Part shown: piece after piece, positions 1-64,000 of the stretch
How the letters are laid out: each line of letters starts with the position of its first letter
Position numbering within the stretch: the stretch's first letter is position 1
Source of the DNA: a virus
DNA length: 64,000 bases
Direction: 5' to 3' (one strand)
Virus record (IMG/VR): IMGVR_UViG_3300029286_002355
Coordinates: 62,001 to 126,000 of that record
The notes under the pieces: generated by a model
What the model was told of the DNA's origin: nothing
Databases searched by the model: none
Seen by the model: the letters and a program-made list of their open reading frames with translations, nothing else
Program-made: the position numbers and the translations under genes

Positions 1-151
1 TAAGTTTCTCAATGTCTGTTCGCTCTAGTATCCCGATAAGAAATTTCAGTTCATCCTTATTTTTACATAACACTTTAATATCGGCCAATATAACAGGAGA
101 AAAATCGTTGCTTCGATACAAATTTTCTATACTACTAATTTTCGCTTCCAT
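1..151 (-). CDS. Hypothetical protein, N-terminal part (runs off left edge)
   Basis: Fifty codons are visible, starting at an ATG at 151 preceded by a GGAG ribosome-binding site five bases upstream; the frame stays open to position 1. The peptide begins MEAKISSIENLYRSND and is charged and soluble-looking, with no motif I recognise. The start overlaps the 3' end of the phosphoesterase gene by 17 bases, so the two are probably co-transcribed. Function unknown; only the N-terminus lies in the window. Confidence 0.6.
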   Translation of the reverse strand, partial: MEAKISSIENLYRSNDFSPVILADIKVLCKNKDELKFLIGILERTDIEKL

Positions 152-752
152 CTTTCTCCGAAAATATATCAGGTTTTGAATTCATGTGATCTATTATTTC
201 TTTCCAAGACCAAGGGAAAAATCTCTTATGGGTTTCAGTTTCCATGTCCACTCCTACATCCGTTGATTTATGAAGATCAGGAAGATTTGAATGAGAGTGT
301 CCATATAAATGTATGCTGCCCTTAAATGCACTGGGCCAGCTTCTAAGAGCATAATGTCCCACAAAAACTCTTTGGCCTTCTATTTCCAACATTTTGTAAA
401 TAGAAAAAGTAGGATCTTGAATAGCTAATTCTCCACCCATTATCTGCAATTTACCGGACTTAATCATATCCCTTAACAAACCCCTTGCGTAAGCCTGTCG
501 TAGAGGTTTGTCGTGATTGCCCAAAAAAATTGTATGTTTACCGTTTAGTTGTTTAAGGAAATCGGCAACATAAAAAGGCGAACATTTATAGCCGACATCT
601 CCAAGATTAGTAGTTTCATCGGCATCGGTAACAATTGAATTGTGATTAGAAACAATCGTTTTGTCTTGATCCTGAATATACTTAAATGGTCTATTGCATA
701 GGAAAAGAATATTCGAATGACCGGCGTGATAATCTGAAGTAAAATAGTGCAT
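135..752 (-). CDS. Calcineurin-like metallophosphoesterase
   Basis: This 205-residue protein carries the dinuclear-metal phosphoesterase signature: SDYHAGH at the N-terminus (D-x-H), LGDVG near residue 50, GNHD near residue 80, and two later histidine blocks, VGHYAL and YGHSH. Such enzymes hydrolyse phosphomono- or phosphodiesters using Mn or Fe, and small stand-alone versions are frequent in phages, where they may act on nucleotides or on nucleic-acid ends. The substrate cannot be read from sequence. It lies two bases downstream of the SIS-domain isomerase gene in the same direction, so the two are probably one transcription unit. The family call is firm, the biological role is not. Confidence 0.88.
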   Translation of the reverse strand: MHYFTSDYHAGHSNILFLCNRPFKYIQDQDKTIVSNHNSIVTDADETTNLGDVGYKCSPFYVADFLKQLNGKHTIFLGNHDKPLRQAYARGLLRDMIKSGKLQIMGGELAIQDPTFSIYKMLEIEGQRVFVGHYALRSWPSAFKGSIHLYGHSHSNLPDLHKSTDVGVDMETETHKRFFPWSWKEIIDHMNSKPDIFSEKDGSEN

Positions 753-754
753 AT

Positions 755-1378
755 TTAATAAAGTTTCCCATCTTTTCTAGCTAATTGGCCCAGATACCCT
801 GAATGGTGATATTTTCCATATTCTTCTCTTGTTAGCCCTTTCTCTTCTGATGCAATAAGAGCTAAGGCATCGGTTAAGCACTGTATAACCAAAATAGAAG
901 TTGTTGGGGCAAGTTTAAGTTCCCCTGCTTCTTCAATTTCTCCCATATCAATTACAAAATCAGCTTTTTCTCTTACAGGGCTATCGGGATGAGAAGTTAT
1001 ACCAATAATATATTTAACATTAACATTTCTAGCCAAATCCATTATCTCCATGACTTCTCTTGTTTTACCCGAAGTAGAAGCCACAAATAGAATATCTTTA
1101 GATCCAACAAGTCCTAGATCACCATGAGAAGCTTCGCCGGGGTGGAGATAACAAGAAGGCATACCCAACGAACAAAGGGTAGAAGAAAACTTTTGCATGG
1201 CTATACCGGCTTTTCCCATGCCTGTGGTAATTATTTTTCCCTTGCAAGTTTTAAGGAGATCAACAACCCTAAGAAAATTATTGTCGGCACTTAAACGTTC
1301 TATGGTTGCTGAAAACTGTTTAAATATTTGATTTGCCTTTTTGATTCTTTCGTTGCTTTTTCTTTTCATTTTTTGCAT
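755..1378 (-). CDS. SIS-domain sugar-phosphate isomerase, KdsD/GutQ-like
   Basis: The 207 residues match the SIS domain of arabinose-5-phosphate isomerases (KdsD/GutQ/KpsF): TGMGKAGIAMQKFSSTL, then HPGEASHGDLGLV, STSGKTREVM and LAPTTS, ending with the family's SHPGG-like region (here YHHSGYLG). The two CBS domains of full-length KdsD are missing, so only the catalytic sugar-phosphate fold remains. KdsD makes the precursor of Kdo, a core sugar of lipopolysaccharide; a phage copy could support surface-sugar remodelling, but the substrate is inferred. The start at 1378 (or 1369) overlaps the end of the upstream hypothetical gene by about 50-60 bases. Confidence 0.85.
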   Translation of the reverse strand: MQKMKRKSNERIKKANQIFKQFSATIERLSADNNFLRVVDLLKTCKGKIITTGMGKAGIAMQKFSSTLCSLGMPSCYLHPGEASHGDLGLVGSKDILFVASTSGKTREVMEIMDLARNVNVKYIIGITSHPDSPVREKADFVIDMGEIEEAGELKLAPTTSILVIQCLTDALALIASEEKGLTREEYGKYHHSGYLGQLARKDGKLY

Positions 1379-1883
1379 CCTTTGTCTCTTTCAAGTCTTT
1401 TGATCGCTCTGGGTTTTCTATTGATTGCGAATTTGGCGTAGCGGGGATAAAGAATGGCCCTCTTATAACAACATCGGAAGAATCGGAAGAATCGGATTGA
1501 TTTTTTTCCACAATATCTTCCATTATCTTATGCAAAATGTCCTGAATAGCATTTGGGTATTGGGAGCTTTTAGAACTATCTTTTTCTACTTGACTATTCT
1601 TAAGTACCAACTCCAACGATTCATCAAAAGACTTGTTCTTATTTTCATGTGGGATGGGGCCATTTCGCATAATAACTAATTGTTGAAGTTCTTCGATAGT
1701 ACATTCTCCATTTTGAATCATCCGCTTGAAAAAGTTAAATTTTTGAGCTATAGCTTTTTGAATAGATACAGCTTCGTCTATATCACCGGGGACAAAAGCA
1801 AGTCCACTGGTCGCTTCGTAGTTTGCCAACTGGAATAGAAGTTGATCCATCATCATTACTTCTCTTAGTGAATATCTTCTCAT
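1320..1883 (-). CDS. Hypothetical protein with Ser/Asp and Lys-rich C-terminus
   Basis: I do not recognise this 187-residue protein. The first 80 residues look globular and helical; the middle carries a low-complexity SDSSDSSD stretch encoded by a short tandem DNA repeat near 1480-1500; the C-terminus is strongly basic (KNEKKKQRKNQK), suggesting a nucleic-acid contact or a disordered tail. The start could be the ATG at 1883 or one of three ATGs about 30 bases downstream. It overlaps the isomerase gene downstream and has no obvious promoter of its own. Confidence 0.6.
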   Translation of the reverse strand: MRRYSLREVMMMDQLLFQLANYEATSGLAFVPGDIDEAVSIQKAIAQKFNFFKRMIQNGECTIEELQQLVIMRNGPIPHENKNKSFDESLELVLKNSQVEKDSSKSSQYPNAIQDILHKIMEDIVEKNQSDSSDSSDVVIRGPFFIPATPNSQSIENPERSKDLKETKDAKNEKKKQRKNQKGKSNI

Positions 1884-1953
1884 ATTTTGTTACTTCTTAA
1901 TTTGGCTGTCTTTCCCCTAGTTTTTTTTCAATATATTTAGAATCTCGAATAAT

Positions 1954-2232
1954 TTAAATCGGCACATTTTCGGAATATGCAGCACCGTTGGGAATATGCA
2001 TCCATCGTTTAACATATTTATCAGGGAAAGGCGGCAGAGTTGTAGTAGGAATTGTATCCCATTCTCTTTTTTCGTAGTTAAACTGGCCACAAAAAAATCC
2101 CGCTACATTTGCGTTTGGCGGTTTAGTTTCAAAAAATACCAAGACGGAATAAGGACTACTATTATCAATTAAAGGTGGTTTTGCCACCCAATTATCAAAC
2201 CATACTTCGTTATCTGTTTTCCCATTAATCAT
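1954..2232 (-). CDS. Small DUF551-like phage protein
   Basis: This 92-residue protein ends in a YVKRWMHIP block and contains a central SPYSVLVFFETKPP strand. This resembles the DUF551 family common in phages and prophages, which has a VLV strand followed by a terminal 'THWMPLP' block. The family has no known biochemical role. The gene lies 15 bases downstream of the exonuclease gene on the same strand and is probably translated from the same message. Confidence 0.55.
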   Translation of the reverse strand: MINGKTDNEVWFDNWVAKPPLIDNSSPYSVLVFFETKPPNANVAGFFCGQFNYEKREWDTIPTTTLPPFPDKYVKRWMHIPNGAAYSENVPI

Positions 2233-2246
2233 TGTGCTCCTTTAAA

Positions 2247-3425
2247 TTAAGGCTTTCCAAGACTACTAATCGCTCCCATTTCATCAATTTCTACAATGTC
2301 TTCTGGGAGTATTTCTCTACCATTAGGATCTCTTTCATAACCAAATACGTCAATATCATTATACAAGGAATGAATATCGTAATATTCAAGATACTCCACT
2401 AATTTCTTCTTGTCAAAAACTTCTGGTTCTATAGGCGGTAAAGACTCAATGTAATCCATCTTCTTCAAGCTATAAGCCAATTTAATTCGTTTTTGGAACA
2501 TAAGAGCCATAAGTGTTGTTTTCGGCATTTTAACTTCTCCCCTTTCAAAAGCCATGGCAACCCCGGTATAAGGCATATCAAAAGTAATGTCGGGGTATTT
2601 TAATCTTGATTTCTCGTTTGTTGGATCTGATCTGATTGCCTTAAAATCATCGAACACTTTTCTAGCATCTGGCAATCTTGCGTTTTCTGGAAGTTTCTCG
2701 TTTTCGCATATATCCATGTATTTTTTTCTTAACTCCCCAAACTCTTTCTCGTAAGCTGCAATAACTTTTTCCCAACTGCCATATTTCTTGATTTCTTTTA
2801 CGGCTGTCTTTTCGCCCCATCCCGGAACGCCAAAGATATTGTCACCATCGTCTCCCATTAGTGCGCCAACATCTATCCATTGACTCGATTGAATTCCATA
2901 TTCTGCGGCAAGGCTTTTTTCTGTTACTTCTTTTTGCTTCATGGCATCATAAATGGATACATTCTTGTCCAATAGCTGTCGGTAATCTTTATCGCTAGTG
3001 ATGCAAATAATTTCATTGTCATTTTTCAAAATTTTACAATAACTGGCTATGACATCATCAGCCTCAAATTCTGGCAATCGTATCTGTGGAATTCCTGTTG
3101 CCCCTATGCCTCTTTGTAAATAAGGAGACTGAGCATAAAAATCTAGTAAGGGCTTTGGTTGAGGCCCTTTCTTTCTATTCTCCTTATATCCTTCGGGAAC
3201 AACACCATTGGAAACGGCTTCAAGAGATTCTTTCATTCGTCTAGCTGATTTGCCATCCCATACCATTAAAAATTGCCAATCGCTGAATTTTTTCTCCAAG
3301 AGAATAAGACTTTGAAGAACCCCGAAATGAACTCCAGTGGGTATTCCATTTGTACTCGTCAACTGCTCGTTAGCAAATGAACATCGGCAAGCTAAATTGC
3401 TTCCATCTATAAGTAAATATTTCAT
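2247..3425 (-). CDS. 5'-3' exonuclease (FEN/PolA N-terminal nuclease family)
   Basis: The 392 residues match the flap-endonuclease/5'-3' exonuclease family: LLIDGSNLACR at the start, WDGKSARR near residue 56, the metal-binding EFEADDVIAS block, TSDKDYRQLL, and the helix-hairpin-helix region GALMGDDGDNIFGVPGWGEKTA. These enzymes remove RNA primers and 5' flaps during lagging-strand synthesis, as T4 RNase H and PolA do. About 100 extra C-terminal residues are not part of the core fold. The last residues (GAISSLGKP) loosely resemble the GSLEL tails of three proteins at 35-40 kb. Upstream is a CTGTATAATATCTCT promoter-like element, and an AAGG sequence precedes the ATG. Confidence 0.9.
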   Translation of the reverse strand: MKYLLIDGSNLACRCSFANEQLTSTNGIPTGVHFGVLQSLILLEKKFSDWQFLMVWDGKSARRMKESLEAVSNGVVPEGYKENRKKGPQPKPLLDFYAQSPYLQRGIGATGIPQIRLPEFEADDVIASYCKILKNDNEIICITSDKDYRQLLDKNVSIYDAMKQKEVTEKSLAAEYGIQSSQWIDVGALMGDDGDNIFGVPGWGEKTAVKEIKKYGSWEKVIAAYEKEFGELRKKYMDICENEKLPENARLPDARKVFDDFKAIRSDPTNEKSRLKYPDITFDMPYTGVAMAFERGEVKMPKTTLMALMFQKRIKLAYSLKKMDYIESLPPIEPEVFDKKKLVEYLEYYDIHSLYNDIDVFGYERDPNGREILPEDIVEIDEMGAISSLGKP

Positions 3426-3446
3426 TATTCCATTCCTTTGTTATTT

Positions 3447-3461
3447 AGAGATATTATACAG
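3447..3461 (-). promoter_or_regulatory. Promoter-like motif CTGTATAATATCTCT
   Basis: One of six near-identical copies of this element in the window. It contains a perfect -10 hexamer TATAAT without a convincing -35 box. It overlaps the stop codon of the upstream gene (3454-4386) and sits about 30 bases before the exonuclease ATG, which it probably drives. Confidence 0.55.
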
Positions 3462-4386
3462 TTTTTGCCCAATGATGAATGGCTTCTTTTATTCTTTTAT
3501 CTAACCCCGCTAATTTGCATTCAATCCAAAGCTCTTCTAACCTTTTCACATCCCCTTTGTTATTGTATGTCCATTGTCTTGATTTTAAATAGGGGATTCG
3601 TCGTCTAGAAATCATTTTCCCTGTGTAAACGTTCCATAAAATAGCGGCGTAAAAATCAGCCTTATATGCATCAGGTAGATTCGTCCATGGCTTATATGAT
3701 TCGGGCATTAAATAGCTTAATAACGCAGGCCATATAGGAGAAATGTAGATGCCTTTTTCGCAGTTGATTTCGATAGGAATAGACCATTGCACGAAATAAG
3801 GAATTACAGCATAATCATAATAAATATATGCTTCTCCATCAATGTATCTTTGTTGACCTGTGGCTAAAACTCCCGCCATAAAGGAAATAGAATCCCTTGA
3901 ATAAGGAAGGTATAACGATGGAACGTGAGACCAAATATATCTATTTTCACCATATTTTTTGAGACTTTTTTTAACAATGATTTTGCCAGAGAACGGAGAA
4001 TCGCTAATAGTATTGGCTAAGTTCGTATTTCCAGACCATTTGAAAGCGGGGAAATGGGTTTTAAACCACGACACTTTACCGGCAGTAGTAAGTCCGGCAA
4101 CAAAATCTCCATTCCATATGCTTGCATTAATTTTAATGTGATTTCTTATATACCACTTGATATACGGTACAGGAGCATTACGAATAACAGTTTTGACAGA
4201 AGGGGGTGGAATTCCTTCAATACCGTCTAGATCCCACATTTGGCTAAGAATATCGTTGGTAAGTCCTTTTCGTCCTTTGAAAAGAAATATTTTTGACGCA
4301 ATTTCACAATATTTGATACGAAGTCTATTGGCTATATTTCTTGTATTATCGATTAAATAATAGGGTTTGGGTGTTAAGGAGATCAT
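3454..4386 (-). CDS. Hypothetical protein, possibly degenerate LAGLIDADG-like
   Basis: The 310-residue protein is rich in aromatic residues (many Trp and Tyr) and basic. Near the middle, FMAGVLATGQ recalls the FLAGFLDGDG helix of LAGLIDADG homing endonucleases and is followed by a strand-rich stretch (IPYFVQWSIPIEI) as in that fold, but the catalytic acidic residues are absent. It may be a decayed or repurposed homing endonuclease, or an unrelated family; I cannot decide. Its ATG overlaps the stop of the SLOG gene (ATGA). Confidence 0.5.
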   Translation of the reverse strand: MISLTPKPYYLIDNTRNIANRLRIKYCEIASKIFLFKGRKGLTNDILSQMWDLDGIEGIPPPSVKTVIRNAPVPYIKWYIRNHIKINASIWNGDFVAGLTTAGKVSWFKTHFPAFKWSGNTNLANTISDSPFSGKIIVKKSLKKYGENRYIWSHVPSLYLPYSRDSISFMAGVLATGQQRYIDGEAYIYYDYAVIPYFVQWSIPIEINCEKGIYISPIWPALLSYLMPESYKPWTNLPDAYKADFYAAILWNVYTGKMISRRRIPYLKSRQWTYNNKGDVKRLEELWIECKLAGLDKRIKEAIHHWAKTV

Positions 4387-4826
4387 AAGGGTTCTTGAAG
4401 CGGATCGTATTCTGATAAAGAAGGTTGGGTAACTTGGGGAACTAATATTATTTTTTTCCCCATTGCTATTGCTTTTTTTATGGTATCTTCGGTTCCACCT
4501 TTGCGATCAGAGGCTACTACGGCAATTAAAACATCGGAATCTTTAGCAATTAGAGTGTTTCTAGCGAAGTTGATTTCAGCATAAGCCCATCTAGGATTCT
4601 GTTTTAGTTTTACGGGATCAAGCTTAGATTTGTCGGGATAGTGGATTATTTTTTGGGTATGGTATTCTTCTATAAAGATTTTTGCAAACCTATCGCCACC
4701 CTTGGGACAGCCTCCGGAAACAATAATATCGCCCTCTTCGTAAATCTCCAAAAAGATTTTTCTACAGGCGTCTAGGTCTTCTTTTGTATCTCTTCTTCTA
4801 GATCCCACTATACCTATATTTTTCAT
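4383..4826 (-). CDS. SLOG / DUF2493-like nucleotide-binding protein
   Basis: About 148 residues with a Rossmann-like SLOG fold: IGIVGSRR at the start, a VSGGCPKGGDRFA phosphate-binding loop near residue 40, and a KGGTEDTIKKA block at the C-terminal half. DUF2493/SLOG proteins bind nucleotides or nucleotide-derived signals and are frequent in phages and conflict systems; the ligand is unknown. I place the start at the ATG at 4826. A TATAAT box lies six bases upstream of it, so an independent transcript would be almost leaderless; otherwise it is read through from the AAA+ gene ending at 4845. Confidence 0.75.
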   Translation of the reverse strand: MKNIGIVGSRRRDTKEDLDACRKIFLEIYEEGDIIVSGGCPKGGDRFAKIFIEEYHTQKIIHYPDKSKLDPVKLKQNPRWAYAEINFARNTLIAKDSDVLIAVVASDRKGGTEDTIKKAIAMGKKIILVPQVTQPSLSEYDPLQEPL

Positions 4827-4839
4827 ACCATTATTATAC
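4827..4839 (-). promoter_or_regulatory. Candidate -10 box TATAAT directly before the SLOG start
   Basis: The minus strand reads GTATAATAATGGTATG, placing TATAAT six bases before the ATG at 4826. Transcription started here would give a message with almost no leader. No clear -35 box is visible, so this is tentative. Confidence 0.35.
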
Positions 4840-4844
4840 AAAAC

Positions 4845-6589
4845 CTAGCTAAATTGCAGCTTTTGCTTAAGGTCAAGGTAGTCCTGATTTAATATTTCTC
4901 TAGAATAGTTTTTATAATGTTCAGGAAGATAACGCCTATCGGAACAAGCTAATACCGCTGCTAATTCTTGTAGCCGTAGAAGCATGGGGTCAAGAGGATC
5001 AATGAACGAATCCACCGCCTCTTCAAAATCATTTGCTGTAACATTATCGTCTCGTTTAGCTATAACCGCCTTCTCTTTGGCCCGAATAACAATAGCTTCA
5101 ACATCACTCCCTGTTAAGCTACACTCTCCCATTTTCCTGTTGATCGAATTTCTTGTTTCATCTGTCAAAACAATAGCATTAGTTTTACAGACAGTTTCAA
5201 AAAGATCCATAACCTCTCCAGAATTTTGACTGGGGAAAAGAGGAATACAGAGGCCGAATCTTCCTTGACGTTTCATATCAATGGAAAGAAGATCGGGGCG
5301 AGATGTCATAGCTATCCAAAGTTCTCTTCCACGCAACGAAGTATCTCCAATGTAAGCTGCAATAGAAGAGAAAACTCTGGATGACACCCCGCTATCACCA
5401 GAAGCATTTCTGTTTCCCAAAGCCGCATCCGCTTCGTCAATAACAACGATAATAGGGCCAAGCGATTTAATAGTCATAAGAATTCTGGACAATTGTTTTT
5501 CGGTATCGCCAACCCACTTAGATCTGAAATCTCCCATAATCATAACTGGCAGTCCACATTCGCTAGCAAAACAACTGACCAAGAATGATTTCCCAACACC
5601 CACTCTCCCGGAAGTAAAATTCCTCTTTCTAGAACATTGCCCTTACCATCCTTTATCAGTTGGGCAATTTCACGCAATCTAGCTTTTGCCGCCGTATGGG
5701 TAGCAACATTTTCCAAACTGATACCTCTTTTAGGTTCCATAAATTGAACTAGTCCTTGGCAATACTCTTCGATCAATACCTTTTTCCGTTGAGAAAGATA
5801 CTTCCAATCTATTCTTATATTGTTATGAATGGCTTCCCCAAGAAGATGTTGGATTCGGACAAGATTTAAACCCGATGCCCTGCTAGCGAGTTGTTTGATG
5901 TCAAAATCGCAAAACTGTGACAATTGAGATTCTCCCAATAAGCCACTCATCCAAGTTGAATCGGAAAGGAAAGCCTCTCTTTCTTCGCCTGTGGGGAGTG
6001 GGATATTAACTTGGGCGAAATATGGATTGCGAACAATATCTGATTGAAGCTCAGAAATACTTTCCGTCAACAGAAATATTCCGATATCTGAATTACGCAT
6101 TTCTGGAGAGATGCCCCATTTTAGCATCGAAACGGTTGCCATTCTTTCTTCTTGACTCATGCCTCCACCCGACTCAGGAATAATTTTTTCAGCAAAGTCA
6201 ATGATTAGAGTGACTCCTTTCTTTTCATCGGTTGCCTTCATGAAAAATCTACGGAGGAGAGGGACAAGCTTCAAAAATTCTTTGGGAAGATTATTTTGAT
6301 AATTCGTCTTTTCTGTTTGATCGTAAATCTCAAGCCATTTGAAAAAGTCTGCCTGCATTATTTTTGACCCAAAGGTTAATCCATCACTAATGTCGTAATA
6401 GAGCAAATAGGGTCTGTCCTTGAATATCCGATTGGCAAGGAATGACTTCAAGGAAACATATTTGGTTCTTTCAAACGAGTTTTGAACCGGGAAAACATCA
6501 AATATATTACCGTATAGAACAAAGACAGAATAGGTTTGACTATTCCATTTTCGAACCAGCTCTGTTAGCCAAGAAGTGTTATCGTTCAT
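4845..6589 (-). CDS. Ycf46/Vps4-like AAA+ ATPase, frame broken at the Walker A motif
   Basis: Two overlapping frames (5540-6589 and 4845-5603) together encode one AAA+ ATPase of about 580 residues. The N-terminal 300 residues resemble the degenerate first AAA domain of Ycf46-like proteins (LLTESISELQSDI followed by IPLPTGEERE). The C-terminal part is a classical AAA module: Walker A SGRVGVGKSF, Walker B IIVVIDEADA, and a second region of homology ending in MKRQGRFG. The frames join if one base is missing in the GGG run at 5607-5609: GILLPG in the first frame continues as RVGVGKS in the -1 frame. This is a mutation, an assembly error or programmed frameshifting. The ATG at 6589 has a GGAG seven bases upstream. 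With PspA at 11451-12218 it recalls the Vps4/ESCRT-III pairing. Confidence 0.75.
5600..5615 (-). other. Frameshift site inside the AAA+ ATPase gene
   Basis: The minus strand reads CTT CCG GGA GAG TGG in the upstream frame. Moving to the -1 frame after GGA gives AGA GTG GGT GTT GGG AAA, which restores the P-loop RVGVGK. A fourth G in the GGG run at 5607-5609 would join both halves in one frame. The break falls exactly between the GILLPG strand and the P-loop, so the missing base, not the gene model, is the simplest explanation. Confidence 0.7.
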
Positions 6590-7559
6590 ATGAATTCTCC
6601 AACGACGATTTTCTAATTTTCCTTGGATCTTTGGTTTCATAAGGTACTGCATTAACACTTTCTGTTTCACCAAACCCAATACGAGTTGTATTCAGTTGTG
6701 GCATATCTCCCACAACATCCTTGAAATCATTCAACTCCGAAAGCCACTTATTGGTACTTTCCAGATGAGATACGCTGGCATCAATTCGACTAGTTAAGGC
6801 ATCTGCATTACGGGTAGCAATAGCATCGGCCCGAATAAGTTTGACCTGTTGGGCTAGTCTTGCTTGTTCAGATATTACTATATCAATATTGTTTTTGCCT
6901 TGATCAACTCGCTCTAATCTCTTTTCTAATACGTCCAATCTTTCGGTATAGGAGTTAAGAAGTCTTTCCTTTGAACTGATAACCATAGCCGAACCATTTT
7001 TGGTATCCTTACGAGCATTGTCCAATTCTTTTCCAATGCTACTGATCTTTTCTTCAACCTCTTTTATTTCGGTGGGCAAATTATCTTGTCTTTCCGACTC
7101 AATAAAAACCTCTAGGGATTGCTCAATACACAGAAGTTTAAGATATGTCCAAATAAGCTCGTCAATTTTAATCAATCGTGTATTCATTGCTGTATCTTGA
7201 TCGGAAACAGAATCCATTGTAGCTTTTTCAATATCTTTGCCCACCTTTACCAATTCATTGTATTGCTGTTTGCGTGAATTACCAAGACTGGAATAATATC
7301 GGTCTCTTTTTATTTTGAACGCTTCTACTTGCCGTTGTTCTTCTTGTCTTTTGATTTCTGCATATTTTTCTTCCATCTTCTTTTTGAACCAAGGGGAATC
7401 GTGAAGAAACATAAAGCTCAACCCGTAAGCAACTCCGAATAGCAGAAAAATAAAGAAGTTTGCAGAAAGGAAGCCGAATCCAAGAAGACCCGCTGCCAAT
7501 CCGATATTCAGTTTACTTTTAAGATATTCTTTTGTGTAATCAATTTCGATATTGTCCAT
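6579..7559 (-). CDS. Membrane-anchored coiled-coil protein of the PspA/AAA module
   Basis: The 326-residue protein has two hydrophobic segments near residues 18-50 (GLAAGLLGFGFLSANFF and FIFLLFGVAYGLSFMF), likely a membrane hairpin. A long charged coiled coil rich in Glu, Lys, Gln and Arg follows, from about 60 to 280. I know no specific family. The gene starts the unit driven by the strong promoter at 7585-7613 and overlaps the start of the AAA+ ATPase gene by about 11 bases, so it is probably the ATPase's membrane partner or adaptor. This role is inferred from gene order only. Confidence 0.65.
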   Translation of the reverse strand: MDNIEIDYTKEYLKSKLNIGLAAGLLGFGFLSANFFIFLLFGVAYGLSFMFLHDSPWFKKKMEEKYAEIKRQEEQRQVEAFKIKRDRYYSSLGNSRKQQYNELVKVGKDIEKATMDSVSDQDTAMNTRLIKIDELIWTYLKLLCIEQSLEVFIESERQDNLPTEIKEVEEKISSIGKELDNARKDTKNGSAMVISSKERLLNSYTERLDVLEKRLERVDQGKNNIDIVISEQARLAQQVKLIRADAIATRNADALTSRIDASVSHLESTNKWLSELNDFKDVVGDMPQLNTTRIGFGETESVNAVPYETKDPRKIRKSSLENSYER

Positions 7560-7584
7560 AATCGCCTCTCAATTTATAAAGAAT

Positions 7585-7613
7585 ATCATAATATATTTTC
7601 CGCTAATTGTCAA
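7585..7613 (-). promoter_or_regulatory. Sigma-70 promoter TTGACA-17-TATGAT
   Basis: A near-consensus host-type promoter on the minus strand: TTGACA (7608-7613), a 17-base spacer, and TATGAT (7585-7590). It is followed by a 25-base leader containing GAGAGGCG before the ATG at 7559, and should transcribe the coiled-coil protein and the AAA+ ATPase separately from the ABC genes. Confidence 0.8.
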
Positions 7614-7618
7614 TACAT

Positions 7619-8701
7619 TTATCCTATAAGTTTAAGTAGGGAAACCTCGTCTATATCTTCCCCTCTTTGTTTCTCGGTTTTTTTAGAAGATCGCATGGCT
7701 CTATTTACCCATTCCAATTCTCCCGAAGCGGTTTTACTATTCTCAACTCTATCTTGCAATTCTCTTACCATCTCGAAAAACCACTTCTTTTTCCTCATTT
7801 CTTCAGGAGAGATATCTGGCCGTGGAGCTTTCAAAATCTCAACCAGTCTTCCGGGATTTGCTTCCATTCTGAAAATTCTATCCCCAAGATAAACCGCTTC
7901 ATCCATGGAATGTGTAACAATGATTACTGTCCCTTGAATTTCTTTCCAAAGCTCAACCAAAAGCTCTTGCATCTTCAACCGCATTTTTGGGTCAAGGGCT
8001 CCAAAAGGTTCATCCATCAGAAGGATCTTAGGTTGAAGTATAAGTGTAGCGGCTAAAGAAACTCTCTGCTGCATACCACCCGAAAGTTCTTGCGGGAATT
8101 TATCTTCCGATCCTTCCAAGCCAATCTTTTTAACCCATTCCCTTGCCTTGTCTCTTCTTTCTTTCCGTCCTGTTCCATTCAATTTTAATCCAAAAGATAT
8201 ATTGTCGATTACCGTAAGATGAGGAAGGAGTGAATATTTTTGATCAACAACTCCACGGTCAATTCCTGATCCTGTAATTTCTCCACCTGCAACAAAAGCT
8301 TTTCCAGAAGTAGGAGGAAATTGTGGCTCTAATCCCGCTATGATTCTCAATATGGTTGACTTACCACAACCCGAAGGCCCAACCAAGGCTACCATTTCAC
8401 CCATATTAGGAACATCATGAACTTCAAAAGTAACATCATGAATGGCTATTTTATCGCCAAATTTTTTTGTTACATTTTGAAAAGAAACAATGGGTGCCGC
8501 TTCCAACAAGGCTTTTGGCTGTTTAGAAGCTTCTATTTGTTTTGGGGCTTCTTTGATTTCAATTTTGTGGGTTTCAATAACCTCTTCAATCTTAACTATT
8601 TCATCCTGTTTAATAGCTTCTGCTTTAACAGATGGACTAGGTTCCAATTTAGGAGCTTTGCTAACCCAAAAAGGAGCTAAAATTTGTTTTAGACTTGTCA
8701 T
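7619..8701 (-). CDS. ABC transporter ATP-binding protein (SsuB/TauB/NrtD type)
   Basis: Residues from about 70 onward form an ABC ATPase: Walker A GPSGCGKST, Q-loop region (GVVDQKYSLLPHLT), signature LSGGMQQR, Walker B ILLMDEPFGALD and switch histidine VTHSMDEA. This pattern is typical of the nitrate/taurine/aliphatic sulphonate/pyrimidine-precursor importer group. An unusual N-terminal extension of about 65 residues (acidic and basic, low complexity) precedes the domain. I place the start at the ATG at 8701, one base past the permease stop, with an AGAAAGG upstream. It powers the permease encoded immediately upstream; the substrate is unknown. Importer genes are rare in phages. Confidence 0.9.
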   Translation of the reverse strand: MTSLKQILAPFWVSKAPKLEPSPSVKAEAIKQDEIVKIEEVIETHKIEIKEAPKQIEASKQPKALLEAAPIVSFQNVTKKFGDKIAIHDVTFEVHDVPNMGEMVALVGPSGCGKSTILRIIAGLEPQFPPTSGKAFVAGGEITGSGIDRGVVDQKYSLLPHLTVIDNISFGLKLNGTGRKERRDKAREWVKKIGLEGSEDKFPQELSGGMQQRVSLAATLILQPKILLMDEPFGALDPKMRLKMQELLVELWKEIQGTVIIVTHSMDEAVYLGDRIFRMEANPGRLVEILKAPRPDISPEEMRKKKWFFEMVRELQDRVENSKTASGELEWVNRAMRSSKKTEKQRGEDIDEVSLLKLIG

Positions 8702-8702
8702 G

Positions 8703-9566
8703 TTAGCCTTTCTTTCTGTTTTGAGGGAACAACCACACCCCTGTAACTTTCCAAAGTTTATCACATAATGTAGCTATTACAACAATAACAATAATGATGG
8801 CAAAAATTTTATTGGTACAGCCTCTACGAGAAGATGTTTCCATGAGATAACCAATACCGTTTTGAGCATTAACAACTTCTGCTAGAATAATCCATCCCCA
8901 ACCTACTCCATAAACCCCACGAAGATGATTCCATATAGAAGGCATAGCTACAGGAAGCAATACGTTTTTTACCAACTGCCATTGAGATGCCCCCTTTGTT
9001 TTCGCCACATCAAGGAATGATTCGCTTACGTCATCGATTGAACGAATGACCAAGGGGAGAAGCACAACAAAACAGGCAATAAAAAGAAATCCTATTTTTT
9101 GTATTTCATCAGAACCCCACCAAGCCAAGGTCAAGGGAATAAAACTGATAATAGGAACATAGGAACCAATTAAAGCTACGGGTTTGAAAAAAGAAGAAAT
9201 AGGTGTAAACGCTGCCATATAAGTTCCAAGAACAAGAGCTAAAATCGCAGCAAGAATAAAACCTGATGTTACACGGACAAAAGAGACCCCAACGCTTCTT
9301 AGTAAGCCCTGATCAAAATGAAGAATGGGAAATGCCTGTAGAACTTCGACAGGACTAGGGAGAATAATAGGCGGAAGCATTCTATCTTCAACCCTATCTC
9401 CATTTGTAGAAAACCACCAAAATCCTATCAGAAGAGCAAGAAACGAAACCGTGATAAGAATTGATCTTTCTTTGGCAAGCTCTTTACGAACAGGGAACTT
9501 GGCAATTCTTACGACAAGAGTTAGAAGCACAACCAACCCTAAAATTATTCCAATGAAGCTCCACAT
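8703..9566 (-). CDS. ABC transporter permease (SsuC/TauC family)
   Basis: The 287-residue integral membrane protein has about seven hydrophobic segments and the EAA coupling loop DVAKTKGASQWQLVKNVLLP near residues 188-207, which docks onto the ABC ATPase. The length and the VLPSP-like segment (ILPSPVEVLQAFP) are typical of SsuC/TauC/NrtB permeases; an extra N-terminal membrane segment precedes it. It is preceded by a stem-loop separating it from the substrate-binding gene and followed directly by the ATPase gene. Confidence 0.88.
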   Translation of the reverse strand: MWSFIGIILGLVVLLTLVVRIAKFPVRKELAKERSILITVSFLALLIGFWWFSTNGDRVEDRMLPPIILPSPVEVLQAFPILHFDQGLLRSVGVSFVRVTSGFILAAILALVLGTYMAAFTPISSFFKPVALIGSYVPIISFIPLTLAWWGSDEIQKIGFLFIACFVVLLPLVIRSIDDVSESFLDVAKTKGASQWQLVKNVLLPVAMPSIWNHLRGVYGVGWGWIILAEVVNAQNGIGYLMETSSRRGCTNKIFAIIIVIVVIATLCDKLWKVTGVWLFPQNRKKG

Positions 9567-9585
9567 AATTCCCTCGTTTCTTTAG

Positions 9586-9623
9586 CAAAAGGGAATGGAA
9601 GGTTTCTTCCACTCCCTTTTTTG
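9586..9623 (-). terminator. Intra-operon stem-loop between binding protein and permease genes
   Basis: AAAAGGGA-TGGAAG and CTTCCA-TCCCTTTT form a 14-pair stem with one mismatch and a GTTT loop in the 73-base gap. On the minus strand it is followed by only a short T run, so it is more likely a partial terminator or a 3'-end stabiliser for the binding-protein message, as is common in ABC operons. Confidence 0.6.
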
Positions 9624-9639
9624 CCAACATAGTTTTTGC

Positions 9640-11403
9640 CTATTCGGTTTCGAGAGGATATACCTTGATTTCGGTTCTTCGATTTTTCTTGTTTTGCTCC
9701 TTGTCGCTTGAATCTGTGCAACCGGGCAACGGGCTATCCCAACCATTTCCAACAACCTTGAACTTGTTAGGGTCAAAATTGGGATATTTGGTCAAAATAG
9801 ACTTCTTAACCGCTTCGGCTCTGTCATAGGACAATTTGCGAATAGCATCAGAAGGCACTAATCCCTTCATACTTCCATCGGTATTTCCTTCGATGACGAT
9901 GTAAGCATTACCGAAATTACCTGCAAGCATACCAATTTCAACAAGCGAATTTGGAATATTGGTATCATAGGTGGAATTCAAATCCCATTTACCAGATTCA
10001 AACCTAATCTGAACAGCCTTGGAAAGAATATTCCCTTCTCCAGCCTCAAGGGTCTTAAACACCATATTGGGACTGAAAACAGGCTGAGACAAATCCTGAA
10101 CGTCTTTATAGTCGTTAACCATTCCAAGAAGGAACTTGGAAGCCTTAACTTTGGCAGCAACAATAGGAGCATCAATAACCCCAAGTGACTGATAGATTGT
10201 TGAAGATTTATTCCAAATAGACTCAAAGTTAACTGGATTCATTTGGTCGCAGAAGAACTTGTAATTCTCTCTGTAATTGAGAAGATGGGCATCTCCGCTA
10301 GCAATACCACCATCTTTGCCAATCATCATTGCGCAATCCGCTACCGGAAGATTATAGGCCGCACTAAGATATTTGGCTGCAAGTTGGGGGTCTTTTCGAA
10401 CCATATCAACCCCCTCGAAAATACAGCGAATCATTTTTTCAACGATATCGGGATGATCGGTTGCAAAATCATTACGAACAGCCCAAACATCGAAGATAAC
10501 ATTATTGGCTGTAGCACTTGTAACCACCAATCTTGTTCCGGGGACTGAATCTGTAACCGTATAGATGTCAGGAGACCACCCCACGAAAGCATCAAACGAT
10601 GTATCCTGAACGAACAACTTAGCGGCTGAAGGAGCATCTTTTGTCCAACGGAAATCAATTTCGGCAGGATCAATACCCGCATTGATAAGCAGAATCATAA
10701 AGAAATTATGGCTAGGCGAATTCTGAGCAAGAACAACCTTGCACCTAACTCCATTCTTCATGCGGAAATCATTAATGGACTTGATATTGTTTCGAGAGAC
10801 AACCCCATCTCCACCATTTGAGTTATCAATGGCTTGAGCTACAATAGGAATAGTTCGTGAATCCTTTGACAAAGCAGGTGCAAAGAGAGCAATCATGTCC
10901 AATGTACCCCACAGAATATGAGAATGCCCACTCGCAAACAAATCTCTTGCCATGACAGGATCATCCACCAAACTAAGCTCAACGAAAAAGCCATACTTCT
11001 TATAGAAAAGACTTTCTTCGTTAGCCCCCATTCCGTTATTAGCCATGATGATTCCAGCCCATCCCGGCCATACATTAATAGGGAATTTCACCAAGAGTTT
11101 ACCGTTCTTGGTTGTTTTGTCATATGAGCTAACTGCCGTAACCGGAGGCATTACGCTATCTCCAATAAGCGAAACTGTATTAGTTCCTGCAAGCAATTTG
11201 GAGTTAATATCAACAGCAGTTTTGATTGCCGCCACTACATTACTCCCAAGGTTATTCAACTTATCCTTAAGAGCGTTAATGTTAATTGACGGATTTGAAG
11301 TCGGAGCAGGAGGGAACAACTTATCCTTCCACCTATAGCCCCCAATACTCAGTACGGCAATTACAGCCAATGCTACCAGAATTTTACCCTTTAGTGTCAT
11401 CAT
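9640..11403 (-). CDS. Substrate-binding protein fused to OmpA-like domain
   Basis: A 587-residue fusion. Residues 7-25 are a membrane anchor or uncleaved signal (ILVALAVIAVLSIGGY). Residues from about 80 to 420 resemble NMT1/SsuA-type periplasmic binding proteins (INVWPGWAGIIMANNG, then DLFASGHSHILWG and DAFVGWSPDIY). The last 130 residues are an OmpA-like peptidoglycan-binding domain (IVIEGNTDGS, SYDRAEAVKKSI, KNRRTEIKVYP). Proteins of this architecture are annotated in bacteria as 'phosphate ABC transporter substrate-binding/OmpA family'. The OmpA part implies function in a diderm envelope, tethering the binding domain to the cell wall. It lies between the PspA gene and the permease gene. 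Confidence 0.85.
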   Translation of the reverse strand: MMTLKGKILVALAVIAVLSIGGYRWKDKLFPPAPTSNPSININALKDKLNNLGSNVVAAIKTAVDINSKLLAGTNTVSLIGDSVMPPVTAVSSYDKTTKNGKLLVKFPINVWPGWAGIIMANNGMGANEESLFYKKYGFFVELSLVDDPVMARDLFASGHSHILWGTLDMIALFAPALSKDSRTIPIVAQAIDNSNGGDGVVSRNNIKSINDFRMKNGVRCKVVLAQNSPSHNFFMILLINAGIDPAEIDFRWTKDAPSAAKLFVQDTSFDAFVGWSPDIYTVTDSVPGTRLVVTSATANNVIFDVWAVRNDFATDHPDIVEKMIRCIFEGVDMVRKDPQLAAKYLSAAYNLPVADCAMMIGKDGGIASGDAHLLNYRENYKFFCDQMNPVNFESIWNKSSTIYQSLGVIDAPIVAAKVKASKFLLGMVNDYKDVQDLSQPVFSPNMVFKTLEAGEGNILSKAVQIRFESGKWDLNSTYDTNIPNSLVEIGMLAGNFGNAYIVIEGNTDGSMKGLVPSDAIRKLSYDRAEAVKKSILTKYPNFDPNKFKVVGNGWDSPLPGCTDSSDKEQNKKNRRTEIKVYPLETE

Positions 11404-11450
11404 ATCTATACCCCTTTCTTTGTTACTACTATTATTGTTTGTTTATTTAC

Positions 11451-12218
11451 CTATGCTGTTGCTTCTATCTTTTGACGTTCTACAGGCTTAGACTCCGCTG
11501 TAGCTTCGGGAGCTTGAACCCCAATAGAAGCTTTCTGCTTGTACTCATTGAACAGAGCCCTACCACGTGCTTTTCGAGCGTCCTGTTGCATCCTGATATT
11601 TGCACCCATTTCTTTTGCAAGATCCATCGTTGCTGTCATTTGACCTTGCCCCTGAACAGACGCTTCACGCATCCTCTGTAATGCGGAAGCTGCTTCTCCA
11701 CCCACCATCCCTTGAAGCTCCGTAATAGATGCCTTCATCATTTGAGCAACCGATTCCATGTTTCTTGAGACTCGAACCTGAGCCTTAAGAGACATAAACT
11801 GTCGTTCGAGCTTTTGAATCTGACGAAGAGATTCCGCAATGATTTCGGTGTTCTGCTTATAGCTTGCGTTAAGCGTTTCCAGTTGTTCTTGGTTGGTTTT
11901 TAATTCACCTTCAAGGTTTGCCAACTCTTCCGCATAAATAGAACCGTTAGCCTCATCGTTCTCTTTTATAGCCAACTCAATCAAACGCTTAAACTCGTCT
12001 TGCTTATTGGTTTGATCCTTAATTTGCATTCTGAGAAGGATAATCGTAGATTGCAACTGACCATTGGCATAATGAGCCTTGTCAGCTTTCACCTTCTCTT
12101 CCCGCAAACTCTTCTCAACAACCGCTTCGTTCATGGCGTCTGTTTCTGTAGATTTCTCTATCCACAAACCCAAAGCCGCAAATACTCTTGCCAATGCCCT
12201 TCTAATGCTATCGAACAT
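11451..12218 (-). CDS. PspA/IM30 (Vipp1) family membrane-remodelling protein
   Basis: The 255-residue protein is almost wholly alpha-helical coiled coil with the PspA layout: an amphipathic N-terminal helix (MFDSIRRALARVFAALG), long heptad helices, and a MESVAQMMKASITELQGM segment near residue 155. It has an Ala/Glu-rich disordered tail. PspA/IM30 proteins are bacterial relatives of ESCRT-III that bind and reshape stressed membranes. The start follows an AGGAG at a good distance, and a sigma-70-type promoter lies just upstream. Together with a Ycf46/Vps4-like AAA+ protein 5 kb downstream this suggests an ESCRT-III/Vps4-style pair on a phage. The family call rests on pattern and context, not a search. 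Confidence 0.75.
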   Translation of the reverse strand: MFDSIRRALARVFAALGLWIEKSTETDAMNEAVVEKSLREEKVKADKAHYANGQLQSTIILLRMQIKDQTNKQDEFKRLIELAIKENDEANGSIYAEELANLEGELKTNQEQLETLNASYKQNTEIIAESLRQIQKLERQFMSLKAQVRVSRNMESVAQMMKASITELQGMVGGEAASALQRMREASVQGQGQMTATMDLAKEMGANIRMQQDARKARGRALFNEYKQKASIGVQAPEATAESKPVERQKIEATA

Positions 12219-12247
12219 AATTAACTCCTTTCTTTATTGTTTGATAC

Positions 12248-12275
12248 ATTCTATCAGGTTTACAAAAAAATGCAA
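12248..12275 (-). promoter_or_regulatory. Sigma-70 promoter TTGCAT-16-TAGAAT before pspA-like gene
   Basis: The minus strand reads TTGCAT (12270-12275), a 16-base spacer, then TAGAAT (12248-12253), about 30 bases before the ATG at 12218. It would transcribe the PspA, binding-protein, permease and ATPase genes. Confidence 0.6.
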
Positions 12276-12287
12276 GTAAAATCGTAA

Positions 12288-12995
12288 TCAATCTTCTCGC
12301 TCCAAAAGAATCTTCTCTTTTAGAATGAAATCAAATTTTTCGTTCAACTCCTTTTCATTCGAAGCACCAACAACTGTAGCCCCACGATCCTGAACCGCTT
12401 TGAACAAACCAGCATCAATATCAAAAGCTACAAAATGAATTCCGTTTTTAATTCCTTCTTTTGACAAACCATCCATGATAGCATCGGGAGATGGGCCGGC
12501 GTTTGATCCACCATCCGTAAGAACCATAATATGTTTGGCTGGAGCATTTTTTATAATCGCAAGTTGATCAGAAGCAAGCTTGATAGCATTTCCAAGGGGA
12601 GTACCACCATCGGGAGAAGGAACTTTCCACTTCTTAATAACTTCAGATGCTTTTTTGTTATTATTCGCAATCCCAAATCCCTCATAAAGGACTCTGCCAT
12701 GATTAAGCAGAACAAGGCCAAGACCAATAGCACGATTCTTAGACATAGAAAGATATTGATCTAATCTGTTCCCAATTGATTCCAGAGCCCGACGAGAAAT
12801 GGCATCCTTACTTTCGTCTACACCTTTGTCATTTTTAACCGATTGTGCCATACTGCCAGAACCATCCCAAACAATATAGATAGCAATATTGTCTGTCTCC
12901 ACAGGAAGATCTACGGTTTTAACAGGGGCGGGAACAGAACCCGAACAACCTGCCACCATAACCATTATTGCTGCCAACACTATTGATCTTTTCAT
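12288..12995 (-). CDS. von Willebrand factor A domain lipoprotein
   Basis: The 235-residue protein starts with a lipoprotein signal peptide ending in the lipobox VAGC (Cys near residue 17), so it should be anchored to the cell envelope. The rest is a vWA domain with an intact MIDAS metal site: DGSGSM (D-x-S-x-S), GTPLG, and VLTDGG. vWA proteins mediate metal-dependent protein contacts and often pair with AAA+ ATPases. An AGGAG precedes the ATG. It lies between the nicotinate phosphoribosyltransferase and PspA genes and belongs to the envelope module by position. Confidence 0.85.
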   Translation of the reverse strand: MKRSIVLAAIMVMVAGCSGSVPAPVKTVDLPVETDNIAIYIVWDGSGSMAQSVKNDKGVDESKDAISRRALESIGNRLDQYLSMSKNRAIGLGLVLLNHGRVLYEGFGIANNNKKASEVIKKWKVPSPDGGTPLGNAIKLASDQLAIIKNAPAKHIMVLTDGGSNAGPSPDAIMDGLSKEGIKNGIHFVAFDIDAGLFKAVQDRGATVVGASNEKELNEKFDFILKEKILLERED

Positions 12996-13019
12996 TATTT
13001 CTCCTTTTCTATGTTTTTT

Positions 13020-14198
13020 CTACGAATCCAACGACTTACCGAAACATTCCCAATTAGTCACTCTAATTGCTTCTGGATCACCCATTACTTTTCCCTTATC
13101 ATCCGATGTTTTAACAACGGGGATTCCATTAATACTCCACAGTTTAATAACCATATTAAGAGCAGGAGAATTTGGAAAATCATTGGTAAAGAAGGTTCCA
13201 ATCCCAAACGAGCAATTAATTACATCCCTGCAATATCTTGAAATATCAACCGCTTTTCTGCAATCCAAGGCGTTACTAAAGATGATCGTTTTTGTCAAAG
13301 GATTAATCTTCATCTTTTTATAGTGCGCAACAATCTTGTCTGTAAACTCCATTTCGTTACCAGAATCGCATCGGACACCATCAAAAAGCTTAGCATAACG
13401 AAGATCGAAATCCTTAAGGAAGAGATCGGTTCCAAGTGTATCGGTAAGAGCAATACCCAAATTTCCGCCATAGACTTTAACCCAGTTTTCCATCCCGAAG
13501 AGGTTGCTATGACGAATTCCAAATAGGGCTTGCATGGCCTGATACCACTCATGGGCCTGAGTTCCTTTGGGAGTCATATTGTTTTGATACGATAGATAAA
13601 CATTGCTCGTACCAACAAACCGATTGAATGGCTTCATGTTTTCAACAACCATAGCCTGAGCCAAAAAGTCTTTACGTCTACGGGTTCCAAAATCTGTAGT
13701 GATGCAGTTCCAATCCTGAAGCTGATTCATTTTTTCTTTAGCCCTATCTGCTTCTCCAACTCTATTCCAATTAGTATCAATAATTTTGAAATAAAGTTCC
13801 GAAACGGTTGCCATCAGCTTAACTTCCCACAAAACCGTTTCGCACCAAGGGCCTTCGATATCAATAACTAAATTTTTCTCTTCATTGAGGGAAATCTTAA
13901 CCTGTTTAGGATTATAGCGGTAATTTCTGAGATAGTCAAAATACCAAGGCTTAAGATATGGGCAAGTCTTACGATACCATTCGATTTCGGATTCACTAAT
14001 GGCAAATAGCGGGAAAAAGGTGGAAACTTGATATTGCAATGCCTTAAGGAATTCTTCGTTGAATCTTTGTTTGCCCCTGTTGATAAAACGATAATGTGCA
14101 ATAGCATCGGGAAACAGTTCAAGAATTGCGGCTTGCATTGAAAACTTGTACTGATCGTCGTCAAGCATTGAACGGATTATTGTTTCATTTGTATTCAT
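13020..14198 (-). CDS. pncB: Nicotinate phosphoribosyltransferase
   Basis: The 392-residue protein matches PncB throughout: SMLDDDQYKFSMQ at the N-terminus, TDFGTRRRKDF, GTSNVYL, PKGTQAHEW, HSNLFGMENW, LTDTLGTDLFL, DGVRCDSG and FGIGTFFTND. The enzyme joins nicotinate to PRPP to give nicotinate mononucleotide, the entry point of NAD salvage. The window also encodes an NAD-dependent DNA ligase, so extra NAD supply would be useful to the phage. A strong host-type promoter lies upstream. Whether the adjacent ABC importer carries a nicotinate-related substrate is speculation. Confidence 0.93.
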   Translation of the reverse strand: MNTNETIIRSMLDDDQYKFSMQAAILELFPDAIAHYRFINRGKQRFNEEFLKALQYQVSTFFPLFAISESEIEWYRKTCPYLKPWYFDYLRNYRYNPKQVKISLNEEKNLVIDIEGPWCETVLWEVKLMATVSELYFKIIDTNWNRVGEADRAKEKMNQLQDWNCITTDFGTRRRKDFLAQAMVVENMKPFNRFVGTSNVYLSYQNNMTPKGTQAHEWYQAMQALFGIRHSNLFGMENWVKVYGGNLGIALTDTLGTDLFLKDFDLRYAKLFDGVRCDSGNEMEFTDKIVAHYKKMKINPLTKTIIFSNALDCRKAVDISRYCRDVINCSFGIGTFFTNDFPNSPALNMVIKLWSINGIPVVKTSDDKGKVMGDPEAIRVTNWECFGKSLDS

Positions 14199-14242
14199 TT
14201 TTTCTCCAATGCTAAATTACTTTTTCAATCTTTAATGCAGCC

Positions 14243-14270
14243 ATTGTAACAGATTAGCGGATAAAGTCAA
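14243..14270 (-). promoter_or_regulatory. Sigma-70 promoter TTGACT-16-TACAAT before pncB
   Basis: The minus strand reads TTGACT (14265-14270), a 16-base spacer and TACAAT (14243-14248), followed by a 44-base leader with GGAG before the ATG at 14198. An almost identical promoter, with the same TTGACT and TACAAT boxes and spacer ending in ATCTGT, lies at 31376-31403. Confidence 0.75.
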
Positions 14271-14288
14271 GAACTGTTTTCAACTATT

Positions 14289-14711
14289 TTATTTATTTTT
14301 TACCAACCTAAAATATAGCTTTTCTATTTTTTTAATAAAATCTTCCATAGAATTATCCCACTTTAGACAATTACACTGGAAACAACATGGTACTATATTG
14401 CCCTTAATATATCCCTTATTGCTATCCATTCTATCGATACCTTGATATTTGATTTCTTTTCTAAACTCTTTGCTTTCACCAAATAGAACAAAAGTATTAC
14501 TTGGACCATCCCCGCAATAATGACAATTTTTATACATAATTTCTCTTACATCTTTTTTGGATAATTGAAGGGGAAACCCTTTTGTCCTTGCCCTTTGTCT
14601 TAGCCCGTTAAACATTCTTTTAATTACCTTGCTGTCTGCGTAATCTTGGTCTTCGTATTTTTCTTGATAACGAACAACAGCCCGTTCAATCATGCCACAA
14701 CTTCTGCAATG
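14289..14711 (-). pseudogene. HNH endonuclease gene, 3' part (split by TnpB element)
   Basis: An ATG-initiated frame at 14289-14693 encodes 134 residues with an HNH/treble-clef nuclease core (CHYCG, GIDRMDSNKGY, NIVPCCFQCN), close to free-standing phage HNH endonucleases. The frame is open upstream of that ATG to 14711, where HCRSCG precedes the Met and the TnpB element begins. The matching N-terminal half lies on the far side of the element (16020-16148). Removing 14712-16019 joins them into one 183-residue protein whose N-terminal zinc ribbon (CDRC ... HCRSC) is completed across the junction. The shortened ATG product might still be made, but it lacks the ribbon. Confidence 0.75.
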
Positions 14712-14713
14712 AA

Positions 14714-15910
14714 CTACCCAGACACTAAAGATGTCTGGGTTTCTATAGGATAGTTCCTACCCTTTTGAAATCCCATATTGGTTAATGCAAAGTCTTTAAC
14801 GTTCTTGGAAGCATTAACGTCTCTATCATGCTCCGAACCACACTTCTTACATTTCCATACTCTTTCATCTAATGTGAGTTCGTGATAGACTTCTCCACAA
14901 ACATTACAAGTCTTGCTGGACGGTTCAAATCTTCCTATCTTTAGAAAATTCTTACCATACCAATCGGACTTGTACTGAAGCATTCGGGTTAAATTGAACC
15001 AACCTAAATCTCCTATAATTCTGTTTGTAGGTGCTTGATTTTGACTCTGCATGTTTTTAATAGATAAGTCTTCAATACAAATCGTCTCTACTTGGTTATC
15101 GTGAGTCAATTTGTGTGATAGTTTATCTAAGAAATCTTTCCTTTGTCTTGCTATTTTTGCGTGTAACTTACTTATTTGCTCCTTCTTTGATATATGTTTT
15201 GTTGAACCCTTTGTTAGTAACTCTAGTTCTTGCTGATGTTTTGCTAGTTTATCTTGAGATTGCCTGAAGTATTTTGGTGATTCGATTTTATCTCCGTTTG
15301 AAATCGTCAAGAACATTTTAACACCAAAGTCTATTCCAACGGTCGTACTTTCTTCAACCGCTGGCTTCTTAGGAAACTCTATATTTTGTTCTACCAATAT
15401 TGAGGCATAATACTTTCCGTCATTTCCTCTTGAAACAGTGCATTGTTTAATATTCCCTTCAAAAGCTCTATCAAATATGCACTTCAATCTATTATCCCTA
15501 TTCTTGGTTTTAATGAACTTCGGGAGGTAAAGACGATTGTTCTCAAAATCTGGTCTAATGGAGTTAGCTTCAGGACAACAGAACGATTGCTTGTTATTCT
15601 TTCTTGACTTAAATTTAGGGAATCCCATGTTAGAACGGAAGAAGTTGGTATATGCGTTGTCAAGATTTCTGATAGTTGCTTGTAACGATTGACTGCCTAT
15701 TTCGTCTAGCCATTCATGTTCTTTTTTTAGTTCTATAAGGCTATTAGCTAAATCTACCCATCCAATAGTTTTTTTAGTTTCCTTGTAGTGAGTAATCTTC
15801 TTTTGAAGGAAGTGATTATAGATGAATCGACAGGAGCCAAAGTGTTTTTCAAGCAAAACTCTTTGTCCTTTATTTGGATACAATCTATATTTGTAAGCTA
15901 GTAATTTCAT
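14714..15910 (-). CDS. tnpB: TnpB, RNA-guided endonuclease of IS605 family
   Basis: The 398-residue protein has the full TnpB layout: an N-terminal helical region (YRLYPNKGQRVLLEKHFG), the RuvC catalytic Asp in VGIDFGVK, Glu in CIEDLSIKNM, a four-Cys zinc finger (CNVCG ... CKKCG), and the last Asp in HDRDVNASKN. TnpB cleaves DNA guided by an omega RNA made from the element's right end and promotes element retention. The right-end hairpin is inside the coding region: it encodes the last residues TQTSLVSG, and the stop codon lies two bases from the element end. All catalytic residues are present, so it is probably active. Confidence 0.92.
   Translation of the reverse strand: MKLLAYKYRLYPNKGQRVLLEKHFGSCRFIYNHFLQKKITHYKETKKTIGWVDLANSLIELKKEHEWLDEIGSQSLQATIRNLDNAYTNFFRSNMGFPKFKSRKNNKQSFCCPEANSIRPDFENNRLYLPKFIKTKNRDNRLKCIFDRAFEGNIKQCTVSRGNDGKYYASILVEQNIEFPKKPAVEESTTVGIDFGVKMFLTISNGDKIESPKYFRQSQDKLAKHQQELELLTKGSTKHISKKEQISKLHAKIARQRKDFLDKLSHKLTHDNQVETICIEDLSIKNMQSQNQAPTNRIIGDLGWFNLTRMLQYKSDWYGKNFLKIGRFEPSSKTCNVCGEVYHELTLDERVWKCKKCGSEHDRDVNASKNVKDFALTNMGFQKGRNYPIETQTSLVSG
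14716..14740. repeat. Right-end hairpin of TnpB element 1
   Basis: ACCCAGACA and TGTCTGGGT form a perfect nine-pair stem around the loop CTAAAGA (TCTTTAG on the other strand). The same loop occurs at the left end and in both ends of element 2, with one change in one of them. Such subterminal hairpins are the binding sites of TnpA in IS200/IS605 elements and part of the omega RNA at the right end. Confidence 0.8.
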
Positions 15911-15981
15911 ACTACTAATCTTCTTCTATAACTATTTAGTCTTTTCCTCTAATTATTTTTGGATATTTTAGTCGCTTACAT

Positions 15982-16004
15982 CCACGACACTAAAGATGTC
16001 GTGG
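15982..16004. repeat. Left-end hairpin of TnpB element 1
   Basis: CCACGACA and TGTCGTGG form a perfect eight-pair stem around CTAAAGA. The flanking GAGCG and GTAAGCGA sequences are shared with the left end of element 2. Confidence 0.8.
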
Positions 16005-16148
16005 TTTTACGCTCCCAGAATAAACTTTCTTTTTGCCATTTTTTAATTTTCGACGCCAATACCCTCTTTCTATTTTACGAATTTTGTTACAACGATCACA
16101 TTTTACATATTTATATTCTCTACACTTTATTTTTTCTAAATTTTTCAT
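15990..16148 (-). pseudogene. HNH endonuclease gene, 5' part (truncated by TnpB element)
   Basis: A 52-codon frame starts at the ATG at 16148 (AAAGGG upstream). Its first 43 residues, to 16020, are the native N-terminus of the split HNH protein and contain VKCDRCNKIRK, half of a zinc ribbon. The last nine codons are read from the TnpB element and end at a TAG inside its left hairpin. The frame is too short for most gene finders. The leader upstream is highly structured (16168-16278). Confidence 0.7.
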
Positions 16149-16167
16149 TTTACCCTTTAAAATAGAC

Positions 16168-16278
16168 AAGCTCCTAACAGCTATCTTTGACGGCGGCTAA
16201 ACCATTTCAAGACAAGACCATTAAGAGCTTATCACTATATTTCTATTTTAAGGTTTAGCCGCCTTTCATAACATTATA
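16168..16278 (-). ncRNA. Structured leader or small RNA with 12-bp stem and pseudoknot
   Basis: A TATAAT box (16273-16278) is followed nine bases later by GGCGGCTAAACC, which pairs perfectly with GGTTTAGCCGCC (12 pairs; plus-strand arms 16192-16203 and 16252-16263), closing a 48-base loop. Within the loop AAGCTCTTAA can pair with TTAGGAGCTT downstream (16168-16177; ten pairs including one G-U), which contains AGGAG. The G+C-rich stem stands out in this AT-rich sequence. It could be a leader controlling the HNH gene, a separate small RNA, or a protein-binding site. I know no family that matches. Confidence 0.5.
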
Positions 16279-16316
16279 CAAGAATTTAACAGAAAAACCT
16301 CTATTTCTATCCATCA

Positions 16317-18299
16317 TCATTTCTTCCCCTTATACTCTAAGTATTTTCCGTGATAATCTTCATAAATTACTTCTTCGGAAGATTGCGCCTCTCCAATTTC
16401 AAGACCGTTTTCCTTACAAAGGATTACGAAATCAGCAGGAGAAATACTGTCAAAAGTCAAAAGCTGGTCAACCGTAGCTTTTAAAATCTGACTATTCCTA
16501 GTTAAAATATCATTGGCATCACTTCTGCATTTTTTCATAATGGTTTCAATAAGATTGTTTGTCCCTTCCACATCATTATTCAATAACTCCATTTCTGTGG
16601 AAACCGTGGAATCATAATTGCTCATGGCCCACTTACGAATCATACTTCCTGCACGTTCAGTCGCATGCATTAAATCGGATTCGTTCCCATTGGTTACAGT
16701 ATCGCTACCAAAAATAATGCGTTCCGCTTCTGTCCCAGCAAGAAGAACCGTGATTTTCTTAAGAAGCATACTTTTGGAGTTACATGTGCTTAGCGTATAA
16801 ACAAAACCTTCGGCCTCATTAGAAGCAGGGGTAGCCATAATTTGACTGGGCGACATTTTAAAAAGATAAGCAAATGCTACGGCGTGTCCTCCTTCATGAA
16901 CCGCCGACATTGCCCTTCTGTTATTGTTTTGCCCACGTTCTTTCTTGAGCTTGTCTAGAGTCCCCATGTAGGGAGATTTGATAACAGCTTCACCAATTTC
17001 AACTTCTATTTTTTCAGTCTTATAACTAAGCTTCACCATGGTCTTTTCGTTTATAATTGCTTCCAAAAGAAAGTTCGGCAAAAGTGTTTCGAGAATTTCT
17101 GATATGGTTGAAAATACAGGCCGGGTTCCTTGAGTGGGGAAAACGCCATTGTCATAAATCAACTTATTAATTGATTTATCTACAACCAAATCAATTCCCG
17201 CCGTAGCCTTAACCCTCTCGATGATCCCTGCGATTTTTCTTTCAATAATCACTTCAAAAGAATTTTTGCTGAGAGAGGGGTAAATGATATGACAGTTTCC
17301 CATACGAGAAATTTGTTCGGGGCGAAACCTTTTTGATAACGCTGCTTTAATATCCAAAATGTTAATCTTTTTAGACATATTGTGTAGGATATCGGCATCT
17401 ACATCAACTTCTTTTGAATCCTTTGTAAATCCGTAAGCATCATCTAAGTTGCCAGAAATAAAGATGAGACATTTCGTGTAATCTTCTTCTTCATAAATAG
17501 ATTTACTGGCTAACCTTTCCATAATAATTTCTTTCTTCTTAGTATCTGTCCAAAGAGCTATTTCCTCAAGCGATTCATTAAGACGAAGTAAACTTTTGAA
17601 ATAATTAAGCTGGTAAAAATTGAATTTACCATCATCGTCATCCTTAAAATAGGGTTTGGTCTTTATATCTGGAGAATCAAAAAGATCACTGTCATCATCA
17701 TCGTCATCTGATAAATCTTGACCAGACACTCTGGAAGTTACCGGAACTCTTGCTATGACATCCTTTTTCTGATAATCCCATAACATATTCATAAGACTCT
17801 CCACTTCTACTTGAAACGGAAGCTTGCCATCACTTAGAAGAGTCCAAACGTCCTTGAACTTGTAATCGTGGATATCTTGTCCCTGTTCATCAATAGTTCT
17901 AAATCCCTGAACTTCGTCTAACAATATAATGGCCGGACTACCAGATTGGATATTCGTATTCTGTCTAAGAATAGCTGCAACACTAGGACTCCAAGGATAA
18001 GTTGAACATCCTTTGTTGGAAATAATAATCTCACAAAACTTGTCTGGAAATCCAAGAATTTTAACCAATCTACGAACCAAATCTGTCTTGCCCACTCCGG
18101 TTGGTCCAAAAAGACATACAATAGCAGGACGAGTAAGAAGCTCAGGAAGGCAATACCACGTTTCAATGTTCTTGATGATCTTATCAATAATATCATCCAG
18201 TCCAACAAAATGAGCCTTCAGTTCTATTGCTGCCTTATCTAGAGTTGCCTTACGTTCTTTAATTCTATCAGCCAATTTTTTGATATCAAGTTTATCCAT
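16317..18299 (-). CDS. AAA+ (ClpB-like) ATPase fused to FtsH-type M41 protease
   Basis: The 660-residue protein has two parts. The first 430 residues form a Clp/Hsp100-type AAA+ module: VGLDDIIDKI, Walker A FGPTGVGKTD near 65, Walker B AIILLDEVQ near 128, and a sensor region SKRFRPEQISRM, interrupted by an Asp-rich insert (SDDDDDDSD). The last 230 residues match peptidase family M41: zinc site HEGGH (468-472), TEAERIIFG, and NESDLMHATERAGSMIRKWAMS, containing the third metal ligand. Ordinary FtsH couples M41 to a classical AAA domain and membrane anchors; here there is no membrane segment. It should be a soluble ATP-dependent zinc protease. The substrate is unknown; host-factor removal or virion protein processing are possible. 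Confidence 0.82.
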   Translation of the reverse strand: MDKLDIKKLADRIKERKATLDKAAIELKAHFVGLDDIIDKIIKNIETWYCLPELLTRPAIVCLFGPTGVGKTDLVRRLVKILGFPDKFCEIIISNKGCSTYPWSPSVAAILRQNTNIQSGSPAIILLDEVQGFRTIDEQGQDIHDYKFKDVWTLLSDGKLPFQVEVESLMNMLWDYQKKDVIARVPVTSRVSGQDLSDDDDDDSDLFDSPDIKTKPYFKDDDDGKFNFYQLNYFKSLLRLNESLEEIALWTDTKKKEIIMERLASKSIYEEEDYTKCLIFISGNLDDAYGFTKDSKEVDVDADILHNMSKKINILDIKAALSKRFRPEQISRMGNCHIIYPSLSKNSFEVIIERKIAGIIERVKATAGIDLVVDKSINKLIYDNGVFPTQGTRPVFSTISEILETLLPNFLLEAIINEKTMVKLSYKTEKIEVEIGEAVIKSPYMGTLDKLKKERGQNNNRRAMSAVHEGGHAVAFAYLFKMSPSQIMATPASNEAEGFVYTLSTCNSKSMLLKKITVLLAGTEAERIIFGSDTVTNGNESDLMHATERAGSMIRKWAMSNYDSTVSTEMELLNNDVEGTNNLIETIMKKCRSDANDILTRNSQILKATVDQLLTFDSISPADFVILCKENGLEIGEAQSSEEVIYEDYHGKYLEYKGKK

Positions 18300-18310
18300 A
18301 TACTCCTTGT

Positions 18311-19156
18311 TTATCGTTCCAGTTTCTGAACGTAATAAAATCTGTAAAATGATCCATATTTAGTCCCGCTTCTACCCCTAAGAAACCCAGTAACTTCTGT
18401 GTATGTGTTACTATGTGGAAAATAAAAGTCACATTTGCATCTTCCTAAGCCATACATCTTATTATGTTCGAAGATTTTCCCTTCTGTCTTATATTTTAGA
18501 TACATATAAGCTTCTGCAACAGAATGGCAGAATGTTCCATCTTGAAGGACGATACCCTGAGAACAAAGGGGGCAAGAACTTGTTGTGTTCCTGTGGTATA
18601 TCTTTGCTTCGTATTCATGCCCGTTTGGACAGATCCACCAAACTTTATACTTGCTGTTGGGAAGAACGCCATATGGAGTTATGCCTTTATTTCTGGTTGG
18701 ATGCCATTCTTTTGTCAACTCTGGATTTTGAGTCGCCAGACAGTTATCTATACATGCCATATGATTTGAACAATACGGACATCCCCTAGTATTTTTGGTT
18801 CTGTTCCCGACAGAAGATTTCCACTGATGTCCCTTTGAGCATATCCATTTATATTTCTTGGAAGAAAACGGTAATACGTCATACGGACTACATTTATTTT
18901 CAAAAGACCACTCAAGTACTAGCTCTGGAAAAAGATTACCCAAACAATTTTCTAGGCTTACTATCTTATTTTCGCAATATGGACATCCATATCCACCATA
19001 TCTATTGTCTACTCTCGCCATCCAAGAATGACCACAACTGCATTTCCACCAAACCTTTTCTTTACTCCATACCGATATTTTAGATGGATCTAATTCATTT
19101 TTAGCATCATCCCAATCAATATATAACTTAGAATTCTTAACATATTCTCGTTTCAT
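18311..19156 (-). CDS. Zinc-ribbon repeat (DUF4379) protein with C-terminal nuclease-like domain
   Basis: From the ATG at 19156 the protein has about 281 residues. It contains three treble-clef zinc-ribbon repeats of the DUF4379 type (KVWWKCSCGHSW..., YKWICSKGHQW..., VWWICPNGHEY..., each followed by a CPYC/CPLC pair). A C-terminal domain follows with CDFYFPHSNTYTEVTGF, which looks like the D and E-x-[KT] core of a PD-(D/E)xK or VSR-like endonuclease. It is a shorter paralogue of the protein at 60795-62111. Such proteins probably act as DNA-binding selfish nucleases; this is inference. GGAG lies nine bases before the ATG, inside a leader with three matching repeats that could hide it. Confidence 0.7.
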   Translation of the reverse strand: MKREYVKNSKLYIDWDDAKNELDPSKISVWSKEKVWWKCSCGHSWMARVDNRYGGYGCPYCENKIVSLENCLGNLFPELVLEWSFENKCSPYDVLPFSSKKYKWICSKGHQWKSSVGNRTKNTRGCPYCSNHMACIDNCLATQNPELTKEWHPTRNKGITPYGVLPNSKYKVWWICPNGHEYEAKIYHRNTTSSCPLCSQGIVLQDGTFCHSVAEAYMYLKYKTEGKIFEHNKMYGLGRCKCDFYFPHSNTYTEVTGFLRGRSGTKYGSFYRFYYVQKLER

Positions 19157-19272
19157 TTTCGCAGTCTCCAAAAAAGTAGGCCCAAACCAATCACGAGACT
19201 GCGAAATCAAGAAGTGACCAGAATGGACCTACAAATTTTTCCTATTATATAAGTTTCGCAGTCTTATATAAT
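19157..19272 (-). promoter_or_regulatory. Predicted kissing-loop leader controlling the zinc-ribbon nuclease
   Basis: The minus-strand leader contains hairpin 1, ATTATATAAG-[ACTGCGAAA]-CTTATATAAT (ten perfect pairs; 19244-19272). Hairpin 2 pairs GTAGGTCCATTCTGGTCAC with GTGATTGGTTTGGGCCTAC (19 positions, 17 paired including G-U; 19176-19232). The loop of hairpin 2 contains TTTCGCAGTCTC. Its TTTCGCAGT is the exact complement of the whole hairpin 1 loop, and the full 12 bases are the exact complement of GAGACTGCGAAA, which includes the ribosome-binding site just before the ATG. Two exclusive pairings could therefore switch translation. A DNA operator or recombination-site reading of the three repeats is the alternative. 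Confidence 0.6.
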
Positions 19273-19292
19273 ATTTCTACGTAGAGACAGTT

Positions 19293-21311
19293 TCATCCTT
19301 CAATCAATTTCAGAAAATCTTCCTGAGTAATAATTGGGACATTTAGCTCAAGTGCTTTTTGGTATTTCCCTTTCATTGTCTCCCCATCAAAGACCAATGC
19401 CGTCAATTCTTTAGATACAGAAGCAAGTTTACCACCATTCTCTCCGACCATTCTTTCCATAGTATTTCTATCGGGCGAATCAAAGGAACCCGTGAAGCAG
19501 AACTTTTTCCCTGCCAATTTATTACTGGCCTGAGCAACCTTTTTAATGCTGACATACTTCAGAAGAAGCTTAATTTCTCCACGACGAGCTTTCCAAGAAG
19601 TAATGAAGCTGTTTGCCTTAGCTTGACCAAATCCGCTAATTTTCAAAAGATCGTCAACCGTCAATTTGTCAATATCATCAATGGAAGGAGCAATATCAGA
19701 AATGTCTTTTGCACTTGTCTGAATATTCTCAATTCCCAATGCCCGAATAAAAATAGGTAGCGAAACTTCCGTAACCGATTTAATACTTTCCAAAAGGTTA
19801 TCGTAAGTCTTCTGCCCCATTTGAGACTTAAGATATGCATACTTACGGAAAGGATGTTCTGTTGCCCTATCGTTATCAAGCATGTAATACATTTCAGCAA
19901 TATTGGAAACAATTTGCTTCTTGTCCCAAGCCATTTCCTCTTTATCGGTCAATTTTGAAATCGTCCCTGCCCCAAACCCCTTAACGCCAATTTCCTTGAA
20001 CCAATAATCAATCTTCTTGTTAAGCTGTGTCGAGCAATTGTAATTCTTGCAAACCAATTCAACCTTGTTATCATCCCAATCAATTGCCTCTCCGCAAGCA
20101 GGACATTTGGTGGGGATATCAATGGTCTTATTTCCCATCTTCTTTACTTTAACGATTTGGGGAATGATATCGCCCTTCTTCGCAATTAAAACGATACTGC
20201 CAATCTTAATTGCGTCTTTACCAACCAACGCCCCAAAATTATGAAGCGTAGCCCTTGTCATCATGGCTCCACCCAATTCAACGGGCTTCAGAATTCCAAC
20301 AGGCGTAAGCTTACCTGTTCTACCAACTCCAACTTCAACGCCAATCAATTCCGTCTCTTTTTGTTCGGGCGGAAATTTTACAGCACGATTTGATTTAGGC
20401 TTTCGTCCACCTGCAACAGAGCCCATTTTCTTTGCCTTTTTAATATCGTTTAACTTAACCACGATTCCGTCAATATCATAATGGAGCATATTTCTATCAA
20501 TCGCATCCATGTAATATTGAACAGCCTTGGCAATTTCAGCATATCCAATCCCAGTTTTGGTTCTTTTGGTTGATTTGATAAGAGTGGGAAAACCCAGCTT
20601 ATCCAAAAACTCATTCTTCTCAACTTCCGTATCAAAATCGTGTCGGCAAATTTCATAAGCAACAAATCGAAGCCCCTTCTTGCGGGTTTCTTCGGGGTCT
20701 TTTTCGTTCATGGCTCCCGCTGTAAAGTTTCTCGGATTCTTGTATTCTCCACCAACCGAAGTATGCCATTTCTTATAAAAGTCCTGTCGGTTCTTATGGC
20801 ACTCTCCACGAACTTCAATCTCGTCCTTAAAGGGGATCGTATGTTGAACCCCTTCTACCGTCTTGGCCTTTTCGGTAACATCAATACCTGTAATTCCATC
20901 CCCTCTCGTAAGAGCTTGAACTAATTTACCGCCCTTATAAAGAAGACCAAGAGAAAGACCATCCACCTTATGTTGAAGAACGAAAGAGGCATCCTTTAGA
21001 TCGGGATATTGAGATCGAAGCCATTGTTCAAACTGTTCAACCGAAAGCGACTTACTAAGAGACCCCATAGTAACCTGATGGGGAACATCTTGCCCCTGAA
21101 TGGCATCTACGGCAATACCACCTACTTCATTGAAAAAGTCATTGCCGGGTTCCAAAGCTTCGCATTCGTAATACTCCTGATCGTAGTCTTTGTCGGAAAT
21201 AGGCGAATCTCCATTGGACTCATAACGTTCGGCGCAATAACGCAAAAATCCGATACGATCACCAATTAGGGCCGACTTATCAACTTTCTTTTGCTTCGAG
21301 AAATCTTTCAT
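19293..21311 (-). CDS. ligA: NAD-dependent DNA ligase
   Basis: About 672 residues from the ATG at 21311, which has AAGGAG in front. The protein shows the LigA order: Ia domain, adenylation domain with the catalytic lysine in HKVDGLSL and TRGDGITG, OB fold, a four-Cys zinc finger (CPACGEAIDW ... CKNYNC), helix-hairpin-helix motifs (LLKISGFGQAKANSF) and a C-terminal BRCT domain (GKKFCFTGSFDS). The enzyme seals nicks using NAD and would act with the exonuclease, clamp and clamp loader on lagging strands. Most phages carry ATP-dependent ligases, but NAD-type ligases are known from some large phages. Confidence 0.95.
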   Translation of the reverse strand: MKDFSKQKKVDKSALIGDRIGFLRYCAERYESNGDSPISDKDYDQEYYECEALEPGNDFFNEVGGIAVDAIQGQDVPHQVTMGSLSKSLSVEQFEQWLRSQYPDLKDASFVLQHKVDGLSLGLLYKGGKLVQALTRGDGITGIDVTEKAKTVEGVQHTIPFKDEIEVRGECHKNRQDFYKKWHTSVGGEYKNPRNFTAGAMNEKDPEETRKKGLRFVAYEICRHDFDTEVEKNEFLDKLGFPTLIKSTKRTKTGIGYAEIAKAVQYYMDAIDRNMLHYDIDGIVVKLNDIKKAKKMGSVAGGRKPKSNRAVKFPPEQKETELIGVEVGVGRTGKLTPVGILKPVELGGAMMTRATLHNFGALVGKDAIKIGSIVLIAKKGDIIPQIVKVKKMGNKTIDIPTKCPACGEAIDWDDNKVELVCKNYNCSTQLNKKIDYWFKEIGVKGFGAGTISKLTDKEEMAWDKKQIVSNIAEMYYMLDNDRATEHPFRKYAYLKSQMGQKTYDNLLESIKSVTEVSLPIFIRALGIENIQTSAKDISDIAPSIDDIDKLTVDDLLKISGFGQAKANSFITSWKARRGEIKLLLKYVSIKKVAQASNKLAGKKFCFTGSFDSPDRNTMERMVGENGGKLASVSKELTALVFDGETMKGKYQKALELNVPIITQEDFLKLIEG

Positions 21312-21333
21312 AGTATCTCCTTTTACTTGCTTA

Positions 21334-21359
21334 ATTATACAATCTTTTCCCATCGTCAA
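21334..21359 (-). promoter_or_regulatory. Candidate promoter before ligA
   Basis: TATAAT (21334-21339) lies 22 bases upstream of the ligA ATG. A TTGACG is found upstream but the spacer is only 14 bases, so the -35 box is uncertain. Confidence 0.45.
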
Positions 21360-21406
21360 TGAAGATACTGTAACAGAAATGCAGACAAAAAGCAAGCATA
21401 AAAGAT

Positions 21407-21444
21407 AAAAAGATTATCTATAAAACCTTACAGATAATCTTTTT
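21407..21444 (-). terminator. Rho-independent terminator after the 79-residue gene
   Basis: AAAAAGATTATCT and AGATAATCTTTTT form a perfect 13-pair stem with a 12-base loop and a T run in either direction. It lies about 50 bases beyond the stop codon at 21497 and separates the recJ-side transcripts from ligA. Confidence 0.8.
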
Positions 21445-21496
21445 ATATCCAGCTATATATCAACTACTTACTGCTTAAATTAGATTTTGATGTTTT

Positions 21497-21736
21497 TTAT
21501 AGTTTAACAAAAGATGGGCTCCACGGTTCTGTTTCTGATATTGTAAATGGTGTTTGGTTAATAAGTCCGCTTGTAAACTTTGAACTATCCATCTTTAACC
21601 TTGATTGCTTTTCTGCTTCCGCTATACTCCTTGCCCTGCTCACTATTCCTATTGTTATTACTGATTGGAAATAACTAATGTAATTATTAGGTTCTCCATC
21701 ATGTTTGATCTTTATCCGATTCCTAGTTACTGACAT
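21497..21736 (-). CDS. Hypothetical protein (79 residues)
   Basis: A short basic protein starting MSVTRNRIKIKHDGEPNNY, with a good AAGGAGAT ribosome-binding site upstream and a strong terminator downstream, which argues that it is a real gene. I recognise no domain. The AEAEKQSRLK stretch suggests one long helix. Confidence 0.6.
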   Translation of the reverse strand: MSVTRNRIKIKHDGEPNNYISYFQSVITIGIVSRARSIAEAEKQSRLKMDSSKFTSGLINQTPFTISETEPWSPSFVKL

Positions 21737-21820
21737 AATCCTATCTCCTTTATTTTCTTGCTACTTCCTAATACTATTGTAATTGAAAACCGGAAAAAAT
21801 CAACTACTTTTTAGTATTTT

Positions 21821-23536
21821 TTAACAAGGGATTATGTCCACTACCGTAAGTTCAAATTTAGAATAAGGCATACTAGAATTGGGAAGACGCTGAGGAAATG
21901 AAAACATAATGTTAACCTTTTTCCCTTCCATTTCGGTTCCACATAGAGCATGAAATGTTTTGAAGGTGTAAGGTATTTTTGTCCCATTTTTTTCAACATT
22001 AAACTTCATTAAACGCCAACCCTTATTCTTGTCAAGAAAAGATATATCTGTAATAATTGCATTGGATAACATAAAAATAGGTTCGTTGTTATTTTCGTCA
22101 CAATATGGATAAAGATGTTGACACAAAACTTTTGCCGTTTTAGGGGTTATAGCATCTACAGTTAATTTACCATCGTAATACTGAATAGGATCTTCCGTGA
22201 TGTGGTGCCTGTCATAAATGGTTTTACATGCCTTGTTAAATATTTTATTTGCTTTTTTAAGACAATTTATCTTTAAGGTAACTCCTGCCGCCGAAGCATG
22301 ACCCCCATAAGTTTCAAATATTTCAGGGCATTCATCGAGAATTTCTTTTAAATTAACGCCGGGGATAGTCCTGCCACTTCCTTTCCAAACACCGTTATGT
22401 TTCCCTACAACAATAGAAGGTTTTTTGTAAAGATCAACTAATCGGGCGGCTACAATACCTACTACTCCAATATGCCACTGATCATTGGAAATTAATATTC
22501 CGTGAGAAAAACTTCCATTGCCCATCTCTACAATTGCCTTGGCTTCTATCTCTATTTGTTTTTGAACATCTTTTCTTTCATCATTATAGGCCAAAATATA
22601 TCCTGCCATTTTATCAGCAGAGGCCATATCTCGTTCTACCATTAAGCCAAAGACAAGATCGGGATGAAACATTCTACCAACCGCATTTATTTTGGGAGCT
22701 ATTTGGAACGATATATCTTCTTGGGTTACAGAAGATGAATTTATTCTGGACTGTTTCAAAAGAGCAGTTAATCCAGAAGCGACAACGTTATTCAGTGCAT
22801 ATTCGGTCAATCCGTTTTTAACTATGATTCTATTGTCACCAATGATAGGGCTGCAATCGGCTATGGTTCCTATTGCGGATAACGATAAGTATTCTATTGG
22901 ATTAACTTTTTTCGTAAACCATCGAACTCCTCTTATAAATTGGAACATTTCTCCGCAAGTACACATTTCACAATTTCCGCCCAAATGCCAAGATATTATC
23001 GCATCGGCATTGTTTACAGCATCTTTATTAACCGAATGGTGATCAATTATAATAATTTTGCATCCAAACAAAGATTTAAGTTCTTCTATTTCCTTAACAC
23101 TATTCGTTCCACAATCGAGCACAAACAACAGGTTTATTTTCTTATCCTTGTTCTTATTTTTAATTTCCTCAAGAGACCTATGGTTTAGTCCGTATCCGTG
23201 ATCTAATCTTGACGGCAGCAAACAATTACATTCAACCCCAAAAGTTTTGCATAATTCCATAAGCATCACGCTAGATAGAATTCCGTCCACGTCGTAATCT
23301 CCCCATGAAGCAACAGATCCCTTATTATTTACCACTTCTAAGAATATTTCAACAGCCTTTTCTACGTCGTGTAATGAAAATGGGTGAGAAAGGTCATTAT
23401 ATTTTGCAGATAAAAAAACATCAACGTCAACGGCGGCAACATTCCTCTGAGCAATAAGTCGGGCCAACATTTTATGATAGCCGCACTGAATCAATTCTTG
23501 CTCTTTCGCTTTATCGTATGGTCTTTGTTTCCACAT
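21821..23536 (-). CDS. recJ: RecJ-like single-strand DNA 5'-3' exonuclease (DHH family)
   Basis: The 571-residue protein carries the DHH phosphoesterase motifs of RecJ: WGDYDVDGILS near residue 78, FVLDCGTNS, IIIDHHSVN near 166, SLSAIGTIADC, and the DHHA1 block ETYGGHASAAGVTL near residue 405, followed by an OB-like C-terminus. RecJ degrades 5'-ended single-stranded DNA in repair and recombination and would work with the Rad50-like protein at the right edge. The start is MWKQRPYDKAKEQEL. A diverged copy of this start is found 1.3 kb upstream, beyond a homing endonuclease gene. The gene overlaps that endonuclease gene by 26 bases. Confidence 0.9.
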   Translation of the reverse strand: MWKQRPYDKAKEQELIQCGYHKMLARLIAQRNVAAVDVDVFLSAKYNDLSHPFSLHDVEKAVEIFLEVVNNKGSVASWGDYDVDGILSSVMLMELCKTFGVECNCLLPSRLDHGYGLNHRSLEEIKNKNKDKKINLLFVLDCGTNSVKEIEELKSLFGCKIIIIDHHSVNKDAVNNADAIISWHLGGNCEMCTCGEMFQFIRGVRWFTKKVNPIEYLSLSAIGTIADCSPIIGDNRIIVKNGLTEYALNNVVASGLTALLKQSRINSSSVTQEDISFQIAPKINAVGRMFHPDLVFGLMVERDMASADKMAGYILAYNDERKDVQKQIEIEAKAIVEMGNGSFSHGILISNDQWHIGVVGIVAARLVDLYKKPSIVVGKHNGVWKGSGRTIPGVNLKEILDECPEIFETYGGHASAAGVTLKINCLKKANKIFNKACKTIYDRHHITEDPIQYYDGKLTVDAITPKTAKVLCQHLYPYCDENNNEPIFMLSNAIITDISFLDKNKGWRLMKFNVEKNGTKIPYTFKTFHALCGTEMEGKKVNIMFSFPQRLPNSSMPYSKFELTVVDIIPC

Positions 23537-24629
23537 ATTTATTATGTCCTAAGAATTCTGCCCATCCATTCCATTCATTTTTGTAAACTTTTTGTGGATT
23601 TATAGGAATATGACAATAGCCCTTGGATCTTATATGTTTTTTCCATTCGCTATCATTTTTTAAATGTAATGATATGGCTAACGTCCTTGCTTTTTTCATT
23701 GAAACAAACTTAGTTTTCAAATAATTGCTTTTTATTTCTCCAATACCATCAAATCGTTTATATTTTTCAACCAATTTCAGATTGCTTTCATTATACATAT
23801 ACTTCTTTAGTCTTCTAGCGTCGTTTATTCCACAAGTGAGTTGATAGTTCCATGCCGTATGTCTAAAACAAACCCCATTTACGGTTTTATCTTTTTCTTT
23901 TTCTTTTCTTCGCCTGATATATCCATAAAACCCATCTATGTTTTCCCTAAGAATATTTAAAAGACCATAAATAAAAATTTTGCTGCCAGAAGTGAAATTT
24001 GCGACATAATTAATTTTTTGTATTCCACTTTCTTTTGTTCTTCTAGCATCTTTGGACATGCAAATACAACCATCGCCATCAAAATAACCTCTTACAAAAT
24101 CTGGCAAAAGATTTTTTGGAATTTTAGGAAACGTTACATCTAAGCTCTTTCTTTCTTTTCCGCCTAAGGAAACTATATCATTCACAATTTCTCTAGATTG
24201 TATTTCAAACTGGCATACTCCCCATTTTCTTACCTTAATTGGGTAATTAGATCTCATGACTCTAAGTATTTTTTGTAAAATATATTTTCTGGGTTTCCCT
24301 TGCGATATACAAAATTTATCTTTATATATCCATCCGTCTGCCCACCAAAAACCCAATATATAAGCCATATCGTGCGACCATGTTTTAAAGAAATTATGGT
24401 TGGCATCATACTTTCTACATGTTTTTCTCTCTCCACCTAGCCAATCTCTCATCCCTTTCCAATCTTTTCCATACACTTTACGGGGAACAGATGGAATTTT
24501 CTCATTAAAACTTTTACTTTTTCTCCAATCCCTTAACTCATCTTGGTTCTGCAATCTCAATTTTCTAACAAATCTTCTAGCTCGTTCAAAATTCCAAAAC
24601 CTACTCTTTATCTTGTTTCTTTTTACCAT
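23511..24629 (-). CDS. LAGLIDADG homing endonuclease flanked by integrase-type repeat units
   Basis: The 372-residue protein has two LAGLIDADG helices, YILGFWWADGWI near residue 90 and FVRGYFDGDGCI near residue 190, each with its catalytic Asp. At both ends it carries a copy of a roughly 50-residue unit (ARRFVRKLRLQNQDELRDW ... WKGMRDWLG and ARTLAISLHLKNDSEWKKH ... WNGWAEFLG). This unit resembles the phage-integrase repeat INT_rpt and probably gives extra DNA binding. It is a free-standing selfish nuclease sitting between a decayed recJ start and the intact recJ gene. Its start overlaps the RHH gene by 29 bases. Confidence 0.88.
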   Translation of the reverse strand: MVKRNKIKSRFWNFERARRFVRKLRLQNQDELRDWRKSKSFNEKIPSVPRKVYGKDWKGMRDWLGGERKTCRKYDANHNFFKTWSHDMAYILGFWWADGWIYKDKFCISQGKPRKYILQKILRVMRSNYPIKVRKWGVCQFEIQSREIVNDIVSLGGKERKSLDVTFPKIPKNLLPDFVRGYFDGDGCICMSKDARRTKESGIQKINYVANFTSGSKIFIYGLLNILRENIDGFYGYIRRRKEKEKDKTVNGVCFRHTAWNYQLTCGINDARRLKKYMYNESNLKLVEKYKRFDGIGEIKSNYLKTKFVSMKKARTLAISLHLKNDSEWKKHIRSKGYCHIPINPQKVYKNEWNGWAEFLGHNKYVETKTIR

Positions 24630-24777
24630 TTGTTAACTCCCCATAAGTGTTCCTAATGAATTTTCTTATGAATTTAGACATATTAACACAGTGGTCGTTT
24701 CTAAGAAATTCAACCATGTTGTTTTCTTCTTTGGTAATTCTAACACAAATGCTATGATTTTTAATGTCTTCTTTCAT
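24601..24777 (-). CDS. Small ribbon-helix-helix protein
   Basis: A 58-residue frame, short enough to be missed by length filters, starts at an ATG at 24777 with GAGGT upstream. Its sequence has the RHH (CopG/Arc-like) pattern: a short strand SICVRITKEE, a helix NNMVEFLRND, then a second helix MSKFIRKFIRNTYGEL. RHH dimers bind operators and often regulate the gene beside them. Here it overlaps the start of the homing endonuclease gene, so it may control it. Its codons read cleanly with no interruption. Confidence 0.6.
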   Translation of the reverse strand: MKEDIKNHSICVRITKEENNMVEFLRNDHCVNMSKFIRKFIRNTYGELTNGKKKQDKE

Positions 24778-24830
24778 AATTTTACCTCACTTATGTGATT
24801 CTATAAATGTAATGCAAATTCCTGCTTTTA

Positions 24831-24878
24831 TTATACGTTTTCTTCCTTAGCTTTGTCGTATGTTTTTAATTGCCACAT
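24831..24878 (-). pseudogene. Decayed 5' end of recJ upstream of homing endonuclease
   Basis: The 15-codon frame MWQLKTYDKAKEENV ends in TAA. It parallels the intact RecJ start, MWKQRPYDKAKEQEL, with nine or ten matches, but differs at many synonymous sites, so it is old or foreign. It lies directly behind a TATAATATCTCC promoter element. The simplest reading is that the original recJ start was displaced when the RHH/homing-endonuclease pair arrived with a replacement 5' end. Confidence 0.65.
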
Positions 24879-24893
24879 GGAGATATTATACAG
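24879..24893 (-). promoter_or_regulatory. Promoter-like motif CTGTATAATATCTCC
   Basis: A copy of the repeated phage promoter-like element, sharing the longer context ATTACTGTATAATATCTCCAT with the copy at 26039. It should transcribe the decayed recJ start, RHH, homing endonuclease and recJ. The decayed ATG lies only six bases after TATAAT. Confidence 0.55.
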
Positions 24894-24940
24894 TAATTTG
24901 AAAGGATATTCTGCGTAGTTTTATGAAAGAATATCTAACT

Positions 24941-25741
24941 ATGAAAATTAAATTATCCAAATCTCAGTGGGAATCAATGGGAAAGCAAGCGGGTTGGATG
25001 CAAAAAAAATCTCAAAATACTAGAGAATTTTATCACGGAACCAGCTCTGGCCCAAATAATGAAAAAGTTATATCGTTTAAAAACGGGATAAACCAATCTG
25101 TCGCTCAAGGATATGGTCAGGGATCTGGCTTTTATGTGTGGTTGAATAAAAATAACGCCATTAATCATTCTCAAGAATTTTCTAAGGGTGGGTATCCAAT
25201 GATCGTTTCTATTCAAGCAGAATTATCTCCTCAAAATTTTGATTTGGATCACGAGGTTATGTCTTCAATGACTGGACAATTCATATACGACACATGGGAC
25301 AACTTATTTAAGAGAATTCCTGAAAATTATGTAAGTGTAGAAAGAGGTACGCTAAATATTAATAAAAGTAGAAAAGTAGTAGAAAGTAATGTGATGGTTT
25401 TTAGCTTTGGCAATGGAGGAACTAAAGCGTTAAGACCGTCAACAGAATCAGATATAGGAGCTGGAGAAATATTTGGGTCTATTTTCAACGCTATTCAAAA
25501 ACTGTTCCCGCAACAAACATCGGATTTTGAATTAAAAGCATTTAGCCAAGTGGTGAACAATACTAACGCAGCTTTAAAATATGTTGGTAGCCAAACGTTA
25601 ATCCCGTCAAAAATTGAATGTTTTATAAATAATCAGTGGATTGACGTTACAAACCAAAATATGCCTCAACAGGTTCAATCGCAACCAACACAACCAGCAC
25701 AATCTAACCCATTAGCACCCACTACGCCACCAACAACTTAA
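24941..25741 (+). CDS. Putative ADP-ribosyltransferase-like protein
   Basis: One of the few plus-strand genes; 266 residues from the ATG at 24941 (an in-frame ATG at 24923 is possible). The N-terminus KIKLSKSQWESMGKQAGWM looks like a short conserved leader motif. Next comes FYHGTSSG and later GSGFYVWLNKNNAINHS, matching the His and Tyr strands of H-Y-[EQ] ADP-ribosyltransferases. The rest is less clear, and the C-terminus is a Pro/Gln/Thr-rich tail (QPTQPAQ). If active it could ADP-ribosylate host proteins early in infection, or be carried in the virion. The Glu of the triad is not certain, so the activity is tentative. Confidence 0.5.
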   Translation: MKIKLSKSQWESMGKQAGWMQKKSQNTREFYHGTSSGPNNEKVISFKNGINQSVAQGYGQGSGFYVWLNKNNAINHSQEFSKGGYPMIVSIQAELSPQNFDLDHEVMSSMTGQFIYDTWDNLFKRIPENYVSVERGTLNINKSRKVVESNVMVFSFGNGGTKALRPSTESDIGAGEIFGSIFNAIQKLFPQQTSDFELKAFSQVVNNTNAALKYVGSQTLIPSKIECFINNQWIDVTNQNMPQQVQSQPTQPAQSNPLAPTTPPTT

Positions 25742-25770
25742 TTTTACGGTATAAATTTATTTCTCTTGAC

Positions 25771-25986
25771 CTAAATACAATTCTTTTTATAAACTTTAAT
25801 AATGGCTTTTTTGTATTGCGATAATTGTGGCTCTAACCCATAAGTAGCAATAATATGTGGTTTTTTATTTAAGATATCAATCGAATCGGAAAATCTTATT
25901 TCTATAAAATTAGCTGATTCTAAATCATTAATCATATTTCCCTGTAGTTCTGTTGCGACCCTATATTGATCTATTTTCTTCTTCAT
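25771..25986 (-). CDS. Hypothetical protein (71 residues)
   Basis: A short protein starting MKKKIDQYRVATELQG with two strand-like stretches (FIEIRFSDS, HIIATYGLEP). I recognise no family. It has its own promoter-like element at 26039-26053 and converges with the ART-like gene. Confidence 0.5.
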   Translation of the reverse strand: MKKKIDQYRVATELQGNMINDLESANFIEIRFSDSIDILNKKPHIIATYGLEPQLSQYKKAIIKVYKKNCI

Positions 25987-26038
25987 AATTATTCCTTTAT
26001 TTTATAACTTCAATACGTGTTTACAAAAATTACTTTAT

Positions 26039-26053
26039 GGAGATATTATACAG
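26039..26053 (-). promoter_or_regulatory. Promoter-like motif CTGTATAATATCTCC
   Basis: A copy of the repeated element, 53 bases before the ATG at 25986. It lies back to back with a plus-strand TATAAT box at 26104-26109, making this a divergent promoter region. Confidence 0.55.
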
Positions 26054-26115
26054 TAATTTCTATATTGCTATCAATTTTATCATTCCGTGTATGTTTTGTG
26101 TTGTATAATGTAAGA

Positions 26116-26406
26116 GTGAAAAAGAAGAACCGAAAAGCCATTAATAGGTCTGGAACTGAGGCCTGTTGCGTTTGTAAAAATATCGACTTTCTTCATACCC
26201 ATCATATCAACGGAAGAGACATTCCCAACTCTGACCACGCTTCAAATCTTGCGGATTTATGTCCTTCGTGCCATAATCGGGTTCATATGGGGGAAGTCAT
26301 TATAGAGCGTTGGGTTATGACTTCGGCAGGACATGAATTGATATGGCATAAAAAGGGGGAAACAGGTCTTACAGGCGACAATTCTTCACCCTATGTTATT
26401 CCCTAG
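26116..26406 (+). CDS. HNH endonuclease (GTG start)
   Basis: From the GTG at 26116 the protein has 96 residues and an HNH core: CCVC, HTHHINGRDIPNSD, NLADLCPSCHNRVH, with both metal-binding Cys pairs present. The frame is open upstream to 26017, but that stretch (WRYYTVISILLSILSF) overlaps the promoter region and is probably not coding. TATAAT at 26104-26109 lies six bases before the GTG, suggesting a leaderless message. It is a small free-standing HNH nuclease, possibly a homing type, on the strand opposite most genes. Confidence 0.75.
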   Translation: MKKKNRKAINRSGTEACCVCKNIDFLHTHHINGRDIPNSDHASNLADLCPSCHNRVHMGEVIIERWVMTSAGHELIWHKKGETGLTGDNSSPYVIP

Positions 26407-27496
26407 TTAATTCTCTATACAATGCTTCAATTTTGCCTTGGTCAACCGAATGTGGAATTGTGGAAGTTTTATATAGTTCTTTGAGATTTTCCATTCTCTT
26501 TTCCACCTCGTCCATTAGCTCTTCATACTGGAATTCTCCATTACGAATCTTCATAAGGTAATCTCTTTGTTTTCCTTCAAATCTAACAAGAGGGCATCCA
26601 TGAGTAAGAATATGCTCACCCGAAATTAAAAGTCGAAAAGTATGCATCATATTTTTAGCATCCCACTTCATGACCTTATTATCATGACCTATCCATCTAT
26701 TAGGATTTTTGTTATCTACCCACTCCTTATACTTTCTATGTTGCTGTAGGGCTTTTTCGTATTCGTTTTTATTATAGATCAAAATACCATAAAACTTATC
26801 CCACTCATCATCAATAGGAATACTTTCACATACCAACATATCATCCCCACGAAATACTCCTTTAGCTTGTTCTCCATAGTCATATAATCTATAAGTATCA
26901 GAAACGTGCTCTAATCCCGCTGCATGAAATCTACTTAAATCAAGACCAGATTTACTTAACGGCATAGGTCTCATGGGAAAAATAGCAGAGAAAATATCAA
27001 TATGTCTAACCCCCATAAAAAATGGAGATTTAATTACATGACAAAAATCTTCTTTAATAGGCTTTTTGAACATTTCTGGGTGATTAATCATTTTATTTTG
27101 ACCCGTCGCCTTTTCACATTGAGCCCTTGCATAAGCTATATGTGTAAAGAAACATTTTTTGGAAATAAAAAGATCTCTATATTTAATTAGCTCATCCATT
27201 TTTACTGTTTTAATATTGACACAATTATCTGGAATCCATAAAAGTTCTACGCAATTTGGATTTGATTTTTGTAATAACTCAAAAATTCTTTTTAGGCTGT
27301 AATAAACAATATCGTGTTTCTCGTCATTAATTTGCCCCGATGGTTCTGAAAGTCCAAGATATTCTAAAGAAGGGTTTATATATAGGCCACGAGTATCAAA
27401 ATCAGATTTTTCTGGAAGATGAAGATTATATGCCCTACTACCAGAGACACATTCAAAAATTATACGATCTGAATATTTAAGTTCATTAAGATTCAT
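26396..27496 (-). CDS. RlaP-like nucleotidyltransferase
   Basis: The 366-residue protein starts with a nucleotidyltransferase core: ECVSGSRAYNLHLPEKSDFDTRGLYI contains the G-S motif and the D-x-D metal-binding pair. This form matches the RlaP family (RNA-ligase-associated nucleotidyltransferase, PF10127), members of which occur in many large phages and may act in RNA repair. No RNA ligase gene is visible in the window. The TnpB element 2 begins about eight bases upstream of its ATG and separates it from a sigma-70-type promoter at 28883-28910. Confidence 0.78.
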   Translation of the reverse strand: MNLNELKYSDRIIFECVSGSRAYNLHLPEKSDFDTRGLYINPSLEYLGLSEPSGQINDEKHDIVYYSLKRIFELLQKSNPNCVELLWIPDNCVNIKTVKMDELIKYRDLFISKKCFFTHIAYARAQCEKATGQNKMINHPEMFKKPIKEDFCHVIKSPFFMGVRHIDIFSAIFPMRPMPLSKSGLDLSRFHAAGLEHVSDTYRLYDYGEQAKGVFRGDDMLVCESIPIDDEWDKFYGILIYNKNEYEKALQQHRKYKEWVDNKNPNRWIGHDNKVMKWDAKNMMHTFRLLISGEHILTHGCPLVRFEGKQRDYLMKIRNGEFQYEELMDEVEKRMENLKELYKTSTIPHSVDQGKIEALYRELTRE

Positions 27497-27515
27497 AAGT
27501 TTTTGTGAGCGGAAA

Positions 27516-27539
27516 CCCCGACATCTTCAGTGTCGTGGG
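27516..27539. repeat. Left-end hairpin of TnpB element 2
   Basis: CGACA and TGTCG pair around the loop TCTTCAG, with further pairs beyond one mismatch. The sequence parallels the left end of element 1 across about 45 bases. Confidence 0.7.
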
Positions 27540-27696
27540 TAAGCGAACATCTTTTGATATTTTCTTCCGCTTCTCTCCTTTGTCTTATATTATACTCATT
27601 ATCTGCCAAAAATCAAGGAAAAAGAAAATTAAAATATTTTCACTTTCTTAGAGGATTTTAAAAAGTTTCATAGAACTAATAAGACATAACAAAACT

Positions 27697-28839
27697 ATGA
27701 AAGTTCTTAAAACATATAAACTAAAACTTGATGGAGATTTTTCTAACATTTCTTCCGTTTCTAATTCCTATCTCCAAGCTATAAACTGGATGTCTGAAAT
27801 TATATATAACAAACATAAATCTTCTTCAATCAAAGATGTAAAACCTGATAACCCCAATAAACTATCAAAAGAATATTACTCCGTCATTAGAGAAAAATTC
27901 AAGCTGACTAGTCAACTAACACAATCCCTCTTCCGTCATCTTATGGGAACTTATTGGTCTATGAAATCTAATGGAAACTGGGAACTAGCTATATATAAGA
28001 AACCTACTATTCCCGTATGCTGGAAAAGAGATTTTAATGTTTCAAATAGAAATGGACTTACAATCTGGAGAAACAAATTTTCTTATAAATCTAAAGAATT
28101 ACCCACTGGAAGCTGGAAAGATTCTAAAATAAAACTAATCAAAGAACAATGGTATCTTATACTTACAATAGAGCTTGAATCTAAGGAACAAAAAATCGAA
28201 GGAAGCATTATTGGGGTTGACAGAGGAATTAAAAATATTTTAGTTGCCACAAACTTGTCTACAAATAAAACACTATATATAAAGGGAGGAAAGTTAAATC
28301 ACAAGAGAAAGTGCATTAGACAGACTAAAAGTAAAGTTGCTAGTGTTGGTACTCAATCCGCTAAGAGATTATTAAAAAGACTTAGTGGAAAAGAGAAATC
28401 CGTAACACAAGAAATGCTACATATTGCTTCAAAAGAGTTAGTAACATTTGCCGAGTCTCAAAATGCAAAAACAATAGTAATGGAAAAATTAACTCATTAT
28501 CGCAAAAACCAAAAGAACCAAGGAAGGGTATTAAATAGGATGAAGCATTCTTGGCCTTATGCAAAAGCTGGATTCTTTATTGAATATAAGGCATTGGATA
28601 AGGGCATGGAAGTCAAGTATGTAAATCCTAGAGATACTAGTAGAAGTTGTCCTAAATGTGGCAATGTATCGAAAGAGAATAGAAATGGGTTAATGTTCTG
28701 TTGTGTTTCTTGTGGCTATAAAGACAATTCTGATCGTGTTGGAAGTATTAATATTTCTATGCGATCTGTTCTTCTAAGGCAAGCCGAGGAAGAACGAGCC
28801 TCAATCAATAGGCTTAAAGTAACAGAGAGTAATCTTTAG
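27697..28839 (+). CDS. tnpB: TnpB, divergent RNA-guided endonuclease
   Basis: A 380-residue TnpB of a different lineage from the one at 14714-15910. RuvC residues are recognisable: Asp in IGVDRGIKN, Glu in IVMEKLTHYRK, a four-Cys finger (CPKCGNVS ... CCVSCGY) and the last Asp in DNSDRVGSINIS. It is preceded by a long AT-rich left end. Upstream and downstream hairpins match those of element 1, so the two elements share transposition ends but not nucleases. All catalytic positions look intact. Confidence 0.85.
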   Translation: MKVLKTYKLKLDGDFSNISSVSNSYLQAINWMSEIIYNKHKSSSIKDVKPDNPNKLSKEYYSVIREKFKLTSQLTQSLFRHLMGTYWSMKSNGNWELAIYKKPTIPVCWKRDFNVSNRNGLTIWRNKFSYKSKELPTGSWKDSKIKLIKEQWYLILTIELESKEQKIEGSIIGVDRGIKNILVATNLSTNKTLYIKGGKLNHKRKCIRQTKSKVASVGTQSAKRLLKRLSGKEKSVTQEMLHIASKELVTFAESQNAKTIVMEKLTHYRKNQKNQGRVLNRMKHSWPYAKAGFFIEYKALDKGMEVKYVNPRDTSRSCPKCGNVSKENRNGLMFCCVSCGYKDNSDRVGSINISMRSVLLRQAEEERASINRLKVTESNL

Positions 28840-28845
28840 TTACAA

Positions 28846-28870
28846 ACCCAATGATCTTTAGTCATTGGGT
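28846..28870. repeat. Right-end hairpin of TnpB element 2
   Basis: ACCCAATGA and TCATTGGGT form a perfect nine-pair stem around TCTTTAG, followed by AGTT at the element end. Arm sequences differ from element 1 but compensate to keep pairing, and the loop is identical. Confidence 0.8.
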
Positions 28871-28882
28871 AGTTGATGAGGG

Positions 28883-28910
28883 ATTATAACAGAAACAATA
28901 AGGAAATCAA
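28883..28910 (-). promoter_or_regulatory. Sigma-70 promoter TTGATT-16-TATAAT
   Basis: The minus strand reads TTGATT (28905-28910), a 16-base spacer and TATAAT (28883-28888). It points toward the RlaP-like gene, but element 2 (about 1.37 kb) now lies in between, so it probably was that gene's promoter before the insertion. Confidence 0.65.
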
Positions 28911-28913
28911 GCT

Positions 28914-29150
28914 TTAAATAGGGCGAAATGCTTTACCTGAGAAATGTAGTTTTTCGACAAACATTTGAAGGCGTGATTTAGGGGCCGTAAAAAGTAACCC
29001 ATTATCTTTTTCTTCTACTTTAATTCCATACTGACGAGCTACAGACCCAACAGTTCCTAGAACATCTCCATGGGTTTTTACTCGCATATCTATTAATGTT
29101 TCGTAAGGTGAAATTCCGCACCAAACCGATAATGTAGGTTGCTTTTCCAT
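28914..29150 (-). CDS. Hypothetical protein (78 residues)
   Basis: A small protein starting MEKQPTLSVWCGISPYETLID, with alternating strand and helix predictions (KTHGDVLGTVGSVARQYG, GLLFTAPKSRLQMFVE). I recognise no family. It is divergent from the HExxH gene at 29203. Confidence 0.5.
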   Translation of the reverse strand: MEKQPTLSVWCGISPYETLIDMRVKTHGDVLGTVGSVARQYGIKVEEKDNGLLFTAPKSRLQMFVEKLHFSGKAFRPI

Positions 29151-29202
29151 GATATTTATTTCAAAAGAAGGTAGTTGAATCCCTTCTTATGAAAAATTTA
29201 CT

Positions 29203-29553
29203 ATGCGTCGTTCTTCTAAAAAGAAAAAACACAAAAGAGACAGTAAAAATAATCTCTATAAAATAACCCATCGACTCTACAATGAAATTAGAGAAAACCC
29301 AGAAGCCTTAAAACTTAAAAAATTACGTGGATATCAAGGCGAATACGACATGACAACAGAAAATATTCTGGTTGATTACCGCAAAATGTTTTTCCCAACC
29401 CTTATCCATGAGTATTTTCACAAATGGAACGAAGAAAAAAATGAAACTTGGATTCTTAATAAGGAACGCACAATCATCAATAGCATATCCGTAAGGCAAA
29501 TTGTCAATCTCATTAAGATTTTAGCTATGTCTCTATCTAGCAGAGAAAAATAA
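29203..29553 (+). CDS. Small putative zinc metallopeptidase (HExxH)
   Basis: The 116-residue protein has a basic N-terminus (RRSSKKKKHKRDSK) and then a minimal metallopeptidase-like core: ENILVDYRKMFFPTLIHEYFHKW contains an HExxH zinc motif, followed by an acidic stretch that could supply the third ligand (NEEKNETW). It ends with a helix, SVRQIVNLIKIL. Similar short HExxH proteins of unknown substrate occur in bacteria and phages. It lies on the plus strand between two minus-strand units and converges with the HAD-like gene. Confidence 0.55.
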   Translation: MRRSSKKKKHKRDSKNNLYKITHRLYNEIRENPEALKLKKLRGYQGEYDMTTENILVDYRKMFFPTLIHEYFHKWNEEKNETWILNKERTIINSISVRQIVNLIKILAMSLSSREK

Positions 29554-30030
29554 CTATTCAACGTGAGAAATCTTTTTGTCCCATTCTCCTAATTCAACAA
29601 GAGTATCTTTAACGATCAACCAATCACTCATGCCCTCAAATCCAGCTTTATCTTCAAGCATGATATCTAAATACATTTTTTCAGAAAAATCACATAGCTC
29701 ATTATTTTCGCATTCAGGGTTGCAATTAACATAATCAAATCTTATGTGATATTGGTTAATCCAACTCAAAATATCATCAATAGCTTCCGCATGGCTGGAA
29801 GTATAAAGAATTATACACATATCTTTACGATTAGTAAGCCACCTAAGTACTTCTTCTGCATGGGGATACATACATCTTCCATCGTTATTCCGTGTATAGG
29901 TTCCGGGAATTATAACGTCATGAAGATCGATGGCCCAGTACATAGGATATTTCCAATTACCATGCTCGTCTTTCTTTTCACGCTTCTTTTTTTTGTCAAA
30001 GGCTCTAACAATAGCATTTTTAAGCGACAT
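29554..30030 (-). CDS. HAD-superfamily hydrolase-like protein
   Basis: From the ATG at 30030, which has a perfect AGGAGG, the protein has 158 residues. YWAIDLHDVII resembles the HAD nucleophile motif D-x-[DH]; IILYTSSHAEA is motif II; and the C-terminal YLDIMLEDKAGF fits the acidic motif. HAD proteins hydrolyse phosphate esters; substrate unknown. The N-terminus MSLKNAIVRAFDKKKKREK closely resembles the short frame at 31200-31352, beyond the homing endonuclease gene, indicating that the gene's start was duplicated or replaced. Confidence 0.65.
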   Translation of the reverse strand: MSLKNAIVRAFDKKKKREKKDEHGNWKYPMYWAIDLHDVIIPGTYTRNNDGRCMYPHAEEVLRWLTNRKDMCIILYTSSHAEAIDDILSWINQYHIRFDYVNCNPECENNELCDFSEKMYLDIMLEDKAGFEGMSDWLIVKDTLVELGEWDKKISHVE

Positions 30031-31207
30031 GTTTTTCCTCCTGTTCCCATTTATTTTTGACCCATACAATACATGAACGGGTTAATCCTGTCAATGAAAT
30101 TATTTCATCAACATCAAAAATGCCTGCACAAAGATATTTTCTTATCAATTGTTTTCGTTCATCTGCTATTTCTTTCCTAGATTTCACTTCAGTATTTATA
30201 TTCACTTTTGACCATTTTCTAGACATTATGGGCAACTTAAATTCAATAGCCTTCCGCTTCATTGCCTTAATTAACCTAACATCTGGAATTTCCCACTTAA
30301 CAGCCCTGTCTCGTTTTTCTAATGGCATATTTTCATAATGAACAATTCCAATGTGTTTTGCTTTTGAATTCTTTTCCAATCCAAAATATCCATACAAGAA
30401 TGGCTCGAATTGTTCAAATATCGACATCCAAGCTTTGTAGGCCGTATAGGTTACAAAAGGGAATTTACCATTTTTTTGCTGCTTTAACATAATGCAACCG
30501 TCTCCATCCGTATAGCCAACAATCAAGCAAAACAGTTCGTCAGGTTTCAAAGAGAATAGTTTTGTTGGAGGGTTATAGGTTTTAACTTGTGACGATTCTA
30601 ACCCCATCTTATCCATCAGGGTTCTAATGGTGACTATATCGTTAACATGAACACCCAATGCATCATGCGTTTCGTCTTTTACAACGACATTAACTGTTGC
30701 ATTTATGAATTTTGCAAACTTTCGCACAGATGACAAATCTTTCCTTGCCAATGTAAACTTCAATGCGTTATACTGCTTATCGTATTTTTTGCTTTTATCT
30801 CCACTAAAGCATCCATCGGCTAGAATAAATCCTATCCAATAATAAGATTCTGGTGAATTATCTAATATTCTTTTTAGATTGTTATTGGTTGTTTTTTCTA
30901 CTGGCCTTACTCGATACTTATTCATTCGTGCATAAACATTCGAATATTTCAGATTTAATTCTTTTGCAACATCTGATGGGGATTTTGTCTTTAAAAGATC
31001 AAGAATCTTTTCATCTATGGATTTTATTTTCACCCAATGTCCACTTCGGCTTAATCCATAATGCCTTGCTGTGGTATTGATTCCATTCCAACTTCTATTT
31101 GGGAACAAACTAATTAACGCCTGTTTACTTTCTGTTGGGAACTTTTCTTTAAGAAGCAGTAAATCTTCTTTAGACCATCGTGATTTAATATACGCTGTAT
31201 TATTCAT
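30020..31207 (-). CDS. LAGLIDADG homing endonuclease with N-terminal helical DNA-binding region
   Basis: The 395-residue protein has an N-terminal region with SANT/HTH-like helices (SRWSKEDLLLLKEKFP ... LKYSNVYARMNKYRV), then two LAGLIDADG helices: YYWIGFILADGCF near 121 and LIVGYTDGDGCI near 228. A C-terminal helix-turn-helix (DVDEIISLTGLTRSCI) follows. It is a free-standing homing endonuclease, sitting between a decayed N-terminal copy and the intact start of the HAD-like gene, the same arrangement as at recJ. Its end overlaps the HAD start by 11 bases. Confidence 0.88.
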   Translation of the reverse strand: MNNTAYIKSRWSKEDLLLLKEKFPTESKQALISLFPNRSWNGINTTARHYGLSRSGHWVKIKSIDEKILDLLKTKSPSDVAKELNLKYSNVYARMNKYRVRPVEKTTNNNLKRILDNSPESYYWIGFILADGCFSGDKSKKYDKQYNALKFTLARKDLSSVRKFAKFINATVNVVVKDETHDALGVHVNDIVTIRTLMDKMGLESSQVKTYNPPTKLFSLKPDELFCLIVGYTDGDGCIMLKQQKNGKFPFVTYTAYKAWMSIFEQFEPFLYGYFGLEKNSKAKHIGIVHYENMPLEKRDRAVKWEIPDVRLIKAMKRKAIEFKLPIMSRKWSKVNINTEVKSRKEIADERKQLIRKYLCAGIFDVDEIISLTGLTRSCIVWVKNKWEQEEKHVA

Positions 31208-31352
31208 GGCATATTATTCTATATTCATTGTAATATTCCTGCATAAATTTACAAAAATATTTTTCGCCATTTTGCCAGTACATTCGTGGCCACTTTTCCC
31301 ATCCCCTCTTGATTTTCTTTTCAAAGGCTCTTTTTATAGCATGTTGAAGCAT
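31200..31352 (-). pseudogene. Decayed 5' part of the HAD-like gene upstream of homing endonuclease
   Basis: A 50-codon frame with a good AGGAG. It starts MLQHAIKRAFEKKIKRG and includes WPRMYW, paralleling MSLKNAIVRAFDKKKKREK and YPMYW of the intact HAD-like protein, then drifts into unrelated sequence and ends at 31200, overlapping the homing endonuclease ATG. A strong promoter lies upstream at 31376-31403. It probably is the original start of the HAD gene, cut off by the endonuclease insertion. Confidence 0.65.
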
Positions 31353-31375
31353 TGTATTCTCCTATTGTTTCGAGC

Positions 31376-31403
31376 ATTGTAACAGATTGGGAAAGAAAGT
31401 CAA
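31376..31403 (-). promoter_or_regulatory. Sigma-70 promoter TTGACT-16-TACAAT
   Basis: The minus strand reads TTGACT (31398-31403), a 16-base spacer ending in ATCTGT, and TACAAT (31376-31381). It is nearly the same as the promoter before pncB, so both units may be expressed together by host RNA polymerase. Confidence 0.75.
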
Positions 31404-31409
31404 GGGAAA

Positions 31410-31760
31410 TCAATCTATGTCCCAATTCTGCTGACCGCATATGGGGCACTTCAATTGATCTTTTTTGGCCTTAAATTCATCATATGTTTTAACTAGCATT
31501 TTTCGAATTCTTTTGGCTCTACGCTCTAATTCCCAAGCCACATAATCAGTTCCAGTGCAATAAGTTTTTCCTTTATCATCTATGTGCATTGGAATAAGAA
31601 GATTTTCTCTAAAAAATGATATGTCAAAATATAGTTTTTCTATCATTAAATCTTGGAACCAATGCATATCTTGGTTAAAATTAACTGGATTATAATATTT
31701 ATCCCAGAAATCATCTTGAGACCAATGACAATTTTTTGTGTGACAGTGTAAATAAGCCAT
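31410..31760 (-). CDS. Hypothetical protein with C-terminal zinc knuckle
   Basis: The 116-residue protein is rich in His, Trp and Asp at the N-terminus (HCHTKNCHWSQDDFWDKYY) and ends with CPICGQQNWDID. The latter is half of a zinc ribbon whose partners may be the Cys/His residues at the N-terminus. I recognise no family. It lies just downstream of the DNA methyltransferase gene on the same strand. Confidence 0.55.
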   Translation of the reverse strand: MAYLHCHTKNCHWSQDDFWDKYYNPVNFNQDMHWFQDLMIEKLYFDISFFRENLLIPMHIDDKGKTYCTGTDYVAWELERRAKRIRKMLVKTYDEFKAKKDQLKCPICGQQNWDID

Positions 31761-31770
31761 AATTCTCCCT

Positions 31771-32667
31771 TTATTCCAACCATTTAGGAATTGGCAAACC
31801 GCTTTTTGTTCTAACTACTTCGGCAATAGAAGATAAACGATCTTCTGATTTAGAATGATATTTAGGAGACATTTCTATACCTATGTAATGCCGCTTCATT
31901 TTCTTAGCAACCGCACAACTTGTTCCACTTCCTGAAAAAGGATCTAAAACAATATCGTCTTCGTAGGTAAGTTGATCTATTAACCTACAAGGAAGTTCTT
32001 CGGGAAAGCAAGCTGGATGATCGTACTTTTTCATCATTTGTCCTTCGCAAGGGAAAGACCATAATGCTCTTGAATTTCTGATAAAGTTTTCTTTAGATAC
32101 GGTTATTTTAGACTTATCTCCTTCGTGCTTTAGTGTTCCTTTACTAACAACAATGATAAACTCGAATTGTGTAGGGAAAGATGGGCAGGAGGGACTTTGC
32201 CAAGACCCCCAAGCGGTAGAAGCTCCTATTTGATTTTTATCCCATACTATTGTGGTCATCATTTGAAAGGGTTTATAAATTTCTGGAGCATCTTGCCAAT
32301 CATTTCCGCTATCAACAACAAAACAACCACGACAGATTTCCCTAGTTAACATATGGGTAAAATCTGCATGGGATGGAACAGAACCATTGGCTCCATCTCC
32401 AATGTTTATACAAAGTCTACCCCCAACCTTAAGAACCCTATTGCATTGATAGAATAATTTCTTCATCCAGTTCAAATAGTCTTCATAAGGCATATTATCA
32501 TCATAGGAATCATAGCTATCAACTTTGTGCTTATTACCCACTCCCAATGAAACGTTGTACGGAGGACTTGTAACAATAAGGTCAACAGAACAGGCCGGGA
32601 TAGAGGGCATAACATCTTCCCATTTGCCAAGGTGAATTTTATCAATTATTTCTTCTATAGTTTTCAT
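31771..32667 (-). CDS. DNA methyltransferase, beta class (N4-cytosine/N6-adenine)
   Basis: About 298 residues from the ATG at 32667, which overlaps the stop of the upstream gene (ATGA). The catalytic motif IV TSPPYN near residue 35 precedes the SAM-binding motif I DPFSGSGTSCAVA near 258, the order of beta-class amino-methyltransferases. SPPY is most typical of N4-cytosine enzymes. KMKRHYIGIEMS is the motif II region. No partner restriction enzyme is adjacent, so it is probably an orphan that masks phage DNA from host restriction or marks it for other purposes. Confidence 0.9.
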   Translation of the reverse strand: MKTIEEIIDKIHLGKWEDVMPSIPACSVDLIVTSPPYNVSLGVGNKHKVDSYDSYDDNMPYEDYLNWMKKLFYQCNRVLKVGGRLCINIGDGANGSVPSHADFTHMLTREICRGCFVVDSGNDWQDAPEIYKPFQMMTTIVWDKNQIGASTAWGSWQSPSCPSFPTQFEFIIVVSKGTLKHEGDKSKITVSKENFIRNSRALWSFPCEGQMMKKYDHPACFPEELPCRLIDQLTYEDDIVLDPFSGSGTSCAVAKKMKRHYIGIEMSPKYHSKSEDRLSSIAEVVRTKSGLPIPKWLE

Positions 32668-33191
32668 ATTACCCACAGCGATGTATCCAAGATGCCATTA
32701 TTTACTTTATTCAAGTAAATAAGCATTTCGTTCCATTCAGAAAAGAAATGGTGCTCCTTAATAAACGTTGCCATCCAAGGGTTAAAATCATTTAACTGCT
32801 TTTTTTCATACTTAAGTAAAATTACTTTTTTCTCAAAAGTCGCAACCACCAATTCATGAATACTACCCACCATAGGAACTAATGGATCGTAGTTAAATAT
32901 AATAAAATCGCAATGATCTACCATCCTTAGATCACATCTGACAATCGGCCAAAACCCTCGTTTAACCTCTCCCCAGTCTCCTGAATTAACTAGGTCTCGA
33001 AATTTTTGTTTGTTTTTACCCACTTCGCTGAGATCAACACTCCCGTTTACTATTTTTTTACATGGATCAAGAACTTCCATACCATAACGATATAACGATG
33101 GTGTAATTTCATCTCGCCATATTGTCCCATCATCGTTAACCGAATGGATGGGGCCGGTCAAATAAACTTTTTTACCTTTTAAATAATTCAT
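32664..33191 (-). CDS. Nucleoside 2-deoxyribosyltransferase-like protein
   Basis: The 175-residue protein starts KKVYLTGPIHSVNDDGTIWRDEI, the nucleotide-binding start of the nucleoside 2-deoxyribosyltransferase/DNPH1-like fold, followed by GMEVLDPCKK and later CDFIIFNYDPLVPMVGSIHEL, where the Glu is at the usual catalytic site. Such enzymes cleave or transfer the base of deoxynucleosides or deoxynucleotides and could help recycle host nucleotides. Specificity is unknown. ATGA overlaps link it to both neighbours. Confidence 0.75.
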   Translation of the reverse strand: MNYLKGKKVYLTGPIHSVNDDGTIWRDEITPSLYRYGMEVLDPCKKIVNGSVDLSEVGKNKQKFRDLVNSGDWGEVKRGFWPIVRCDLRMVDHCDFIIFNYDPLVPMVGSIHELVVATFEKKVILLKYEKKQLNDFNPWMATFIKEHHFFSEWNEMLIYLNKVNNGILDTSLWVI

Positions 33192-33700
33192 ATAGCCTCG
33201 ATTGTAGCAATATTGTTAAGTTCTAATTCCTGTTTCCATTCATTAAATTCTTCTTTTGATACCATGGAATATAGATTATTATGAAAAGGTTCTATTTTTG
33301 CTCTTCCTAATGTTTTCGCCTTATCGCTAACATCTTTTGCTTCCTTCAATCCCATTCCTGTTCTTCTTCTGACCGCTCTTATAAAATCTATTGGCTTTAA
33401 AACTGATGTAACCATTATACAAAAATCACATACATAATGTCTTGGATCTGGTAAAACAACTGTATTGCACATAATTGGAAAATTAAGTTCTAATAAATGA
33501 ACTTCTCCTGTAACTTCCCTAATAGCCTTCCTTTCTTCTATTCTGCCATCCCCACCACAATCTAAGCTACCCCTACCTTTAGCTGCTTTTTCGGCCTGAT
33601 TTCTTTCTGTAAAAACTCCTATTAGATGTCCGTTTCCCACGTTACCATAATCCCCATATACAGCTAAAACATCTATTATTTGATTCATATTTTGATTCAT
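33188..33700 (-). CDS. Protein with ribosomal L7/L12 C-terminal-like domain
   Basis: I place the start at the ATG at 33700, which has GGAG in front and lies just past the end of the upstream gene, giving 170 residues. The last third contains LKPIDFIRAVRRRTGMGLKEAKDV, closely parallel to the KIxVIKxVRxxTGLGLKEAK segment of bL12, the ribosomal stalk protein that recruits translation factors. bL12 genes are reported from some phages; here the domain is fused to an unrelated N-terminal half (VYGDYGNVGNGHLIGVFTER). It might contact translation factors, but the domain is also found outside ribosomes. Confidence 0.6.
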   Translation of the reverse strand: MNQNMNQIIDVLAVYGDYGNVGNGHLIGVFTERNQAEKAAKGRGSLDCGGDGRIEERKAIREVTGEVHLLELNFPIMCNTVVLPDPRHYVCDFCIMVTSVLKPIDFIRAVRRRTGMGLKEAKDVSDKAKTLGRAKIEPFHNNLYSMVSKEEFNEWKQELELNNIATIEAI

Positions 33701-33719
33701 ATTTTGCTCTCCTAACAGG

Positions 33720-33974
33720 CTAGTTAACAGATTTGAAACGTTTCGCATCAGGGTTCTTGTCGTTCTGATGATATTTAAATTGATTGCAATTATTGGCATT
33801 ACTAAGAGTAAATGGACATTTGAATTTCGAAGAATCTTCCGTGTCCTCGTCAAATAATTCGTCAAATACTTTTTCTGCACAAAGGAGGCCATACGTTTCA
33901 TCGTCCAATTGATGACTGCAAAAAGTATGAGGACTATCCCAATACCCATAAGTGTTTTTGTCTATAAATTTCAT
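33720..33974 (-). CDS. Hypothetical acidic protein (84 residues)
   Basis: A short acidic protein (FDELFDEDTEDSS) starting [21 protein letters not shown], with scattered Cys and His. I recognise no family. Its ATG overlaps the stop of the IMPDH/GMPR gene (ATGA), which supports it over the longer alternative frame on the same bases. Confidence 0.6.
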   Translation of the reverse strand: MKFIDKNTYGYWDSPHTFCSHQLDDETYGLLCAEKVFDELFDEDTEDSSKFKCPFTLSNANNCNQFKYHQNDKNPDAKRFKSVN

Positions 33975-35014
33975 ATTTTGCTCTCCAATCTGGCTCCACC
34001 GCTAATCTCTATTAACACTGATTTTTCTTGGAATTCTTTTAGATTATTTGCGCCAGAATAAGAGAATGAAGATTGGAGATTTTCTTTAATCTTTTTCAAC
34101 AAATATCTCACATGCCCCCTAAACGGAACCATCTTAACAACTCCCTCTACGAAAGCATGTTTTCCTCCGTTTTCCACTTTTCTTTCCCCGCTAGCCGATC
34201 CGCCAAAAACCTTATAAAACTGACCATCGGGACTTTCATAAACGTTTCCGGGGGTTTCTGAAGCTCCTGCTATGAAACTTCCGATCATAACCGCATTAGC
34301 ATACTTCATGGCTTTAGCAATATCACCTGTAGTTTTAATACCGCCATCAGAAATCATAACGATATCTGGAATGGCTTGCCGTATATCTCGAATAGCAGAA
34401 AGTTGCGGAACTCCAACTCCTGTATTTTTTCTTGTTTGACATGCTTCGCCGGGGCCAATTCCAACCTTGATGATATCCGCCCCCCACTCTCTCAAATCTT
34501 TTGCTCCTTGAATAGTGGCAACATTCCCCGCTATGATTGTAACGTTTAGATGATTCCTAATCCTAATCCATTTTATCATATTCTTAACTAAAATGTGGTG
34601 ACCCTGAGCAACATCAATACAGAATATTCTTGCTCCTGCCTCGAAAAGTTCATAGAATCTGTGTTTATCATCCTCTTTTACCCCTATAGAAACGCCCACA
34701 TGTTTTGCTATTTCGTCATAAGTCATAGCAGGTTCTTCTTCTGAAAATTGATCAAACGTATTACGAAGCAGGTTTACTCCATATGGGTCGTTTGAATCTT
34801 GCGGATTTCGAAAACGATGAAGAATTCCCACTCCTCCAGCTCTATACATAGCATGACACATTTTTGGGCCTGTAACATCTTTCATGTTGGCAGATATTAC
34901 CGGGAGACTCAACTTAAATTTACCCATATCAGAGCTTAGATCAACACTAGATCGAGACATAACCTCGGAATATTGAGGCTCGAAAAGAACATCGCTAAAC
35001 GTTATTGCAGACAT
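33971..35014 (-). CDS. IMP dehydrogenase / GMP reductase family enzyme
   Basis: The 347-residue protein is a TIM-barrel IMPDH/GMPR enzyme without CBS domains: [10 protein letters not shown], then [25 protein letters not shown], the catalytic loop [20 protein letters not shown] (Cys nucleophile), [15 protein letters not shown] and [12 protein letters not shown]. It interconverts IMP, XMP or GMP and so tunes guanine nucleotide supply. IMPDH and GMPR cannot be told apart confidently here; the short length and missing CBS domains lean toward GMP reductase. A promoter-like element lies 24 bases upstream. Confidence 0.9.
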
Positions 35015-35037
35015 AGTTTCTCCTTTGATTTACTTAC

Positions 35038-35052
35038 AGAGATATTATACAG
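35038..35052 (-). promoter_or_regulatory. Promoter-like motif CTGTATAATATCTCT
   Basis: A copy of the repeated element, about 25 bases before the ATG of the IMPDH/GMPR gene and just after the stop of the preceding gene. Confidence 0.55.
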
Positions 35053-35058
35053 ACAAAA

Positions 35059-36090
35059 TTAAAGTTCCAAGCTACCAATCGTTCCTTTTGCAGGCGATTG
35101 GAAAGCATCTTCTGGCAACTCATTAAGATGTTCTTCTACTGAACGAAGACATTCAACCTCTTTTATTTCATCAATTTCTTTACGTATTCCATTCATCATC
35201 TCGTCGGTAAAAGAACAGTCTTTTTCAATTTTATAGATGAATCCACTCTGGTTGCGCACCGTATTGCCGTTGATTTCTTTGATTAGAAGTCTTGGATCAA
35301 TAAGTTTTTGCTTAAGAACATGGGAAACCCAATCTTTAGGCATAAAATATTCTTCGGAAGAAATAGAAGTAATATATTTAGTTGCAAACTTACTTCCTTT
35401 CCTTTCGATAACTATATCATGCGCTAACATTCCGCTTATTTTTTTACGGTTAGCCTCTTGCTCGCTCTTAGAAGATTCTGCAACGGCACGGAAAATATCC
35501 CTGCATAGACTTAACGGGAAACAAACAATAAATATACGGTTGGGAGAATTACTAGTTCTACTTCCGAACTGCTCTATAAGAAAAACATTAGAAAATAAAC
35601 AAGGTTGCCATCCTTCAGCAGTTACCAACCTGAATAGTTCCATCAATGTTTCTCTGCTTTTAATGCCTTGTTTATCTACAGAGCTTATCCCATCTAAGAT
35701 ATTTATGAAAGTATTTTTGCTATCATTCAGTGAATAGGATAATTCTTTATGTTGTTTTGGTTTATTCAATGGCTTTTCGGCAGGAACTTGACTGGCTAGC
35801 CCCCTTGCTATATTCAGAAACAACGACATATCTCCACGCAGACACTTCATTAGGTCGTTACTGGACATTATTTCGGCTAGATGTAACTCAGGAGAAATGT
35901 AGACTCTTTTACCCCTATATAATCCCCCCATGAGTCTAAATTTACTCGTGGTATCGGGATAAAAAACCAGCATTTTTGATATGGCAGAGCAAGAACCATA
36001 AAGGTCATTCCATAAATCAGAGCAGGTCTTTGGAATGGAAATTTCTTCAATAGTGTTTAAAACAGCTAAGTTGTTTATGTCTTTACTCAT
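35059..36090 (-). CDS. Hypothetical protein ending in GTIGSLEL
   Basis: I do not recognise this 343-residue protein. It looks globular and mixed alpha/beta, with no membrane segment. The central part (FINILDGISSVDKQGIKSRETL ... FIVCFPLSLCRDIF) recalls the Walker-B and arginine region of AAA-type proteins, but no P-loop is present. The last residues, KGTIGSLEL, recur at the C-terminus of the proteins at 39853-40308 (STIGSLEL) and 39503-39856 (SPVGSLEV). The gene starts the replication block. Confidence 0.6.
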   Translation of the reverse strand: MSKDINNLAVLNTIEEISIPKTCSDLWNDLYGSCSAISKMLVFYPDTTSKFRLMGGLYRGKRVYISPELHLAEIMSSNDLMKCLRGDMSLFLNIARGLASQVPAEKPLNKPKQHKELSYSLNDSKNTFINILDGISSVDKQGIKSRETLMELFRLVTAEGWQPCLFSNVFLIEQFGSRTSNSPNRIFIVCFPLSLCRDIFRAVAESSKSEQEANRKKISGMLAHDIVIERKGSKFATKYITSISSEEYFMPKDWVSHVLKQKLIDPRLLIKEINGNTVRNQSGFIYKIEKDCSFTDEMMNGIRKEIDEIKEVECLRSVEEHLNELPEDAFQSPAKGTIGSLEL

Positions 36091-36106
36091 GATTTCTAAC
36101 GTTGGG

Positions 36107-36907
36107 CTATTGCGATTTTATACTAAGTGCTTCTAGACGGTACATAATATTCTTTACAATCTCTCTTTCTTTGTCTGTTTTGACTTCACTAAATGCATCT
36201 GTAAAGACTTTGGCAAATTCATCCGTTGGTATATTAACGATCTCTCCATTGTTTTTCATTTCTCCAAGAATAGAAGCTTGAAGTTTTAACAAGTTGGTGA
36301 GGACTCCCATTTGTCTAGCGGTTTCCACACTCTTTATCTTTTCAACTTCTGTTATGCTTTCTTCTGTAGTTGGAACGATACTGTTAACCCCCATTAATCT
36401 TTCTGTAATAATAGCATAGCTGGTTGCAATGCGATCCATCGTGGTCAAATTATTGCTAGAAAGCCTCTTAATCCTATTAGCATATTCAACCTTTTGAATT
36501 TCTTTTATAGCCTCATCATAATGAAAAGACATATGGTTTTCAATAACACTTTTAGCTATATTTAATCCCGATTTGTCTTTAAATAGCTTTTGAGCTTCTG
36601 CAAAGTTTTTGTTTTTTAAGAAGTTTTGTTCTATTTCCTCTCTAAATTGGCTGGAGCATAGAATACAAGTTGGCTCATAAAGAACGGAATTGTCGCCAAG
36701 GTTTATTGCCTGAGCAAAAATCTTTTCAACCTTATCCTTTGCCCCACTTGGATTATGTAGGGTTTCTAGGGCTGTTGGAACCGATTCTTGTTTAAGAGGC
36801 TCAATAGATTCGGTTGACTCAATTGATTCATCTAACGGATCATCTTTTTTGCTCATATCAATCCCAATTGCATTATTTTCAGTAACCCGCAAATAGCCAC
36901 TTGACAA
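36107..36907 (-). CDS. Putative DNA-binding protein with Cys pair and HTH-like region
   Basis: The 266-residue protein has an acidic N-terminus, then PTCILCSSQFREEIEQNFLKNKNFAEAQ ... SVIENHMSFHY. This resembles small phage and bacterial proteins in which a C-x2-C pair is followed by R-x2-IE, a helix-turn-helix and a terminal H-x3-H. The C-terminal half is helical. It could be a transcription regulator or a terminase-small-subunit-like protein; neither is certain. A TATAAT box lies 60 bases upstream at 36967-36972. Confidence 0.5.
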   Translation of the reverse strand: MSSGYLRVTENNAIGIDMSKKDDPLDESIESTESIEPLKQESVPTALETLHNPSGAKDKVEKIFAQAINLGDNSVLYEPTCILCSSQFREEIEQNFLKNKNFAEAQKLFKDKSGLNIAKSVIENHMSFHYDEAIKEIQKVEYANRIKRLSSNNLTTMDRIATSYAIITERLMGVNSIVPTTEESITEVEKIKSVETARQMGVLTNLLKLQASILGEMKNNGEIVNIPTDEFAKVFTDAFSEVKTDKEREIVKNIMYRLEALSIKSQ

Positions 36908-36966
36908 AATAAGTCATAACAAGGAGCCCAATAGTAAAAATAGTATTTTATGCTTTTCATGTTGGT

Positions 36967-36972
36967 ATTATA
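36967..36972 (-). promoter_or_regulatory. Candidate -10 box TATAAT
   Basis: GTATAATACC on the minus strand, about 60 bases before the ATG at 36907, in the 85-base gap between genes. No clear -35 box. Confidence 0.35.
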
Positions 36973-36992
36973 CATGATTTTGGCATTTGATT

Positions 36993-37250
36993 TTAGATAT
37001 TTTGGACTATATCTTGAGCTATATCCAGAATCAAGTAATGAAGAGTTAGGGGGCGGCTATCAATTAATACACTATAAAAATTTTCTATCTTTTGTTCTGG
37101 TAAATGAAAATTCTTATTCCGTGCATAGATTTGCAAGGCTGTCATAACGTCTTTGGCAACTTCTTTTCTTTGAGAAACCACAATAAGGTCATTAATGTTA
37201 TTAAGAAGGGTCAATACGGAGCGAACTGTTGGAGTAATTGTTTTAGGCAT
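36993..37250 (-). CDS. Hypothetical helical protein (85 residues)
   Basis: A small helical protein starting MPKTITPTVRSVLTLLNNI with no motif I recognise. It is followed by a 85-base gap with a promoter-like box, and its start lies 23 bases after the preceding gene. Confidence 0.5.
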   Translation of the reverse strand: MPKTITPTVRSVLTLLNNINDLIVVSQRKEVAKDVMTALQIYARNKNFHLPEQKIENFYSVLIDSRPLTLHYLILDIAQDIVQNI

Positions 37251-37273
37251 TTTTATATACCTGTATTGTTTAC

Positions 37274-37705
37274 CTAATCTACTTTTTCTACGCTAATTAA
37301 TCTAAGTTCGCTATTGCTGTCTAAGTTCCCCACAACCTCTTCAGATTTTTCCCATGCTTCGTTTTCGTTGGAAGCAAATATTTTTTTGCCTACATCGTAA
37401 GAACCTAGTACCGTTCCATAGGCGTCTTCAAACTGGAAACTATATTCGTTTAAACCACCACCTTTTTCAACATCTGATTGAACCATCTCGACATAATTCT
37501 TAGCAGCAGCACGTGACAATCCCTCAATAACCAATAACTCTTCGCATTCTTCGGAATCTAGGCCATCTTGTATAAAAATAGCTGTCTTTGCCATCCACTT
37601 TTTATGGTCGGAAATGGCATTTTTGGTTTGTTGACGCAAAGATCTGTATAGACTTTGGACAAACTGACTCTTGCTTAGATCTTCATTTGTAGAACTTATC
37701 TTCAT
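37274..37705 (-). CDS. Hypothetical protein (143 residues)
   Basis: The first 90 residues are helical and include LDSEECEELLVIEGLSRAAAKNYVEMV, which resembles a small helical DNA- or protein-binding fold; the last 50 form beta strands (YSFQFEDAYGTVLGSYDVGKKIF). I recognise no family. It belongs to the run of small genes upstream of the clamp and clamp-loader genes. Confidence 0.5.
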   Translation of the reverse strand: MKISSTNEDLSKSQFVQSLYRSLRQQTKNAISDHKKWMAKTAIFIQDGLDSEECEELLVIEGLSRAAAKNYVEMVQSDVEKGGGLNEYSFQFEDAYGTVLGSYDVGKKIFASNENEAWEKSEEVVGNLDSNSELRLISVEKVD

Positions 37706-37743
37706 ATTAACATATTCTGCAAACCATATCTTAAATCCTTCTA

Positions 37744-38613
37744 CTATTTGGATTCAGATAGTGGAAAACCAATATCATCATCATCATTATTCTTTGTGAT
37801 ATTGTCATTCTCCTTGTTTGCAGAATCGTTTTTTGAAGATTCTGTGGAAACGGCATCTGTTTTTATCTTACTCTCTTCTAGCTGGTAGTGAATACCATAG
37901 CGTCCGGAAGATGTTTTATCTACCCATTTATTGTCTTCGAAAGTTTTAATTGACATTTTCCCACCACGAGGCGTATAAATATAATCAATAGCTTCATTCC
38001 CACTCCAATATTCTGATTGAATATAGCCCGTAACCTTGTATTGGGTTTCGTTACTTTTACCTTCAAAAACAATATGAATTTCTTTGCCTTTGCTCCCGCT
38101 CTTGATCTTTGCTTCTTTAACTTCTCCTAAGCGATAACATTGAACAGTACGAGAAATAACTTGTTCTAGGTTTTTATTGAGATCGGGCATTTCCAAACCA
38201 GAAACATGATTAAGTGGTTCGAAATCTTCTACTTCTCCACCTGCGATTCGGATACAACTTCCAACCCTACTAATTTGATCGGTTAATACGTTGCCCACTC
38301 CCGAATTTATTCCGCATCCCTCAAACGCCTTGATAAGTTCTTCTCTAACATCATAAAGAGCCAGAAGTATTTTCTCTGCTCCCGCCATGGCAACAGGCTT
38401 ACCATCTTGAGCAACCTGTCTACTGCCCACTCTCGCTACGGTAGCAATATCTCCATGTCCCTCTATTTCTTTGGTTACTTCTTGTACCTTTTGTTCGGAA
38501 GGATTTCCCATATAAGTACGCAATCCCTCTTCCAGTAAATCATCGGTTTTAAGTGGCTCCATTTTTCTACCAACCAATTGCGCCAATATTTCTTGTTCTG
38601 TCATTTCGGGCAT
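37744..38613 (-). CDS. Hypothetical protein with acidic C-terminal tail
   Basis: The 289-residue protein has an N-terminal helical part, a central VSRTVQCYRLGEVKEAKI-type beta region, and a long Asn/Asp/Ser/Lys tail ending NDDDDIGFPLSESK. An acidic tail with a hydrophobic tip (DDDDIGF) is reminiscent of single-strand-DNA-binding proteins, whose DDDIPF tail docks partner proteins, but I cannot see a clear OB fold. A single-strand-binding role is one hypothesis. Confidence 0.5.
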   Translation of the reverse strand: MPEMTEQEILAQLVGRKMEPLKTDDLLEEGLRTYMGNPSEQKVQEVTKEIEGHGDIATVARVGSRQVAQDGKPVAMAGAEKILLALYDVREELIKAFEGCGINSGVGNVLTDQISRVGSCIRIAGGEVEDFEPLNHVSGLEMPDLNKNLEQVISRTVQCYRLGEVKEAKIKSGSKGKEIHIVFEGKSNETQYKVTGYIQSEYWSGNEAIDYIYTPRGGKMSIKTFEDNKWVDKTSSGRYGIHYQLEESKIKTDAVSTESSKNDSANKENDNITKNNDDDDIGFPLSESK

Positions 38614-38623
38614 ATATTACTCC

Positions 38624-38866
38624 TTATGCATTAATTTCAGTAGTCAAATCATCTACCCCGCAATTAGGGCAACCATTTATCGTTAAAAGTTCAGAAGCTA
38701 CAAAACCACATCCTGCACATTGAACCACATTCGCCCCATAATTTTTTTGATCGGAAATAGCAGCCTCAATAGCTTTTACTCCTGATTCATGGAGGACTCT
38801 TTTAGATGATGTTTTCCCTATGGCCCTCTGTCTTTGAAAAATTGGTATGGCTTCTTGAATATTCAT
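38624..38866 (-). CDS. Small zinc-ribbon protein
   Basis: The 80-residue protein has a helical N-terminal half and a zinc ribbon at the C-terminus: VQCAGCGFVASELLTINGCPNCGVD, two C-x2-C pairs 16 residues apart. Such proteins commonly bind nucleic acid or bridge proteins. Its start is preceded by a TATAAT box at 38888-38893. Confidence 0.6.
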   Translation of the reverse strand: MNIQEAIPIFQRQRAIGKTSSKRVLHESGVKAIEAAISDQKNYGANVVQCAGCGFVASELLTINGCPNCGVDDLTTEINA

Positions 38867-38887
38867 TTACCCTTATGTTTCTTTCTT

Positions 38888-38953
38888 ATTATACAATTTC
38901 CTTGAACTTTTAGCACAAAAATATCATTCAGTGGATGGAAATTATTGTATAAT
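38888..38953. promoter_or_regulatory. Divergent promoter region with two TATAAT boxes
   Basis: The minus strand carries TATAAT at 38888-38893, 22 bases before the ATG at 38866. The plus strand carries TATAAT at 38948-38953, 20 bases before the HNH ATG at 38974. Neither has a convincing -35 box. Confidence 0.45.
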
Positions 38954-38973
38954 GGTGATAATGGATTTGTTAT

Positions 38974-39534
38974 ATGAGCAAACGTAAAAACAGTAAAAAA
39001 AAGCTAGAATCAATTCCGAAGATAAACCGGAGACTATTTAAGCTATGGAGCGAAGCCGTTAGAGATAAAGCCGGAAACAAATGCGAGTTTTGCGGAAAAT
39101 CTAAAAACGAAGACAATGGGCATGGGATAATAAATAAGCTTGATAGCCATCACGTTTTATCTAGAAAAATCAAAGATTGCCCTTTAAAATTCGACATTAG
39201 AAACGGGGTGCTTGTAGACCCATTTCATCATAAATGGGGTATTCCTAGCTTCCACAGAGATCCTGTTACTACAATAACATGGCTTCAAAAAAATAAACCA
39301 GCTAGCTATGAATTTATTCTAAAAAACTCAACAGTTACAGTGGATTTAGACAATAGGTGTGTCTTAGAAGAAATTGAAAAAAGATTAATGGAAAAAGAAG
39401 CTTTAGATATTGATAAGTTGAAAGAAATAGAAGAGAAATTCCCTAGACAGCCAAAGAAAGAACCCACTACCAATATTGCAGATGTCCTAAGAAGAGAAGA
39501 ACCTAAACCTCAAGAGAACCCACAGGAGATGTAG
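38974..39534 (+). CDS. HNH endonuclease
   Basis: The 186-residue plus-strand protein has an HNH core: CEFCGKSKN, LDSHHVLSRK, NGVLVDPFHHKW, with the Cys and His ligands of the beta-beta-alpha metal fold. The N-terminus is very basic and the C-terminus acidic and Pro-rich. It is probably a free-standing homing-type nuclease inserted in the replication block. Its last 32 bases overlap the convergent gene at 39503. Confidence 0.75.
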   Translation: MSKRKNSKKKLESIPKINRRLFKLWSEAVRDKAGNKCEFCGKSKNEDNGHGIINKLDSHHVLSRKIKDCPLKFDIRNGVLVDPFHHKWGIPSFHRDPVTTITWLQKNKPASYEFILKNSTVTVDLDNRCVLEEIEKRLMEKEALDIDKLKEIEEKFPRQPKKEPTTNIADVLRREEPKPQENPQEM

Positions 39535-39856
39535 GTTCCTGAGTAGAAGAATTACTTATTTCATCATTCGTCCAACCATTCAGTGCATGACCATTGGGAT
39601 CTTTTTCGCTAAAATCTCCGTGTAAAATTACCTTGAGAACTCCGCATCCGCCACTTATAGATTCTATACGAAACACTCCACCATTGTAACAAACTGGCAT
39701 GTTTTTACATATGGATTGGCACTTGTTATGGTTTTCATTTTTACATATGTCATTTATATTGCAGGACAACTTTATGGATGCCGAAAGCACCTTCTGGTTC
39801 TTGGAATATTTCTCATCGTCCAAAACCATACAAGTAAGATCGGCGTAATCATTCAT
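39503..39856 (-). CDS. Cys-rich hypothetical protein ending in PVGSLEV
   Basis: The 117-residue protein contains several Cys and His residues in the centre (CNINDICKNENHNKCQSICKN), perhaps a metal site, followed by strands (YNGGVFRIESISGGCGVLKVILHG). It ends TSPVGSLEV, the third example of this C-terminal peptide in the region. It overlaps the upstream gene by ATGA. Function unknown. Confidence 0.55.
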   Translation of the reverse strand: MNDYADLTCMVLDDEKYSKNQKVLSASIKLSCNINDICKNENHNKCQSICKNMPVCYNGGVFRIESISGGCGVLKVILHGDFSEKDPNGHALNGWTNDEISNSSTQEPTSPVGSLEV

Positions 39857-40308
39857 AGCTCTAACGACCCTATGGTAGATTGATGTTTTAATGCGACTTC
39901 TTCAACCAGTTTTTGCTCTTGTTCTTTTAGTTTTTGCTCTTGTTCTTTCTTGAGTTTTCGTCTTTCTTTTGCTTTTTCTTTAAGAGCGGATATCTTTAAT
40001 GCCTTGGCTGCTTTTTCTTCCTCTATTATTTTTTTAATTGCGCTAGAGTTCAATGGGGCGGAATTGTTTTTAACAATAGCGGTTATTTCAACATCGCAAA
40101 TAGGATGCCCACCAAAAATAACTTTTGCTCCAATATAGCTAACAACAAAAGCATGTCCGTCCCAATCCACTGTATCGCCTACCTGAAAATTATCATAACT
40201 ATAAGCTTGATGGTTTCTTCCCTTTACCGTTATCTTCTTTTCGGTTTCAGAGTATTTTTCTACTTGTTCTGAAGGGGCATGATCAAAAAATATACGTGCC
40301 ATAGCCAT
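39853..40308 (-). CDS. Hypothetical protein with charged helix, ending in STIGSLEL
   Basis: The 151-residue protein has an N-terminal beta-rich half (KITVKGRNHQAYSYDNFQVG, DWDGHAFVVSYIG) and a long Lys/Glu/Gln helix with repeated KEQEQKL units, then the tail HQSTIGSLEL. The helix is encoded by a short direct DNA repeat near 39905-39950. It overlaps the HolA-like gene by one base. Function unknown. Confidence 0.55.
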   Translation of the reverse strand: MAMARIFFDHAPSEQVEKYSETEKKITVKGRNHQAYSYDNFQVGDTVDWDGHAFVVSYIGAKVIFGGHPICDVEITAIVKNNSAPLNSSAIKKIIEEEKAAKALKISALKEKAKERRKLKKEQEQKLKEQEQKLVEEVALKHQSTIGSLEL

Positions 40309-41528
40309 TAAATCATCCTACTAGTTAATGCCGCAACCATTTCCTGCAAATCTTGATTGGGCGTTTCTCCGTATCTTATCTCTTTTAATTTTTTGACAAC
40401 AAATAAATATACTTTCAAGGCCCTATTAAGTACTTTCTGATGTGTTTCACTCTTATTGTATTTGTTTATGTTTGGTTTTACTATCCCCTCTTTAACAAAG
40501 TTGACATATTGTTGTGCTATGAAATCCCAAGGTATTGCTTCTGCTTTACCTTCCTTTTTCTTGCTATCAAAAAATATATCCGGTAAACCCCCACTTTTGA
40601 CCATAACATCTATGCGGTCTTGAAGTAATTTGTTATTCTCAGTCATTTTTCTTTTTTGGGTTGGAGTGAGTTGATAATCATGCCATATATAAGATGGAAA
40701 TTTACCCATAGTAATTATTTTCTTAGCAATGTCATCCCAAGACATTCCCTCGCTCCATAAATGACTTACGACTAGTTGCCATCTAGCTTTTTTCGCCATT
40801 ATTTCCGCCAAGACATTAGGGTTAATTCCAAGATCCAGAAATTCCTGCATCATAATAACCGATTTAGAATAAGTTGTATCCAATACATTACCAAATTTAA
40901 ACAAGACAGCTTCATCGGACGAAGGATAGGTGTTTTCTATCACAAAATTGGATTTTACTTCTTGCGGAGCCGTAATACAGAGTTTCTCCACTTCTGTTTC
41001 TATGACCCCTCTGCTTTTTCCAACTATGGCAATAAACAATTTGGCAGCTTCCGTATCAATGTTTTTACCACGATGTAAAAATTTAGCCTTAACAAAATCT
41101 ATTCCCAATACTTCTTCTTTGTCCGTGAATTCAAATCCATTATTGATAATTTTATGATTGGCGTTCTTTTTCAGTTCATTAATGAATTCACTCCACGTTT
41201 TGTTAAACGCTTTAGTCTTAGGGTCAGGCTTAATAACGTTTTCAGAATCCCATAAGATAAACTTGAGAGAATCGGAAGACGATTTTACAAGATCCAAAAG
41301 AAATTCACGTGCATCCTTATGGTTAGGGATTTCCTTGATTAAAAGAAGTTTCTTTCTGGCAAAGATATCTCTTGTACCTGATTCCAGTCGGATTTTATCA
41401 AAGCTAGATTCTGTGGCCGACAAAACTATCCATTTGAAATCAATATATTTCTTCTTTGCAGAATTAACGTTTTTCTGGCAGAGGTATTTATCCCCTATCA
41501 TTAAAACCGGAGATGGAACGTCACTCAT
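40308..41528 (-). CDS. holA: DNA polymerase III delta subunit-like (HolA)
   Basis: About 406 residues from the ATG at 41528, one base after the clamp stop codon (an upstream in-frame ATG at 41567 overlaps the clamp gene). The order fits HolA, the clamp-opening subunit of the loader: a strand-rich N-terminal domain (FKWIVLSATESSFDKIRLE, KKLLLIKEIPNH), a central region (NNGFEFTDKEEVLGIDFVKAK) and a helical collar domain (FGNVLDTTYSKSVIMMQEFLD ... MAKKARWQLVVSHL). Adjacent dnaN and nearby dnaX support the call. No clear P-loop is expected in delta. Confidence 0.7.
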   Translation of the reverse strand: MSDVPSPVLMIGDKYLCQKNVNSAKKKYIDFKWIVLSATESSFDKIRLESGTRDIFARKKLLLIKEIPNHKDAREFLLDLVKSSSDSLKFILWDSENVIKPDPKTKAFNKTWSEFINELKKNANHKIINNGFEFTDKEEVLGIDFVKAKFLHRGKNIDTEAAKLFIAIVGKSRGVIETEVEKLCITAPQEVKSNFVIENTYPSSDEAVLFKFGNVLDTTYSKSVIMMQEFLDLGINPNVLAEIMAKKARWQLVVSHLWSEGMSWDDIAKKIITMGKFPSYIWHDYQLTPTQKRKMTENNKLLQDRIDVMVKSGGLPDIFFDSKKKEGKAEAIPWDFIAQQYVNFVKEGIVKPNINKYNKSETHQKVLNRALKVYLFVVKKLKEIRYGETPNQDLQEMVAALTSRMI

Positions 41529-41529
41529 A

Positions 41530-42834
41530 TTATTCGGCTTTTGAGGAATCGTACTTGTGTTTCTCAACAGACATGGTTACATAGATTAATTTTTCATCTA
41601 TTTTTCCGCATATCTTAACGCTATCGGGAACGCCCAACGGAACCATAAACCGTGTTTCGCTGTCTTCTATACTACCCAAAATATCTATGATATGTTGAAT
41701 ATTCCATACGATCTTGCAATCCTTCTTGCAATCATTGACTGGGATAGCTGTTACCATGGGAGACTTTCCGCATTCAGAAACAGCATAAATAGAAGCTTGA
41801 TCAACTCCCTTTTTGAAGGAAAACAAAACCGCTTCTTTGTTAACCATGAGTAAAGATTCTAATCGAACCTTGAGAAGTTTTGTATCCGTTCCGCAAAGAG
41901 GTTCATATTTTTTGTTGAGAACCAAAGTAACAGGAGGTATCTTGTTGAATTTATCCCTGTCTGAAGCCGTTATTCTAGCAATTGTATTGGTTTGCTCGAC
42001 AAAGACTTTGTTCGATTTGGAATCATAAAAGACAGAAACCTTACCTAAGGGATCACAAACTTTAATGAAATCTTGGAACAAGTCGGCATTAATTACCACA
42101 TTAAAATTGTCCTTGGGTTTTTCTTCGCCAACAGGAGCCTCGTCCAAAGTAATATCTTCTGCTTCGGTTACGGCATACGTTGCTATCCGTGCCATATCTG
42201 TGGTTATCATATAAAGCTTACCCGACTTTTGCTGAAAAGATACCCCATCATAAACATGCTCATAATCTTTCTTTAGGGTTGCAGAAATGATGTTTTGTAT
42301 TCCCTTTTCCAGTTGTGCGGTTGGGGCGGTAAACAAGGCTTTGCTCTCTGGTTTGAAAACAGAAACAGGTAATGGTTCAGTAGAATAACTGTCCAAAGCC
42401 CACTTGATTCCTGTCTTGGTAAAATCTCTAGAAACTATTTTGACATCTCCTAGCTTTTTAATAGTATTCTTGTCAGATTTACCTTCTTCTACAGGCGTAA
42501 CAATTTCAGGTTTAGCTAAAGGCGTATAAGATAGACCAATACGAGATTCGCCTTGCTTTTTAATCCAGTCGTAGAGATCTTTTGCGGCAACTGTAATTTC
42601 TCCTGTCTCTTTAACCTCAATTCCACTATCTTTGGTAATAGGGAGGGTATGACGCACAGCCATAAGTTTTGTAGCCGATTCAAAAACAACAGATTTCTCA
42701 TTAGCCTTGATAGTTACCGCTTTTAAAAGGACAGAGATATTGCTAGTATCGGCCTGAGCTTCTTCTGACAAAGCGGCCAATGCTCCACGATCCAATGCTT
42801 CCAACAGTGTTTTTTGATTTATGCCTAGTTTCAT
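41530..42834 (-). CDS. dnaN: DNA polymerase III beta sliding clamp
   Basis: The 434-residue protein has the three-domain DnaN layout: KLGINQKTLLEALDRGALAA and NISVLLKAVTIKANEKSVVFESA in the first domain, KDLYDWIKKQGESRIGLSY, then FNVVINADLFQDFIKVCDPLGKVSVFY and IVWNIQHIIDILGSIEDSETRFMVP in the last. The clamp encircles DNA and tethers polymerase and partners. A bacterial-type beta clamp rather than a T4-type clamp implies a bacterial-style replisome on the phage. A promoter-like element lies upstream at 42869-42883. Confidence 0.9.
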   Translation of the reverse strand: MKLGINQKTLLEALDRGALAALSEEAQADTSNISVLLKAVTIKANEKSVVFESATKLMAVRHTLPITKDSGIEVKETGEITVAAKDLYDWIKKQGESRIGLSYTPLAKPEIVTPVEEGKSDKNTIKKLGDVKIVSRDFTKTGIKWALDSYSTEPLPVSVFKPESKALFTAPTAQLEKGIQNIISATLKKDYEHVYDGVSFQQKSGKLYMITTDMARIATYAVTEAEDITLDEAPVGEEKPKDNFNVVINADLFQDFIKVCDPLGKVSVFYDSKSNKVFVEQTNTIARITASDRDKFNKIPPVTLVLNKKYEPLCGTDTKLLKVRLESLLMVNKEAVLFSFKKGVDQASIYAVSECGKSPMVTAIPVNDCKKDCKIVWNIQHIIDILGSIEDSETRFMVPLGVPDSVKICGKIDEKLIYVTMSVEKHKYDSSKAE

Positions 42835-42868
42835 TTTTGCTCCTTTGTTATTTCTACTTTGTTTTTTC

Positions 42869-42883
42869 AGAGATATTATACAG
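42869..42883 (-). promoter_or_regulatory. Promoter-like motif CTGTATAATATCTCT before dnaN
   Basis: A copy of the repeated element, 35 bases before the dnaN ATG and just past the stop of the sigma-factor gene at 42889. Confidence 0.6.
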
Positions 42884-42888
42884 CGAAA

Positions 42889-43860
42889 TCAATAAATAAA
42901 AATAGGAATTTCTTCTACTTTACCTATTCTTTTTAGTTGTTTCGCTTTTCTTCTTATTCTAACCAATGCATTATCTACGGCTTTAGTTGGATATCTATGT
43001 CTATATTTCTTAGACAAATTACCCGCAATTTCGTTGTATGATGAACTGGTTAAAAACTCATTAAGAACCTTCTTTTCAAACTCGGACAGTTGTTTTGCCA
43101 ATGTATCGAGTGTTACCTCATAAGCTTCTTTGCCCTCTGTTATTTTGACTACTGTTGCTTTCTCGTCAGGAAGTATATTGGCAAACGTATTATTATTAGA
43201 ATCGTTCCCCCTATTAACAGGGCAACTATCAATCGAAACCGCTTTGTTAATCGATTGATCTTTTTGTCTATTTTTCGAAGCATTCAAAATGGTAATTAGA
43301 TGTCTGCGTATACACATCTTTGCAAAGTTAAGAAAACTCATACCTTTACCTTTTTTGAATCCCGGTATTGATTTAAACCGTAAAGCTATCAACGACTCTT
43401 GGTATACGTCAACCGTTTGCAATCCTTTTATATATGGAAATTGTTTAAGTGCTATATTAATTAGATACCCATGAATATAAAGATGAATTCTATCGAACTG
43501 TTTTTTACTTTCTATGGTGTCTGGATTTTTTTTGATTCCAATAGCAATATTGTCTAATTTTTTTTGAACTTGCTTTGGAGTTCCTATCAATGGATCATGA
43601 ACTATTGGTAGTTTGAAAAGAATATCCTCTACAACAGAAGACTTCCTTCCAAACGATTCAATCTCAATTTCTGAATCTTCTATTTCTTCAATTTCTACTA
43701 ACGCTGTATCAATGCCCTTAATCTCTCCGATACTGGGAGAATCGACATCCATATTTTTACATAAGGCAAGTTCAGCCTCTTTGACTTTCTCTTTTTGACT
43801 CTTAACTCTTTTGACTGCTTTAACTACTTTTGACCTAAATTGATTTTTCTCTACTATCAT
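42889..43860 (-). CDS. SigH-like RNA polymerase sigma factor
   Basis: About 323 residues from the ATG at 43860 (GGGAG ten bases upstream; a TTG at 43902 is an alternative). The centre matches sigma region 2 of the SigH/sporulation type: DVYQESLIALRFKSIPGFKKGKGMSF, then NFAKMCIRRHLITILNASKN, which carries the -10 recognition helix. A region-4-like HTH follows (FLTSSSYNEIAGNLSKKY). The N-terminal 100 residues are an acidic extension. It should redirect host RNA polymerase to phage promoters; the repeated CTGTATAATATCTCT element is a natural candidate target. Confidence 0.85.
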   Translation of the reverse strand: MIVEKNQFRSKVVKAVKRVKSQKEKVKEAELALCKNMDVDSPSIGEIKGIDTALVEIEEIEDSEIEIESFGRKSSVVEDILFKLPIVHDPLIGTPKQVQKKLDNIAIGIKKNPDTIESKKQFDRIHLYIHGYLINIALKQFPYIKGLQTVDVYQESLIALRFKSIPGFKKGKGMSFLNFAKMCIRRHLITILNASKNRQKDQSINKAVSIDSCPVNRGNDSNNNTFANILPDEKATVVKITEGKEAYEVTLDTLAKQLSEFEKKVLNEFLTSSSYNEIAGNLSKKYRHRYPTKAVDNALVRIRRKAKQLKRIGKVEEIPIFIY

Positions 43861-43911
43861 TCCCTTTAATCTCCCTTTATTGGGGGATCGGGGAATCCTC
43901 AAAGTTTCATA

Positions 43912-45015
43912 TTATGTCTGCTGTTTTAACAAAGCTGTGCAATGGATAAGTGTTGATTCCAAAACCCACCTCTCGTTTATACTATACTCTAATTCCTTTC
44001 TCAGAGTAGAAAATTGTTTTGACAACTTATCTAGTTGACCCAATTTTACCGCCTCTCCAACTTTCTTTAACTGTTCAATTTCTTGATCCGGCAAATCGAT
44101 CCATTTGGTTTGTCCATTTTGAGCTTTCAATAGCATGATCGTTCTAAAGGCTTCTGAAATTTCAAAAGCAATTGCCTCCGTGTCAACATTAGCCATAATC
44201 AAATCATTAACTTGGTCTAATAGAAGCGATATGTTACCACCTGTTATAGAATTAACAATTTGGAAAACAATCTGTCTGTCGGGTAGCCCAAAAAATTTCT
44301 GAATATGATTATCATCTATCATATTCTTTCCTGCTTGAGTGCTAATCTGTTCCAAGGTAACAATAGCATCCCTCATACAACCTCTACTAATCTTAGCTAT
44401 GGCAAATAATGCTTCGTTCGTAATATTGACACCCTCCTTATCAGATATAAAACGAATCCTACCTACTATTTCCTTAGATAAAAGACGCCTAAAGTTAAAA
44501 CGTTGAGAACGAGAAGGTATTGTACCAATAACTTTTTTAGGTTCAGTAGTGCAAAATATAAAACTTAAGTATTCTGGGGGCTCTTCTACGATTTTTAGCA
44601 ATGCCGATATCGCTTTCGAGCTTAATTGATGAGCTTCGTCAATTAAATAAACTTTCCTTTTAAGTTCATTGGGAGACCATCTGGCTCCATCTATAAGCGA
44701 TTGAATGTTTTCCACATTACCATTTGCAGCACCATCCAACTCAATCACATCCATTGCCACATCCGATGGTATGGTTTGACAGGCTCTACATTTTCCGCAA
44801 AGTTTACCATCTTTAGGATTTTCACAATTCATAAGATTTGCCAAAATTCTTGCCACAGATGTTTTACCGCATCCCTTTGTTCCTACAAAAAAATATGAAT
44901 TTGCAAACTTCCCCGCTATGGTTGCTTGTTTCAGTGTCGATGTCACGCTATTCTGTCCTACCACTTCATCTAGTTGGAAGGGTCTATATTTAAGGTGCCA
45001 TTCATTTTTAGACAT
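43912..45015 (-). CDS. dnaX: Clamp-loader ATPase DnaX (gamma/tau)
   Basis: The 367-residue protein shows YRPFQLDEVVGQ at the N-terminus, Walker A FVGTKGCGKTS near 45, the four-Cys zinc module CENPKDGKLCGKCRAC, Walker B VYLIDEAHQLS, the sensor 1 region FIFCTTEPKKV, the SRC-like SRSQRFNF motif and the C-terminal collar. It loads the beta clamp with HolA. The short length shows that the tau-specific polymerase-binding domain is lacking. Two -10 boxes lie upstream (45039-45044 and within 45071-45085). Confidence 0.93.
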   Translation of the reverse strand: MSKNEWHLKYRPFQLDEVVGQNSVTSTLKQATIAGKFANSYFFVGTKGCGKTSVARILANLMNCENPKDGKLCGKCRACQTIPSDVAMDVIELDGAANGNVENIQSLIDGARWSPNELKRKVYLIDEAHQLSSKAISALLKIVEEPPEYLSFIFCTTEPKKVIGTIPSRSQRFNFRRLLSKEIVGRIRFISDKEGVNITNEALFAIAKISRGCMRDAIVTLEQISTQAGKNMIDDNHIQKFFGLPDRQIVFQIVNSITGGNISLLLDQVNDLIMANVDTEAIAFEISEAFRTIMLLKAQNGQTKWIDLPDQEIEQLKKVGEAVKLGQLDKLSKQFSTLRKELEYSINERWVLESTLIHCTALLKQQT

Positions 45016-45038
45016 AATTACTCCATTGTTTTGTGTTT

Positions 45039-45085
45039 ATTATACATCAATGTCTGGTTTTTTTACATTCAGGGATATTATACAG
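45039..45085 (-). promoter_or_regulatory. Tandem promoter-like elements before dnaX
   Basis: A CTGTATAATATCCCT copy of the repeated element (45071-45085) is followed by a second TATAAT (45039-45044), 24 bases before the dnaX ATG. Neither has an obvious -35 box. Confidence 0.5.
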
Positions 45086-45089
45086 TATT

Positions 45090-45542
45090 TCAGGCGGATT
45101 TGCGAAACTTATCCTGAATGGATTTGCGAAGAGAATTAAGATCGGAATTGTTAGCAAGAATTTCAATTTTTGAAGTATTTTCTTTAGAGACCCCATCCCT
45201 AAAGACGCATATAGGTCTTATAACGCTAGAAATAACGTCATTTTCTTTTAAATCATCAATAACTATCAAGTCCTTATCTTCGGGAGCAGAACCCAAGGTG
45301 AGGTTTATCCAATAAGTTTTGTTTACTTTATAGCCTCTTTCCCTTATTTGATCTAAAGTCTCTTCGGGCCAATCGTCTCCGGGCAATAAATATTTGGCTA
45401 TTTCTCTGACTTTAGATAATATACTTATCCTGTGAAATCCCATTTCGGAAAGCATAGCAGAAACAGTTGTCTTCCCGCTTCCCTTGTCCCCCAGTAAACC
45501 TATAATTATCTTTTTTATAACTCTCCTAATGCATAACCGCAT
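45090..45542 (-). CDS. P-loop kinase (dNMP/adenylate kinase-like)
   Basis: The 150-residue protein has Walker A IGLLGDKGSGKTTVSAML at the N-terminus and IVIDDLKENDVI as the Walker B region, the pattern of small deoxynucleoside-monophosphate or dephospho-CoA kinases in large phages. It probably phosphorylates nucleotides for DNA synthesis. The ATG at 45542 overlaps the end of the tail-tube-like gene by 28 bases. An AGGAG lies nearer the P-loop without a standard start codon after it, so the exact N-terminus is uncertain. Confidence 0.72.
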   Translation of the reverse strand: MRLCIRRVIKKIIIGLLGDKGSGKTTVSAMLSEMGFHRISILSKVREIAKYLLPGDDWPEETLDQIRERGYKVNKTYWINLTLGSAPEDKDLIVIDDLKENDVISSVIRPICVFRDGVSKENTSKIEILANNSDLNSLRKSIQDKFRKSA

Positions 45543-46393
45543 CCCACAAATGGCAAAGCTGACATAATAGGGCCTAACGATGAATTTCTCTCAATAGGCT
45601 TAACCAAAATATTAAGAACCTTTGACCATGATGTTCCAACATGTATTTCTAATGTTTGTGGTGTATCACTTTCTACAAATGCTAGGTCACCACCTTTATT
45701 ATAATAGTTAATACTGCCAGAAACTTCTTGCATCCCAACTCTTATAACGTAAGGAGATAGTTTTTGCATACCTCCTGCTCCATTGTTGGCCCCTGCTGTA
45801 TAAATTGGCATACAGTTATTGTTAACAGAAAAATCTACGCTGGATATTCCCTTATTGGAATTATCAGAAGTAATAGCGGAACATTTAACCGTTATAGTAT
45901 CCCATGTCATTAGTTTTTCTTCATTAGTAATTAAATCAACCATGGAGGAATCTTCGCCTTGGATAGCCATTATATCTGCACTTATATTAAGAATATCTCC
46001 AGAAGCAACAGAAAATGAATAGGTGTTTACTCTGCATCCGTAGAAATGTCTTGAAATGCCGCAAGTATGCTTAAATTCCATTTCAAACTCGTCTCCTGTT
46101 CTAGCCAAGTCGAACATGGCAACCATAGAGGTTTCTGTGGCAGGGAAAGAAATAGCTCCTTGGTAAATCTTTACTCCGGGTCTAAATAGTATTTTCTGTT
46201 TGTTTAAATTACCTACATCATCTTTGCCATCAAATATGTTTATTCCACTAGGTATAGAGTCTCTAAGACCTATTACATGGTCATAAAATAGAACTTCTTG
46301 CCTTGGGTTTACGCTAAAGTCAGTACATCTTATAGTAGTTCCATTTATTATGGCGTAACCAAGAAAACCAGCATTTACATCACCTACTGCCAT
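45515..46393 (-). CDS. Putative tail tube or other virion protein
   Basis: The 292-residue protein is beta-rich with many Ser, Thr, Asn and Gly. It starts MAVGDVNAGFLGYAIINGTT and contains alternating strands such as ISFPATETSMVAMF, FEMEFKHTCGISRHFYGC and FSVASGDILNISADIMA. The pattern of an N-terminal 'GYAIINGTTIRCTDFSV' strand pair and later 'ASGDILNISADI' strands resembles phage tail-tube proteins. It lies oddly between dnaX-region genes and topA. The structural role is plausible but unproven. Confidence 0.5.
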   Translation of the reverse strand: MAVGDVNAGFLGYAIINGTTIRCTDFSVNPRQEVLFYDHVIGLRDSIPSGINIFDGKDDVGNLNKQKILFRPGVKIYQGAISFPATETSMVAMFDLARTGDEFEMEFKHTCGISRHFYGCRVNTYSFSVASGDILNISADIMAIQGEDSSMVDLITNEEKLMTWDTITVKCSAITSDNSNKGISSVDFSVNNNCMPIYTAGANNGAGGMQKLSPYVIRVGMQEVSGSINYYNKGGDLAFVESDTPQTLEIHVGTSWSKVLNILVKPIERNSSLGPIMSALPFVGCGYALGEL

Positions 46394-46394
46394 A

Positions 46395-48503
46395 TTAATC
46401 TATTCCCAGAACATCAGTCTCACTATCATTAGAAGGTTCGGCGTCCTCTTCGATCTTATCGGACTTACCAGATTTAGAGTATTTTTTGAATGTTTTTTTA
46501 ACCGATCCATCAAGAGACTCGGAATATTTACATTTTGGATAACAAATACATCCAAGAAACACGCTTCCATCTGCCTTATTCTTTCTTTCTACTAGCTTGC
46601 CATCCCTACCTTCTTTTTGACATTCTGGACATAACCGATCTGTAATATTAAGAACCTTCTTCTCTTTGATAGTAAATTTACCATCCTCCCCCTTAGCGTA
46701 AATCATGCGGCATAAAGGATATCGGTCACAGCCGTAGAAATCTCCGAACTTCCCATGTCTCTGAACAATAGATCCATTTTTGCACTCTTTAGACATGCAT
46801 TTTTCTCCTGTTGTTACGCCAATACTTTTAGAATCATTACCTTTAGCTTCTTTTATGTATTTTTGTAATGTTTCATAAACAGCACTAACCACTCCCAAAT
46901 AATCCTTTTTCCCATCCGCTATTTCATCTAAATTCTCTTCGAGTTTGGAAGTGTATTTTATGTCCATAAAGAAGTCTTTGAAATTAGGTTGCAAATAGTC
47001 ACATATTCTTGTTCCCAATATGGTTGCAATAAGACCCTTGCCTTTCTTTTCTTTTTCTACATAGCCTTTCTTTTGAATTGAAGTAATAATACTAGCTCTT
47101 GTAGATGGCCTTCCAACACCCTCCTTCTCCATCGCTTTCGCCAAACTGCCCTCGTTATATCTTGCGGGGGGTTGAGTAGTATGTTTTGTTTTTTTGATAT
47201 CCTTTAAATTTAAGGCTTCCTTTTCCTTAGCGTCCGGCAATACCTCTTCTTTTGTTTTTGAATATTTGTAAACTTTAGACCATCCATCAAATTTAACAGT
47301 TTGTCCTCTTGCAATTAAATGATGATTGGTACTAGCCTTGACATCGTAAACAACCGTATCCACAATTTGAGGTGTCATCTGGCAAGCTATGAATCTATCA
47401 CGAATTAGCTTATACATCTTTTTTTCTGAATCCTCATCTAAATCGTCTCCAACATCCTTAACATGGGTTGGCCTGATACATTCGTGGGCTTCTTGTGCTG
47501 CTGCTCCAGATTTTTTCGTATAAACATTTGCACTTTGAGGTAAATAGGGGCTCGATTCTGTTTCTTTGATAAAATCTCTAACCTCTTTAATAGCATCAGC
47601 AGATATGGCAAAAGAATCAGAGCGTATATAGGTAACTTTACCCTGTTCATATAGTTTTTGAGCTATGACCTGAGATTTACTAAGACTCCATCCGAAAAGA
47701 GCGGAACATGTAACTTGAAGAGAATTGGTATCGAAGGGAGCTGGCGGACTGTTCTTTTTTTCTGCCTTTTCTACTTTATCTAAAATGAAAGATGCCTTTT
47801 GAAGTTTCGCTAAATCATCTTGTGCTACTTTTTCACTAAGATATTTGTTTTCTTTTTCTTTGGTTACTACTCTGGCCCAAAATTCCCCCTTTTTACATTC
47901 TAAAAGGGCTTCTACAAACCAATAATCTTCTGGTTTGAAAGCATCAATCTCTTTCTGCCTGTCGCAAACAATTTTTAAGGCTATAGACTGAACCCGCCCG
48001 GCACTAGAACCGGGTATATGAGCCGAATACCAAAGTACCGGAGAAACGCCATACCCAATTAATCTATCCAAAACTTGCCTAGCCTTTGCCGCTTGTATGG
48101 TTGGCATATGAGTTTCTATTTTGGTTTCTTCTTTAATGGCGTTAAGAATTGCGGTTTTGTTAATTTCATTAAACATTACTCTAACACATTTCTTTTTGCA
48201 TTTTTCATTTAAAATATCATAAATGTGGTAAGATATACTAGACCCTTCTCTATCAGGATCGGTTGCCAAATATATTTTTTCTGCTTTTTCAGCTTCTTCT
48301 TTTATTTTCTTAACCACATCTTTTTTATCATTGCTAATTTGATAAACTGGCTCGAATCCATTTTTTATATCGATATTCATCCCTTTTTTGGGTATCTCTC
48401 TAATGTGTCCAACAGAAGCGGTAACAACATAGTCAGATCCCAAAAACGACTTAATCTTTGCGCATTTATTGGGAGACTCTACTATAAACAAATATTTACT
48501 CAT
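46395..48503 (-). CDS. topA: DNA topoisomerase I (type IA)
   Basis: The 702-residue protein has the TOPRIM start FIVESPNKCAKIKSFLG and TDPDREG, the active-site tyrosine in VTYIRSDS (Tyr292), HECIRPTHV and GRPSTRASI. Several C-terminal four-Cys zinc fingers follow (CMSKECKNGS, CPECQKEG, CICYPKCKY). It relaxes negative supercoils through a transient 5'-phosphotyrosine link. The tail is acidic (EEDAEPSNDSETD). Complete type IA enzymes are uncommon in phages. TATAAT at 48551-48556 provides a candidate promoter. Confidence 0.95.
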   Translation of the reverse strand: MSKYLFIVESPNKCAKIKSFLGSDYVVTASVGHIREIPKKGMNIDIKNGFEPVYQISNDKKDVVKKIKEEAEKAEKIYLATDPDREGSSISYHIYDILNEKCKKKCVRVMFNEINKTAILNAIKEETKIETHMPTIQAAKARQVLDRLIGYGVSPVLWYSAHIPGSSAGRVQSIALKIVCDRQKEIDAFKPEDYWFVEALLECKKGEFWARVVTKEKENKYLSEKVAQDDLAKLQKASFILDKVEKAEKKNSPPAPFDTNSLQVTCSALFGWSLSKSQVIAQKLYEQGKVTYIRSDSFAISADAIKEVRDFIKETESSPYLPQSANVYTKKSGAAAQEAHECIRPTHVKDVGDDLDEDSEKKMYKLIRDRFIACQMTPQIVDTVVYDVKASTNHHLIARGQTVKFDGWSKVYKYSKTKEEVLPDAKEKEALNLKDIKKTKHTTQPPARYNEGSLAKAMEKEGVGRPSTRASIITSIQKKGYVEKEKKGKGLIATILGTRICDYLQPNFKDFFMDIKYTSKLEENLDEIADGKKDYLGVVSAVYETLQKYIKEAKGNDSKSIGVTTGEKCMSKECKNGSIVQRHGKFGDFYGCDRYPLCRMIYAKGEDGKFTIKEKKVLNITDRLCPECQKEGRDGKLVERKNKADGSVFLGCICYPKCKYSESLDGSVKKTFKKYSKSGKSDKIEEDAEPSNDSETDVLGID

Positions 48504-48550
48504 TTTTGTCCTTATGAAATTTTATCTTTCTCTCAAGTTAACCTAGATAT

Positions 48551-48556
48551 ATTATA
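48551..48556 (-). promoter_or_regulatory. Candidate -10 box before topA
   Basis: GTATAATATATCT on the minus strand, about 48 bases before the topA ATG, a variant of the repeated element. The 265-base gap to 48769 also holds a TTGACA with a weak TGCAAT 16 bases on (minus strand, around 48620-48650), and AT-rich sequence upstream of the plus-strand gene. Confidence 0.45.
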
Positions 48557-48768
48557 CATATTCTACATTAAAAATTAATCACAAAACATGAGTGTATCGT
48601 TTGATTATTGAAAAATACAGATGGCATTGCACGGGAAGATACAAAAATGTCAAATGCTAAGAGAATAAAAAATATTATACAGGTTTTTAAATTAACTTAA
48701 AGGAAGTATATTGTTTATTTTGAATTATATAGTGTATTAAAAACCGAAAAGGAAAGGTGAAGGTAATT

Positions 48769-49470
48769 ATGACAATAAAACATATAAATGATGTAAACAG
48801 CGGGTGGGAGCCCAGAGTAGCAAAACTAGAAACAAGTATGGAGATGCTAACTAACAATGTCAATACTTTAACCAATAACGTTAGAGATCAAGGTGTTGAT
48901 ATTGAAAAACAACTTCGTGAGTTAACGGCATCAATCAACCTAGTAGCCAGCCCGAAACAAACAAACTGGAGTACTATTATTGCTGCTATAGCATTAATTT
49001 TGGCATTAGGAGCCGCTGTGTTTGCTCCGTTGAATATGCGAATTAATGAGAATAAAATATCAATTGAAAAATTATCCGGTTTTCATTTTGATCATGAAAA
49101 ATTACCTTTACATCCTGTGGGAGAAACAAAAATAGCCGGCCTTGAAGGATCTATTGCAGATAAACATCACTTATTTGAGCAATCTATTGGAGAACTTAAT
49201 GATAAACTCCAAGAAGAGTTCAAATTAACAACTGATGCCACAAAAGAACAAATCGAACAATTGGATGTTAGACTGCAACGTGAGTTTATGTTGTCAATGG
49301 CTAATACGGAAAAACAGGTAGAAGCAGCACGTTTAGATATTAAAGAAGGGAATTCTTTAGCTTTAAATAGAATTGAATCGCTAGAGCAATGGGTTAATAA
49401 TCGTACACAAGACGAGTTTAAAGAATTACAAAGCAGAAGAATGGGCGTAGAATGTGCAAAGAAAAAATAG
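48769..49470 (+). CDS. Membrane-anchored coiled-coil protein
   Basis: About 233 residues from the ATG at 48769, which has GAAGG six bases upstream. An N-terminal coiled coil (KLETSMEMLTNNVNTLTNNV) is followed by one membrane segment (TIIAAIALILALGAAVFAPL) near residues 68-87 and a long C-terminal coiled coil rich in Glu and Gln. The layout recalls phage lysis-associated or tail-fibre-adjacent coiled-coil membrane proteins, but no lysis gene is next to it. Function unknown. It is isolated on the plus strand. Confidence 0.6.
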   Translation: MTIKHINDVNSGWEPRVAKLETSMEMLTNNVNTLTNNVRDQGVDIEKQLRELTASINLVASPKQTNWSTIIAAIALILALGAAVFAPLNMRINENKISIEKLSGFHFDHEKLPLHPVGETKIAGLEGSIADKHHLFEQSIGELNDKLQEEFKLTTDATKEQIEQLDVRLQREFMLSMANTEKQVEAARLDIKEGNSLALNRIESLEQWVNNRTQDEFKELQSRRMGVECAKKK

Positions 49471-49475
49471 TTGAT

Positions 49476-50075
49476 TCAATTATTTTTTAGACAACATTTT
49501 TTATATTTTAACACCTTACCTGTTCTAGCATCTATTTTCCCACATGGACAAGGATCGTTTCGTCCTGTTTTTTTACCACCCTTTATAGTAAACAATCCTT
49601 TCTTACCATAATCAATAAGGATTTTTCCAGAAAGATGATCCATTTCATGTTGGGCAGCTACAGCCAATAAACCATCATTGTTTTCGCTCTTGATATTTGA
49701 ATAATAGAAGGCAACTGTTTGTTCCCTTAATTTATCATCCTCAAGTAGTTGATATTTTATGATATAGTTGCAAAAACGCTTCGTATCTAAATATATACTA
49801 GGAAAAGACAAACATCCTTCACCATAAAAAACAATTTCATCTTCTGCGCTTACTATCTCTGGGTTAATGAAATGCAGAAATTGACCTTCGCTCCTAAGAA
49901 TAAAAATGCGTTTTGGAATACCAATTTGGATTGCCGATAATCCTATCCCATCGTTGTGCTTAGATAGGGTTTCTTCTAGTTTCTTGATTATATCCTTGGC
50001 TTCTTCTATAGAAGTAACGATTTCAGAAACCGTTCCTTTAAACCTACAAAAATCTGTGTCGTTGTTTTTCATCAT
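49476..50075 (-). CDS. def: Peptide deformylase with C-terminal SEC-C zinc motif
   Basis: The 199-residue protein has all three deformylase motifs: GIGLSAIQIG near residue 43, GEGCLSFP near 85 (Cys metal ligand), and HEMDHLSG near 141 (two His ligands and the catalytic Glu). After the catalytic domain comes GRNDPCPCGK ... KYKKCC, a SEC-C zinc-binding motif best known from SecA and usually involved in protein or ribosome contacts. Deformylases remove the formyl group from nascent proteins; short versions are known from phages, but this fusion is unusual. The start lies six bases past the TnpB stop. Confidence 0.88.
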   Translation of the reverse strand: MMKNNDTDFCRFKGTVSEIVTSIEEAKDIIKKLEETLSKHNDGIGLSAIQIGIPKRIFILRSEGQFLHFINPEIVSAEDEIVFYGEGCLSFPSIYLDTKRFCNYIIKYQLLEDDKLREQTVAFYYSNIKSENNDGLLAVAAQHEMDHLSGKILIDYGKKGLFTIKGGKKTGRNDPCPCGKIDARTGKVLKYKKCCLKNN

Positions 50076-50080
50076 TTATC

Positions 50081-51169
50081 TTATATGTTTATTGGTTTGT
50101 AACTGGCACCGTAGGGACCAGTAAGAAACCGTGACAAAATATTCCTACTTGCATTTATATCTGCGTTGTCAGCATGATCACAACTCTGACAGCGGAATAC
50201 TTCTCCGTCACGATTCTTCTTATCGGCAAGACCACATTTCGGACAGGTAATACTAGTATTGTAAGGAGAGACAGTACGAAAGCTAACACGGTTATCTTCG
50301 CACCTTTGTTCTAGTCTTCCTAACCAGTATTTCCAATTCCAACTGCCGATAGAACGACGAATATTTTTACTCAATCGTCGTTTGAGTTTTGAGTTCTTAC
50401 CCAAATTCTTTAATCCTTCAACCACAATCAAGTCAGGATTCGTTCTAATAACTTCCTTGGCTACTTCATCAATTCTTTGTTTTAAAGCCCTTCTAGCCCT
50501 GTCCTTGCCCTTAGAACCTTGCTTGCATCTCTTGACTCGCTCTATGTTCTGTTTAATATCCTTGCCTAATTGTTGTCCTGTTGAAAGAGAAGCTAAAGCA
50601 TTTATTCCTGTATCAATTCCAATACACTTTTTACCATCTTTCTTTGCTCCTGTTTCCGTTTCAAAAACAAATTGGACATAGTTTTCTGTTATTATGTAGG
50701 AATTGAGTCTTTTTCCTTTAATACAAAGTCTATTATAATGCTTGTGGAATTTGATTGGAATATCCATTGTTATTTTATTACCTACAGAAGCGATATGTAG
50801 CCAAGCATCAAATTGTTTTGCTTCTTTACTATCTTTGAGTTCTGCTATAGTGCAAGAGACATACATTCTTTTGCCTTTATGAACAGGCTTGACTAGTTTA
50901 TTTGGTTGATTCTTCCAACGTTCTTTTGAGGCGGAAATCATATCAAGTGATTCTCTTGCGGCTACTTTTCTTAACCTAGCAGAAAGCCATGTCTGAGGTA
51001 TATCAACAATTGGTTTTAAGAGTTGTGTTTTATCAGTTGGATTAGTCCATAAATAGCCAACAAAGCAATTTACTACCTTTCCATACTCTTGAAGAATGGT
51101 GAGTAGTTCTTGCTTTTTCTTTTGAGTAGCGAATTTAGTGCTACATTTTGTTGACCTTATTATTTTCAT
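50081..51169 (-). CDS. tnpB: TnpB, RNA-guided endonuclease (third lineage in window)
   Basis: The 362-residue protein has RuvC Asp in CIGIDTGINALAS, Glu in LIVVEGLKNLG, a four-Cys finger (CPKCGLADKK ... CQSCDH) and the last Asp in NADINASRNIL, ending RFLTGPYGASYKP, a tail frequent in one TnpB group. It differs clearly from the other two TnpBs. It overlaps the methylase-like gene upstream by four bases. The sequence around its stop contains ACTGG and CCAGT arms that could be part of a right-end RNA structure. Catalytic residues appear intact. Confidence 0.88.
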   Translation of the reverse strand: MKIIRSTKCSTKFATQKKKQELLTILQEYGKVVNCFVGYLWTNPTDKTQLLKPIVDIPQTWLSARLRKVAARESLDMISASKERWKNQPNKLVKPVHKGKRMYVSCTIAELKDSKEAKQFDAWLHIASVGNKITMDIPIKFHKHYNRLCIKGKRLNSYIITENYVQFVFETETGAKKDGKKCIGIDTGINALASLSTGQQLGKDIKQNIERVKRCKQGSKGKDRARRALKQRIDEVAKEVIRTNPDLIVVEGLKNLGKNSKLKRRLSKNIRRSIGSWNWKYWLGRLEQRCEDNRVSFRTVSPYNTSITCPKCGLADKKNRDGEVFRCQSCDHADNADINASRNILSRFLTGPYGASYKPINI

Positions 51170-51705
51170 TCTATTTTAAGCCCGTCAAGTAATTTCCCAT
51201 CTTTTATCTTTTTTATGGTTTCCAAACATCTTGATTCTGACAAGTAATTGTTAAATGTCTCTCCTTTGGGCAATTTAAGATAATCAAGTGACCCATTTGG
51301 AAATTGTGTTAAAGGAACATGAACTATATTTTTCGCCAACTGCTTAATAATTTCTATGTAATCTTGTTGTGATAGTTTTACGGTCTTATATTTAGTAATA
51401 ACTTTTAGGAGTCTCAATCTGCATTCATTTACGTTATCTCTAAATATATCGCATCCATATATTGTTGATATGGCTTGAACGGGGTGGGCGTGTTTTAGTT
51501 TTCTTTTGAGCACAGGAATTAAGAGTTGACCATTTCCACAGGCGGGGTCTATAATTGTTTTCTCTGGATTGGAGAACAAATCAGGAGAGTATTCTTCCAT
51601 TTTTGAGCACATTTCTTCTGCAAGAAGAAGTGGCGTAAAGCATTCTGCGGATTGCTTACGCCTTTTATCTCTTTTTTCTTCTATTGATTGGTTCTCATTA
51701 TTCAT
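51166..51705 (-). CDS. N6-adenine methylase-like protein, motif I half
   Basis: The 179-residue protein has ECFTPLLLAEEM and the SAM-binding motif IIDPACGNGQLLIPVL, followed by IYGCDIF (motif II), as in Type I/Eco57I-type N6-adenine methylases. The catalytic NPPY motif is missing and the protein ends early. It may be a truncated enzyme or a SAM-binding partner of the NPPY-bearing protein at 52447-53613. Confidence 0.7.
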   Translation of the reverse strand: MNNENQSIEEKRDKRRKQSAECFTPLLLAEEMCSKMEEYSPDLFSNPEKTIIDPACGNGQLLIPVLKRKLKHAHPVQAISTIYGCDIFRDNVNECRLRLLKVITKYKTVKLSQQDYIEIIKQLAKNIVHVPLTQFPNGSLDYLKLPKGETFNNYLSESRCLETIKKIKDGKLLDGLKIE

Positions 51706-51709
51706 GGAT

Positions 51710-52450
51710 TTATATTCCGTTATAAATTAAATTGCACTTTTTATTGCAATCAAAAAAGTATGTTTGTAATTTCGATGAACGTAATTTTTCATCGTCTAAT
51801 CTTTTTTGAATTATATTTTGAAAATCCTCTCCTTGATTTACGCCTATTCCCTCAAATCCATTATTTGAATAATACATGTGATATGTGTCAGGAGATAAAT
51901 CCTCTAATTCTAGCGAAGACGTAAAAGAAGCATATGGGATTATTATAAGCCGATATCCATTTATATTTTGATATTTCTTTATCTTAGAGCATATTCCATC
52001 TATCATCTTCTGAACAAGGAATGAGGAATTGGGGCAATAACAGCAAATACTTTCATCTATATTGCCAGTCGCCACTGAATTTTTATCTACAGGCTTCGTA
52101 TTGTGAATTTTCTTGTCGGTTTCATTGTCTAAATTTACAGTAAAACATTCTATAATGACTTTTGCATTATCGTCAACAAAATCAGGAGTCAACCCGCTTA
52201 TATCTTTCTCGTATTCAAGATGTAATTTTTCTTGGTTGATGAAATGTTCTGATATTGACAACTCATTTATAAATTCTAGTCCCTGAATGTTTTTTCTATG
52301 AGATTCTTTTTCTTTACTATTTATTAGCGAAATTAACTTTTTTAGTATCTTTTGTTGAGATGATTGACCAAAATTAGGCAATATCCTTTTTAAGTTTTCT
52401 TTAATGGACGAATTCATTTTTAGTGTATCTATTTCTTCCGTTATATTCAT
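51710..52450 (-). CDS. Putative restriction endonuclease-like protein
   Basis: The 246-residue protein has a helical N-terminus and a region LHLEYEKDISGLTPDFVDDNAKVIIECFTVN, which resembles the PD-...-E-x-x nuclease core (PDF followed by IIECF). No family is certain. It is tightly packed between two methylase genes, with a four-base overlap upstream, which supports a restriction role. Confidence 0.5.
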   Translation of the reverse strand: MNITEEIDTLKMNSSIKENLKRILPNFGQSSQQKILKKLISLINSKEKESHRKNIQGLEFINELSISEHFINQEKLHLEYEKDISGLTPDFVDDNAKVIIECFTVNLDNETDKKIHNTKPVDKNSVATGNIDESICCYCPNSSFLVQKMIDGICSKIKKYQNINGYRLIIIPYASFTSSLELEDLSPDTYHMYYSNNGFEGIGVNQGEDFQNIIQKRLDDEKLRSSKLQTYFFDCNKKCNLIYNGI

Positions 52451-53613
52451 TTTACAAACTCCTTCCAGAAATCTTTCTTTAAGAATTCAAAAACCTCTGG
52501 TTCAATTGAAAACCCAGACCACTTACAAATATTCATCATCTCTATGAATTTTTCCGACCTTATTGCCGCAATTATGTTTTCGGCTTCTTTTGTGTTATCA
52601 ACTTCTATGGCTATACAGTTGTTTGTCACTCCATATTCGCCTTTTTCATCATAAAAACAGTTTTCTGGACTTGCCTTTCCTAAGATAACTTTCTTCACTC
52701 CGAAATGCCCATCTTTTTTAGAAGAATATAACAAAACAGGTGTCTTACCACATGGCGTAGAGTAAATGCATGGATATAAAAACTTATCATCTTTCTCTTT
52801 AGACATCCAAGGCTTATCGTTTCCATACATTGACCTTGAGTGAATAACCTTTATTCGTTTTTCGCCCTTGATCCCTATACATTTTTCTAGTATTTCAGAA
52901 TGCTTATGGGAAATAAATGGCTTAGAAGACATATCAATTTTTTTAGAAACCCCATCTTCGTCTAAAATTATTGTGCCATTCTTTCTGGCTTTATTTATTA
53001 ATACATACCAGTCATATCTTGTTCCGCATCCAAACGTTTTCTGCCCATCAGACTGATTATGAATTTCCAAATATTCCAATTGCTTATCTTGGAATACGGA
53101 ATATAGAGGGTGATTGGGTTTTCTCCAAGCACTAGGATGAATGAGGGAAATAATTCCTCCATCATTAACAATATTAAATCCCATTTCAACAAATCTTTGC
53201 CAAAGAGATTTGTGCTTATTTTTTGGGTCTTGATAAGGAGGATTTCCTATAACACAATCCCAAGTCCTTATCTCTTTCTTTTCTTGCACCTTCTCAAAGA
53301 AATCAAAAAAGTCATCACTCATAATTTCTACTCCTATTTTTTGTCCAAATTTAGCCTTTTGTTCACAATCTGTGAAGAAACAAATATCTTTAGGATCAAT
53401 CCCTATTTCAACAAGAACTATAGCAATTTCCAAATTCGTAACCAATATCTTTTTGCCCTTTAGTTCACAATACTTGCAAACCTTATCAATCATTTTCTCG
53501 CAAAGATCATAGGGTGTAAAAACATTCTGCAAGTTATTATCAAGAGTTGCCCACTCCTTGAATACTTCTTGATAATACTCTCTAAGAGCCAATTGTTTTG
53601 CTGACAGAATCAT
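52447..53613 (-). CDS. N6-adenine DNA methyltransferase (Eco57I-like)
   Basis: The 388-residue protein has NVFTPYDLCEKMIDKV at the N-terminus, CVIGNPPYQDPKNKHKSLWQ with the catalytic NPPY motif near residue 130, and GGIISLIHPSAWRKP downstream; the C-terminal half is probably the target recognition region. Motif I is weak (KILVTNLEIAIVLVEIG). It should methylate adenine in a specific site, protecting phage or element DNA against the linked nuclease and helicase. Confidence 0.82.
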   Translation of the reverse strand: MILSAKQLALREYYQEVFKEWATLDNNLQNVFTPYDLCEKMIDKVCKYCELKGKKILVTNLEIAIVLVEIGIDPKDICFFTDCEQKAKFGQKIGVEIMSDDFFDFFEKVQEKKEIRTWDCVIGNPPYQDPKNKHKSLWQRFVEMGFNIVNDGGIISLIHPSAWRKPNHPLYSVFQDKQLEYLEIHNQSDGQKTFGCGTRYDWYVLINKARKNGTIILDEDGVSKKIDMSSKPFISHKHSEILEKCIGIKGEKRIKVIHSRSMYGNDKPWMSKEKDDKFLYPCIYSTPCGKTPVLLYSSKKDGHFGVKKVILGKASPENCFYDEKGEYGVTNNCIAIEVDNTKEAENIIAAIRSEKFIEMMNICKWSGFSIEPEVFEFLKKDFWKEFVK

Positions 53614-55823
53614 AACGCAAATTCCTTTCGCAACGCCTCTTTCTCGCTATCCACTTGTTTCCTAAACTCTTCTTGCTTTTTTCTTTCCTCAATTGAAAGA
53701 ATAATACTAAATTCATGCTCAATCTCTTCAGGAACAGTATAGGTCTTTTCAATTCTAGGCGGTGGGACAGTAATCATCTTGCCATCATAGGTTTCCTCAT
53801 TGAATATCTCATAAGGGCAATACCCAATATCGGACTGAATCTGATCCACCATTCTCTCAATATTGTTTCTGTTAATATCGCTAAATCCACAATACTTTGG
53901 CATAATAACATAACAGAATGGCTTATAGAACTTCCCTTTATAGCAATCCGAAGGAACGATCAATCCTTTGGACAATCTTTCTCTATCAAAAGGATGAAGT
54001 CTCATTCCCCTACCCAAAGCCTGACTTGAAGTAATATCACTCATGTCTCCAAAGGGAAGAATAGCATTAATCCCCGGCACATCCCATCCTTCACCTACCA
54101 TTGCAATATGAAGAATAATAGCCTTTTCATCTGGTGCCTTATTCGCCAAATCTTCCATAAATTGATTTATGTTATGGGCATTAGAAGGATATGGCACTCC
54201 GTTTCTGTAAACATTCCAATCACTTGAAACGGCATAAATAGCTACATCGGGCAATTCTTTCTGATAGTTCTTGAAAGTCTTGGATTTAATCGCTTCAGAA
54301 TAAGATTTTCCACCCGGACATCTCACAAGAAGTTTTACTCCATTTGCCTTACTGTTGACAGAATGCTTGTCGTTAATCCTTGCCACTTCTTTCCAAGATT
54401 CCCATATAATGTACGCATTGAGTTCTGCATTTTTTGTAATCTCTTCCTGTGTTGCAGTAGAAATATCAACATGCTTTCTTAAAACCGCTTTGGTAATTGA
54501 CAAATGACACAAGAGAGGTCTTACAATCTTACCCAATTCAATCATTTCTTTTGGACTCTTCCTAGAAATAACTTCTCCAAACAACTCTGTATTATCCATG
54601 CCTTTGCCGTCTACAATAGGTGCATCGGGAGTTCCGCTTAACGCTTGTGTTGCAGTATAAAAGACCGTTAATGGGGAAAGCATCTTGGCTTCTTTAGAAA
54701 TAACCGATTCCCTACTCTTTTGAGGAATACTTCTTCCTTTCACTATATTATGGGCTTCATCGCAGTTAATCAAGTCAAACTTCATTCCTGACTCAATAAT
54801 CTTATAAACTGAATGATATGTTGTGAAAATAAGGGCTAGTCCATTTGAATCATTCACAGCCTTATTTAGTTGTTCTATATTAGTGGTATTTACCACTTCT
54901 TCTATGCCAGTATTCATTCTGGCTAGATTATCATTGTCATAGTCGCCAGAAGTAAAATTAACTACTGTCACGTTATCAATCCCATACTGCTTAAGGCGAT
55001 TGATTATCTTCTTTATTCCTTGCTTTCCAAGAGTAATTCTAGGCGAAACAAAAAGGATTTTAGAATGAGGCTTGTATTTTAATACATCACCAGACAACTC
55101 AATTGAATACTCCATCATAATTTCATTTTTGCCAGTTCCAGTAGGCCAAATAACTTGATATCTACCCTGCTTTTTACTTAGCAATGCCTTAATTGCTTCC
55201 ACTTGGTATGCGTCTGGAACAAAATCCATTGAACATGATAAAACTTCATTGACGGCATTTTCCAAAGATTCCCTATATGCCTTCCAAAAACCAATATTAC
55301 CATCAACCAAAGACTTAATCTCGTTAATTCCGTAAAATTGAGTTTTCTCTGGCAAAACAAAGTTCTTTATAGTGTTTTCATGAATCGCAACAGAATCAGA
55401 AAATATATTGAAAACTTTTTCATCGGCAGACAAATCAAATCCGTCAAGATAGCATGATTGAGAAAAGTATTCAGTAAGTTGACTGTTGCCATCCGTCATA
55501 AACTCTTTGCCATTAAAGGCGAAGAAAGCAGTTACAACCTTGCCATTTCTCTTGCCAAGACCATGAGCCTTATATTTATGATTAATCGAATTAATATTTT
55601 CGTAATCACTTATGCCAATTTTATCTCCAAAATAAAGTATCAATGCTTCCACAAAAGACTGAAAGCCACTCTCAATAAAGTCTTTAGCCGTTTTACTTTC
55701 TAGTGAAAGTTTCCTAAGATTTTGTCCAAATCCGTCAAAGGACAAATCAGAAGGCATCAAATTACCAGCATTAGAGACGCTTCCATTAAGGATTTTGAAT
55801 TTGAATATATGATTTGTTTTCAT
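53610..55823 (-). CDS. SF2 helicase of restriction-type (Type I/III R-like)
   Basis: About 737 residues from the ATG at 55823, whose ATGA overlaps the preceding stop. Residues 220-640 are an SF2 helicase: WPTGTGKNEIMMEYS (motif I), FVSPRITLG, IFTTYHSV, INCDEAHNI (DEAH motif II), FYTATQALSG (motif III) and QALGRGMRLHP (motif VI). The residue after GK in motif I is Asn instead of Thr/Ser, which is unusual. The N-terminal 200 residues are unassigned and could contain a nuclease or a recognition domain. It probably couples DNA translocation to the neighbouring nuclease. Confidence 0.82.
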   Translation of the reverse strand: MKTNHIFKFKILNGSVSNAGNLMPSDLSFDGFGQNLRKLSLESKTAKDFIESGFQSFVEALILYFGDKIGISDYENINSINHKYKAHGLGKRNGKVVTAFFAFNGKEFMTDGNSQLTEYFSQSCYLDGFDLSADEKVFNIFSDSVAIHENTIKNFVLPEKTQFYGINEIKSLVDGNIGFWKAYRESLENAVNEVLSCSMDFVPDAYQVEAIKALLSKKQGRYQVIWPTGTGKNEIMMEYSIELSGDVLKYKPHSKILFVSPRITLGKQGIKKIINRLKQYGIDNVTVVNFTSGDYDNDNLARMNTGIEEVVNTTNIEQLNKAVNDSNGLALIFTTYHSVYKIIESGMKFDLINCDEAHNIVKGRSIPQKSRESVISKEAKMLSPLTVFYTATQALSGTPDAPIVDGKGMDNTELFGEVISRKSPKEMIELGKIVRPLLCHLSITKAVLRKHVDISTATQEEITKNAELNAYIIWESWKEVARINDKHSVNSKANGVKLLVRCPGGKSYSEAIKSKTFKNYQKELPDVAIYAVSSDWNVYRNGVPYPSNAHNINQFMEDLANKAPDEKAIILHIAMVGEGWDVPGINAILPFGDMSDITSSQALGRGMRLHPFDRERLSKGLIVPSDCYKGKFYKPFCYVIMPKYCGFSDINRNNIERMVDQIQSDIGYCPYEIFNEETYDGKMITVPPPRIEKTYTVPEEIEHEFSIILSIEERKKQEEFRKQVDSEKEALRKEFAL

Positions 55824-56512
55824 GCTTTCACCATTTCGCAAAATGTTTTCCAAAACGTAGGATTGTTGCCACAGACAGACTTCAAAGAACAAACTTCGGT
55901 TGGATCGTTATTTGGAAGATAAATTCCACCAGACTCTTCTTGGGCTATGAATTTCAATCTCCCATGAAAATGTCCACCTAAAGTCATCCAATTTATATCG
56001 TGAGCCAAGGTAAAGACAAACATTTGATCTCTACTTGTGGTTCCAACTCCATATTTTGAAATTGAAGTCCAATGAAAGGTTCTTAACTTTCTTTTAATAT
56101 GATCAAGGGCAGTAGACCAATTGCCATATTTGACCTGAACTGTAATAACTCTTCCGTCTTTTGTCTTGCCTGTTCCGTCCACTCCTACATCTTGATCTTC
56201 CCCGCAAACAGAAAAGAATGGAACATAATTATAAATTCCCCATGTTCTCCCATATCCTTTAAGGACATATTCTGCAAAAACTTCTGTTACGTCACCTTTG
56301 AAAGAATTCGCTCCATCCTCGCCATATTTATCAAAGAAATCAACTTTTTCTGATTTTTCTATAATTCCAACCTGTTTTTCTATTCTGGAAGCAAAACAAG
56401 ACAATGAACTACACTTCTCTAAAAGCACATCCCAACATTTAACCGCAACCTTTCTTGGATGGGTTATCGAAGTTGCCAACATATCATCGTCTAATTGGTT
56501 ATCGTTATTCAT
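55820..56512 (-). CDS. PD-(D/E)xK-type restriction endonuclease-like protein
   Basis: The 230-residue protein contains FKGDVTEVFAEYVLKGYG, then DQDVGVDGTGKTKDG and VITVQVKYGNW, which fits the nuclease order E ... D-x(n)-[EQ]-x-K (here GVD and QVK), as in restriction-endonuclease-like and Mrr-like domains. It lies between the recombinase and helicase genes with four-base overlaps on both sides. The nuclease call rests on this motif and context. Confidence 0.62.
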   Translation of the reverse strand: MNNDNQLDDDMLATSITHPRKVAVKCWDVLLEKCSSLSCFASRIEKQVGIIEKSEKVDFFDKYGEDGANSFKGDVTEVFAEYVLKGYGRTWGIYNYVPFFSVCGEDQDVGVDGTGKTKDGRVITVQVKYGNWSTALDHIKRKLRTFHWTSISKYGVGTTSRDQMFVFTLAHDINWMTLGGHFHGRLKFIAQEESGGIYLPNNDPTEVCSLKSVCGNNPTFWKTFCEMVKA

Positions 56513-57195
56513 TCTATTCCTTTCTCAATTGTTGGCGTCATCATACCAGAACCATTGAGTAAGTCAAGCTCTTTCTGCAATTTTTTCTCTTTTCTTCGTT
56601 TTGCTGACCTTTTCCCGTAAAGTCGCCCTGAGAAAACAGCCATAAGCATCATAATATCTTGAACTAATTCCTCTTCATCATTAGAAGACGTAGATTCAAC
56701 CTTCTCTATTTCAACACCATAACTATCAAAAAATCTCACTAATACATTAAATTGGAAACGTGTCAATCTATCTTTATGCTCTACAATTACTTTAGATACT
56801 TTCTTCTGAATTACAAGATCAAATAATTTGTTAAATCCACTTCTTGTATCCGACAATCCCGAACCAACATCTTTGATAATGTGTTCAACTCTATACTTCT
56901 TTTTGGCACAGTATTCAGACAATCTTTGACTCTGCCTATCTAAATCTCCTTTTTGTTTCTGTTCATGGCTACTCACTCTAGCATAGGTAGCAACAGGAAG
57001 AAGATTTCTATTTACTTCTTCCTCTTTAATTCCCATGTAAGAATTAATATCGCTCTGCTTATACCTACGATGACCACCTTTTGTTCTAACTGGCTTTAGA
57101 GTTCCATCGGCGTCCCAATTCCTTAAGGTTTCTTGGGATACATTGAGTCTAAGGCAAGTTTCCGCCATACTAAGGAGTTTATCTTTTTCTAGCAT
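56509..57195 (-). CDS. tnpA: IS607-family serine recombinase (TnpA)
   Basis: The 228-residue protein joins an N-terminal MerR-type HTH (LLSMAETCLRLNVSQETLRNW ... GHRRYKQSDI) to a resolvase-like catalytic domain: YARVSSHEQK with the nucleophile Ser75, DRQSQRLSEYC, DVGSGLSDTRSGF and EHKDRLTRF. This order (DNA-binding domain first) is diagnostic of IS607 transposases. They integrate with little target specificity by serine recombination. Here the usual tnpB partner is five genes downstream. Confidence 0.92.
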   Translation of the reverse strand: MLEKDKLLSMAETCLRLNVSQETLRNWDADGTLKPVRTKGGHRRYKQSDINSYMGIKEEEVNRNLLPVATYARVSSHEQKQKGDLDRQSQRLSEYCAKKKYRVEHIIKDVGSGLSDTRSGFNKLFDLVIQKKVSKVIVEHKDRLTRFQFNVLVRFFDSYGVEIEKVESTSSNDEEELVQDIMMLMAVFSGRLYGKRSAKRRKEKKLQKELDLLNGSGMMTPTIEKGIE

Positions 57196-57418
57196 TTCGC
57201 TTCTCCTTTTCTGACTTTTTAATGAATTCAGATATAAGCGACTTGGAATCGTTTATAAATTTTTGGAATTCTTCTAGTGTTGGCTCATATCCCAAATCAA
57301 ACGGAATTGGGTAAATGTCTCCCGTATCTAGTTCAAATTCTGTTTTAGAGACTCTAACGACCTTATGATTTTTATTTTCCATATCTTTAATTATCCTTGC
57401 AAATTTTGATGATTTCAT
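57179..57418 (-). CDS. Hypothetical protein (79 residues) preceding IS607-like tnpA
   Basis: A small protein starting MKSSKFARIIKDMENKNHKVVRVSKTEF with a basic, helical C-terminus (SEKEKRNARKR). I recognise no family. It overlaps the recombinase start by 17 bases and is the first gene of the operon, so it belongs to the mobile unit or is the host gene next to which it inserted. Confidence 0.55.
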   Translation of the reverse strand: MKSSKFARIIKDMENKNHKVVRVSKTEFELDTGDIYPIPFDLGYEPTLEEFQKFINDSKSLISEFIKKSEKEKRNARKR

Positions 57419-57440
57419 TTTTCATACTCCTTTATTCTAT

Positions 57441-57446
57441 ATTATA
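57441..57446 (-). promoter_or_regulatory. Candidate -10 box for the IS607-like operon
   Basis: GCAGTATAATATAG on the minus strand with AAGGAG just before the ATG at 57418. A TTTTCT 16 bases upstream is a weak -35 candidate. The rest of the 146-base gap to 57565 has a near-repeat (TGTAGATTTT, TGTAGGTTTT) on the plus strand. Confidence 0.45.
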
Positions 57447-57564
57447 CTGCGAAATTCCTGCAAGAAAATGAAAATATTTTTTAGGTGTTTGTAGATTTTT
57501 GTAGGTTTTCATTCAACGGTTGCCAACCCTCTTCAAAAGAGATATGTTTTCGATAATTTCCATA

Positions 57565-58308
57565 TTACACCTCTCTTACTTTTACTTCGTTTGTATATTC
57601 CATAGCTACACTGGCAAGATATTTTATTTCTATATCGTCATATAAAGGAATATTTTTCGCTTTTTTTGACAACATGGTTTTCGTTTTTCTAAAAGGTTGT
57701 AAAATCCACTTTTCTTCCTTCTGCAAAGCCATTCCAATGTACCTAATGGCTTTCTCGTCTACTAGCGAAGGATAAAGTGTGGTTCTAATTTCATAGTTAA
57801 AAGAGTCATGAAAATGTTTTTTAGCCCTTAGTTTCCCTAGGCTTGTAAAAACGCTATCAAAAAGACCCAATTTAGTCTTATTGCCCGTCTTTCCCGCCAA
57901 TAAGTTATCATATCTATCTTTATCCGTTTTGATATCCAACGTAACATAATCCACAAAAGATAAAATCATAGATAGTTTGTTAAATTCTAATCCATTGGTT
58001 GACAGAGCTATTTTGCAACCCCATTTTTTTATTTCATAAACCATAGACATAATTTCAAAGATAGATCTATATAAGGGTTCCCCACCACTTATACCTACCC
58101 ATTTGCAATCGTTTTCTTTTACAAACAGTTTTACTTCATCCAAACTAATATCGGGCTTAATATTTTCCCCCGTAACCAGTCTTGAATTCATGCAATAAGG
58201 GCAGCGTAATTGGCAGTTTCTAAGAAAAACAGAAGGCGCAAAGGCATCTGGCCCTGCTTCACTACTTTTGTTAAAGCCATATATTTTCGGTAACAATTGG
58301 CAAATCAT
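57565..58308 (-). CDS. Radical SAM activating enzyme, NrdG2/PflA-like
   Basis: The 247-residue protein has the radical SAM cluster motif CQLRCPYC (C-x3-C-x2-C) in FLRNCQLRCPYCMNSRL, GISGGEPLY for SAM binding, STNGLEF, and VDYVTLDIKTDKDRYDNLL, which is typical of the NrdG2 type of anaerobic ribonucleotide reductase activators. It would generate the glycyl radical of an NrdD encoded elsewhere. A different radical SAM role (QueE-like) is less likely from the motif spacing. It overlaps the DUF488-like gene by four bases. Confidence 0.75.
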   Translation of the reverse strand: MICQLLPKIYGFNKSSEAGPDAFAPSVFLRNCQLRCPYCMNSRLVTGENIKPDISLDEVKLFVKENDCKWVGISGGEPLYRSIFEIMSMVYEIKKWGCKIALSTNGLEFNKLSMILSFVDYVTLDIKTDKDRYDNLLAGKTGNKTKLGLFDSVFTSLGKLRAKKHFHDSFNYEIRTTLYPSLVDEKAIRYIGMALQKEEKWILQPFRKTKTMLSKKAKNIPLYDDIEIKYLASVAMEYTNEVKVREV

Positions 58309-59189
58309 GGGATATCTCCTTCGTCATCACCCAAACAAAAATCATCTAAATCATTTTCTTCGTTATCCACGCCTAAAAACGTACTTGTCCCCATGGTTGC
58401 ATTTGTTGGACTAACCCCCAAAAGTTCTTCTAGCACTTGAGCCGCCTCAGAATTTTGTATATGGATAGTAGAATTTCCAGAAATGAAACTAGTAATTGCT
58501 CCTATAGGATCTCCATTGTGTAAACCCATTGCTTCTGCTATTTCTGCTGACCCAATAGTAACTGGAATTCCAGCGTTTACACTAATCGTAAATGGATTTT
58601 GTATATCTGCTTGTGAAAGACTATGGGTATTTACAGAAGCTCCTACGGGAATTTCGTACAGATTAAAGATGTTACGGTTTTCTTTCTCTTCGTCTTTATC
58701 TCCGTGACGATAAACGAAAAACGCCTTATCTCTTATAGAAGCCGATTTCTTAATTGCATCATAAAGTAGCTGTCTGTGGCATTTAGATTTTCCACTTGTA
58801 TTTTCCCAACAACATAAAAAATACAATGTGTCTTGATTTAACGTTTCTATCCAATCCTTTACTGAATCTTTTCTCAGTCTAAGTAATTTTAGATATTCTT
58901 TGGTATAAGAGTCCCAGTCTTTGTCGCTTTTATATTTGCTCAAAATTTCATAGGTTGGACATAGACAGTTTATCCTTACCAAATCCCCGCAGCATTTTTT
59001 GATTTCGGGTAAATTTTTACAATCAGGATGGGATAGTGCTATAGAATAAACCTTATAGTTTAAGGGCTTATCTTTTTCTGAAATCAATCTGCAGCGATAG
59101 AGTTTGGCTCCTTCGGAAAAAATAAAATATCCATTTTTGATGATGGAATTAACGTCCCAAAAATTACTAAATACGCATACTGGTTTCAT
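58305..59189 (-). CDS. DUF488-like protein with acidic tail
   Basis: The 294-residue protein contains a first part resembling DUF488 (VYSIALSHPDCKNLPEIK ... TLYFLCCWENTSGKSKCHRQLLYDA). The LLC...CHR block is the family's hallmark cysteine and histidine pair. A second, beta-rich part (INVGASVNTH-like) and an acidic tail (DDFCLGDDEGDIP) follow. DUF488 function is unknown, but the conserved Cys suggests a redox or ligand-binding role. It lies between radical SAM and glutaredoxin-like genes with ATGA overlaps. Confidence 0.6.
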   Translation of the reverse strand: MKPVCVFSNFWDVNSIIKNGYFIFSEGAKLYRCRLISEKDKPLNYKVYSIALSHPDCKNLPEIKKCCGDLVRINCLCPTYEILSKYKSDKDWDSYTKEYLKLLRLRKDSVKDWIETLNQDTLYFLCCWENTSGKSKCHRQLLYDAIKKSASIRDKAFFVYRHGDKDEEKENRNIFNLYEIPVGASVNTHSLSQADIQNPFTISVNAGIPVTIGSAEIAEAMGLHNGDPIGAITSFISGNSTIHIQNSEAAQVLEELLGVSPTNATMGTSTFLGVDNEENDLDDFCLGDDEGDIP

Positions 59190-59431
59190 AAATTCCTTAT
59201 GGCTTTTTCTATTTCATCATATTCAAAATGTTTACCCTGAAAAATTTTATCTCCTATTACGCAAGAAGGTAAATCGTCTATTCCGTGTTTTATAGCGATA
59301 TCAATAGCTGCCCTTGTTGTGCTCTTAACCTCTTTGATTTCAATTTTTCTATCCGATATAGCCGTTTTGAGAAAGCCCTTCATTCTTTCGCAATCTGGGC
59401 ATCCATCAGCATATATAAATAGAATTTCCAT
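59186..59431 (-). CDS. Glutaredoxin/thioredoxin-like protein
   Basis: The 81-residue protein has the dithiol motif CPDC in IYADGCPDCERMKGFL and a LPSCVIGDK segment at the cis-proline position, the thioredoxin/glutaredoxin layout. It may reduce ribonucleotide reductase or other phage enzymes and fits the redox cluster around it. Confidence 0.82.
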   Translation of the reverse strand: MEILFIYADGCPDCERMKGFLKTAISDRKIEIKEVKSTTRAAIDIAIKHGIDDLPSCVIGDKIFQGKHFEYDEIEKAIRNL

Positions 59432-59455
59432 ATTGTAGTAGGGTTTGATATTTTT

Positions 59456-59668
59456 TCAAGGCTTTTCGTCCAATAATTCTTCAAATATTTCAAGTGGTCT
59501 TCTACCCCTTACTTTGAATTTATCAGCTATCATAAGCATTTGTTTGGCAGTAGGACACCAACAGGGATTAAAAACAAGGTGAAATTTCATCCACCTCTTC
59601 ATTTCGCCTACACCATCATAGGTTGGAATATCAAACAGAAGAAGTTGATCTGGCGTACTGAGTTTCAT
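59456..59668 (-). CDS. Hypothetical protein (70 residues)
   Basis: A small protein starting MKLSTPDQLLLFDIPTYDG with a WCPTAKQMLMIADKF stretch. I recognise no family. Its ATG overlaps the stop of the upstream gene by four bases. Confidence 0.5.
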   Translation of the reverse strand: MKLSTPDQLLLFDIPTYDGVGEMKRWMKFHLVFNPCWCPTAKQMLMIADKFKVRGRRPLEIFEELLDEKP

Positions 59669-59940
59669 TTGTATTCTAGCTTCTGTTCGGAACTAGAACG
59701 GATCAAATCTAAATTTAGAACCTTACCCATTCTAGTTTCTTTTATTATATCAACGTATTTTTCCATTTCTTTATCTATCTCTTCTGCGGTTCTCTTCCCA
59801 AAAGAAGCAATTTCATTTCGGTGCTCTTGCATTCTTATTTTTCTACCATCATCTAATTCGTACACATATAAAACCGATTCTGCTTCTTTAACGTATTTAA
59901 CGCTAATGAGTCTGGCTTTTACTTTTTTAATCTCTGGCAT
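59665..59940 (-). CDS. Hypothetical protein (91 residues)
   Basis: A small charged protein beginning with strands (VKARLISVKYVKEAESVLYVYELDDG) that look like a beta-barrel or SH3-like core, followed by helices. I recognise no family. It lies two bases downstream of the cysteine-cluster gene. Confidence 0.5.
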   Translation of the reverse strand: MPEIKKVKARLISVKYVKEAESVLYVYELDDGRKIRMQEHRNEIASFGKRTAEEIDKEMEKYVDIIKETRMGKVLNLDLIRSSSEQKLEYK

Positions 59941-59942
59941 TA

Positions 59943-60764
59943 CTACACCTTTGCTTTTTCTATTAAACCCCTTACCAACTTGTCCACCCTGTCCTTAAAC
60001 GAGTTTTTAAGAACCTCCTTAAACACTTTGATCTGATCTTCCATGATTTCCTTATTGGCCTTTAAAATGAAAGTGGTTAAATTAGATAGTCCATCTTCGC
60101 CATAGACGCTTAAAAGAAGCCAATCGTGGAATGTACGATAATTTTCCCTTTGCTTTATTTGTAGCTCTGAAAATGTTCCTATTTTTTTATCTAGATCATT
60201 TAACTGTTGATATAGCTTTTCTATAAGTTCTTCGGTAAGCGGAACACTTTCATCAACACGTTTTACACAGTTACATTGGGTGCTTAGTGGCAATTCTCCT
60301 CTCTGAATGTTGTATTTTGCGTAAGCTTTTTCGAATTTGTCTACACGACGATTGTAAATGTCATCGGGCCACAATCCATACATTCTGCATGACAATGGAC
60401 GATCTTTATAAACTGTGCATCTTCCTTCTTTGCTCAACAACATACAGGGTTTAACCATGGTTTCCATACCCCACTTAGCATATTCGTATCTGAAGAAATA
60501 TTCAACGCTAGTGCATACAATATCTAATATTTCTTCTATGTTCTTGGTTTCATATATAGTAGAAAGTATTTGAAGAAATTCAGAATAGTTAATTTGCGGC
60601 ATGGCAACCTTGCAACAAATATTTTGCTGCTTGCACGTGCTTTCCAAATTTATACTATCGTGGTATATGCTCTGTAAAACACTTTGTAAGTTGGTTCTTT
60701 TTCTAGCAATTTCAGACAACCTCTTCTGCCCTAGTTTCTTATGCTTTTTTGATTTATTTCCCAT
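59943..60764 (-). CDS. YkgJ-type cysteine-cluster protein
   Basis: The 273-residue protein has a basic N-terminus and the YkgJ/UPF0153 cysteine pattern: CKQQNICCKVAMPQI, PCMLLSKEGRCTVYKDRPLSCRMYG, and a later CNC. The Cys residues probably bind an iron-sulphur cluster or zinc. The family's role is unclear. It belongs to a run of redox-linked genes and has TATAAT at 60781-60786 with AAGGAG before the ATG. Confidence 0.75.
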   Translation of the reverse strand: MGNKSKKHKKLGQKRLSEIARKRTNLQSVLQSIYHDSINLESTCKQQNICCKVAMPQINYSEFLQILSTIYETKNIEEILDIVCTSVEYFFRYEYAKWGMETMVKPCMLLSKEGRCTVYKDRPLSCRMYGLWPDDIYNRRVDKFEKAYAKYNIQRGELPLSTQCNCVKRVDESVPLTEELIEKLYQQLNDLDKKIGTFSELQIKQRENYRTFHDWLLLSVYGEDGLSNLTTFILKANKEIMEDQIKVFKEVLKNSFKDRVDKLVRGLIEKAKV

Positions 60765-60780
60765 GGTTCTCCTTTATAAT

Positions 60781-60786
60781 ATTATA
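60781..60786 (-). promoter_or_regulatory. Candidate -10 box before the cysteine-cluster gene
   Basis: GTATAATATTAT on the minus strand, 17 bases before the ATG at 60764. No clear -35 box. Confidence 0.4.
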
Positions 60787-60794
60787 CAATAACT

Positions 60795-62111
60795 CTACTT
60801 TTTAATATATGGCAACAGTCCTAATACTTCTACTTTTTTTAATTTTTTTACAATAAACTCAAATTTTGCTCCCAACACTTTTTCAACATAGTGTTTTTTA
60901 ATAACAATTCTCCGAAGGTACGACTTCCAAAACTTAAATGTGGAATCAAACCCAGTTACCTCAACATATTTATTTTCTTTTGGAAAATAAAAATCATATC
61001 TACAAGAACCTAACCCTCCATACTTCTTATTGTACGAAAAGTTAATTTTCTGAATTCGATATTGGATATAAAAATAAGCATCAATCATAGACGAGCAAAC
61101 AGTTCCATCGTCTAACATAACCCCATTACAAGACGGACAACCGTTGCCGTCAACTCTTCCCATTATTCTAGCTTTCCATTCAAAGCCACACCTACTGCAT
61201 TTCCACCATACGGATAAATTGCTCCCCCAACTAACATCAAACGGAGTTAATTTTCCATTTTTGGTTGGATGCCATTCTCTTGATAACTCTAGATTTTTAG
61301 ATCCTAATGAGTCACACTTAAAGCAAGACTTTAATCCTTTATTCCTCGCAAGGATTGATGCCAACCATTCGTTTTTACACTTTCCACATTTCCACCATAC
61401 TTTTCTTTTACTGCCATAAGTTACATGATACGGAGTAACACTTCCATTCTTACTGGCATTCCATTCCGAAGCCAGTCTAGGATTTTGAGAGGCTAAACAA
61501 TTACATATGGGGCAAGATTTTTCCAGAACACTCCTCGCTCTAATTTCCGCATCCCATTCGTGTCCGCATTTATTGCATTTCCACCATACTTTTTTACCGG
61601 ATCTATAATCAACATCAAACGGAGTTAATTTTCCATTTTTGGTTGGATGCCATTCTCTTGATAATCCAATTTCTTTTTCCCCCAGAGAATTACACTTAGA
61701 ACATTTTGTTATTCTATTATCTTGTGTTCTTAATAGAGGCGAAGACGCCCATTCATAACCACATTTATTACATTTCCACCATACTTTTTTACCGGATCTA
61801 AGGCTTATTTTATTAGGGGTCAAATCTCCGTTTTTGGTTGGATGCCATTCTTCTGCTAATTCTGGACATTTTTTAGACAAAGAATTATTTTCCGTAATGG
61901 CTCTCCCTATACACGATGGACAATTATAATTTCTAATTCTATTGTTTATTATTGCTTCCCATTCATAACTACACTTATTACATTTCCACCATACTTTTTT
62001 ATTACTTCTATAACAAAAATCCTTTGGAGTCAAATTTCCGTTTTTGGTTGGATGCCACTGCTCTAACAAAGTAGGACAGGAATCGCTTAAGTTTCTATGC
62101 GAATGTTTCAT
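60795..62111 (-). CDS. Five-repeat zinc-ribbon (DUF4379) protein with C-terminal nuclease-like domain
   Basis: The 438-residue protein contains five copies of a roughly 60-residue unit (EWHPTKNG-LTP ... KVWWKCNKCGYEW ... C-x2-C) followed by a C-terminal domain with CRYDFYFPKENKYVEVTGF, which resembles the D and E-x-[KT] core of VSR or PD-(D/E)xK endonucleases. It is a longer paralogue of the protein at 18311-19156. Two repeats share an exact run of about 54 bases, showing recent internal duplication. It is probably a DNA-binding selfish nuclease whose repeats read sequence; this is inference. Confidence 0.75.
   Translation of the reverse strand: MKHSHRNLSDSCPTLLEQWHPTKNGNLTPKDFCYRSNKKVWWKCNKCSYEWEAIINNRIRNYNCPSCIGRAITENNSLSKKCPELAEEWHPTKNGDLTPNKISLRSGKKVWWKCNKCGYEWASSPLLRTQDNRITKCSKCNSLGEKEIGLSREWHPTKNGKLTPFDVDYRSGKKVWWKCNKCGHEWDAEIRARSVLEKSCPICNCLASQNPRLASEWNASKNGSVTPYHVTYGSKRKVWWKCGKCKNEWLASILARNKGLKSCFKCDSLGSKNLELSREWHPTKNGKLTPFDVSWGSNLSVWWKCSRCGFEWKARIMGRVDGNGCPSCNGVMLDDGTVCSSMIDAYFYIQYRIQKINFSYNKKYGGLGSCRYDFYFPKENKYVEVTGFDSTFKFWKSYLRRIVIKKHYVEKVLGAKFEFIVKKLKKVEVLGLLPYIKK
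61242..61664. repeat. Two exact copies of a 54-base segment within the zinc-ribbon gene
   Basis: The plus strand carries AACATCAAACGGAGTTAATT and onward through TGCCATTCTCTTGATAA at about 61236-61290 and again at about 61611-61664. The copies encode LSREWHPTKNGKLTPFDV in repeats three and five. Other repeats have diverged, so this pair reflects recent duplication or gene conversion. Confidence 0.75.
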
Positions 62112-62178
62112 GTTATAGTATTCGATAAAATCTGAATAATTCCTTTGTTTATTTTATTAGAGAAACAGATATTCGCAG

Positions 62179-63999
62179 CTATTCAATTCTTTTTATCTCA
62201 CTTAAACCGCATAACCCAGCATGTTTTTCTATAATGATGTTGTTTTTTAGCCGCTGTTGTATTTCTGGACTATGCGTAATTATCATGACCCTATCAAATC
62301 TGTTTTCCAGTCTTTCTAGCATTTTAAAAACAGATTCAACATGCGAATTATCTAGACAGTTAAATATTTCGTCAAGGCAAACCAATCCGGGCTTTTGGGA
62401 GGATCTTGAAAACGATAACAAAGCCAAACCTACATCAACCGCCAATCGAACAATCATTTGCTCTCCACCGCTCAACATTTCGTAGGTATCTGCCGACCCT
62501 CCCGTTATAGTCATATCAACCTTGGAACTATCATTAATAAACATTTTAACCACTACTTCTCCATGGCTTAAAATATCCAAGAATTCTCTGATATAGACAT
62601 TGAGTAGCGGAAGGTATTTTTTTACAATACGTGTTTGTATTCCTTCTAGCCCATAAATTTCTTCAAGAATTAACATCCTCTTTAGAGTCTTGCCTTCTTT
62701 TTCAAACTCTTTTCTTTTGTTTTCTAGGTTTGTTTTTAACTGTTCGAAATTTTCTATTTCTTTACCCAAGAATCCAACTTTTTCTGAGTATTTTTGTTTG
62801 CGCTGCGAATACTCATCTTTCTTCTTTTTGTTCTCTTCTAGCTTGGCTTTTACAATGGCCGCTTCTGCCTCTGCCTGTTTGTATTTTTGAGTTAATTCCG
62901 ACAATTTGTTTTGAATAGATTCGATTTCAACCTTAAAGCGGGTTTCAATTTCAATACACTTCTGTTTGTATTCTTTGGATTTGAGTTCAAGCCCCTTTAT
63001 AGATTTACTGGATTCCTCTATTTCGGTTTTTTCAACTTTAAGAGTGGCTTCAACCTCTTTGAGTCTTTCATGGTATTCCGTGAATGATTTAAACTCGGCA
63101 AGAATATCGTTATGTTCTATCTGACTCTGTAGGCTTCCTCTTGCTCGATTCTCTAAATTAGACAAAAACGCTTTATCAACGGATAACTTCTCAGAAATCT
63201 CTTTCATAATTCTTGTTTTTTCTTCGCAAGCAAGAAGAGCTTCTTTTAGTTTGGATTCTATATGGTCTTTTGTCACCTTCATTTTGCATTCGCTACAAAT
63301 GAAAGAATCACCCTTTTTAAGTTGGTTCTGAAATTTAAGTATAATTTCCTGATATTCCTGCACTTTCGACTTGAGTTTGGATATCTCGCCAACTTTTTCC
63401 TCAACATTTACTTTAGCATTTGGAATCAGTTTTTCTACTTCGGTTTTGGCATCAATAATTTTTTTGAGTTGGGCTAACTTGTTTTCTTTTTCTCCTTTGT
63501 TGAAAGCCTTTATCTTGTTCTCTAGGATTGTCTTTCGTTCTATGCCCTTACAAACCCTATCTTCTTTGGTCTGTAAGGAAGCACTCTGTTTAAGGAGTTC
63601 CGCTTCTGATTCTTTTTGAAGTTTATCCCAATCCGCTAATTGTTTTGCGCATTCTTCTTCTCTTTCTTTCTTTTGTTTTTTGTAATTTCTCCCTTCTTCC
63701 ATAATCAGTCCTAATTTGGAAATAGGCTCTGACTTTGAAAGAAGATCGATTTCGTTCTGTAAATCCGTAATGTTCTTGTCGCATAAAATAACCTTTTCGT
63801 TACATTCCTTTTGGATAACGGATAAAGCGTTTACGAGCCCCTGAGGAGAATCTATTTTTGATTTATCTTCCATTATCCCCATCATGTCTTCGTAATTAAT
63901 GTAAGCTTTAAGGAACATATCTTCAAGAAAAGAAACATTGGATTGGATCGCTTGAACAACCTTATCTTGAGCATTTTTTTTCTTACGCAAATTTTCCAA
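62179..63999 (-). CDS. Rad50/SbcC/gp46-like recombination ATPase, C-terminal part (runs off right edge)
   Basis: The visible 606 residues are mostly long coiled coil with a zinc hook near the middle (FICSECKMKV, C-x2-C). The C-terminal ABC-type half has the signature MLSGGEQMIVRLAVD, Walker B LVCLDEIFNCLD and the switch histidine VMIITHSPEIQ. The N-terminal Walker A half lies beyond the window. With an SbcD/gp47 nuclease partner, such proteins process double-strand breaks for recombination-dependent replication. Confidence 0.88.
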   Translation of the reverse strand: MENLRKKKNAQDKVVQAIQSNVSFLEDMFLKAYINYEDMMGIMEDKSKIDSPQGLVNALSVIQKECNEKVILCDKNITDLQNEIDLLSKSEPISKLGLIMEEGRNYKKQKKEREEECAKQLADWDKLQKESEAELLKQSASLQTKEDRVCKGIERKTILENKIKAFNKGEKENKLAQLKKIIDAKTEVEKLIPNAKVNVEEKVGEISKLKSKVQEYQEIILKFQNQLKKGDSFICSECKMKVTKDHIESKLKEALLACEEKTRIMKEISEKLSVDKAFLSNLENRARGSLQSQIEHNDILAEFKSFTEYHERLKEVEATLKVEKTEIEESSKSIKGLELKSKEYKQKCIEIETRFKVEIESIQNKLSELTQKYKQAEAEAAIVKAKLEENKKKKDEYSQRKQKYSEKVGFLGKEIENFEQLKTNLENKRKEFEKEGKTLKRMLILEEIYGLEGIQTRIVKKYLPLLNVYIREFLDILSHGEVVVKMFINDSSKVDMTITGGSADTYEMLSGGEQMIVRLAVDVGLALLSFSRSSQKPGLVCLDEIFNCLDNSHVESVFKMLERLENRFDRVMIITHSPEIQQRLKNNIIIEKHAGLCGLSEIKRIE

Positions 64000-64000
64000 G

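Follow-up and report, generated by a model that had tools for sequence, protein, structure and literature searches.

A predicted two-state leader hiding the ribosome-binding site of a DUF4379 endonuclease gene in a phage genome

The DUF4379 gene and the leader in front of it

The window analysed in this study, a stretch of 64,000 nucleotides from a phage genome of 186 kb, carries on its minus strand a DUF4379 (PF14311) gene (18311-19156) whose product has three zinc domains of the treble-clef type and, C-terminally, a motif resembling those of nucleases (DFYFP..EVTGF). In the preliminary description this gene was taken to encode a zinc-ribbon nuclease, and the three DUF4379 domains and the matches of the product to phage endonuclease families support that assignment. 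The product stops about 40 residues before the end of its paralogs, and the nuclease is therefore possibly degenerate; the truncated C end (18311-18420) abuts the SD of the next gene. Upstream lies, on the same strand, a gene for an NAD-dependent DNA ligase (19293-21395, with 21311 as the likely start), which has a TGTATAAT promoter of its own. The genome is rich in mobile elements (TnpB, LAGLIDADG, GIY-YIG and HNH). Judging from the translations, positions 7619-11403 and 13020-14198 of the window encode an ABC transporter set (an ATPase, a permease and a binding protein that carries a fused OmpA-like end) and an apparent nicotinamide phosphoribosyltransferase.

The minus-strand stretch between the ligase stop (19293) and the start of the DUF4379 gene (19156), here called leader A, contains two hairpins and three short segments, S1, S2' and S3, all within 19157-19273. 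Hairpin 1 (19243-19273; -6.6 kcal/mol) has the nine-base loop originally described, ACTGCGAAA, on a perfect stem that comprises 11 pairs (TATTATATAAG/CTTATATAATA) rather than ten. The upstream sense copy S1 (AGACTGCGAAA, 19254-19264) consists mostly of this loop. Hairpin 2 (19176-19232; -24.3 kcal/mol) is built from an outer stem of 9 bp (GTAGGTCCA/TGGGCCTAC), a UU/UU internal loop and an inner stem of 8 bp (CTGGTCAC/GTGATTGG), and its apical loop holds the antisense element S2' (TTTCGCAGTCTC, 19195-19206). Eleven bases spanning the loop of hairpin 1 are perfectly complementary to S2', and all nine bases of that loop can pair with the loop of hairpin 2, just as had been claimed. S2' is also exactly complementary to S3 (GAGACTGCGAAA, 19157-19168), with which it forms 12 bp of -20.8 kcal/mol when folded as a hairpin. 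S3 comprises the end of the SD and the entire spacer between the SD and the AUG, and directly abuts the start codon (ATG, 19156-19154). The complementarity of the loop to the ribosome-binding segment over 12 bases, as first described, is thus exact, but S3 includes only the last three bases (GAG) of the SD sequence GGAG. Because S1:S2' and S2':S3 both require S2', they are mutually exclusive, as had been pointed out. Of the two-state design that had been proposed, the DNA itself displays a single antisense loop that can pair with either of two sense segments but not with both, the ribosome-binding region being one of the two; the switching is a prediction from these pairings.

Since a run of six T residues (19170-19175) directly follows it, hairpin 2 also resembles an intrinsic terminator: it has the expected G+C-rich stem and subsequent U run, with a loop that exceeds the size allowed in our terminator scan. 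The promoter motif TGTATAAT(AT) occurs in 51 copies in the genome, 43 of them on the coding-rich minus strand and 8 on the other, and many are located just upstream of starts with no clear -35 element. No copy of TGTATAAT is present in the 136-nt gap between the ligase and DUF4379 genes. A near match in the second arm of hairpin 1 (TATATAAT) was rejected as a promoter, as its 7 versus 9 copies reveal no strand bias. Transcripts of leader A therefore probably originate at the ligase promoter and read through the terminator-like hairpin. In nested, pseudoknot-free models of leader A, the choice of 5' end shifted the probability of S2':S3 between 0.03 and 0.95 and that of hairpin 2 between almost 0 and 0.97. 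A weak sigma-70 region 2 protein is encoded at 42889-43902 of the window.

Rarity and recurrence of the arrangement

Each SD-bearing start was scored for a complement of its start region lying upstream and for a second segment, farther upstream, able to pair with that complement. Among the 373 starts of the genome, leader A obtained the highest S1-S2'-S3 score, which was matched by none of 2000 dinucleotide shuffles. Its 10-base core, GACTGCGAAA, occurs three times in the genome, every time within leader A. Perfect stems of 11 bp or more that enclose a loop of 3-12 bases number 8 in the genome, hairpin 1 among them, where shuffled genomes had 0-2, and the outer stem of hairpin 2 was reached in 43 of 5000 shuffles. 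The second-best score belongs to another leader of the same genome, leader B, for which shuffles as good were likewise absent (0/2000). In 159 other loci bearing DUF4379 genes, the best of 1350 starts (759 + 591) scored below both leaders, and none of 79 other loci had an exact triplet at an RBS. A third exact triplet in the present genome (11882-12010) falls within the tail of a TnpB gene, and we took it to be a feature of the transposon. Of the four DUF4379 paralogs, two have no such S1-S2'-S3 layout.

Leader B (minus strand, L006:14180-14400, corresponding to 52180-52400 of the genome; the operon is at 52212) consists, in order, of a TGTATAAT promoter, S1 (AAGCCGCCAA), ACAAAAGCCC, S2' (TTGGCGGCTTCT), GGGCTTTTGT and S3 (AGAAGCCGCCAA). 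Here, S3 runs into the ATG of an ORF of 61 residues, the TGA of which overlaps the ATG of a second DUF4379 endonuclease gene. Leaders A and B share no sequence outside the SD. Nevertheless, the register of S3 is identical in both (GGAG, nine bases, AUG), the order of elements is S1-P1-S2'-P2'-S3 in both, and the enclosing hairpins are alike: in each, a UU/UU internal loop separates the outer stem (9-10 bp) from an inner one, and S2' lies in the apical loop. When the two leaders are aligned on this register, they differ at roughly half of the S positions, and each difference is matched in S1 and S2', a comparison of two cases that carries no covariation statistic. Such a pattern would be expected of a switch that is conserved while its sequence is free to vary.

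A third arrangement, leader E (16143-16280, minus strand), precedes a probable half-gene for an HNH endonuclease. The short zinc-ribbon ORF at 15990-16148, which has no family match of its own, is probably the N-terminal half, and an HNH/endonuclease VII-like protein (14289-14693) probably represents the C-terminal half of the same gene. A TnpB (OrfB_IS605) element (14714-15910) lies between the two on the same strand, and the region 14289-16148 is thus probably a single HNH endonuclease gene interrupted by a TnpB element of the IS605 type. Leader E starts with the promoter motif TGTATAAT (16273-16280) and the transcript start region (together 16267-16280), and its S1 (GGCGGCTAAACC, 16252-16263) lies less than about 20 nt from the predicted transcript start. 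Next come the 5' sequestering strands T (CCTTAAAATAGA) and U (GATAAGCTCTTAATGGT) at 16217-16253, S2' (GGTTTAGCCGCC, 16192-16203), which lies within the T/U hairpin and is a perfect 12-bp complement of S1, and the 3' strands U' and T' (16153-16181), of which T' overlaps the SD AAAGGG. A 12-bp S1:S2' match of this kind was not found in any of 3000 shuffles. The fold with S1:S2' (-35.9 kcal/mol) and the one hiding the SD (-36.2 kcal/mol) are nearly equal in energy, and the SD is unpaired to 71% when S1:S2' is enforced versus 35% when it is not. As S1:S2' crosses T:T'/U:U' and S1 abuts T, the two states could, on geometric grounds, hardly coexist. In the predicted folds of leaders B and E, S1 is located outside any hairpin loop.

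A scan for two crossing long helices among the 85 leaders of at least 80 nt in the genome, with thresholds that were fixed after leaders A, B and E were known, returned exactly these three, and nothing was returned from shuffles (0 in 20 x 85). With slightly looser settings, 9 of 744 leaders from other genomes passed, where shuffles gave 0-2; the natural background would therefore be about 1% of leaders. On sequence, leaders A, B and E share the topology S1 - P1 - S2' - P2' - start region, and each precedes an endonuclease gene or operon.

The repeats might in principle be scars of insertion or gene conversion, or products of chance, with no regulatory role. The wealth of mobile elements in the genome and the absence of homologous leaders from the collections searched would be in keeping with this. 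We nevertheless consider this extremely improbable in view of the shuffling results and of the recurrence of the arrangement with unrelated sequence at three endonuclease genes; moreover, a target-site duplication makes no inverted copy. Likewise, the three 11-bp repeats could be DNA operators, for example for autorepression by the endonuclease, since they are present in three copies and both orientations near a gene start, and I-TevI of phage T4 is known to repress its own late promoter (PMC2988022). This view would not account for the position of S3 in the spacer between SD and AUG, with equal register in leaders A and B, or for the orientation S, S', S in both. In addition, the enclosing helices have no role at the DNA level, and leader E has only two inverted copies together with an unrelated SD-hiding helix. 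An operator function thus appears very improbable.

RNA structures that hide the RBS of homing endonuclease genes have been described for I-TevI, I-TevII, I-TevIII and segB of T4 and for mobE of Aeh1 (PMC2988022, PMC3014915). The T4-type structure is a single hairpin, which is undone when initiation at a late promoter removes its 5' arm (PMC2988022, PMC3014915). The genome under study has an example of this kind. In the leader of a GIY-YIG homing endonuclease gene (minus strand, L005:14900-15070, genome position 33950), the SD and ATG pair over 12 bp with the promoter motif: GGTTATATTATG pairs with TATAATATAACC, and the latter is part of the gene's own TGTATAAT motif. This plain SD-hiding hairpin, with a promoter overlapping its 5' arm, reproduces the I-TevI arrangement in an unrelated phage. 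Leader A is similar to the T4 and Aeh1 cases in that the RBS of a phage endonuclease gene would be hidden by RNA structure and embedded in the transcription unit of another gene, and its predicted 12-bp S2':S3 pairing would place the start region in a strong helix of an RNA initiated upstream, as is the case for I-TevI and mobE. It differs from them in that its antisense loop can pair with either of two sense segments but not with both, the upstream one being a competitor, and in that it has no recognisable phage-type promoter, whereas the T4-type genes have their own late promoter in or beside the hairpin.

These similarities raise the question of whether leader A is just a plain terminator-like leader, in which ligase transcripts terminate at hairpin 2, any RNA that reads through has its SD hidden by the hairpin 2 loop, and S1 has no role beyond, at most, the stability of hairpin 1. 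The terminator-like appearance of hairpin 2 with its T run, the strength of S2':S3 on its own, and the plain hairpins of the GIY-YIG gene and of the T4 and Aeh1 endonucleases (PMC2988022) are all compatible with this explanation. Against it, the 11-base match of S1 to S2' falls right on the loop of hairpin 1, whose 11-bp stem is of a kind rare in this genome, and leaders B and E also carry an upstream S1. Indeed, this competitor strand is what sets leaders A, B and E apart from the GIY-YIG hairpin. We therefore regard a leader with no switch as rather unlikely.

Antisense-loop leaders in other phages

In viral contigs, no homologues were found of the DUF4379 protein, the ligase, the neighbouring ATPase or the small ORF of leader B, and the exact triplets of the leaders were likewise absent from them. 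A blastn search of phages with leader A gave no match, and the matches of leader B in phages were weak and short (E of about 0.9) and were judged to be due to chance. No homologous leader of A was present in the collections searched. Also, an Rfam search of the window returned nothing at gathering score, leaders A and B did not match the covariance models of int-alpA (RF02996) and C4 (RF01695) even at E values up to 10, and the genome has no int-alpA RNA.

In other phages, int-alpA RNAs, a family reportedly introduced by Weinberg in 2017, are located directly ahead of DUF4379 endonuclease genes in three loci, where they score above the gathering threshold (L071:2271-2340, L090:3251-3317 and L094:3717-3787), and look-alikes precede DUF4379 genes in another seven (L054, L064, L066, L068, L072, L075 and L088). 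In these int-alpA-type leaders the loop of a hairpin finds its complement in an SD-like copy downstream, and often in the SD as well. Alignment with MAFFT and RNAalifold gave no consensus for the int-alpA-like leaders, and covariation was therefore assessed by permutation instead. When tails were swapped among the 12-13 int-alpA-type leaders, none of 20000 permutations gave loop-tail pairing as good as that of each loop with its own tail. For eight leaders that had not been chosen for complementarity, this was the case for 5 of 20000 permutations at the best site and for 116 of 20000 at the second site. The loops of int-alpA-type leaders thus covary with downstream SD-like sense copies, and one antisense loop with two sense partners is therefore a recurring theme. 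It should be noted that antisense-loop hairpins were not enriched over all DUF4379 starts (5% versus 5%), so that we do not extend this claim to all such genes.

Leaders A and B resemble int-alpA in having a loop complementary to a downstream SD-like sequence and one antisense loop for two sense copies. However, int-alpA RNAs form a three-way junction with conserved CUAG, CGAAAAG and CCUG motifs and have both copies downstream, features that leaders A and B do not share. The C4 antisense RNA of phages P1 and P7 blocks its target in trans. It lies within the leader of the operon that it silences, as the S2' loops lie within the leaders of the genes that they would silence. C4 is a processed RNA acting in trans; for leaders A and B, pairing in cis would suffice. 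A trans-acting RNA may still be envisaged: a short RNA ending at the T run, or processed, could use the S2' loop to block S3 in trans, for instance on the mRNA of an incoming phage. The shared logic of a closing stem, an antisense loop, a U-rich tail and a target over a downstream SD speaks for this, as do the int-alpA RNAs and look-alikes at the DUF4379 genes of other phages. On the other hand, it presupposes a short RNA, and both the failure of leaders A and B to match either family and the absence of int-alpA from this genome argue against it. Altogether, such an RNA seems improbable to us.

Several other leaders came to light in these loci. Three endonuclease leaders (L072:3602-3722, L074:3540-3713 and L094:800-954) have a hairpin loop with an anti-SD sequence (ACTCCTA, CTCCTAAC and TCCTTTC, respectively) and two downstream sense copies. 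An int-alpA RNA at L081:6051-6119 precedes an ORF for a helicase/ATPase-like protein of 653 residues rather than a DUF4379 gene, and a RAGATH-18 RNA is found near a DUF4379 gene in a phage locus (L079:2529-2592). The leader of TnpV (PF14198) genes at L109:957-1160 and L131:442-645, which has no Rfam match, contains a GTAAATATCCTT/AAGGATATTTAC helix that hides the SD and a TTGGCATCA/TGATGCCAA helix that crosses it, and a GTGATGC sequence farther upstream can capture the first strand.

A possible switch on selfish nuclease genes

Homing endonucleases need to be restrained from acting at the wrong time, and the T4-like answer to this need is a single hairpin tied to promoter timing. For leader A, we favour, with moderate confidence, the reading that it is a two-state leader that hides the RBS and gates a DUF4379 (putatively homing-type) endonuclease gene. 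The two-state leader is probably a real switch on selfish nuclease genes. Control of homing endonucleases by a hidden RBS being already known from I-TevI of T4 and from mobE, the competitor strand is best read as a novel variation on it.

In the hidden state of the predicted switch, S2' would pair with S3 and thereby mask both the last SD bases and everything between the SD and the AUG, so that ribosomes could not start. In the open state, the upstream S1 would act as a release strand that takes S2' and leaves S3 free. This presumes that the leader RNA is made and folds as drawn, and the purpose of the switch would be to limit how much of a selfish nuclease is made, or when. As S1 is transcribed first, it could capture S2' before S3 exists. 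The short distance between S1 and the predicted 5' end in leaders B and E (less than about 20 nt in both) suggests that the open state would prevail during transcription, while the hidden state would arise afterwards, or in RNAs in which S1 is held elsewhere. Because hairpin 1 displays S1 in its loop, a 9-base kiss with the loop of hairpin 2 is possible in leader A; in leaders B and E, a linear S1 strand near the 5' end of the transcript would serve instead. Candidate triggers are the choice of promoter, passage through the terminator-like hairpin 2, the kinetics of transcription, and an RNA acting in trans.

Mutually exclusive helices that set the freedom of the SD are familiar from bistable attenuators and pseudoknot riboswitches (erm-type and preQ1/SAM-II type). 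The leaders described here are alike in this respect, with no leader peptide or ligand pocket identified in them. In metastable toxin mRNAs of the hok/fbi type, an early-made 5' strand alters the partner of an antisense segment, whereas the present leaders involve no toxin or antitoxin RNA and no partner at the 3' end.

That a single phage carries the same two-state topology three times, in unrelated sequences, suggests that switches of this kind evolve easily and are selected on mobile nuclease genes. With three instances in one genome, this variant of control is testable, and the three leaders, the simple GIY-YIG leader as a control and the two paralogs lacking the layout form a ready test set. 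For int-alpA-type RNAs, a possible function would be control in cis of nuclease translation by an antisense loop and a decoy. It is conceivable, though in our opinion doubtful, that bistable leaders constitute a general class of safeguards on the selfish genes of nucleases and transposons, in which an early S1 competes with the RBS region for one antisense segment or crosses the hiding helix, and of which leaders A, B and E, the int-alpA-type leaders and the TnpV leader would be convergent members.

Lastly, we considered that S1 might itself be captured by upstream sequence in read-through RNA. The corresponding p-values were about 0.02-0.05 for leader B and about 0.1 for leader E, and leader A would fit through hairpin 1. 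This hints at upstream capture, which we put forward as a guess with weak support.

What the first reader, a model, noticed from the sequence alone, without database searches (positions are those of the whole stretch)
50081..57418. IS607-type recombinase and TnpB bracket a restriction-modification-like cargo in one operon
Order in the direction of transcription: small protein, IS607 TnpA, PD-(D/E)xK-like nuclease, SF2 helicase, NPPY methyltransferase, second nuclease-like protein, methylase-like protein, TnpB. Most junctions are four-base overlaps. IS607 elements normally consist of overlapping tnpA-tnpB only. This looks like a mobile element that has taken up a defence or inter-phage-competition system between its two genes, giving movement, retention (TnpB) and exclusion in a single transcript. 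I know of no described element with this layout.
Basis: partly seen in the sequence, partly recalled or inferred. Interest (0 to 1): 0.88.

Follow-up and report, generated by a model that had tools for sequence, protein, structure and literature searches.

The report
Phage transposon carrying a restriction system
Inside a large bacterial virus sits a 7.5-kb jumping gene whose two usual genes are pushed apart by five others, which together look like a dismantled DNA-cutting and DNA-marking (restriction) system; relatives show that the spot between the two genes is a slot where viruses' jumping genes swap very different cargo.

Summary
Comparison with relatives gives its ends (GG cores at 57528-57527 and 50031-50030). 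The two ends share a 14-base inverted word; over 21 elements matched ends share longer words than mismatched ones (0 of 10,000 permutations). Joining the flanks at GG restores an in-frame peptide-deformylase gene. GAGGG at the left junction (a published IS607 TnpB TAM) and a covarying hairpin at the tnpB 3' end fit a working RNA-guided TnpB. The cargo resembles Type ISP restriction enzymes (LlaBIII/LlaGI) split into separate proteins, with the methylase itself split over two genes; the module also occurs without IS607 in jumbo phages and a cyanophage. About half of 52 distinct viral IS607 elements with tnpB carry genes between tnpA and tnpB, and elements with at least 95% identical TnpA carry unrelated cargo with sharp breakpoints at the tnpA 3' end and tnpB start. 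This window holds the largest tnpA-tnpB cargo found. No published account was found in the open-access library. Activity, single transcript and anti-phage role are inferred.

The parts
57527..57531 (-). GAGGG at the left junction: target GG core (57528-57527) and putative TnpB TAM
   Evidence: Same as one of the two published IS607 TnpB TAMs (PMC11061315); published IS607 target is (G)GG (PMC6188088); join
57440..57528 (-). Left end: GGGTTGGCAACCGTT plus word AAACCTACAAAAAT (57508-57495)
   Evidence: Motif conserved upstream of 'small' in relatives; 14-mer shared inverted with the right end
57179..57418 (-). small: conserved 79-aa accessory ORF of this IS607 group, function unknown
   Evidence: Present just upstream of TnpA in most relatives
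56509..57195 (-). tnpA: IS607 serine transposase with N-terminal helix-turn-helix domain
   Evidence: NF033518 205 bits; the only IS607 transposase in the record
55820..56512 (-). Cargo 1: PD-(D/E)XK (Mrr-like) nuclease; E77, E81, D108, D112, Q126, K128 invariant in 13 homologues
   Evidence: fold matches EcoO109I, Ecl18kI and LlaBIII
53610..55829 (-). Cargo 2: SF2 helicase/translocase
   Evidence: ResIII; family profile hits LlaBIII 7e-29 and LlaGI 8e-29 in the PDB
52447..53613 (-). Cargo 3: NPPY (motif IV) plus target-recognition-like subunit of a gamma adenine methylase; motif I lost
   Evidence: Eco57I; model pLDDT 91, fold CamA/M.BseCI/M.TaqI; motif table
51710..52450 (-). Cargo 4: 246-aa protein of unknown function, found only here
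   Evidence: No match in four libraries; single hit over all fetched loci
51166..51705 (-). Cargo 5: SAM-binding (motif I, DPACGNG) subunit of the split methylase, no motif IV
   Evidence: profile hits CamA residues 18-157
50081..51169 (-). tnpB: RNA-guided endonuclease; RuvC D, E and D and zinc finger readable in the sequence
   Evidence: NF040570; 82% identical to TnpB of a cargo-free relative, L029
50030..50122 (-). Guide-RNA scaffold (hairpin 50122-50102) and right end TTTAAAGGAACGG; word ATTTTTGTAGGTTT at 50053-50040; GG core 50031-50030
   Evidence: Conserved in 8 relatives; three pairs with changes on both sides; 14-mer shared with the left end
50010..50029 (-). Predicted guide: first ~20 bases of the right flank (target gene)
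   Evidence: Inference from the known TnpB guide position and the right end
49476..50075 (-). Interrupted target: peptide deformylase with SEC-C tail; its first ~12 codons lie at 57562-57527, and the element supplies a substitute ATG
   Evidence: Joined flanks give an in-frame 196-aa deformylase

Best explanation
A 7.5-kb IS607-family transposon inserted at a GG in the 5' end of the phage's deformylase gene. TnpA moves it without inverted repeats or target duplication. TnpB, guided by an RNA whose scaffold overlaps the 3' end of tnpB and whose guide is the adjoining target sequence, recuts empty target sites and so favours retention. Between tnpA and tnpB lies an exchangeable cargo slot, here filled by a Type ISP-like, ATP-dependent restriction-modification system taken apart into separate proteins: Mrr-like nuclease, SF2 translocase, NPPY/target-recognition subunit and SAM-binding subunit, the last two forming one split adenine methylase, plus one unknown protein. 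Most likely the methylase marks the phage's DNA and the nuclease-translocase cuts unmarked DNA of competing mobile elements, so the transposon benefits its carrier. Shown by sequence: element ends, target gene, gene content, split methylase, slot in relatives. Inferred: catalytic activity, co-transcription, biological role.
For: Ends. Restored deformylase ORF; restored DUF559-like ORF for the independent L022 element. TAM and target. Guide-RNA hairpin. Type ISP kinship: helicase profile to LlaBIII/LlaGI, nuclease fold, methylase fold. Split methylase: NPPY proteins lack motif I while the adjacent MT2 has it; single-chain forms of 491-541 aa carry both halves. Independent module in jumbo phages L036/L038/L045 and cyanophage ACG-2014f. 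Cargo slot.
Against: No natural empty site or close relative of this genome was found, so the empty site is reconstructed; an in-frame join alone has about a one-in-three chance. The methylase, nuclease and restriction activities are untested. The recognition sequence is unknown. The 246-aa cargo protein is unexplained. The same full gene order was not found in any other element.
Confidence: 0.72

Rival explanations
1. tnpA and tnpB are two separate elements, or remains of them, that by chance bracket a resident phage restriction module.
For: The module exists without IS607 in other phages; TnpB-only elements are common, and this record has nine TnpB-domain genes but one IS607 TnpA.
Against: One left end and one right end, sharing a 14-base inverted word; no internal end motif; joining them restores the deformylase frame; elements with near-identical TnpA show the same slot with other cargo.
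Confidence: 0.03
2. The cargo is mainly an addiction module for the transposon: loss of the element leaves unmethylated DNA open to attack, which together with TnpB keeps the element in the phage population, without benefit against competitors.
For: R-M genes act as selfish modules in other systems (own knowledge); TnpB probably already serves retention.
Against: Most other cargo in this slot is not R-M, so retention by cargo is not general; the restriction module also lives in phages without IS607.
Confidence: 0.2
3. The cargo proteins process phage or host DNA (methylation for packaging or replication, host DNA breakdown) and are not a restriction system.
For: Cyanophage ACG-2014f keeps the same four genes in its genome, and phage helicase/methylase genes need not be defensive.
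Against: Invariant Mrr-like nuclease residues and a helicase closest to Type ISP restriction enzymes; scattered occurrence in many unrelated contigs.
Confidence: 0.2
4. The element is fixed and inactive, kept for the cargo or as a dead insertion.
For: Single IS607 transposase in the record; no population data.
Against: All reading frames intact, TnpA and TnpB catalytic residues readable, both ends and guide-RNA hairpin preserved.
Confidence: 0.1

Closest known systems
IS607-family insertion sequences (IS607, IS1535, ISC1926, ISFba1)
   Same: Serine transposase, GG target, no inverted repeats or target duplication, G-rich TAM, guide RNA at the tnpB 3' end
   Different: Published forms hold only a transposase and TnpB, overlapping or merely separated (PMC9956272); here 5.3 kb with five genes lie between, plus a conserved small ORF upstream
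Type ISP restriction enzymes LlaBIII and LlaGI
   Same: PD-(D/E)XK nuclease, SF2 translocase and gamma adenine methylase, in the same order along the DNA as the domains in the protein (domain order from own knowledge)
   Different: Separate proteins instead of one ~1,500-residue chain; methylase split again into two subunits; an extra unknown gene
PDnuc-helicase-NPPY-MT2 modules of jumbo phages (L036, L038, L045) and cyanophage ACG-2014f
   Same: Homologous four-gene set
   Different: No tnpA, tnpB or transposon ends seen beside them; gene order varies
L022 element (IMGVR_UViG_3300009702_000785)
   Same: IS607 element with the same four R-M genes inside its ends
   Different: R-M genes lie between the left end and small-tnpA, with a DUF4238 gene between tnpA and tnpB; TnpA is not a close relative, so this is probably a separate association
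Mariner elements of algal giant viruses with endonuclease and methyltransferase genes
   Same: Virus-borne transposons carrying restriction-like genes (PMC3627910)
   Different: DDE transposase, different enzymes, different kingdom of hosts

Membership tests
IS607 family | Serine transposase with N-terminal DNA-binding domain | tested here: met
   NF033518 205 bits against cut-off 110; HTH_17 and Resolvase domains
IS607 family | Insertion at GG, no target duplication | tested here: met
   Junctions GAGGG and AACGG; join at one GG restores a reading frame in the window and in L022. Natural empty site not found, so this is by reconstruction
IS607 family | Short repeated motifs at ends instead of terminal inverted repeats | tested here: met
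   Shared 14-mer, matched-end permutation test
IS607 family | Usual content of transposase and TnpB only | tested here: not met
   Five cargo genes between them; this is the usual layout, not a requirement: TnpA alone suffices for transposition (PMC6188088)
TnpB (RNA-guided endonuclease) | RuvC residues, zinc finger, guide-RNA scaffold at the tnpB 3' end, TAM at the left junction | tested here: met
   NF040570 above cut-off; residues read; hairpin with covariation; GAGGG TAM
TnpB (RNA-guided endonuclease) | RNA-guided cleavage | not testable with these tools
   Needs biochemistry
Type ISP restriction-modification | Mrr-like nuclease, SF2 translocase and gamma adenine methylase | tested here: met
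Type ISP restriction-modification | Single polypeptide | tested here: not met
   Four separate genes; therefore described as Type ISP-like, not filed as a member
Type ISP restriction-modification | ATP-dependent cleavage of unmethylated sites | not testable with these tools
   Needs biochemistry
BREX, DISARM, MADS | Signature proteins of these systems | tested here: not met
   PADLOC gives only weak partial methylase or helix-turn-helix hits and no signature set

The most novel reading that the evidence does not exclude
IS607 elements of large phages form a class of cargo transposons: the boundary between tnpA and tnpB is a recombination slot through which whole gene cassettes (restriction systems, helicases, methylases, homing endonucleases, other enzymes) are exchanged while TnpA mobilises and RNA-guided TnpB retains the element, so phages trade competition genes by transposition.
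Probability: 0.5. Interest if true: 0.88.

Novelty: new variant of a known kind. Interest (0 to 1): 0.78.

Why it matters
TnpB-bearing insertion sequences are treated as minimal elements without cargo, whose spread depends on RNA-guided retention. A slot for exchangeable cargo would make them vehicles for phage genes and would link relatives of the ancestors of Cas12 with movement of restriction systems between phages. It also makes testable claims: the methylase here should need two proteins, neither active alone, and the element should leave a GG-joined empty site.

Tried and rejected
Close relatives by helicase and radical-SAM queries: none in IMG/VR; deformylase relatives only 34-41% identical, so no natural empty site. 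Rfam scan of the tnpB end: no guide-RNA family (best hit at chance level). A Bacteroidota sample as a control for bacterial IS607: only 2 of 297 genomes above cut-off, too few to measure gaps. Ordinary IS607 in three cultured phages checked instead: tnpA and tnpB overlap. The idea that the NPPY protein is a complete methylase was dropped because members of its two-gene form lack motif I. The idea that the 246-aa protein is a nuclease was dropped for lack of any support.

Full report
What is there. The window is bases 62001-126000 of a 186,119-base IMG/VR virus record, a large phage with its own DNA polymerase, ligase and sliding clamp. The eight ORFs exist in the order given, all on the minus strand, with mostly overlapping junctions. 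TnpA scores 205 bits against the IS607 model (cut-off 110) and TnpB 102.8 against the guided-TnpB model (cut-off 100). It is the only IS607 transposase in the record, among nine TnpB-domain genes.

Ends of the element. In eight aligned sequences (the window and seven relatives of this TnpB) the sequence after tnpB is conserved up to GGAACGGT and then diverges. Upstream of the small ORF most relatives share GGGTTGNCAACNGTT or close variants. In the window these lie at 57530 and 50031. The left end contains AAACCTACAAAAAT and the right end its reverse complement. Over 21 elements, matched left and right ends share words of 9.3 bases on average against 6.95 for mismatched pairs, and none of 10,000 permutations reached the observed sum. 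No further good copy of either motif lies between the ends. The word differs between elements but agrees within an element, as expected for binding sites of each element's own TnpA (inference).

Target. Joining the flanks at the shared GG gives MEIIENISLLKRVSEIVTSIEEAK..., an in-frame 196-residue peptide deformylase whose start lines up with viral deformylases such as L062. The same rule applied to the independent element in L022 restores a reading frame, MKPLTSAEDALKS.... IS607 is known to insert at (G)GG without duplication (PMC6188088), and GAGGG, the sequence at the window's left junction, is one of two published IS607 TnpB TAMs (PMC11061315). A hairpin across the tnpB 3' end is kept in the eight sequences, with three pairs changed on both sides. 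The deformylase ORF as annotated starts inside the element, which supplies a new ATG five bases after tnpB.

Cargo. The helicase family's best solved relatives are LlaBIII and LlaGI, Type ISP restriction enzymes (7e-29 and 8e-29). The nuclease keeps E77, E81, D108, D112, Q126 and K128 in 13 homologues, and its model resembles EcoO109I, Ecl18kI and LlaBIII (the superposition is loose, so this supports the fold class only). The NPPY protein folds like CamA, M.BseCI and M.TaqI but has no motif I. MT2 has motif I (DPACGNG) and no motif IV, and its family matches residues 18-157 of CamA. Across contigs the NPPY gene lies next to an MT2 gene in nearly all two-gene cases; in several the NPPY protein begins right at motif IV, with the whole SAM-binding part in MT2; and in L060, L061, L074, L079, L081 and L088 one chain of 491-541 residues carries both parts. 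This is best read as a split adenine methylase. The gene order nuclease, helicase, methylase follows the domain order of Type ISP enzymes (domain order from own knowledge).

The module without the transposon. Nuclease, helicase, NPPY and MT2 occur together in contigs of 350-548 kb (L036, L038, L045) and in cyanophage ACG-2014f, with no IS607 beside them. So the cargo is an independent module. It is linked to IS607 twice, here and in L022, where it sits between the left end and small-tnpA. The two TnpAs are not close, which points to separate associations.

A cargo slot. Of 56 TnpA clusters (90% identity) from viral contigs, 52 have a TnpB downstream: 23 overlap or abut (gap of 20 bases or less), 5 have gaps of 21-239 bases, and 24 have 240 bases or more, filled mostly by intact same-strand ORFs. 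Cargo includes N6/N4 and D12 methylases, SF2 helicases, LAGLIDADG proteins, an M24 peptidase and DUF4238. The cargo label changes at least 13 times on well-supported branches of the TnpA tree and is not clustered. Elements with at least 95% identical TnpA carry different cargo: L153 (two small ORFs) against L155/L157/L166 (helicase), and L178 against L180. In these pairs the DNA is 87-94% identical from the left end to the tnpA 3' end, unrelated in between, and alike again from the tnpB start to the right end. Ordinary IS607 in three cultured phages has overlapping genes. Gap sizes depend on called start codons (L155's tnpB starts later than first called), so counts near the thresholds are approximate.

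Mechanism and confidence. That this is one element with this cargo I hold at about 0.95. That the cargo is a functional Type ISP-like restriction system used against competing DNA I hold at about 0.6; 0.72 is for the statement as worded, with its inferred steps marked. Rivals are an addiction role, DNA processing, or an inactive element.

Novelty. Searches of the open-access library found no IS607 element with cargo between tnpA and tnpB, and a survey paper lists only overlapping or separated gene pairs (PMC9956272). Most subscription papers and most preprints were not searchable. I rate it a new variant of a known kind.

Noticed in passing
whole record G000 (186 kb): Nine genes with the TnpB zinc-finger domain but only one IS607 transposase: a high TnpB load for one phage.
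   Followed up: partly
L017 (9157-9998) and L021 (9098-9986): ORFs between the small ORF and tnpA instead of between tnpA and tnpB, suggesting a second cargo slot.
   Followed up: partly
L178 (10684-12675), L179 (679-2154): LAGLIDADG-domain proteins as cargo between tnpA and tnpB, pairing a homing-type endonuclease with TnpB in one element.
   Followed up: no
L002 (KJ019066.1) 4076-4480: Hypothetical protein Syn7803C9_51 of cyanophage ACG-2014f belongs to the MT2 family and lies near the annotated methyltransferase and helicase: probably the missing part of that methylase.
   Followed up: partly
small ORF, window 57418-57179 and relatives: A conserved ORF of roughly 55-90 residues precedes tnpA in this IS607 group and matches no family library; a regulator or transposition factor is possible.
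   Followed up: partly
window 51710-52450: The 246-residue cargo protein has no relative in any fetched locus or library.
   Followed up: partly
L151 10638-11435: M24-family metallopeptidase (methionine aminopeptidase-like) as IS607 cargo, while the window's element sits in a peptide deformylase gene: both enzymes act on protein N-termini.
   Followed up: no
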